Shown: one piece after another, positions 1 to 21,513 of the stretch
How the letters are laid out: the number at the start of each line of letters is the position of its first letter
Numbering within the stretch: position 1 is the first letter of the stretch
IMG/VR virus record: IMGVR_UViG_3300035156_000042
Span: 1-21,513 of that record
Source: a virus
Direction: 5' to 3' (one strand)
Length of the DNA: 21,513 nt
Position numbers and translations under genes: made by a program
Notes under the pieces: model-generated
What the model was told of the DNA's origin: nothing
Databases searched by the model: none
The model's input: the letters and a program-made list of their open reading frames with translations, nothing else

Positions 1-15
1 GGGGTCTTTGCCCCC
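1..15 (-). terminator. possible truncated hairpin after the last leftward gene
   Basis: GGGG (1-4) can pair with CCCC (11-14) across TCTTTG. It lies 10 bases beyond the stop codon of the last leftward gene and could be the start of an intrinsic terminator. The T-tract would be outside the window, so this cannot be confirmed. Confidence 0.2.
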
Positions 16-24
16 GGTTAAAGA

Positions 25-255
25 TCAGATTGCTTCGCGCTCGATTGGAATGTTCATCCAGTCTTCGTTCAGCTGCCGGAACAGGACTTCCAGGCTCTGG
101 CCAATGTGCTTTGCCACGTCGGAATGCGGGCTTACGGCACCACTGGCCAGATTGTCGAAACAGGCGGCGAGTCGTCGAAACTCGGCCGCTTGTCCGCGCA
201 TGAGAGCCTGTTCAGCTTGTCGTACTTTCAGGTCATCACTACACAGACTGCACAT
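25..255 (-). CDS. small hypothetical phage protein, 76 aa, N-terminal CxxC
   Basis: I do not recognise the family. The protein is 76 residues, mostly helical in character, with a single CxxC (Cys2 and Cys5) directly after the start; one pair is not a complete zinc site unless it dimerises. It begins one base after the TAA of the upstream 82-residue gene (TAATATG), so translation is probably coupled, and no separate strong Shine-Dalgarno is visible. It is the last leftward gene in the window. Its place in a tight operon of short genes makes a real gene likely. Function unknown. Confidence 0.6.
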   Translation of the reverse strand: MCSLCSDDLKVRQAEQALMRGQAAEFRRLAACFDNLASGAVSPHSDVAKHIGQSLEVLFRQLNEDWMNIPIEREAI

Positions 256-256
256 A

Positions 257-505
257 TTACATGTTGTCCAGTTCGCTCAGCAGGTCGTCCGAGTTGATCG
301 GTGCCTTCTTCGCAGCCGTGGCCGACTTCTCGGACTTCGCTTTCGCCGACACCTTCGCGGCCTGGGTACGGCCTGCACGCATCAGCTGGATGCCTTCCTT
401 GACTTCGTCCAGCGTGATGGTGTTGTCGCGCGATTTCGCACGCAGTACAGTCAGCCGTTCGTGGACTTCCTGCGGGTTCATAACTTCTTGGGCGGTGGTG
501 CTCAT
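257..505 (-). CDS. small hypothetical early protein, 82 aa, Lys/Ala-rich with acidic C-terminal tail
   Basis: The start is set by a strong Shine-Dalgarno (AGGAG, eight bases before ATG). The N-terminal half looks helical; residues about 48-68 are Lys/Ala/Ser-rich and probably disordered. The protein ends with SDDLLSELDNM. The same D-x-LL-(A/S)-E pattern occurs in the leftward proteins at 2910-3434, 4495-5139 and 7181-7852, which suggests a shared docking motif (inference). A basic linker followed by an acidic tip recalls tails that recruit partners in DNA-binding proteins, but no OB-fold is visible. It has its own candidate promoter at 538-546. Function unknown. Confidence 0.7.
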   Translation of the reverse strand: MSTTAQEVMNPQEVHERLTVLRAKSRDNTITLDEVKEGIQLMRAGRTQAAKVSAKAKSEKSATAAKKAPINSDDLLSELDNM

Positions 506-537
506 GGGGTTCTCCTAATCAGGTTCTAACAAACGAT

Positions 538-546
538 AGTATAACA
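538..546 (-). promoter_or_regulatory. candidate extended -10 promoter upstream of the 82-aa gene
   Basis: On the minus strand TGTTATACT is an extended -10 element (TGn plus TATACT) in the gap between the helicase stop and the next gene. No good -35 hexamer sits 16-18 bases upstream. GTTATACT recurs at 5175-5182, downstream of the strong promoter there. Confidence 0.4.
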
Positions 547-582
547 TGCCCGGCTCCAGGGTGGTGGAATCGGGCAACGGGC

Positions 583-1977
583 TTACGACGAGTGGAGCAT
601 TTTCTTGAACCGGGTGAAGGCCACATACAGGCACTTCAGCGCTTCCACGCGGTCGCGGTTCAGGAGGATGTCGCGGTAGTTCACGAAGCCGATCTCGTAG
701 GTAGAACCTTGGGCGCGGTGGGCCGTGATGGCGTAAGCGTGTTTGGCCGAGTGGAAGGATTCCTTGATCTGCCAGTAGGTCTTCCACAGAGAGCGCTGCT
801 CACGTGCTTGGGCAGCAAGGCTGGTCAGGTAACGCTCGAACTCTGCACGCGCCGATGGGTGGATCAGCCAGACAGTGCCGGTGTGGTTGTCGTCGAACGT
901 CACGCTGACTGCGTTGCACAGGAACTGCTCGTACAGCGGATGCCAGGCTTCGTTGATCGCCGTGACCACGCCTTCATCATCGGTGTGGGCGACGTCTTCA
1001 CCGTCGAAGTCCTTGGCCGGCGCGAGCATGGTCAGGCGATCACCGACGACCCATTCAGCTGCGGGGTTGTCGAAGATTTCGTTGCGGATCACCTTGTTCA
1101 TTTCATCGACTGTCACGTTGCGCCATGCGACAGCCTTTGCGCCGTTGACGCGGGTGAAGTGGCCAGCACGCGCCATTTCGCGCATCTTCGCGTAGAAGTC
1201 CACGGCCTTCATTTCCCACACGCCTTCGGTGCCGTCGTTGTCGGACACCACGCGGACTGTAGGGCATGGGTGCGACATCAGCCCACGGATGCGGGTGACG
1301 AGTGCCAGGATTTGATTGTCGTGGCGCATCACCTTGGTCAGGCGGTGTTCGGGTGCGTCGAGCGCCCAGATGACGGACTTCTTCTCGCCGACTGGCGGCA
1401 GCTGGAACTCATCGCCCATCAGGATGAACTGGATGTTCTGGGTTTCGGCTGCCTGGACCATGTATTCGACGAGCTGCTTGTTCAGCATCGACGCTTCATC
1501 GACTACGACAGCCAAGAAGCGGCTGAGGTCGATCGGGTCTTCGGGTGCCGCAAGCTCCTGGATTTCGCCATTAGCTTCCAGCTTAAGACCCAGTAAGGAG
1601 TAAATTGTCCGGCAATCGGGCTTATAATCATCGGTCGTAACGGATTCGCGAAGAACCTTCGTAGCCTTGTTGGTCGGAGCCGTGAAGACGAGCCGCCCAC
1701 GAATGCGATTGATGAGGTCCTTAATGCAGAAGGTTTTACCCGTGCCTGCCGGGCCGACCAGCCGGAAGAACATCTCGGATTTCCGGTCGAGGAACTGGAC
1801 CATTGCGGAAACAGCCGCTGCTTGATCTTCGTTGAGGGGGAAGGCCGTGGTGACTTTGGACGTGACAGGACCATCTTTCTTGATTTCCTTGGGCTGGAGC
1901 GAGGCTTCCAGACTAGCCATGAGGGAACCGCCCTTGGTCAGGGCGGAGAAGTCGATAACTGGTGCCTTGGATGCCAT
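583..1977 (-). CDS. SF1B DNA helicase, Dda/RecD-like (ATP-dependent)
   Basis: This 464-residue protein has the motif set of the Dda/RecD2/TraA branch of superfamily 1 helicases. Walker A is GPAGTGKT (75-82), motif Ia TAPTNKA (99-105), Walker B VVVDEAS (157-163), motif III GDEFQLPPV (188-196), motif V TAHRAQGST (418-426) and motif VI YVAFTR (451-456). T4 Dda is a similar size. The family unwinds DNA 5' to 3' using ATP, typically at replication initiation or fork restart. The start overlaps the stop of the DUF1937 gene by one base (TAATG), so the two are probably coupled. It is the only clear replication enzyme in the window. The stretch of about 250 residues between motifs III and V looks intact. 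A phage replication or recombination role is inferred. Confidence 0.93.
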   Translation of the reverse strand: MASKAPVIDFSALTKGGSLMASLEASLQPKEIKKDGPVTSKVTTAFPLNEDQAAAVSAMVQFLDRKSEMFFRLVGPAGTGKTFCIKDLINRIRGRLVFTAPTNKATKVLRESVTTDDYKPDCRTIYSLLGLKLEANGEIQELAAPEDPIDLSRFLAVVVDEASMLNKQLVEYMVQAAETQNIQFILMGDEFQLPPVGEKKSVIWALDAPEHRLTKVMRHDNQILALVTRIRGLMSHPCPTVRVVSDNDGTEGVWEMKAVDFYAKMREMARAGHFTRVNGAKAVAWRNVTVDEMNKVIRNEIFDNPAAEWVVGDRLTMLAPAKDFDGEDVAHTDDEGVVTAINEAWHPLYEQFLCNAVSVTFDDNHTGTVWLIHPSARAEFERYLTSLAAQAREQRSLWKTYWQIKESFHSAKHAYAITAHRAQGSTYEIGFVNYRDILLNRDRVEALKCLYVAFTRFKKMLHSS

Positions 1978-2408
1978 TATTTGCGCGCTCCCTTGAAACC
2001 TTCAGCTTCCAGCCACTCGACACGCCAGCCGGTTGCGCGGAGTTCTTCAGCGTCGATCAGTTCGATGTCGAGGTCATGGGCCTGGATGATGATGACCGGC
2101 ATACGCATCTGGATTGCCAGAGCGATCTCTTCGGACACACCCTTGGATTCGCGCCAGCCTTCAATCGGCAGCACATAGCAGGCGGTGGAGTTGCGCAGGA
2201 ACGGGATGCACTGGTCCATCCAGAACTTGTGGGACTTGGCGTCTTTGGTGCGCAGGTGCGGTTCGATGCGCGGGCCTTGGCTGATCGGCGAGAACACAGC
2301 ATGGTGGCGCATGAGGCGTGCGGCGAACATGTCTGCCAGCATCACGCGATTGCGCCGGGCTTCGACCGATGGGGACGTGTAGGGGCACGCCAGATAAACG
2401 AGTTGCAT
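1977..2408 (-). CDS. DUF1937 protein (nucleoside 2-deoxyribosyltransferase-like fold)
   Basis: This 143-residue protein opens with MQLVYLACPYTS, the N-terminal strand signature of DUF1937/DUF4406 proteins. It also has VFSPISQGP (about 38-46) and GWRESKGVSEEIALA (about 84-98), where the acidic residue and Gly match the active-site region of nucleoside 2-deoxyribosyltransferases. The family is Rossmann-like and often carried by phages; its substrate is not settled, but nucleotide or NAD-like glycosidic chemistry is the usual expectation. The start follows GAAAGGTAATACC (Shine-Dalgarno AAAGGT). It sits between an RHH-like gene and the helicase in one leftward operon. Nucleotide salvage or counter-defence is inference only. 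Confidence 0.8.
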   Translation of the reverse strand: MQLVYLACPYTSPSVEARRNRVMLADMFAARLMRHHAVFSPISQGPRIEPHLRTKDAKSHKFWMDQCIPFLRNSTACYVLPIEGWRESKGVSEEIALAIQMRMPVIIIQAHDLDIELIDAEELRATGWRVEWLEAEGFKGARK

Positions 2409-2438
2409 GGTATTACCTTTCAGGACTGTCTAGTTATA

Positions 2439-2642
2439 TTAGAGCTTCGGGGCATTCGGGTCAAGCGGGGGCAGCGACTCCACGTGTGCGCGGAGCAGGG
2501 TAGTCAGGAGTTGCGACCAAGCACCGTGCGGCACTTTGCCTTCAACCACCGACCACAGTTCCAGATCGACACGCGCGACGATGTCGGAAGGGATACTGAT
2601 TTTCTTTTCGACTGAGGGTATGGCATTCTTGGGGCGGGGCAT
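2439..2642 (-). CDS. small ribbon-helix-helix-like protein, 67 aa
   Basis: I chose the ATG at 2642 over the longer frame starting at 2744 because AAAGGTGAT lies just upstream of it and the upstream residues look non-coding. After a basic, Pro-rich start, residues about 12-50 follow a ribbon-helix-helix plan: a short strand (KKISIPSDI), a helix, a turn, then a second helix (WSQLLTTLLRAHVES). Proteins of this class are Arc/CopG-type dimeric DNA binders. It has about 30 bases to the next gene and 63 bases from the previous one. It is a candidate regulator of the dyads elsewhere in the window, but nothing ties it to them directly. The fold call is moderate. Confidence 0.65.
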   Translation of the reverse strand: MPRPKNAIPSVEKKISIPSDIVARVDLELWSVVEGKVPHGAWSQLLTTLLRAHVESLPPLDPNAPKL

Positions 2643-2706
2643 AACGTAATCACCTTTAAGGGTTTGGAGTAAGAACGACGACGGATAACAGCTGCGAGGA
2701 ATCGGA

Positions 2707-2937
2707 TCATGCTTCAGCCTCTGGCGGAGTTGCGAGCAGGTCAACTGCGGCGTTGTGCTGCCGGATCAGCTTCTGCACAGGGTTGCTTGGGTCGTTGAAG
2801 TGCTGGATCATTTCGTTCAACGGCCTGACATCAGCACGCTTCGCGGCTTGGTGAAAGGCATTCAGGACGTCTTGCAAGTCCTGCATGTCGATCATCGCCT
2901 TGGTGCCCTTTACCGACGCATTTCTGGTGCTTGCCAT
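2707..2937 (-). CDS. small hypothetical phage protein, 76 aa
   Basis: The start at 2937 is chosen because GGAGGAAAT lies four bases before the ATG. The frame is open to 2985, but that extension has no ribosome site. The first 31 bases overlap the end of the upstream 174-residue gene in another frame (28-base gene overlap), so the two are probably coupled. The protein has a basic N-terminus, then helices (DMQDLQDVLNAFHQAAKR and following), and an acidic C-terminus. I do not recognise it. The compact overlap and good Shine-Dalgarno support a real gene; function unknown. Confidence 0.65.
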   Translation of the reverse strand: MASTRNASVKGTKAMIDMQDLQDVLNAFHQAAKRADVRPLNEMIQHFNDPSNPVQKLIRQHNAAVDLLATPPEAEA

Positions 2938-3434
2938 TCGATTTCCTCCATGGATTCCAAGTCCCAGCCCTTCTCGGTCGAGCATTCGGTGCAGATGTCT
3001 ACGTCCTGCACCTGGAATGCCTTCATCTTAGGCAGCTTGTCGTTGATGGTGTCGGCGATGATCAGGCGGGTGGTGTCACGGTTATGCTTGTGCGCCTGCT
3101 TGTTCATCATGTGCGAGAAGGTTTCATAGTAGCAGCCGCACGAGCAGATGACACGCTCGAAAACGATCACGGTTGCCACAGGATTCCACAGGTTGCGCGC
3201 TTCCCACTCACGCACCTTTGCTTCAATTTCGCGTCGCTCGTCGCCGGACAGGTTGGAGCGCTTCAGCTTCTCACGCATACCGGCAGTCGCCTGGGCTTCG
3301 TCACGGATGGCGAGGCTTTCGGTCAGCAGGTCGTCGAGGTCCATCAGGTCATGCTTGGGGGATTTCTTAGGCTTGACGGACTCGGCCAAGAGCTGGTCAA
3401 GTTCATCCATCGCGGGTGTGTCATTCAGGTTCAT
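2910..3434 (-). CDS. hypothetical protein, 174 aa, with CxCxC / CxxC metal-site candidate
   Basis: The N-terminal 40 residues hold two copies, about 21 residues apart, of an acidic leucine motif (ELDQLLAES at 11-19, DLDDLLTES at 32-40). The same motif closes three other early proteins here. Residues 50-85 look like a charged helix. The C-terminal half has Cys97, Cys99 and Cys101 (CSCGC) and Cys148/Cys151 (CTEC), with histidines between them (H108, H115, H117), spacing suited to zinc binding. It is the first gene after a 209-base leader that carries dyads and a switch-like hairpin pair. The start at 3434 has only a distant GGAG; Met9 is an alternative. Function unknown. Confidence 0.75.
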   Translation of the reverse strand: MNLNDTPAMDELDQLLAESVKPKKSPKHDLMDLDDLLTESLAIRDEAQATAGMREKLKRSNLSGDERREIEAKVREWEARNLWNPVATVIVFERVICSCGCYYETFSHMMNKQAHKHNRDTTRLIIADTINDKLPKMKAFQVQDVDICTECSTEKGWDLESMEEIEWQAPEMRR

Positions 3435-3473
3435 AACAGGTCAATTCTCCGTTGACTGGTCGTGTGGGGAAAC

Positions 3474-3515
3474 ATTTCCCGACCGAAATATGATACCGTA
3501 TTTCCGGCGGGAAAT
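3474..3515. promoter_or_regulatory. pair of operator-like dyads around a weak -10 hexamer
   Basis: ATTTCCCGACCGAAAT (3474-3489) and ATTTCCGGCGGGAAAT (3500-3515) share 12 of 16 positions, and each has inverted arms (ATTTC/GAAAT and ATTTCC/GGAAAT). Their centres are 25-26 bp apart, about two and a half helical turns. Minus-strand TATCAT lies between them at 3490-3495, with a poor -35. A protein bound here would cover the presumed promoter. They resemble the CGGTCG dyads found elsewhere in the window. Confidence 0.5.
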
Positions 3516-3586
3516 CCACAGATGTTGCCATTTTTCGACACAGTTTTGTGGGAATCGTCCTACATGGTGTTGCGCAGGGTCAACAA

Positions 3587-3624
3587 ATGGACCCCAGGTC
3601 CATGAGGTACGGCAAGACCTGGGG
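3587..3624 (-). promoter_or_regulatory. two mutually exclusive hairpins (attenuator-like leader)
   Basis: ATGGACC (3587-3593) pairs with GGTCCAT (3597-3603) over a three-base loop. Alternatively CCCCAGGTC (3592-3600) pairs with GACCTGGGG (3616-3624) over 15 bases. Both stems are perfect and use the same bases, so only one can form at a time. No T-tract follows in the leftward direction, so this is not a plain intrinsic terminator. It sits between the stop of the 191-residue gene and the start of the 174-residue gene. Confidence 0.45.
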
Positions 3625-3643
3625 GTGTTACGGGTGCAGCGTG

Positions 3644-4219
3644 TTACAAAGGCTCGCCCAGCGCTTGCGATTGCGCAAACGGGACGTTGCCAGCGGTGTC
3701 GGATTGTTCCGACAACGATTCGACCTGCTGAGCGGTGGTATCGACTTCGACGCCATCGGCTGCAGGGAAGGTGATGCGGCCGGTCTGGTCGTCGGTTTCA
3801 GCGATCAGGGTGCCGGTGCTGGCGTTGTGGAATTGCATGTCGGCGCTCACTTCGGTCAGGGTGCGGGCTGCGAGGTGCAAGGCGTCGTCTTCCGATGCCG
3901 AGTCGTTCTGCGGGATGGTCAGCGACATGGCTGCGCGCGCCGCATGGGTCATTTCCTGTTGGACTTGGTAGTCCATCCAGCGAGCGTGCGGGCCGTTGGC
4001 TTCGAGTTGATCGGCTGGCTGAACCAGGTCCACGCCGACCGCCGGACTGTCCGCGCCGAGGTGATCGGTCACGCGCAAGTTGACGTGGCGATCGTTATGG
4101 ACGAACACGACAGTTGCGTCGTATGGCTGGTCGAGGCCGGCTTTGCAATCGGCGAGGTGTTGCGCGGACTTGTAGAACCAGACTTTGCGGCCGATTCCAG
4201 GTTTGATGACGATGTGCAT
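3644..4219 (-). CDS. conserved phage early protein, 191 aa, function unknown
   Basis: The start at 4219 follows AAGGAGTCCTGAT, so the longer frame to 4249 is not used. Residues 1-50 form a compact beta-rich module with IKPGIGRKVWFY and YDATVVFVHNDRHVNLRVTDHLG. I recall similar IKPG...KVW...DATV openings in small early proteins of several phages, but no function is assigned. The middle (about 70-100) is helical; the C-terminal 90 residues are acidic, Thr/Ser/Asp-rich and probably disordered. The ATG lies one base after the upstream TGA (TGATATG). Expected partners and role are unknown. Confidence 0.75.
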   Translation of the reverse strand: MHIVIKPGIGRKVWFYKSAQHLADCKAGLDQPYDATVVFVHNDRHVNLRVTDHLGADSPAVGVDLVQPADQLEANGPHARWMDYQVQQEMTHAARAAMSLTIPQNDSASEDDALHLAARTLTEVSADMQFHNASTGTLIAETDDQTGRITFPAADGVEVDTTAQQVESLSEQSDTAGNVPFAQSQALGEPL

Positions 4220-4220
4220 A

Positions 4221-4427
4221 TCAGGACTCCTTGGTTGCTGCCCGAGCAATACGCTGGGTCAGTCGGTTGGAATAGCACTCCATGAAGTACAGCTGTTCAC
4301 GGAGCAGTTGGCGGTCGACGAGGTCCAGGTCCTGGAAACGCTGCGTGCGGGTGAATGCTTCGCCCTTCTCACGCTTGATGTCCAGTTCCTCTTTCTCTTC
4401 GACCATACGCTTTACATGTTCTTGCAT
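4221..4427 (-). CDS. small helical phage protein, 68 aa (crAss001_48-like)
   Basis: The start has a good Shine-Dalgarno (AGGAGTTTCA before ATG). The whole protein reads as a charged helical hairpin: HVKRMVEEKEELDIKRE, a short turn, then LVDRQLLREQLYFMECYSNRLTQRI. That layout (helix with VxEExEL, then LLxxQxxxMxxYSxxLxxRI) matches a widespread small phage family annotated as crAss001_48-related, as I remember it. The biochemical role of the family is not established. It is the first gene leftward of the terminator at 4444-4474 and is coupled to the next gene. No membrane segment or cysteine pair is visible. Confidence 0.7.
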   Translation of the reverse strand: MQEHVKRMVEEKEELDIKREKGEAFTRTQRFQDLDLVDRQLLREQLYFMECYSNRLTQRIARAATKES

Positions 4428-4443
4428 TGAAACTCCTGGACGT

Positions 4444-4474
4444 AAAAAAGCCCCACCGGGTAGGGCAGGGCTTT
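4444..4474 (-). terminator. intrinsic terminator after the 214-aa gene
   Basis: Read leftward, AAAGCCC (4474-4468) pairs with GGGCTTT (4453-4447), followed by a run of T to 4444. The loop is 14 bases. It lies about 20 bases past the stop of the strongly promoted gene ending at 4495, and would insulate it from the genes further left. Confidence 0.75.
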
Positions 4475-4494
4475 CGTGGGATTACCGAGCCGGA

Positions 4495-5139
4495 TTAGGC
4501 TGCGGCGGTTTCCTTCGACTTGCCTTTCGGCTTTTCGGTCGAGGTCGGGGCAGTTTCTGCCGCCGGTGCGTCGCCGGCCAGTTCGGCCAGCAGGCTGTCG
4601 GTGTCCACGGCGTTCTTGCCCTTGTTGGCCTTCTCGGCTTCCAGGCGCTCGACGACCGGCTTGATCTTCGGGTTGTTGCGCAGGGCGACCTTCTCGGCCT
4701 GGGTCTTGGTGCCCAGGAAGGTCTTGATCTGCTCCATGGTGCGGCCCATGACTTCGACCAGTGCGCGGGCGAGGATGCTGGTGCCGGCCATGCCGTTGCC
4801 TTCGCGCTTGACCGACCATTCGCCCTTGGCCAGGCGTGCGGTCAGTTCGTCGATTGCCAGCACTGCGTCTTCGATGTCGTCCAGGCCGGCGATCTCGTCG
4901 CCCAGCTTCTGCTCGGCACCGTGAGCGGCGAACTTCAGGATCATGTCGGTCGGGATCGGGAAGGTGCGGGTCTCGCCGTTGCGGAAGTCCAGGCGGATCG
5001 ACACGACGCCGTCCTTGACGAATGCTTCTTTCAGGAGCTTGCGCTTGCCTGCGAAATCGACCACGCGGCCGTCAGTCATGGTGACGGTTTCGATGGTGGT
5101 GGCGGCTTTAGCGGCTTTGGTGTTTTCGGTGTTCGACAT
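4495..5139 (-). CDS. early phage protein, 214 aa, paralogue of the 7181-7852 product
   Basis: It is not recognised by family name. Residues about 95-190 align by eye with the 223-residue protein at 7181-7852: KGEWSVKREG versus SGEWNKRREG, then LARALVEVMGRT versus LKRALLKMYDGRK, KVALRNNPKI versus KAALRKNPKV, and DSLLAELAG versus PDLLAELDA. The C-terminus is a Lys/Thr/Ala-rich tail. It has its own strong promoter (5235-5263), a Shine-Dalgarno (GGAG before TAATAAAA-ATG) and a terminator, so it is a monocistronic unit likely made in quantity. Abundance plus a basic core suggests a nucleic-acid-binding or structural early protein (inference). Confidence 0.85.
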   Translation of the reverse strand: MSNTENTKAAKAATTIETVTMTDGRVVDFAGKRKLLKEAFVKDGVVSIRLDFRNGETRTFPIPTDMILKFAAHGAEQKLGDEIAGLDDIEDAVLAIDELTARLAKGEWSVKREGNGMAGTSILARALVEVMGRTMEQIKTFLGTKTQAEKVALRNNPKIKPVVERLEAEKANKGKNAVDTDSLLAELAGDAPAAETAPTSTEKPKGKSKETAAA

Positions 5140-5234
5140 TTTTATTACTCCAGTTTTGGTTGGCAGGCATTTAAGGGATCGAGTATAACGCTGTGGGTGC
5201 TTGCCGGTATGCCCTAACGCGTTTCGATGGATTG

Positions 5235-5263
5235 ATAGTAGTGTCTGCGGAAAGAGCTGTCAA
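5235..5263 (-). promoter_or_regulatory. strong sigma70-type promoter for the 214-aa gene
   Basis: Read leftward, TTGACA (5263-5258) is followed by exactly 17 bases and TACTAT (5240-5235). The -35 is perfect and the -10 close to consensus. It lies about 95 bases upstream of the start at 5139, leaving a leader of roughly 90 nt. This is the best promoter match in the window and points to use of the host RNA polymerase. Confidence 0.8.
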
Positions 5264-5281
5264 CAGGTTTCCGCATGTTCT

Positions 5282-5614
5282 TCACGATTCTAACGCTTTC
5301 AACAGGGGATCAGCGGGCGGCTTGCGTTTGAGTGTCAGTAATACCTGATTTCCTTGCGTGCTGACGTGAATTCGGGTCCGCATGTCGTAGTCCTGTTCGA
5401 TGTTGTAGAACTTATGCAGCGGGAATTGCCGAATGCACCAGCGGAAATACCGGAATTGCTTGGCTACGATACCAGCGTCCTTGGCTCCCAGGGGAGAGTT
5501 GAGCGCCTTTTCAGTCGCGGTTCCCTTGGTAAGGAGTTCCTCGACTGCGGTTTCCACAGCGTAATGGAATGGCTTCGGGAAAATGTCAGGGGAACGGAGT
5601 CTCCAGGTAGGCAT
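5282..5614 (-). CDS. hypothetical phage protein, 110 aa
   Basis: I do not recognise it. It has Trp/Arg/Pro-rich residues at the N-terminus, a helical middle with FRYFRWCIRQFPLHKFYNIEQDYD (about 54-77; quoted as a region, key residues aromatic and basic), and a short beta-like C-terminus with VLLTLKRKPP. The start overlaps the upstream stop by one base (TGATG), which supports translational coupling. It is the last gene of a four-gene cluster running from 6531. Soluble, no signal peptide or zinc site. Function unknown. Confidence 0.7.
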   Translation of the reverse strand: MPTWRLRSPDIFPKPFHYAVETAVEELLTKGTATEKALNSPLGAKDAGIVAKQFRYFRWCIRQFPLHKFYNIEQDYDMRTRIHVSTQGNQVLLTLKRKPPADPLLKALES

Positions 5615-5877
5615 CAGCGAGTCCCCGCTTCTATGACTTGATTGTAGACGGATTCAGGGGCTGCCACGTTCCGGTGATGCATGTGTACCAAACCCTTAGA
5701 ATGGCAGTAGTCACACGAACCCATAGATTCGTAGCTGCCGAATCCGCATCCGGCTGTGTACGTCTGGCGATAACGCCCATGCCCCTTGCAAACTTCGCAG
5801 AGTTTGAATCGAAAATCGTCTGGGAGCTTGGCTAATCCGAGTTCCAGGGCTTCGGCTTGTTCTGGTCCGAGGTTCAT
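5614..5877 (-). CDS. DnaJ-type zinc-finger protein, 87 aa
   Basis: The start at 5877 follows CCGGAGCCTGAT, which argues against the longer frame to 5928. After an acidic helix, residues about 27-63 read CEVCKGHG...CDYCHSKG: two CxxCxxG-type knuckles of the kind that build the DnaJ cysteine-rich domain, here one pair of the usual two. GCGFGSYES lies between them. Such mini zinc fingers are common in phage early regions and may bind zinc and a protein or nucleic acid partner; no J-domain is present. It is coupled on both sides (TGATATG upstream, TGATG downstream). Confidence 0.8.
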   Translation of the reverse strand: MNLGPEQAEALELGLAKLPDDFRFKLCEVCKGHGRYRQTYTAGCGFGSYESMGSCDYCHSKGLVHMHHRNVAAPESVYNQVIEAGTR

Positions 5878-5878
5878 A

Positions 5879-6082
5879 TCAGGCTCCGGTGGCTTGTTCA
5901 GCCTCTTTATATGCCATGCCAGACTCAAATGCTGCGCTGACGATCATGTCCAGGTTTTGCGTGAGCATGTGCGAGAACACATTATTCTGGTCATACAAGG
6001 CCCAACGGATCGTTCCGGGTGCCTGGCGCATGGTCCAGCCATCAGACAGGGTGACAATTCGGGTACGGGAAGAGGTGTTCAT
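5879..6082 (-). CDS. small hypothetical phage protein, 67 aa
   Basis: I do not recognise it. Residues about 7-30 look like beta strands (RIVTLSDGWTMR, TIRWALYD), then a helix (MLTQNLDMIVSAAFESGMAYKEAEQ). The start overlaps the stop of the upstream 149-residue gene by one base (TGATG), and its own stop is one base from the next start. Tight coupling inside the cluster supports a real gene. No cysteines, signal peptide or membrane segment. Confidence 0.65.
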   Translation of the reverse strand: MNTSSRTRIVTLSDGWTMRQAPGTIRWALYDQNNVFSHMLTQNLDMIVSAAFESGMAYKEAEQATGA

Positions 6083-6531
6083 CAGTCTTTGGTCCTGTCG
6101 AAATAGGCATTCGGGCGGTGCTGTGGTTGAGTGGCAGGCGTAGGCATTGCGCCCTTGTTCATCGCTTCGGCAAGGCGCTTCTGCGATTCGAGTGCTGCCA
6201 GTTCCGCCTCATTGCGTGGGGATTCCTGTACGGCAGTCGGGTCAATGCCATTCAACAGTGCCGCTTCGATCAGGAACATCTCGGCAACCTTCTTTTTAAT
6301 CAGCACCGTGGTCTCGGTCACAAAGCTGATTGAGCAATTGTTCGCCGCCTCAGCAAGCTCGGCATCCAGCTTCGGGTCCTTCTTGCACGCCTTAACAACG
6401 TTGTAGAGGTCGAACCGCAGCTTCTGTGCGTCGGACTTGGATGGTACAGGGATAGCAACTTGCCCCTGGATATGCGCCTTCTTCCAGAGGTTCTGGAGGA
6501 TTGCGGTACGGGATGAAGTCTCTTTGGGCAT
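6082..6531 (-). CDS. hypothetical phage protein, 149 aa
   Basis: The start at 6531 is chosen because AAGGAG lies eight bases before the ATG. The frame is open to 6699, but no ribosome site is visible there, and that stretch holds a promoter candidate and a dyad pair. The protein is largely helical: a basic N-terminus, VVKACKKDPKLDAELAEAANN in the middle, VLIKKKVAEMFLIEAALLNGID, then a charged helix and a Pro/Gln-rich tail. It heads the coupled cluster 6531-5282. Not recognised; function unknown. Confidence 0.7.
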   Translation of the reverse strand: MPKETSSRTAILQNLWKKAHIQGQVAIPVPSKSDAQKLRFDLYNVVKACKKDPKLDAELAEAANNCSISFVTETTVLIKKKVAEMFLIEAALLNGIDPTAVQESPRNEAELAALESQKRLAEAMNKGAMPTPATQPQHRPNAYFDRTKD

Positions 6532-6568
6532 TCTGAATAGCTCCTTCGGGTCAGTCATGGACGGTTTT

Positions 6569-6606
6569 ACTCGGTCGGAAACCTTTAAGGATTTCTCTGT
6601 CGGATA
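6569..6606. promoter_or_regulatory. CGGTCG dyad pair downstream of a leftward promoter candidate
   Basis: ACTCGGTCGGAAAC (6569-6582) and a weaker copy, ending in GTCGGATA (about 6594-6606), have centres 25 bp apart. They sit just downstream of the -10 candidate at 6611-6616, which is where a repressor would block transcription leftward. Confidence 0.4.
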
Positions 6607-6610
6607 ACGC

Positions 6611-6639
6611 ATCATCAGGCCCATTTCCCCAGTAGTCAA
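6611..6639 (-). promoter_or_regulatory. candidate leftward promoter for the 6531-5282 cluster
   Basis: Read leftward, TTGACT (6639-6634), 17 bases, then GATGAT (6616-6611). The -35 matches five of six consensus bases, the -10 four of six. It would give a leader of about 70 nt before the ATG at 6531. Confidence 0.4.
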
Positions 6640-6768
6640 TTGCCTTAATGCATGTTCTTGGTTGTAACCGTTTGTGTGCGGGTTTGGTGCCTGTTGCATG
6701 GGAGTTTGCCGATTGATCGGTGTAAATGCACCCCGTACCCTTCCCCCCTCACTCGGTCAGTACCCCTG

Positions 6769-6796
6769 TTTTATAATAAAAAAAATAAATACAATG
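6769..6796. other. AT-rich tract
   Basis: A run including TTTTATAATAAA followed by A-tract and TAAATACAA is sharply AT-rich against its neighbours. Plus-strand TATAAT (6772-6777) has no -35; leftward TTGTAC (6803-6798) and TATTAT (6778-6773) are 19 bases apart, which is long. It could be an easily melted or bent site. Confidence 0.5.
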
Positions 6797-6910
6797 AGTA
6801 CAACCAAGACGGGTCGGAGGATGGAAAAGAGGGTGCGGGGTGCAGATACAACGTACACACGGTCAAACCCTAGCCAACTGGCACGCAACACGCACGCAAC
6901 TGGCCACAAT

Positions 6911-6948
6911 AGTCCGGTCGGAATACCAGCCCGTAATTCGGTCGGATT
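6911..6948. promoter_or_regulatory. CGGTCG dyad pair, 24 bp centre to centre
   Basis: AGTCCGGTCGGAAT (6911-6924) and AATTCGGTCGGATT (6935-6948) are near-identical and each is an imperfect palindrome around a GT centre. Their centres are 24 bp apart, the same as the pairs at 8595-8632 and 16109-16146. The surroundings are non-coding. Confidence 0.5.
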
Positions 6949-6965
6949 GATTAGAGGCCCATAGA

Positions 6966-7017
6966 GGCGTTTTCCCGTTTCCATGTAGGGTGATGCCACC
7001 CATGCCGAGAAAACGCC
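6966..7017. repeat. nested inverted repeat
   Basis: GGCGTTTTC (6966-6974) is perfectly complementary to GAAAACGCC (7009-7017). Inside the 34-base interval, GGGTG (6988-6992) pairs with CACCC (6997-7001) over ATGC. Neither orientation has a following T-tract, so it is not an ordinary terminator; a structured RNA or origin hairpin is possible. Confidence 0.5.
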
Positions 7018-7133
7018 GTGGCGGGGCCATTCCGGCCGTCCTATGGGGTGTCGTGTGTGGGGGGTTCCCCCGGCCATGATGCCAGGGATGCGGATCGTTG
7101 GATGGCTGGGCCGAATGACCCGGAGCCAGAAGC

Positions 7134-7158
7134 AAAAACGCCCGGACTATGCCGGGCG
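7134..7158 (-). terminator. intrinsic terminator after the 223-aa gene
   Basis: Read leftward, CGCCCGG (7158-7152) pairs with CCGGGCG (7145-7139) over a six-base loop and is followed by five T. The stem is seven perfect GC-rich pairs. It lies 22 bases beyond the stop at 7181. Confidence 0.85.
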
Positions 7159-7180
7159 CTGGTGTGGAGTGGTTAGGTTG

Positions 7181-7852
7181 TCATTTCTTGGCGTCGCGGC
7201 CCTTGCCACCCTTGGACTTGGGGTCGTCCTCGGCTGGAATCTCGGTGACTTCCACCCCCTCGGCGGCGTCGCGGGTGTCTTCCATCGCGTCAAGCTCGGC
7301 CAACAGGTCTGGCATCTCCTCACCATCCTTGAGATCAGCCGCACGGAGTTCTTCGATGGCCTCAGCCACCTTGGGATTTTTGCGGAGTGCAGCCTTTTCC
7401 TTGTCGGAAAGCTTGGCCAGATATGCGTCAATCTGGTCCGGTGTCTTGCGACCGTCATACATTTTGAGCAGAGCACGTTTCAACAGGCCACCGGTCGGGC
7501 CACCTTCGCGGCGCTTGTTCCACTCACCCGACAGCAGCCGGTCCAACACGGCTTTGACCGCATCATGCTTGTCTTGCACCGTGGCGGAACGTCCGGTCTC
7601 AGGATTGCGGGTCATGGCGGCAGCATCGACCAATTTCTGTTTCAGCCCGTGCATGAGTGCCTGTCCGATGACTTCGGGGGCCAGCTCGATGGTGTCCAGC
7701 ATGAGGCCGAGACCGTTGGCGAAGTCCAGCTGGAGGATGCCGAACGGGATCTTGTCGCAATGGCCGTATTTGTGGGCTGCGCGCTCGGTGCCTTCGGTCG
7801 GGGTCAGGATGGCAACAGCGATGTCTGGCTTCTTGGTGGTGGCGTTTTTCAT
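7181..7852 (-). CDS. early phage protein, 223 aa, paralogue of the 4495-5139 product
   Basis: Its C-terminal half aligns by eye with the 214-residue protein (GEW-x-KREG, LxRALL, ALRKNPKV, LLAELD). The N-terminal 100 residues differ more: a beta-rich start (DIAVAILTPTEG), then GILQLDFANGLGLMLDTI. The tail is acidic, then Lys/Gly-rich. The start follows GAGGATTAGACC. It is followed by a terminator, so like its paralogue it ends its own unit. The parS-like site lies upstream, between this gene and the 70-residue gene. Two diverged copies of a probably abundant early protein suggest different partners or timing (inference). Not recognised by family. Confidence 0.82.
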   Translation of the reverse strand: MKNATTKKPDIAVAILTPTEGTERAAHKYGHCDKIPFGILQLDFANGLGLMLDTIELAPEVIGQALMHGLKQKLVDAAAMTRNPETGRSATVQDKHDAVKAVLDRLLSGEWNKRREGGPTGGLLKRALLKMYDGRKTPDQIDAYLAKLSDKEKAALRKNPKVAEAIEELRAADLKDGEEMPDLLAELDAMEDTRDAAEGVEVTEIPAEDDPKSKGGKGRDAKK

Positions 7853-7900
7853 GGTCTAATCCTCAGTGTGATTGTGGGCGAGATTGCCCGCTAAGCCGAC

Positions 7901-7935
7901 TGTTTCACGTGGAACAATCCGCTTAACGTGGAACC
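7901..7935. promoter_or_regulatory. parS-like centromere site plus degenerate second copy
   Basis: TGTTTCACGTGGAACA (7901-7916) matches the conserved bacterial parS palindrome (TGTTnCACGTGnAACA) at every defined position. A second copy, CGCTTAACGTGGAACC (7920-7935), matches it at 12 of 16 bases with a 19-bp offset. In bacteria ParB-CTP loads as a clamp at such sites. No parA or parB gene is visible in the window, so the binder would be host ParB or a phage protein encoded elsewhere. The site lies in the 86-base gap between two leftward genes. Confidence 0.75.
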
Positions 7936-7938
7936 CCG

Positions 7939-8151
7939 TTACATTTCGTCAGGCAGGCCGTACACGTCCGATTCTTCATCATCGCCGCACGCAATCTCAC
8001 AGTCATTCAGGAGATCGTGCAGCGCCTTGACGACGTTCTCAGGCGTGTAGTCCGTGGCTTGGGTGTTGCACTCACGTTTGATGGCCGAGAATTCCTGCGG
8101 TCCCGATGCGCGCAACAGACCCATGATAGCCTGCTTGCAAGTGTATGCCAT
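7939..8151 (-). CDS. small winged-helix-like protein, 70 aa, possible regulator
   Basis: A 70-residue protein starting at 8151 after GAGAGGGGCAACAA. The pattern resembles a minimal winged helix: helix 1 (QAIMGLLRASG), helix 2 (FSAIKRECN), a recognition-like helix (TPENVVKALHDLLND), then a two-strand wing with acidic residues (EIACGDDEESDVYGLPD). Such proteins bind DNA in regulators, though the acidic wing is unusual and could mean a DNA mimic or a protein partner. It is the first leftward gene from the divergent control region, a usual place for a switch gene. The fold call is by eye only. Confidence 0.6.
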   Translation of the reverse strand: MAYTCKQAIMGLLRASGPQEFSAIKRECNTQATDYTPENVVKALHDLLNDCEIACGDDEESDVYGLPDEM

Positions 8152-8287
8152 TTGTTGCCCCTCTCCGTTGGTGCGCCGCTGAATTGCTGCGCCATGTCGT
8201 TAATGTAACCGAACTTGCCGCCCAGAAGTAGAGGATTCCCTCTAATTCCCCTGGACTCCGTGGCCAGCCTTGTTGCCGGATTGAAAG

Positions 8288-8353
8288 TTGTCACCCTGAC
8301 AATTTGACATAACGTCCTATTACGCGATGTTGTCTCTTTTATGCAACATTGTC
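8288..8353. repeat. cluster of TTGTC/GACAA words
   Basis: TTGTC (8288-8292) and GACAA (8298-8302) form a short dyad over ACCCT. TTGTC recurs at 8330-8334 and 8349-8353, 19 bp apart, and ATGTTG (8327-8332) is inverted as CAACAT (8344-8349). Short words in a control region, possibly binding sites; chance is not excluded. Confidence 0.35.
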
Positions 8354-8407
8354 CCAATCGTAACATAAGCCTGCGCACCCCCGCACACGTAGCAAGTCCT
8401 GTGCCAG

Positions 8408-8440
8408 CACGGTCGTTCGCTAAGTTTTCGCACGGTCGTG
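8408..8440. repeat. variant dyad pair, 23 bp apart
   Basis: GCACGGTCGT occurs at 8407-8416 and 8430-8439. The right copy extends to CACGGTCGTG, arms CACG/CGTG around a GT centre. The GT-centred plan and 23-bp spacing resemble the CGGTCGGA pairs, with different flanks. Confidence 0.4.
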
Positions 8441-8459
8441 CTGAGCCACCTGATCGGAC

Positions 8460-8504
8460 CGGGGGGTGGGCTTCCCGCAGTGGGGGGTGTCGGAACGGGG
8501 GTGT
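8460..8504 (+). other. G-rich stretch with four G-runs
   Basis: The plus strand carries runs of six, three, six and five G separated by 1, 11 and 9 bases. This could fold as a G-quadruplex with long loops, next to the late promoter. The composition is clear; the folding is a guess. Confidence 0.35.
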
Positions 8505-8594
8505 TTACGCGCATTCCGACTGGACGTGCGAGGTCCATTTTTCAAACGACCCCTGGGACTCCTCAGTCGAAAAAATAATTCAGGCTAAATTTGA

Positions 8595-8632
8595 AATCCG
8601 ATCGGATTACAGCGGGATATTCCGGTCGGGAT
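8595..8632. promoter_or_regulatory. CGGTCG dyad pair upstream of the late promoter
   Basis: AATCCGATCGGATT (8595-8608) is a perfect 14-bp palindrome. ATTCCGGTCGGGAT (8619-8632) is an imperfect one. Centres are 24 bp apart. They end about 37 bases upstream of the -35 at 8670, a position used by activators. Confidence 0.55.
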
Positions 8633-8669
8633 TGGGGCAAGCCTGAAACCAGCCGCGAGCTTGACACTT

Positions 8670-8699
8670 TTGACCGATCTGGCGCAAACTGGCTATATT
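8670..8699 (+). promoter_or_regulatory. sigma70-type promoter for the packaging/virion genes
   Basis: TTGACC (8670-8675), 18 bases, TATATT (8694-8699). Transcription would start near 8706, about 20 bases before the small terminase ATG at 8727. The -35 matches five of six and the -10 five of six consensus bases. Confidence 0.7.
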
Positions 8700-8726
8700 A
8701 CAACACTGGCAACCAAGGGGCTAACC

Positions 8727-9203
8727 ATGAGCGACAACGCAATCCAAGCTGTATCGTACACGCACGACGCAATGATCGACTTCATTATCTCGAACCCGAA
8801 GGCATCGCAGCAGGAAATCGCCAAGGAGTTCGGCTACACCCAGCCTTGGATTTCGCGCATCTTCGCATCGGACGCATTCCAGGCTCGCCTCGCTGAGCGC
8901 AAGACGGCTTTGGTCGATCCGGTGGTTGCGCAGTCCGTCAATGAGCGCATCAACGGGCTTGTGATGCAGTCGGTCGAAATCCTGGAGGCTAAGCTGGCGC
9001 AAACCAGCAACCCTGACCTGGCATTGAAGGTCTTCGAAATCTCCACCAAGGCGGCTGGCTACGGTGCGCGCAAGGATAACGTGGCTGTCCAGCAAAACTT
9101 CGTCGTACACCTGCCACCGAAAGTCTCCGATCCGCACGCATGGGCAGCTGCTCACCGTCCAGGCGGAACTGAACCCTTCACCATTGAGGCGGAAACCCGC
9201 TGA
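8727..9203 (+). CDS. terS: terminase small subunit
   Basis: A 158-residue protein. The start at 8727 follows AAGGGGCTAACC; the longer frame to 8661 would run through the promoter and is rejected. Residues about 26-46 form a helix-turn-helix (ASQQEIAKEFGYTQPWISRIF region, key residues Ile31, Ala32, Ile42), followed by helical oligomerisation regions (VVAQSVNERINGLVMQSVEILEAKL). Small terminases bind the packaging site on concatemeric DNA and load the large subunit. It opens the late operon, two genes before the large terminase. The family call rests on the HTH, the size and the gene order. Confidence 0.85.
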   Translation: MSDNAIQAVSYTHDAMIDFIISNPKASQQEIAKEFGYTQPWISRIFASDAFQARLAERKTALVDPVVAQSVNERINGLVMQSVEILEAKLAQTSNPDLALKVFEISTKAAGYGARKDNVAVQQNFVVHLPPKVSDPHAWAAAHRPGGTEPFTIEAETR

Positions 9204-9213
9204 AAGGACCCCC

Positions 9214-9846
9214 ATGAGCTTCAAATCCCTGATCGGCTTCGAGAACCTCTTTTCCAAGGAATTCGGAAAGGACATCTTCAAGAAGCCCACTCGCTTGCTG
9301 ACCGGCATCGACCCCGGATCGACCAAAGTCTGGAACAAGGTTCTTGGCCGCGACGACAAGCCACTCGTCAATGCCTTCGGCAGCCCCGGAAAGCAGTATT
9401 ACGAAATGGCTGAGGCCAAGGGCATCGACACCGGGTCGGCGAAAAACCTGCACCGGATCGCTGACGTTGTCGCTGGCTTCTACGGCGCACAGGGACTCGC
9501 TGGCATTGGTGGCGGGGGTGCAGCTGCTCCTGCGGGTGCTGGTGGTGTCGGTACGGGTGCGGCCCCTGCTGCAGGTGCTCCGGCTGTCGGCGGTGGTGCA
9601 AGTGGCGGCGCTTCCGGTGGTGCGTCCTCGGCCCTGTCTGACCCGAACTCCAAGCAGGCCATGATTCAAGCCATGATGAAGGGCGGCATGAACGGCTTCA
9701 ACCAAGGTGCTGGAGGCCAAGCCCCTCAGTCCCGTCCCATGTACATCGCTGACGGAACCCCTATCGTGTCCGGCGAAGCCGAACGAATCCGCCGCGAGCA
9801 GATGATCCAGGCCATGCTGGCGCAAACCCAGAAAGGAATCGCCTGA
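9214..9846 (+). CDS. Gly/Ala-rich phage protein between the terminase genes, 210 aa
   Basis: The start at 9214 follows AAAGGA. Residues 1-90 look folded, with LLTGIDPGSTKVWNKVLGRDD and VNAFGSPGKQYY; residues about 95-140 are almost only Gly, Ala, Pro, Ser and Val, a flexible linker; the C-terminus is helical (AERIRREQMIQAMLAQTQ). I recall similar DPxSxKxWNKxLGRDD proteins next to the terminase genes in other podoviruses, without known function. The stop overlaps the large terminase start (TGATG). A minor virion or packaging-accessory role is inferred from position only. Confidence 0.75.
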   Translation: MSFKSLIGFENLFSKEFGKDIFKKPTRLLTGIDPGSTKVWNKVLGRDDKPLVNAFGSPGKQYYEMAEAKGIDTGSAKNLHRIADVVAGFYGAQGLAGIGGGGAAAPAGAGGVGTGAAPAAGAPAVGGGASGGASGGASSALSDPNSKQAMIQAMMKGGMNGFNQGAGGQAPQSRPMYIADGTPIVSGEAERIRREQMIQAMLAQTQKGIA

Positions 9847-11414
9847 TGTTCCAGCCCCCTTCCGAGCGCACCGGACCAATCGTCCTCTGGCAGCCCCAGC
9901 CCGGCCCACAGACTGCACTTCTCGAATGCGACGTCTTCGAAGTGTTCTACGGTGGCGCTCGCGGAGGGGGTAAAACTGAGTCGTCCATCGGTGACTGGCT
10001 CCAGCATTCCTCGACTTACGGCGAAGGCGCTATCGGCATCTTCGTCCGTCGCAAACTCACCCAGCTGGCCGAAGTGATCGCCCGCACCAAGCAAATCTTC
10101 ACCAAGCTGGGCGGCAAATACAACGAGCAGCAGAAAACCTGGACCATGCCGGGGGGCGGGCGCTTGAAATTCGTCTACCTTGAAAGGGACTCCGATGCCG
10201 AAGAATACCAAGGCCACAACTACACCCGAATTTACGTGGAAGAGCTTACCAACTTCCCAAACCCTGGCCCTATCGACAAGCTTCGCGCAACCCTGCGTTC
10301 GGGCACTGGTGTCCCAGTTGGTATGCGCCTCACAGGGAATCCTGGCGGCCCCGGACACAACTGGGTCAAAGCCCGATACATCGACCCTGCTCCTAAAGGT
10401 TATCAAATCCTGCGGGAGGAAACCACCTTCGATCTAGACGGCGAGAAAAAGACTGTGTTCCTTGACCGGGTCTTCATCCCGTCGAAGATCGGTGACAACC
10501 AGCTCCTGATGCGCAATGACCCGACGTACATTCTCCGTCTGCGTCAGTCCGGCTCCGAGGCTCTAGTCAAGGCGTGGCTCGAGGGTAACTGGGACATCGT
10601 CGATGGCGCATTCTTCGACACGTGGTCAGATGCCAACGTCCTGTCCATGGACTGGCTGGAGCGCATCCCGAAAACTGCCCTCCGCTTCCGTGCGCATGAC
10701 TGGGGTTCGGCTAAGCCTGCCTCAACGGGCTGGTATGTCGTATCCGATGGCACCTGGGGACTCCCGAAGGGCGCTCTAGTCAAGTATCGTGAATGGTACA
10801 CGGCGAAAAAAGCCAACGTCGGCATGAAGCTGACCGCAGCGCAGATGGCAATGGGCATCCTGACCCGTGAAGGTGCTGTGTTCAACGAGCACGACCAGAA
10901 AATCAAGGACCCGCTCGAGAAAATCCAGTACGGTGCTGCTGACCCGGCAATCTTCATCCGAAACGGTGGCCCATCCATCGCAGAATCTATGTCCCTGAAG
11001 GGCTGCACGTGGCGTCCTGCTGACAACAAGCGTGGTCCGGGTTGGGAAGCCATGCGTCAGCGAATCGTCGGCGAAGCCTGTGCTCCAAACGAGTACGCCA
11101 CTTCGCGCCCGTTCATGGACGACGACGGAAACGTGACTTGGCGTGTGCCGATGCTGTATTTCATGGAGTGCTGCGAAGATTCGATCCGCACTATCCCGGT
11201 CCTCCAGCACGACGACAAGAATCCCGAGGACCTGGACACCGAAGCCGAAGACCATGCTGCCGACGAAACGCGCTATGCCTGTATGTCCCGTCCCTGGGTT
11301 CCGAAGGGTGTAACACCTCCAGCTTCGATCTTGCCGAAACTCCCAGGCGAACATACGATCATGGAACTTGTAGCAAAACGCACCGCGCTTCGACGCGCAG
11401 CCCTGAACGATTAA
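9846..11414 (+). CDS. terL: terminase large subunit (packaging ATPase/nuclease)
   Basis: A 522-residue protein with both terminase domains. The ATPase has Walker A GGARGGGKT (36-44) and Walker B RIYVEE (128-133, acidic pair 132-133). The RNase H-like nuclease has HDWG (Asp285), ADPAIF (Asp366) and a third acidic motif HAADETRY (470-477, Asp473). The enzyme powers DNA translocation into the prohead and cuts the concatemer. Length and motif order are typical. It starts on the stop of the upstream gene (TGATG) and is followed seven bases later by the portal gene. No key residue appears missing. Confidence 0.95.
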   Translation: MFQPPSERTGPIVLWQPQPGPQTALLECDVFEVFYGGARGGGKTESSIGDWLQHSSTYGEGAIGIFVRRKLTQLAEVIARTKQIFTKLGGKYNEQQKTWTMPGGGRLKFVYLERDSDAEEYQGHNYTRIYVEELTNFPNPGPIDKLRATLRSGTGVPVGMRLTGNPGGPGHNWVKARYIDPAPKGYQILREETTFDLDGEKKTVFLDRVFIPSKIGDNQLLMRNDPTYILRLRQSGSEALVKAWLEGNWDIVDGAFFDTWSDANVLSMDWLERIPKTALRFRAHDWGSAKPASTGWYVVSDGTWGLPKGALVKYREWYTAKKANVGMKLTAAQMAMGILTREGAVFNEHDQKIKDPLEKIQYGAADPAIFIRNGGPSIAESMSLKGCTWRPADNKRGPGWEAMRQRIVGEACAPNEYATSRPFMDDDGNVTWRVPMLYFMECCEDSIRTIPVLQHDDKNPEDLDTEAEDHAADETRYACMSRPWVPKGVTPPASILPKLPGEHTIMELVAKRTALRRAALND

Positions 11415-11421
11415 GGAAATC

Positions 11422-13536
11422 ATGGAAAAGCTCACATACACGCCCGCAGTCAAAAAGTGGCTCACGGAGCTGGAAGCGGCCGACAAGCGCGAAAAGACCT
11501 GGCGTAAGGATGCGCGCAGTATCGTCGAAATCTACGAAGCTGGGAAGAAGGAGCAGAACCCCTTTAACATTCTGTTCTCGAACACTGAGACACTTGCTCC
11601 CGCCTTGTTCAACAATACGCCCCGCCCAGTGGTCGAGCGCCGTCACAAGGACGCTGATGCGATCGGGAAAGTCGCTTCCAACGTCACCAAGCGCACGCTG
11701 GATTACCTGCTGGACGCCAACGACTCGGATTACAGCAGCTTCACCGACATGATGCAGTCGGCAGTTCTCGAGGCGCTGCTGCCGGGGCGTGGACTCACCC
11801 GCTTCAAATACGATGCTGCCATCAGCGGTGAAGGCGACGCGTCGAAGGTGGACTCGGAATTGGTCTGCGGCGAGGAAGTGCCTTGGGACCGTATCCGCCT
11901 CGGTTACGCCAAGAAGTGGAAAGACCTGCCGTGGCTCGCCTTCGAACACTTCATGAACCGCGACGAAGTCAAGGCCCACTTCAAGGACATGGAAGGCAAG
12001 GTGCAATACACCATTGTCCCTGGCAAAGAGGATGACGAGGAAGGCGAGTCGGACGCCAAAGCTGACGCTGACGACAACGGTGCCCTGCTCGCGCAAATCT
12101 TCGAAATCTGGGACAAGACTACTGGCAAGGTGTATTTCGTGTCGCCGGGCTGCGCCGAGGTGCTGAAGGAATCCGAGGTGCCGTTGAAGCTGTCGGGCTT
12201 CTTCCCCTGCCCGCGACCACTCCAGTTCATCCAGAAAGTCTCGACGCTGGTGCCGACTCCGCTTTACGCGCTGTACGAGAACCAAGCCGAAGAGCTGAAC
12301 AAGTGCTCGGTCCGCATCAACAAGATCATGAACGCCCTCAAGGTGCGCGGCTTCTACGATGGCAGTCTCCAGGGCTTGACCGAGCTGATGCAGTCCGGCG
12401 ATAACACGCTGCTGCCGGCCGAGAACGTCGCATCCATGGTGCAGGGCCAGACCCTCGACAAGGCCATCTGGCTGTTCCCGATTGAAAAGCTGGTCGGCGT
12501 GCTCCAACAGCTGTATGTCCAGCGCGAACAGATCAAGGCCACGATCTACGAGATTACTGGCGTCAGTGACATCCTGCGCGGTTCCTCGGTGGCGTCGGAA
12601 ACGGCGACTGCCCAGAACATCAAGAACCAGTGGGGCACCCTGCGTCTGAAGAAGGCTCAGAAGGAAGTCATGCGTTACGTCCGCGACTGCCTGCGCATCA
12701 TGGCCGAAATCGCAGTCGAAAACCTGGACCCGAAGACGCTGTCGGCAATGACTGGCCTGCAGTATCCGACCGCCGAGGAGAAGCAGCAGGCACAAGCGGC
12801 CATGCAACAGCTGCAACAACAGCAGGCACTGCAGGCTCAGATGGCACCGGGTCAGCCACCGCAGGAAAACCCACAAATGGCGCAGCTGCAACAGGTCCTG
12901 TCCCTGCCTTCGTGGGACGAGATTCTCCAGGTGCTCAAGGACGACGTCCAGCGTCAGTACCGCATCGACATCGAAACCAACTCGACTGTTGACGCCGAAG
13001 CGACCGAGGACAAGACTGACGTGGCTGAGTTCCTGAACTCGATGTCGCAGTTCCTCAACGGTGTCCAGCCGATGATCGAAAGCGGGTACATGAGCTTCGA
13101 CGTCGCCAAGACCATGCTCCTGGCAATCGTGCGCCGGTTCCGCTTCGGGGTCGAGGTGGAGGACCAGATCAACCAGATGCAGGCACCGCCTCCGAAGGAA
13201 GAGGGCGACGACCCGAAAGTCAAGGCCGAGCAGATGAAGCTCCAGATGGAATCCAAGGCCATGGAGGCTGAGGCTGCCCACAAGGAGAAGATGATGCAGC
13301 TGGAGTACCAGTCGGCCCAGATGGAAATGGAACTCAAGCGCGAAGAGATGGACTTGAAACGCGAAGAGATGCAGTTCAAACGTGAACAGGCTGCGCAGCA
13401 ACATCAAATGGACTTGCAAGGTATGCAAGAGAAAGCTATATTCGATTCTCAACAACGAGCGCTGAAGGCTCAGCAAGCCGAACAAGCTGCCATGACCCCA
13501 CCGCAACCTGAAGGGACTCCGAATGCCAACGTATGA
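11422..13536 (+). CDS. portal protein
   Basis: A 704-residue protein starting after AAGGAAATC. The N-terminal half, with FNILFSNTETLAPALFNNTP and KKWKDLPWLAFEHFMN, and the segment YEITGVSDILRGS (about 375-387), followed by long helices, resembles the roughly 700-residue portals of podoviruses. Portals form the dodecameric ring through which DNA enters and leaves. Residues about 445-490 are Gln-rich. Residues about 600-690 form a charged coiled coil with repeated KREEM units (MDLKREEMQFKREQ), fitting a long barrel. It lies directly after terL and overlaps the next gene by 14 bases. Confidence 0.9.
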   Translation: MEKLTYTPAVKKWLTELEAADKREKTWRKDARSIVEIYEAGKKEQNPFNILFSNTETLAPALFNNTPRPVVERRHKDADAIGKVASNVTKRTLDYLLDANDSDYSSFTDMMQSAVLEALLPGRGLTRFKYDAAISGEGDASKVDSELVCGEEVPWDRIRLGYAKKWKDLPWLAFEHFMNRDEVKAHFKDMEGKVQYTIVPGKEDDEEGESDAKADADDNGALLAQIFEIWDKTTGKVYFVSPGCAEVLKESEVPLKLSGFFPCPRPLQFIQKVSTLVPTPLYALYENQAEELNKCSVRINKIMNALKVRGFYDGSLQGLTELMQSGDNTLLPAENVASMVQGQTLDKAIWLFPIEKLVGVLQQLYVQREQIKATIYEITGVSDILRGSSVASETATAQNIKNQWGTLRLKKAQKEVMRYVRDCLRIMAEIAVENLDPKTLSAMTGLQYPTAEEKQQAQAAMQQLQQQQALQAQMAPGQPPQENPQMAQLQQVLSLPSWDEILQVLKDDVQRQYRIDIETNSTVDAEATEDKTDVAEFLNSMSQFLNGVQPMIESGYMSFDVAKTMLLAIVRRFRFGVEVEDQINQMQAPPPKEEGDDPKVKAEQMKLQMESKAMEAEAAHKEKMMQLEYQSAQMEMELKREEMDLKREEMQFKREQAAQQHQMDLQGMQEKAIFDSQQRALKAQQAEQAAMTPPQPEGTPNANV

Positions 13537-13945
13537 ATATAAGTGCCCGAAAGGGCACATGACTGAAACGATCAGCAAAGTAGCCGACTACGTGCCGCAA
13601 GTACCATGTAAGCACGAAGGCTGCTACTCCATCGCTGACCGCTTCATCAGCCGTGCGCCGATGGGCTTCGTCAAAGCTGACATCGCCTACAAGTGCCCGA
13701 TCACGGACAAGCCGATCACCAGCCGCAGGGAGCACGAAGAAAACCTGGCTCGCCACGGTTGCCGCGTGTTCGAAGCTGGCGAGAAGGAAGAAGCACAACG
13801 CCGCCATGCGGCAGCCGAGGCTGAACTCGACGCAAAGGTCGAAGCCACGGCAGAAGAATTTGTCGGCAGCCTGTCGACTGAAAAGCGGGAACAGCTCGGC
13901 CGCGAACTTGATTCCGGGCTTGACGTAAGTGTGGAACGACACTAA
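13523..13945 (+). CDS. FmdB-like zinc-ribbon protein, 140 aa
   Basis: The first 40 residues (MPTYEYKCPKGH, then CKHEGC at 29-34) match the FmdB zinc-ribbon opening; Cys8, Cys29 and Cys34 plus His12 are likely ligands. A further KCPITDKP and EENLARHGCRVF follow, and the last 60 residues are a charged helix. FmdB was named as a putative regulator; phage copies between portal and scaffold have no proven role. The start is preceded by GAAGGGACTCCGA and lies 14 bases inside the portal gene in another frame, which suggests coupling and virion assembly timing. Confidence 0.85.
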   Translation: MPTYEYKCPKGHMTETISKVADYVPQVPCKHEGCYSIADRFISRAPMGFVKADIAYKCPITDKPITSRREHEENLARHGCRVFEAGEKEEAQRRHAAAEAELDAKVEATAEEFVGSLSTEKREQLGRELDSGLDVSVERH

Positions 13946-13957
13946 GGGGAACCACAA

Positions 13958-15091
13958 ATGTACAAAAACAAACTGCTCCAATGGCTGTTCGCGGCCGCTT
14001 TCATGAACATCGGTATCGTCGAAGACACCGGCGGCGGTGGTGGCGCTGACACTGGTGGCGGCTTCGATGTCGAGGCAGCGTCCGACTCCATCGGCGCAGA
14101 CCTGTTCGGCGCGCGGGATGATGACGACAACCAGAACCCCGATCCGGCCCCCGCATCGGTCGATGGTGGCGATAAAACCGACCCGGCGACCCAATCCCCG
14201 GACCCCTCCAAGCAAACGCCGATTGCGCCACCTGCTGGACAAGAGCAGCAACCTGACCCGGCCGCACAAAAGCCGGCAGCTCCCCGCACGTGGCGTCCTG
14301 AAGCCGCTGCTGCCTGGGACGCTCTGCCGCCGACCGTGCAACAGGAAGTCATCAAGCGCGAAGAGGACATGTTCAAGGGCATCGAGGGTTACAAGGCCCA
14401 TGCCACTGTCGGCCAGACCTTCCAGCAGGCAACCCAGGTATTCGCGCCGCTGCTGACCCAACAGGGCCATGACCCGATCCAGCTGACCCACCAGCTGCTG
14501 TCGGCGCACGCTACCCTGTCCCTGGGTTCGGCAGAGGACAAGCTGGCTGCCATCCAGCAGATCGCCCAGTCGTACGGTGTCGAACTGAACCCAGTCGATC
14601 CCGAGAATGCGCCCTACGTCGATCCCCAAGTAGCGGCCTTGCAAAAACAATTGGCAGCTGTACAATCCAAATTATCGCAAAACGACCAACTCCAGGCGCA
14701 ACAGCGAGCACAGCAGGAAACTGAAATCCGTGCTACGCTGAGCGCCGAAATCGAGAAGTTCGCAAGCGATCCGGCCAATCCGTACTTCGATGAAGTGGCG
14801 AACGACATCGTCGCTCTGATGAACGCAGGACTGGCCAAAGACCTGAAGGATGCTTACGAGCAAGCGGTCTACCGCAATCCTGTCACCCGTGCTAAGGAAA
14901 TCGAGCGCAAGGCGAGCGAAACGGCTCAAGCGGCGCAGAAGGCGGCGGCAGAGAAAGCGGCGAAAGCGCGCGCAGCAACTTCGGTAAACGTTCGCACCAG
15001 CCCCAAACAAGCAAGCGGAACGGCTGCTCTGGGAAGCATGGACGATACGCTCGCAGCAACGCTGGCAGCAATGAAGGCCCGCGACAAGTGA
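13958..15091 (+). CDS. capsid scaffold protein
   Basis: A 377-residue protein with the look of an internal scaffold. A hydrophobic N-terminus (LLQWLFAAAFMNIGI) is followed by a Gly, Asp and Pro-rich disordered stretch (about 22-110), a helical core (WRPEAAAAWDALP and following), a Gln-rich coiled coil (about 225-265) and an Ala/Lys-rich helix (about 315-345). It lies directly before the capsid gene. Scaffolds assemble the prohead and then leave. The N-terminal hydrophobic run could pass for a signal peptide but lacks a clear cleavage site and the usual basic start. Gene order is the strongest evidence. Confidence 0.8.
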   Translation: MYKNKLLQWLFAAAFMNIGIVEDTGGGGGADTGGGFDVEAASDSIGADLFGARDDDDNQNPDPAPASVDGGDKTDPATQSPDPSKQTPIAPPAGQEQQPDPAAQKPAAPRTWRPEAAAAWDALPPTVQQEVIKREEDMFKGIEGYKAHATVGQTFQQATQVFAPLLTQQGHDPIQLTHQLLSAHATLSLGSAEDKLAAIQQIAQSYGVELNPVDPENAPYVDPQVAALQKQLAAVQSKLSQNDQLQAQQRAQQETEIRATLSAEIEKFASDPANPYFDEVANDIVALMNAGLAKDLKDAYEQAVYRNPVTRAKEIERKASETAQAAQKAAAEKAAKARAATSVNVRTSPKQASGTAALGSMDDTLAATLAAMKARDK

Positions 15092-15123
15092 ATCGTTACA
15101 CCACCCCATAACCAGGAGCTATT

Positions 15124-16095
15124 ATGCCATCCCCGAATCAAGTATTCACCGAACTGGTGACGACCACCTTCCGCAAGCACCGGAAGGACATCAAGGACCT
15201 GATCAGCAACAACAACGTGCTGCATCAGCGCCTGACCAAGAAGGGCAACGTCAAGCACGAAGACGGCGGTCTGTCGATCGTCGAGCCGCTGGACTACGCA
15301 CAGAACCAGACCTACCAGCGTTATTCGGGCTACGACACGCTGAACATCGGCGCATCCGACGTGATCTCGGCTGCCGAATTCCAATGGCGTCAGATCGCCA
15401 TCAGCGTGACCGCGTCCGGCCAGGAACTGCGCACCAACAAGGGCGACAGCCGCATCATCAACCTGGTCAAGTCGCGCATGAAAAACGCGACCCGCACGTT
15501 CAAGAACAACTTCTCGAACGACCTGTACAGCGATGGCACCCTGTCGAACCAGATCAACGGCCTGCAGGCGCTCATCGCCGACAGCGGCCAGGGCACCATC
15601 GGCGGCATCGACTCGGCCACCTGGGCCTTCTGGCGTAACAAGGTGCAGTCGGCTGCGGCCCCGATCCAGGGCGGCGGCGCTGTGACGATGTCCAAGGACA
15701 CCATCGAAAACCAGATGCTGAACCTGTGGCTCAGCCTGGTGCGCGGCGATGACCGTCCTGACCTGTGGATCGCGTCGAACGACTACTTCGCCATGTACGA
15801 GAACAGCCAGATCTCGTTCAAGCGCTACACCAACAGCGAATCGGCCAAGGGCGGCTTCACCAGCCTGAAGTACAAGGACGCTGACGTGGTGTTCGACGGC
15901 GGCAGCGGCATCCCGAACGCGCACATGTACGCGCTGAACACCGAGTACCTGTACCTGGTGGCGCACACTGACGCGGACATGACCACCATGGACGAAATGA
16001 AGCCGTACAACCAAGACGCGGCTGTCATCCCGATCCTGTGGATGGGCAACCTCTGCGTCAGCAACCGCGCGCAGCAAGGCGTGATGAAGGCCTAA
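15124..16095 (+). CDS. major capsid protein
   Basis: A 323-residue protein with a very strong ribosome site (AGGAGCTATT before ATG) and well-ordered codon use, as expected for the most abundant virion protein. It resembles the HK97-fold coat proteins of podoviruses in length and in segments such as VFTELVTTTFRKH, RDDRPDLWIAS-like (GDDRPDLWIASNDYF, about 209-223), and the C-terminal NLCVSNRAQQG. No delta domain or protease site is evident, which fits a phage with a separate scaffold. It follows the scaffold by 32 bases and precedes a dyad pair. Confidence 0.9.
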   Translation: MPSPNQVFTELVTTTFRKHRKDIKDLISNNNVLHQRLTKKGNVKHEDGGLSIVEPLDYAQNQTYQRYSGYDTLNIGASDVISAAEFQWRQIAISVTASGQELRTNKGDSRIINLVKSRMKNATRTFKNNFSNDLYSDGTLSNQINGLQALIADSGQGTIGGIDSATWAFWRNKVQSAAAPIQGGGAVTMSKDTIENQMLNLWLSLVRGDDRPDLWIASNDYFAMYENSQISFKRYTNSESAKGGFTSLKYKDADVVFDGGSGIPNAHMYALNTEYLYLVAHTDADMTTMDEMKPYNQDAAVIPILWMGNLCVSNRAQQGVMKA

Positions 16096-16108
16096 CTGGC
16101 CGGCGTCA

Positions 16109-16146
16109 AATTCGACCGGATTACGTCAAAATAATCCGGTCGGTTT
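16109..16146. promoter_or_regulatory. CGGTCG dyad pair forming an 11-bp inverted repeat
   Basis: AATTCGACCGGATT (16109-16122) and AATCCGGTCGGTTT (16133-16146) have centres 24 bp apart, as in the other pairs. They are in opposite orientation, so CGACCGGATTA (16113-16123) and TAATCCGGTCG (16132-16142) make a perfect 11-bp stem over eight bases. It lies between the capsid and the next gene. A weak terminator is possible, but only TTTATT follows. Confidence 0.55.
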
Positions 16147-16174
16147 ATTCAAATTCAGACTTAGGAGCTTCATC

Positions 16175-16438
16175 ATGGCTTTCTCTTCCACTGGCCTGGT
16201 CGGTGCCAACACTGACCGCCGCACTCCCCATCAGGAGTACAAGCTCGGCACCCCACTGATCGGCGACGACAATAACACTTACGTTTACGTCCGCGCCTCG
16301 GCAGCCATCGCCGGCGCAACCGCTACCAGCGTCACCGGCGCGTTCGCAGCCTCGGCTGGCGCAGGCAACTACACCACCGGCGCTGCGTTCGCAGCCAACG
16401 AATACGGCTGGGTCCGCAAGACCGCCTCGCCGCTGTAA
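16175..16438 (+). CDS. small virion protein, putative capsid decoration, 87 aa
   Basis: An 87-residue protein, Ala/Gly/Thr-rich, starting after AGGAGCTTCATC. It looks beta-rich (NTYVYVRASAAI, ATSVTGAFAAS) with no charged clusters. The position directly after the capsid gene and before a terminator, plus the small size and high-expression codons, fit a capsid decoration or cement protein. The family is not recognised with certainty, so the role is inferred from context. Confidence 0.7.
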   Translation: MAFSSTGLVGANTDRRTPHQEYKLGTPLIGDDNNTYVYVRASAAIAGATATSVTGAFAASAGAGNYTTGAAFAANEYGWVRKTASPL

Positions 16439-16467
16439 AGTTCACCGTACTGTCCCCTCGGTGTTTT

Positions 16468-16497
16468 CCCTCAGGGCTTCGGCTCTGGGGGTTTTTT
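16468..16497 (+). terminator. intrinsic terminator with UUCG tetraloop
   Basis: CCCTCAGGGC (16468-16477) pairs with GCTCTGGGGG (16482-16491), all ten positions pairing if GU is allowed, capped by TTCG and followed by six T. It closes the packaging/capsid unit and must be read through, or bypassed by a second promoter, for the tail genes downstream. Confidence 0.88.
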
Positions 16498-16527
16498 CAG
16501 GGGATGCTTTAACTCAGGGGATTCATC

Positions 16528-17187
16528 ATGGAACAATTAAAAGACCGCCCACCATTCGTGATGTTCGAGACCAAGTCGGTCGAAGATCGCGCAGCATCCA
16601 TCGAAGCAGGTCACTACGTCGGCAAGGACGTGGACTACGCTTACATCACCCCGGCTGGCTCCAAGGATCGCATCGAGCGTGTCGTCAGCGAATGGCTGCC
16701 GCAAGTGCGCGTGGACGTCGAGCAGGGCCGTCTGCCGCAGGAATGGGCTGACCACTACAACCGCATTTACCGCAGCTTCAAGGAAGGCACCGCCGCACCT
16801 GTCAACGGCATCCCTGTCAAGGACTGGCCAGGCCTGTCGCCGTCGATGTTCAAGACCCTGCAGTCCCTGCACCTGCTCGCCATCGAAGACGTCGCTGCCG
16901 CCAACGAAGAAACCATCGCTCGCCTGGGCATGGGTGGCCGTGCACTCGTCCAGCGTGCGCGTGACTACATCGCTGCGTCGAAGGACGTCGGCCAAGTGGC
17001 AGAGCGCGCGTCGGCAACGGCTGCGGAACTCGAAGCCTCGAAAGCCCGCGAAGCCAGCCTGCGTGAACAGGTCGCCGCGATGCAAGGTCAACTCGCTGCA
17101 CTCGCCGCAGGCACCGGCATCCAGCTCGACCCGCTGCCGGGTGGTGGCATCAGCCTGGACGACCTGGGCCTCGGCGAACCACTGTAA
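16528..17187 (+). CDS. virion-associated protein with helix-hairpin-helix-like segment, 219 aa
   Basis: It starts after CAGGGGATTCATC. Residues 1-65 form a compact alpha/beta part; about 108-148 (LQSLHLLAIEDVAAANEETIARLGMGGRALVQRARDY, key residues Leu114, Leu133, Gly134, Gly136) reads like a helix-hairpin-helix DNA-binding fold. Residues 155-194 are a coiled coil, and the C-terminus is Gly/Asp/Leu-rich. The gene lies between the decoration and the adaptor genes, directly after the terminator. A head-completion or DNA-contacting virion role is plausible, not proven. The HhH call is moderate. Confidence 0.65.
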   Translation: MEQLKDRPPFVMFETKSVEDRAASIEAGHYVGKDVDYAYITPAGSKDRIERVVSEWLPQVRVDVEQGRLPQEWADHYNRIYRSFKEGTAAPVNGIPVKDWPGLSPSMFKTLQSLHLLAIEDVAAANEETIARLGMGGRALVQRARDYIAASKDVGQVAERASATAAELEASKAREASLREQVAAMQGQLAALAAGTGIQLDPLPGGGISLDDLGLGEPL

Positions 17188-17196
17188 AGGAACACC

Positions 17197-17910
17197 ATGT
17201 CGCGCACCCTTCTTGAAAACGTCAAGCAGTTCTGCCTTCGTCGCGGCCTGCCATTGCCGACCCTTGTGATGGGTTCGCAGGATGACCAGCTGCTCCAGAT
17301 TGTCGGACTGGCCAACGAAGTGCTGGAAGACCTGCACACCCGCTACGTCGGCACGGCGCTTCAGAAGGTCGCGACATGGGAGCAGAAGGCCACGGAGTCG
17401 CAGGGTACGCTGGACGCCCTGTGCCCGTTCGGCTACAAGCACATCATCAACCGCACATTCTGGGACCTGGGCCAAAGCCTGCCTGTGCAAGGGCCGATCA
17501 CCGCTGATGAATGGTCGGCTCGCAAGGGGTCGGCAAACCTCGGTGCATGGCTCAGCTACCGCATCATGGGCGGCGAACTGCTCCTGCTCGGCACGACCCA
17601 GGCCGGCGCTCAAATGCGACTGGAATACGCCTCGGATTGGGCAGTAAAGGCCGCCGACGGTTCGTGGAAGGATCAATTCACGGCTGACACGGACACCTGC
17701 GTATTCCCGGACGCGATCATCCTGGCAGGCCTGAACTGGCGCTGGAGGCTTGAGAAAGGCCTCAAGTATGCCGAGGCTTTCCGCGAGTACGAAGTCAAAG
17801 TTGCCGAATTCAACGGCCACGACGGCAGCAAGCCCACCCTGCACATGGACGGTGGCTGCGATGGCGTGCGTCCGTTTGTCATGATGCCTGCTATCGTAAG
17901 GAGCACTTAA
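17197..17910 (+). CDS. head-tail adaptor / tail tubular A-like protein
   Basis: A 237-residue protein with a ribosome site AAAGGAACACC. The plan, an N-terminal helix bundle (SRTLLENVKQFCLRRG, LLQIVGLANEVLEDLHTRY), a beta-rich middle (WEQKATESQGTLDALCPFGYKHI, quoted by its ends Trp61 to Ile84) and a C-terminal helix (LNWRWRLEKGLKYAEAFREYE), is that of podovirus adaptors such as T7 gp11 or P22 gp4. These sit below the portal and take the nozzle. Its stop shares a base with the next start (TAATG). Size and order support it; sequence identity to a named protein is not claimed. Confidence 0.75.
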   Translation: MSRTLLENVKQFCLRRGLPLPTLVMGSQDDQLLQIVGLANEVLEDLHTRYVGTALQKVATWEQKATESQGTLDALCPFGYKHIINRTFWDLGQSLPVQGPITADEWSARKGSANLGAWLSYRIMGGELLLLGTTQAGAQMRLEYASDWAVKAADGSWKDQFTADTDTCVFPDAIILAGLNWRWRLEKGLKYAEAFREYEVKVAEFNGHDGSKPTLHMDGGCDGVRPFVMMPAIVRST

Positions 17911-19481
17911 TGCGTCAAGCATTACCGCAAAGCGGCGGGAACACAGCCCGCCCGAAAACACTGCCAGCCCCCATTGGGGGTTGGAACGCTTCTGACTCCA
18001 TCGCTGATATGCGGACCACGGAAGCAGTCTTCCTCGACAACTTCTTCCCACGGACTTCCGACGTCCAGCTGCGCAAGGGCTTCCGTACCCATGCTAAGGT
18101 GCCATTGGACCGGGAAATTCGCACGCTGATGGGCTACAAGGCCACCAACGGCGCGACCAAGCTTTTCGCGGCCACACAGAACGGAATCTTCGACGTCACG
18201 GCGGGTGGTGATCTCGCTGCCCCAGTCACGGCCTGCACCAGTGGTGAATGGCAGCATACGCTCGTCACCACGGCTGGCGGCTCGTTCCTGCTCGCCTGCA
18301 ATGGCAAGGACAAGATGAAGTCCTACAATGGCGCGGCGTGGACTGACGTGGATGCAGTCTCTGCCCCCGCGATCACTGGCATCGACACCACGCAGGTCGT
18401 CAACATCAGCAAGTTCAAGACCCGCGTGATCCTGTGCAAGAAAGACTCGCTGTCGTTTTGGTACCTGCCAAACAACGCCATCGCAGGTGCTGCGGTCGAA
18501 TTCCCCCTCGGTGCGCTGTTCAGCAAGGGCGGCTACCTGATGGCCACGTTCAGCTGGACGCTCGACGGCGGTGACGGTCCTGACGACTATTTCGTGGCGA
18601 TTACGTCCGAAGGTGAGGTTGCACTGTACCGTGGCACTGATCCGAGCCTGTCGAGCACCTTCGCCATCGTCGGCATTTTCCAGCTGGCTAAGCCAATGGG
18701 CCGACGCTGTTTCGTCAAGCTCGACTCCGACACGGCAGTCATCACGCAGTCGGCGGTGTACCCGCTGTCCCGTGCCCTTGGCCTGTCGCAAACGAAGCGG
18801 AAGTCCACTTCCCTGACCGAGCGCATCCAGAAGGCTTACAGCGAATTCGCGCAGCAGCATAAAGCCCTGTTCGGCTGGTCGGTCACCCTGTTCCCAGAAG
18901 CGTCCATGCTGCTGGTGAACGTGCCGATCCTGAACTATCCGACACGGAACATCATCTACTCTTACCAGTTCGTGATGAACACCGAGACTGGCGCATGGTG
19001 CCGCTTCACCGGCCAGCACTCCGAGGCGTGGCTGGCGTTCGACGGCAAGCTCTACTTCGCCCTGCACAACATCATCAACGAAGCCTGGACCGGCACCAGC
19101 GACAACGGCGGTGCGATCACAGGGCTGGCAAAAACGGCATTTACCCCGCTCGGAACTGCGGCTAACAAGCAGGTCAAGATGGTCAAACCGATCATCCAGT
19201 CTGACACTGACGTGACCCTGCAGCTTGGCGTGGATGTGGACTACGCCGACAACACCCTGCAGACCTCCAAGGCTGTCTACTCGCAGGCACTCGCCCTGTG
19301 GGATAGTGCGACCTGGGGTGGTGCGGTGTGGAACGGCTCTTCGCGCACCATTGCCCGTTGGCGGTCAGTTGCCTGCAAGATGGGTCGCACGGCAGCCCTA
19401 CGCTTGCGTACGTCCGGCAAGGATGTTACGATGACCTGGATCGCAACAGACTTACTCGTCGAGGATGGTGGGCTGCTATGA
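17910..19481 (+). CDS. tail nozzle-like beta-rich protein (T7 gp12 / P22 gp10 type)
   Basis: A 523-residue protein. It opens with APIGGWNASDSIADM and FLDNFFPRTSDVQLRKGF, typical of podovirus nozzle or DNA-stabilisation proteins, then a long beta-strand series consistent with a propeller (LFAATQNGIFDVT, LLACNGKDKMKSYNG, YFVAITSEGEVALYRG). The C-terminus (WDSATWGGAVWNGSSRTIARWR region, key Trp/Gly) matches the closing module of these proteins as I recall it. It would form the tip that closes the virion after packaging. It overlaps its neighbours on both sides. Confidence 0.85.
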   Translation: MRQALPQSGGNTARPKTLPAPIGGWNASDSIADMRTTEAVFLDNFFPRTSDVQLRKGFRTHAKVPLDREIRTLMGYKATNGATKLFAATQNGIFDVTAGGDLAAPVTACTSGEWQHTLVTTAGGSFLLACNGKDKMKSYNGAAWTDVDAVSAPAITGIDTTQVVNISKFKTRVILCKKDSLSFWYLPNNAIAGAAVEFPLGALFSKGGYLMATFSWTLDGGDGPDDYFVAITSEGEVALYRGTDPSLSSTFAIVGIFQLAKPMGRRCFVKLDSDTAVITQSAVYPLSRALGLSQTKRKSTSLTERIQKAYSEFAQQHKALFGWSVTLFPEASMLLVNVPILNYPTRNIIYSYQFVMNTETGAWCRFTGQHSEAWLAFDGKLYFALHNIINEAWTGTSDNGGAITGLAKTAFTPLGTAANKQVKMVKPIIQSDTDVTLQLGVDVDYADNTLQTSKAVYSQALALWDSATWGGAVWNGSSRTIARWRSVACKMGRTAALRLRTSGKDVTMTWIATDLLVEDGGLL

Positions 19482-19882
19482 AAGTGGATTGGTCGCAGAA
19501 TCGTGAATACCTGGACAAGCTTAAAGAGGCGCTTTCTTCGGACTTTTACGAGCCTGTGACCTGGGCCGCAGTAGTGGGGGAGGGCGGGACGCTGCGGACT
19601 ATCGTGGCGTTCCACAACTTCTGCCCGGCAAGCTGCGAAATCAGCGTAGCCACCTTCCACCCCCGTCCTATCGACAGGCAAGTGTTGCGCGAGTTGTTCA
19701 AGTACCCTTTCGAGGCGCTTGGACTGCGTAGAATCCACTCGGTTGTCAGAACCGATAACGCCAAGTCCCTTGAGCTTACGGCAAAGCTCGGGCTGAAGGT
19801 CGAAGGGTACGTCCAGCATTGGTACCCCGATTGTGACGGCATCTTCCATGGAATGCTCAGAGAGGACTGCAAATGGCTGTAA
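19478..19882 (+). CDS. GNAT-like acetyltransferase of virion-operon type, 134 aa
   Basis: The start at 19478 overlaps the upstream stop as ATGA. The layout is GNAT: strand pair with ISVATFHPRPIDRQVLRELF (about 55-74), YPFEALGLRRIHSVVRTDNAKS (about 76-97), LGLKVEGYV (104-112), and the end DGIFHGMLREDCKWL. The usual acetyl-CoA loop (R/QxxGxG/A) is absent: RPIDRQVL stands there. I recall the same degenerate loop in phage GNAT genes between nozzle and ejection genes, so it is probably family-typical. Whether it binds acetyl-CoA is open. Substrate unknown. Confidence 0.82.
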   Translation: MKVDWSQNREYLDKLKEALSSDFYEPVTWAAVVGEGGTLRTIVAFHNFCPASCEISVATFHPRPIDRQVLRELFKYPFEALGLRRIHSVVRTDNAKSLELTAKLGLKVEGYVQHWYPDCDGIFHGMLREDCKWL

Positions 19883-21207
19883 TGCACAAAGGCTATCGCG
19901 CCGAAAGCGAGCCTATTTACTTCACCCCCCGGCCTGTCCGGGGTCGTTACCTTCAGGGCCTGTGGGGTGGCGGTAAAGCCCCTGCGGCACCCGATCCAGT
20001 CGCCACGGCACAAGCCCAAGGGCAGGCCAACATCGACGCTGCGAAAGCAACGGCGGAGTTCAGCCGCACCAACGAAGTGTCACCTTTTGGCACTACCACC
20101 TGGGGCAAGTCGGCAGACGGCCGGGATCAGTCTACCTTCGCGCTCGACCCGAAGCTGCAGGGGATGCTCGACAACGTCTATAAGACTGCCAACTCGCCGG
20201 GTATGCAGATCGACCTGTCGAAGATGCCAACCGTCGGCACCGGTGCAGATTACCGCAACGCCCAATCAACGCAGGGTGCGGATACGGTCGGCAACATGGG
20301 TCAGCTGATGACCGGCCAGATTTCCTCGTCCAACGATGTTTCCCTGCGTGCGGGCGACCTCGCTGCATCCCAGATGGACCGTCTCAAGAGCGTTTACGGC
20401 CAGGAGTTCAATTATGACAAACTCGGTGCGATGCCAAGTGGCTCGGATGCGACGCGGAAGGCAGTCGAAGACGCGTACTACTCCAAAGCGAAAAGCCGGC
20501 TGGACCCACAGTGGCAACAGCAGGAAGCGGAAATGCGCAGCCGCCTTGCCAACCAAGGCCTGACCGAAGGCAGCGAAGCCTACAACGCTGAACTCCAGCA
20601 GATGATGCGCGGACGCACTGACGCATACGGTCAGGCGACGAACGATGCCATCCTCAACTCTACGACTGAGATGGGTAAGCAGTTCGCCATGCAACTGGCT
20701 GCGCGCCAGCAGGGCGTGTCCGAGCAGAACTATGTCCGCGAGCTGGCAACCAAGGAAGCGCAAGCGGCGATGGGCCTGTCGGGCGAGGCAAGCAGCATCA
20801 ACAACAACAACGCGCAGACGCAGGCGAACCTGTTCCAGGCACAATCGGCGCTGAAGGACGCGGCCGGCAATCGTGCGGTGCAGAATCAGTCTATGGACAA
20901 CATCACCCGCGACAAGGCTCTGAACGAGCAGCTGACCCAGAAGAACCTGGAAGGGCAGGACCGCACGAATCTGCTGAACACGCTCATGGCTCTGCGCACG
21001 GGTTCGCAGGTCAACGCCCCAGGCACCGGGCAGATTCAGGTGGCAGCGGCCCCGGTTGCGCAGTCGATCTACAACTCGTATCAGGGTCAGGTCGATTCGT
21101 ACAACGCGAGCCAAGCATCGAAGAACGGCCTCATGGGTGGCCTGGGTGGCATCGGTGCGGCATTTGCTGGTTCGGGCGCAGGCTCGGCTATGCTGGCGAG
21201 CTTCTGA
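19873..21207 (+). CDS. putative internal virion / DNA-ejection protein, 444 aa
   Basis: It starts after GAGGACTGCAA, 10 bases inside the GNAT gene. After a basic start and a Gly-rich segment (LWGGGKAPAAPDP), most of the protein is Gln/Ala/Asn-rich long helices (AYYSKAKSRLDPQWQQQEAEMRSRL region, key Leu and Gln), with ASxxNNNNAQ and an end that is small and hydrophobic (GLGGIGAAFAGSGAGSAML, possibly membrane-interacting). Such composition, after the nozzle gene, fits internal core or ejection proteins of podoviruses. No lysozyme motif is seen. Role inferred from composition and order. Confidence 0.75.
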   Translation: MAVMHKGYRAESEPIYFTPRPVRGRYLQGLWGGGKAPAAPDPVATAQAQGQANIDAAKATAEFSRTNEVSPFGTTTWGKSADGRDQSTFALDPKLQGMLDNVYKTANSPGMQIDLSKMPTVGTGADYRNAQSTQGADTVGNMGQLMTGQISSSNDVSLRAGDLAASQMDRLKSVYGQEFNYDKLGAMPSGSDATRKAVEDAYYSKAKSRLDPQWQQQEAEMRSRLANQGLTEGSEAYNAELQQMMRGRTDAYGQATNDAILNSTTEMGKQFAMQLAARQQGVSEQNYVRELATKEAQAAMGLSGEASSINNNNAQTQANLFQAQSALKDAAGNRAVQNQSMDNITRDKALNEQLTQKNLEGQDRTNLLNTLMALRTGSQVNAPGTGQIQVAAAPVAQSIYNSYQGQVDSYNASQASKNGLMGGLGGIGAAFAGSGAGSAMLASF

Positions 21208-21513
21208 TGTTCAGCCAAACCTTACGCGATAATCTGGCCGGAATACGGGCAAGTATTCCGCCGGTGAAACTCGACTCCCTGAACATGCTCAGGAAGAATC
21301 TCATCTTCATGGCGCAGGTCATGAAGGCGAGTGAGAACCTGCTCTGGGAAGGGCACCTTGCCTGCGACTATGCCTCGCAGTTCACTCACGATCTGGGCGA
21401 GTATTATTACAAGCACCACGACGAGGAACGGCAGCACTTCGAATGGCTGATGGATGACCTGGAACTGAAGGATTCCATCGACCATCGTGACTGGCTCGCG
21501 GCTCAGATCTGCG
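21207..21513 (+). CDS. partial gene, ferritin-like or heme-oxygenase-like diiron candidate
   Basis: The gene starts on the upstream stop (TGATG) and runs off the window after 102 codons. The fragment is helical. Residues 43-83 carry ENLLWEGHLACDY and GEYYYKH, then HDEERQHFEWLMDDL (71-85): Glu73, Glu74 and His77 form an ExxH like the metal motif of ferritin-like and heme-oxygenase-like diiron proteins. The LxxYYxxHxxEExxHxxWLxxDL pattern recalls the iron-containing redox (PqqC/TenA-related) group. The last ligands would lie beyond the window, so this is a hypothesis. Confidence 0.7.
   Translation, partial: MFSQTLRDNLAGIRASIPPVKLDSLNMLRKNLIFMAQVMKASENLLWEGHLACDYASQFTHDLGEYYYKHHDEERQHFEWLMDDLELKDSIDHRDWLAAQIC

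Follow-up and report, generated by a model that had tools for sequence, protein, structure and literature searches.

parS and its surroundings in the window

Bacteria use parS as a DNA tag for the segregation of their chromosomes. The window analyzed here is a virus record of 21,513 bases, which is itself a fragment. In a gap between the leftward genes 7181-7852 and 7939-8151 it holds a chromosomal-type parS site, placed in a leader that folds into two hairpins (Table 1).

Table 1. Features at and around the parS site, with positions in the window.
Feature	Position	Strand	Remarks
Intrinsic-terminator-like hairpin	7137..7160	-	Just past gene 7181-7852
Gene behind the parS leader	7181..7852	-	223 aa; conserved across the phage family; weak paralog of 4495-5139
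Leader hairpin II, GGGCAATCTCGCCC	7876..7889	-	Immediately after hairpin I, ahead of the ribosome-binding site
Leader hairpin I	7889..7928	-	Arms 7921-7928 and 7889-7896, with parS as apical palindrome; stem covaries in nine phages
Exact chromosomal-type parS	7901..7916	-	TGTTCCACGTGAAACA on the gene strand; starting 64 nt ahead of the ATG of gene 7181-7852
12/16 "degenerate second site"	7920..7935	-	Overlaps hairpin I arm; unconserved in relatives; not counted as parS
Small upstream early gene	7939..8151	-	70 aa; homologs in G054 and G066

The top strand of the site reads TGTTTCACGTGGAACA, the reverse complement of TGTTCCACGTGAAACA, and agrees with the parS consensus TGTTYCACGTGRAACA at 16/16 positions, making up a 16-bp palindrome. 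It is the only place in the window within 3 mismatches of parS. By a third-order Markov model of the phage family's own sequence, 1.2e-5 exact sites would be expected by chance in the window, and the same estimate comes to 8e-4 exact sites for 1.44 Mb of related sequence. A sequence-only reading of this DNA had described a parS match at every conserved position, situated in a short gap between leftward genes and very unlikely to be due to chance. All three statements hold, the last by the Markov estimate together with the fact that divergent relatives have parS in the corresponding position.

That reading also included a second, degenerate parS. A 12/16 match is indeed present at a 19-bp offset, as part of a direct repeat (7923-7934 versus 7904-7915, 11/12 identical), but it overlaps the 5' arm of leader hairpin I, and a site at this offset was absent from every relative's cassette examined. 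It was for these reasons rejected as a second parS, and the repeat is best taken for a chance match or for part of the local sequence having been duplicated.

The 223-aa protein, modeled with AlphaFold (pLDDT 73, pTM 0.45), gave no meaningful PDB match. Its gene and 4495-5139 encode paralogous early proteins, the latter being among the best conserved early genes of the family. The gene at the position of 7939-8151 varies between relatives, and no convincing promoter adjoining parS was identified in the window. Copies of a ATAGTCCGGTCGGAAT-like 16-mer are found on either side of the parS unit, at 6909-6924, 6933-6948 and 8617-8632, with an inverted copy at 8513-8525; these are possible operators of a phage regulator. 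The cumulative GC skew turns close to parS, but transcription diverges at the same point, and the turn was not taken as evidence of an origin.

Related phages and the two-hairpin leader

No near match to the window was found among cultured phages, and against bacterial genomes its terminase gave only 31-34% matches. By employing the terminase as query, 80 IMG/VR loci were retrieved, the early proteins added more, and a further scan of the phage family led to the same records. The closest named record is MW202489, a 40-kb circular phage genome from spring water. We counted parS by whole-record searches in 68 related virus records, nearly all of them metagenomic contigs of unrated completeness. 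Exact sites, which the sequence-only reading had proposed to count in relatives, occur in 7/68 records (G002, G007, G020, G054, G063, G066 and G068), and a one-mismatch site in one (G010). The reversed parS pattern, used as a control, had 0 matches in the 68 records.

The window and six relatives (L003, L137, L224, L337/L367, L352/L365 and L355/L364) share a common leader cassette, whose loop holds parS. As in the window, parS lies directly ahead of the 7181-7852 homolog in G002 (L003), G007 (L137) and G020 (L224), and the window, L003 and L224 also agree in its distance to the start codon, parS starting at -64. In G054 it likewise precedes this homolog, and in G063 and G066 the parS hairpin is separated from the homolog by a small gene and, after it, a hairpin that lacks parS. 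The one-mismatch site of G010 belongs to the same leader, with the outer stem absent. Inside the same hairpin, MW202489 has TGTTTCACGCGAAACC, with two mismatches to parS, which looks like a parS relic. Further exact or one-mismatch copies occur in the same early region of four relatives, giving 2-3 sites in some, and exact copies that have no outer stem precede other early genes in G054, G063 and G066. A single parS per genome was found in G002 and G007, as was one in the window fragment. Near matches within a gene in G063 and G066 lie on a conserved protein stretch and were not counted as parS. Other parS-bearing IMG/VR contigs did not have the same cassette: weak terminase matches aside, their loci have no genes in common with the window, and parS is enclosed by a stem in only a few of them.

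The site is conserved in related genomes beyond chance, though its distribution is patchy. Many or most relatives have the same gene without parS, an outcome that the sequence-only reading had named as an argument for chance. The patchiness is real, but chance fails to account for parS recurring in the same leader. On a phylogeny built from the paralogous early protein, 7 changes are needed for the 9 parS-bearing rows out of 53, which suggests that the association between parS and the leader is either old or has been repeatedly exchanged. Since the site is missing from most relatives with the gene and is scattered over the tree, parS is not essential; since exact sites are repeatedly found in the same leader beyond chance, the patchiness points to gain and loss. 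In the sister phages L002 and L003, the leaders differ mainly in the stem bases and the loop, and only one of the two has parS.

The outer stem of hairpin I was analyzed in an alignment of nine hand-chosen sequences, two of them from parS-less relatives, in which 98.8% of the cells were paired and 6/9 pairs showed double-sided changes, compared to at most 42% pairing in slid controls. As the alignment takes in two parS-less relatives, the hairpin exists independently of parS. It is kept without the site in L002 and L138, and a covariance model located parS-less copies of it in L346 and L353, as well as second hairpin copies in L364 and L365. In the parS-less relatives, the apical sequences are unrelated to parS. 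Inside the hairpin cassettes, parS bases 5 and 12 are either T/A or C/A, both of which fit the consensus Y5/R12, and the TTC and TCC forms of parS both occur within the same hairpin. This variation within the limits of the consensus, together with the exact copies that have no outer stem, argues for recognition by ParB over a constraint on RNA only. The leader copy of the window had no match in Rfam. A two-hairpin leader, i.e. a variable stem followed by a GGGCAATYYCGCCC-like hairpin, precedes several early genes, with or without parS, e.g. at L363:419-461, L363:774-831, L364:4529-4575, L365:3439-3487 and L173:1971-2022.

The likely ligand and competing explanations

None of the ten early-region window proteins scanned has a ParB domain, in agreement with the sequence-only reading, which had seen no parA or parB in the window. 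Because the window is a fragment, its relatives served for the wider searches. ParA (PF13614) was found over the cut-off in 0/44 related records and in all 14 controls, and HTH_ParB (PF17762) likewise in 0/44. Neither the linked ParA nor the HTH-type ParB of a complete ParABS partition system, as in a phage-plasmid, was present in these records. Phage_integrase (PF00589) was not found in any of 15 related records. ParB_N (PF02195), on the other hand, was identified in 40/44 records, once in each and including the near-complete parS-bearing ones (G001, G002, G004 and G005 are among the relatives encoding one such protein). The ParB_N proteins examined are fusions with N6_N4_Mtase and have no HTH_ParB over the cut-off; they were the only ParB_N proteins that the search for ParB-like genes, likewise suggested beforehand, brought up. 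ParB-methyltransferase fusions are frequent in phages according to a 2025 survey (PMC12704722).

That parS is the target of the phage's own fusion protein would suit the wide occurrence of the latter, but the fusion is found equally in parS-less relatives, the one in G001 being very similar to that in G002, and it has no HTH_ParB domain over the cut-off. We regard this explanation as highly improbable and set the fusion aside as the preferred ligand. Of the two partners that the sequence-only reading had offered, a phage ParB-like protein is therefore disfavored, as the fusion fails to track parS, and host ParB is favored: with no ParA and no HTH_ParB over the cut-off, the host's own ParB is left as the likely, and simplest, candidate ligand.

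Judged on the sequence data, the phage most likely borrows host ParB to position or hold its genome, with local repression as the main rival. The site would then be a true parS of host type that selection has retained in virulent podo-like phages that have no partition genes of their own, where it lets host ParB attach or hold the genome, an explanation to which we give an even chance. In such a mechanism, host chromosomal ParB would load at the phage parS as a CTP clamp and slide onto the phage DNA, and the phage genome would thereby become attached to the host segregation machinery (ParA/SMC/origin region). An infecting, stalled or dormant phage genome might in this way be held, positioned or inherited, as in phi29 with Spo0J and in SGI1 with plasmid ParB; any dormant or carrier state of the present phages would be hypothetical.

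The placement in a leader is as compatible with local regulation as it is with DNA positioning. As an operator, parS would allow leader-bound host ParB to repress or gate the downstream gene, so that the phage senses the state of the host via ParB. This is the main rival because parS is in the leader and because the ParB of Pseudomonas aeruginosa is able to repress promoters that adjoin parS (PMC5521831). It also agrees with the constant -64 position in three phages, with the hairpin leader and the terminator-like site that follows the gene behind it, and with the extra copies ahead of other early genes in G054, G063 and G066. However, no convincing promoter adjoins parS, L002 and L138 retain the leader hairpin of the gene without the site, and other phages often carry copies outside leaders, some of them within genes; we consider an operator function rather unlikely. 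Both functions could be combined in a two-state switch, where DNA-loaded ParB silences the leader and tethers the genome until transcription displaces ParB and the RNA hairpin acts on expression. This seems unlikely to us; if true, it would couple early-gene expression to the state of host chromosome segregation.

The site could also be a decoy, by which multiplying phage genomes titrate ParB off the host origin and disturb chromosome segregation. The 2-3 exact or near-exact intergenic copies in some relatives would fit, as would the finding that the parS mimics of SGI1 cause incompatibility with its helper plasmid (PMC10954446). Yet G002, G007 and the window fragment have just one site each, and titration needs no fixed position in one conserved leader, which makes a decoy quite unlikely. 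Lastly, the sequence could be the apex of a structural RNA hairpin, with its likeness to parS brought about by chance or by RNA constraint. The strong covariation of the leader and the parS-less hairpins in L002, L138, L346 and L353 speak in favor of this. RNA structure gives no reason, however, why an apical stem should be one of four 16-mers when the parS-less apices are unrelated; C5/A12, a mismatch in RNA, is tolerated in line with the parS consensus, and exact copies are found outside the hairpin in the same genomes. A role as RNA only is accordingly very unlikely.

Known systems and parS in cultured phages

Two known systems resemble the preferred reading, in which host ParB is borrowed to position or hold the genome. 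The phi29 genome is acted on by the ParB of its host (Spo0J), which keeps it trapped in the spore (PMC9437464, citing Meijer et al. 2005). Both phi29 and the phages described here are virulent podovirus-type phages, but the latter are of another family. Judged on the relatives, they appear to have the phi29-type combination of a host-type parS with neither an integrase nor phage parAB. The phi29-like phage PZA carries an exact TGTTCCACGTGAAACA, although at the end of the upper collar gene instead of in a leader hairpin. The parS-like sites of SGI1 hijack the IncC ParABS system, for which both binding and stabilization have been shown (PMC10954446). SGI1 is likewise a mobile element whose parS mimics make use of a resident ParB, but this ParB is that of a plasmid, and SGI1 is an integrative element (PMC10954446). 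The 16-bp consensus is identical to that of chromosomal ParABS systems, and some relatives have several copies within a few kb; the present site differs in being on a phage, in a leader hairpin and with no linked parAB. In the paper library searched, nothing on chromosomal parS in virulent phages came up beyond the mention of phi29. While phi29/Spo0J and SGI1 are already known, the novelty here lies in a virulent phage family having parS nested within a conserved leader of two hairpins.

Cultured phages were searched with a 30-nt query consisting of parS and arbitrary flanks, with a reversed core of the same composition as control. The parS query gave matches in 363 cultured-phage records and at 1,053 places, the latter number overstating the sites as a palindrome may be scored once per strand, compared to 15 records and 15 places for the control. 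A query with a second parS variant matched 323 records; these counts include many near-identical genomes. Matches within genes, e.g. the upper collar gene of phi29-like phages, may include coding coincidence. Among the matches listed were phages of Listeria, Bacillus, Pseudomonas, Stenotrophomonas and Actinobacteria, but no Escherichia or Salmonella phages. Recruitment of host ParB, known from phi29 and SGI1, may, as this suggests, be a general phage strategy. With hundreds of parS-bearing cultured records the question can be tested in laboratory phages, and natural sister phages with and without parS are available, e.g. G002 and G001. Examples of cultured phages with parS cores are the Gordonia phage Woes group (core near position 71.4 kb), Microbacterium phages (core near position 42 kb), Listeria phage P100 and phi29-like phages. 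In Pseudomonas phage phiPsa347, the parS core is found within the annotated terminal repeat (DTR).
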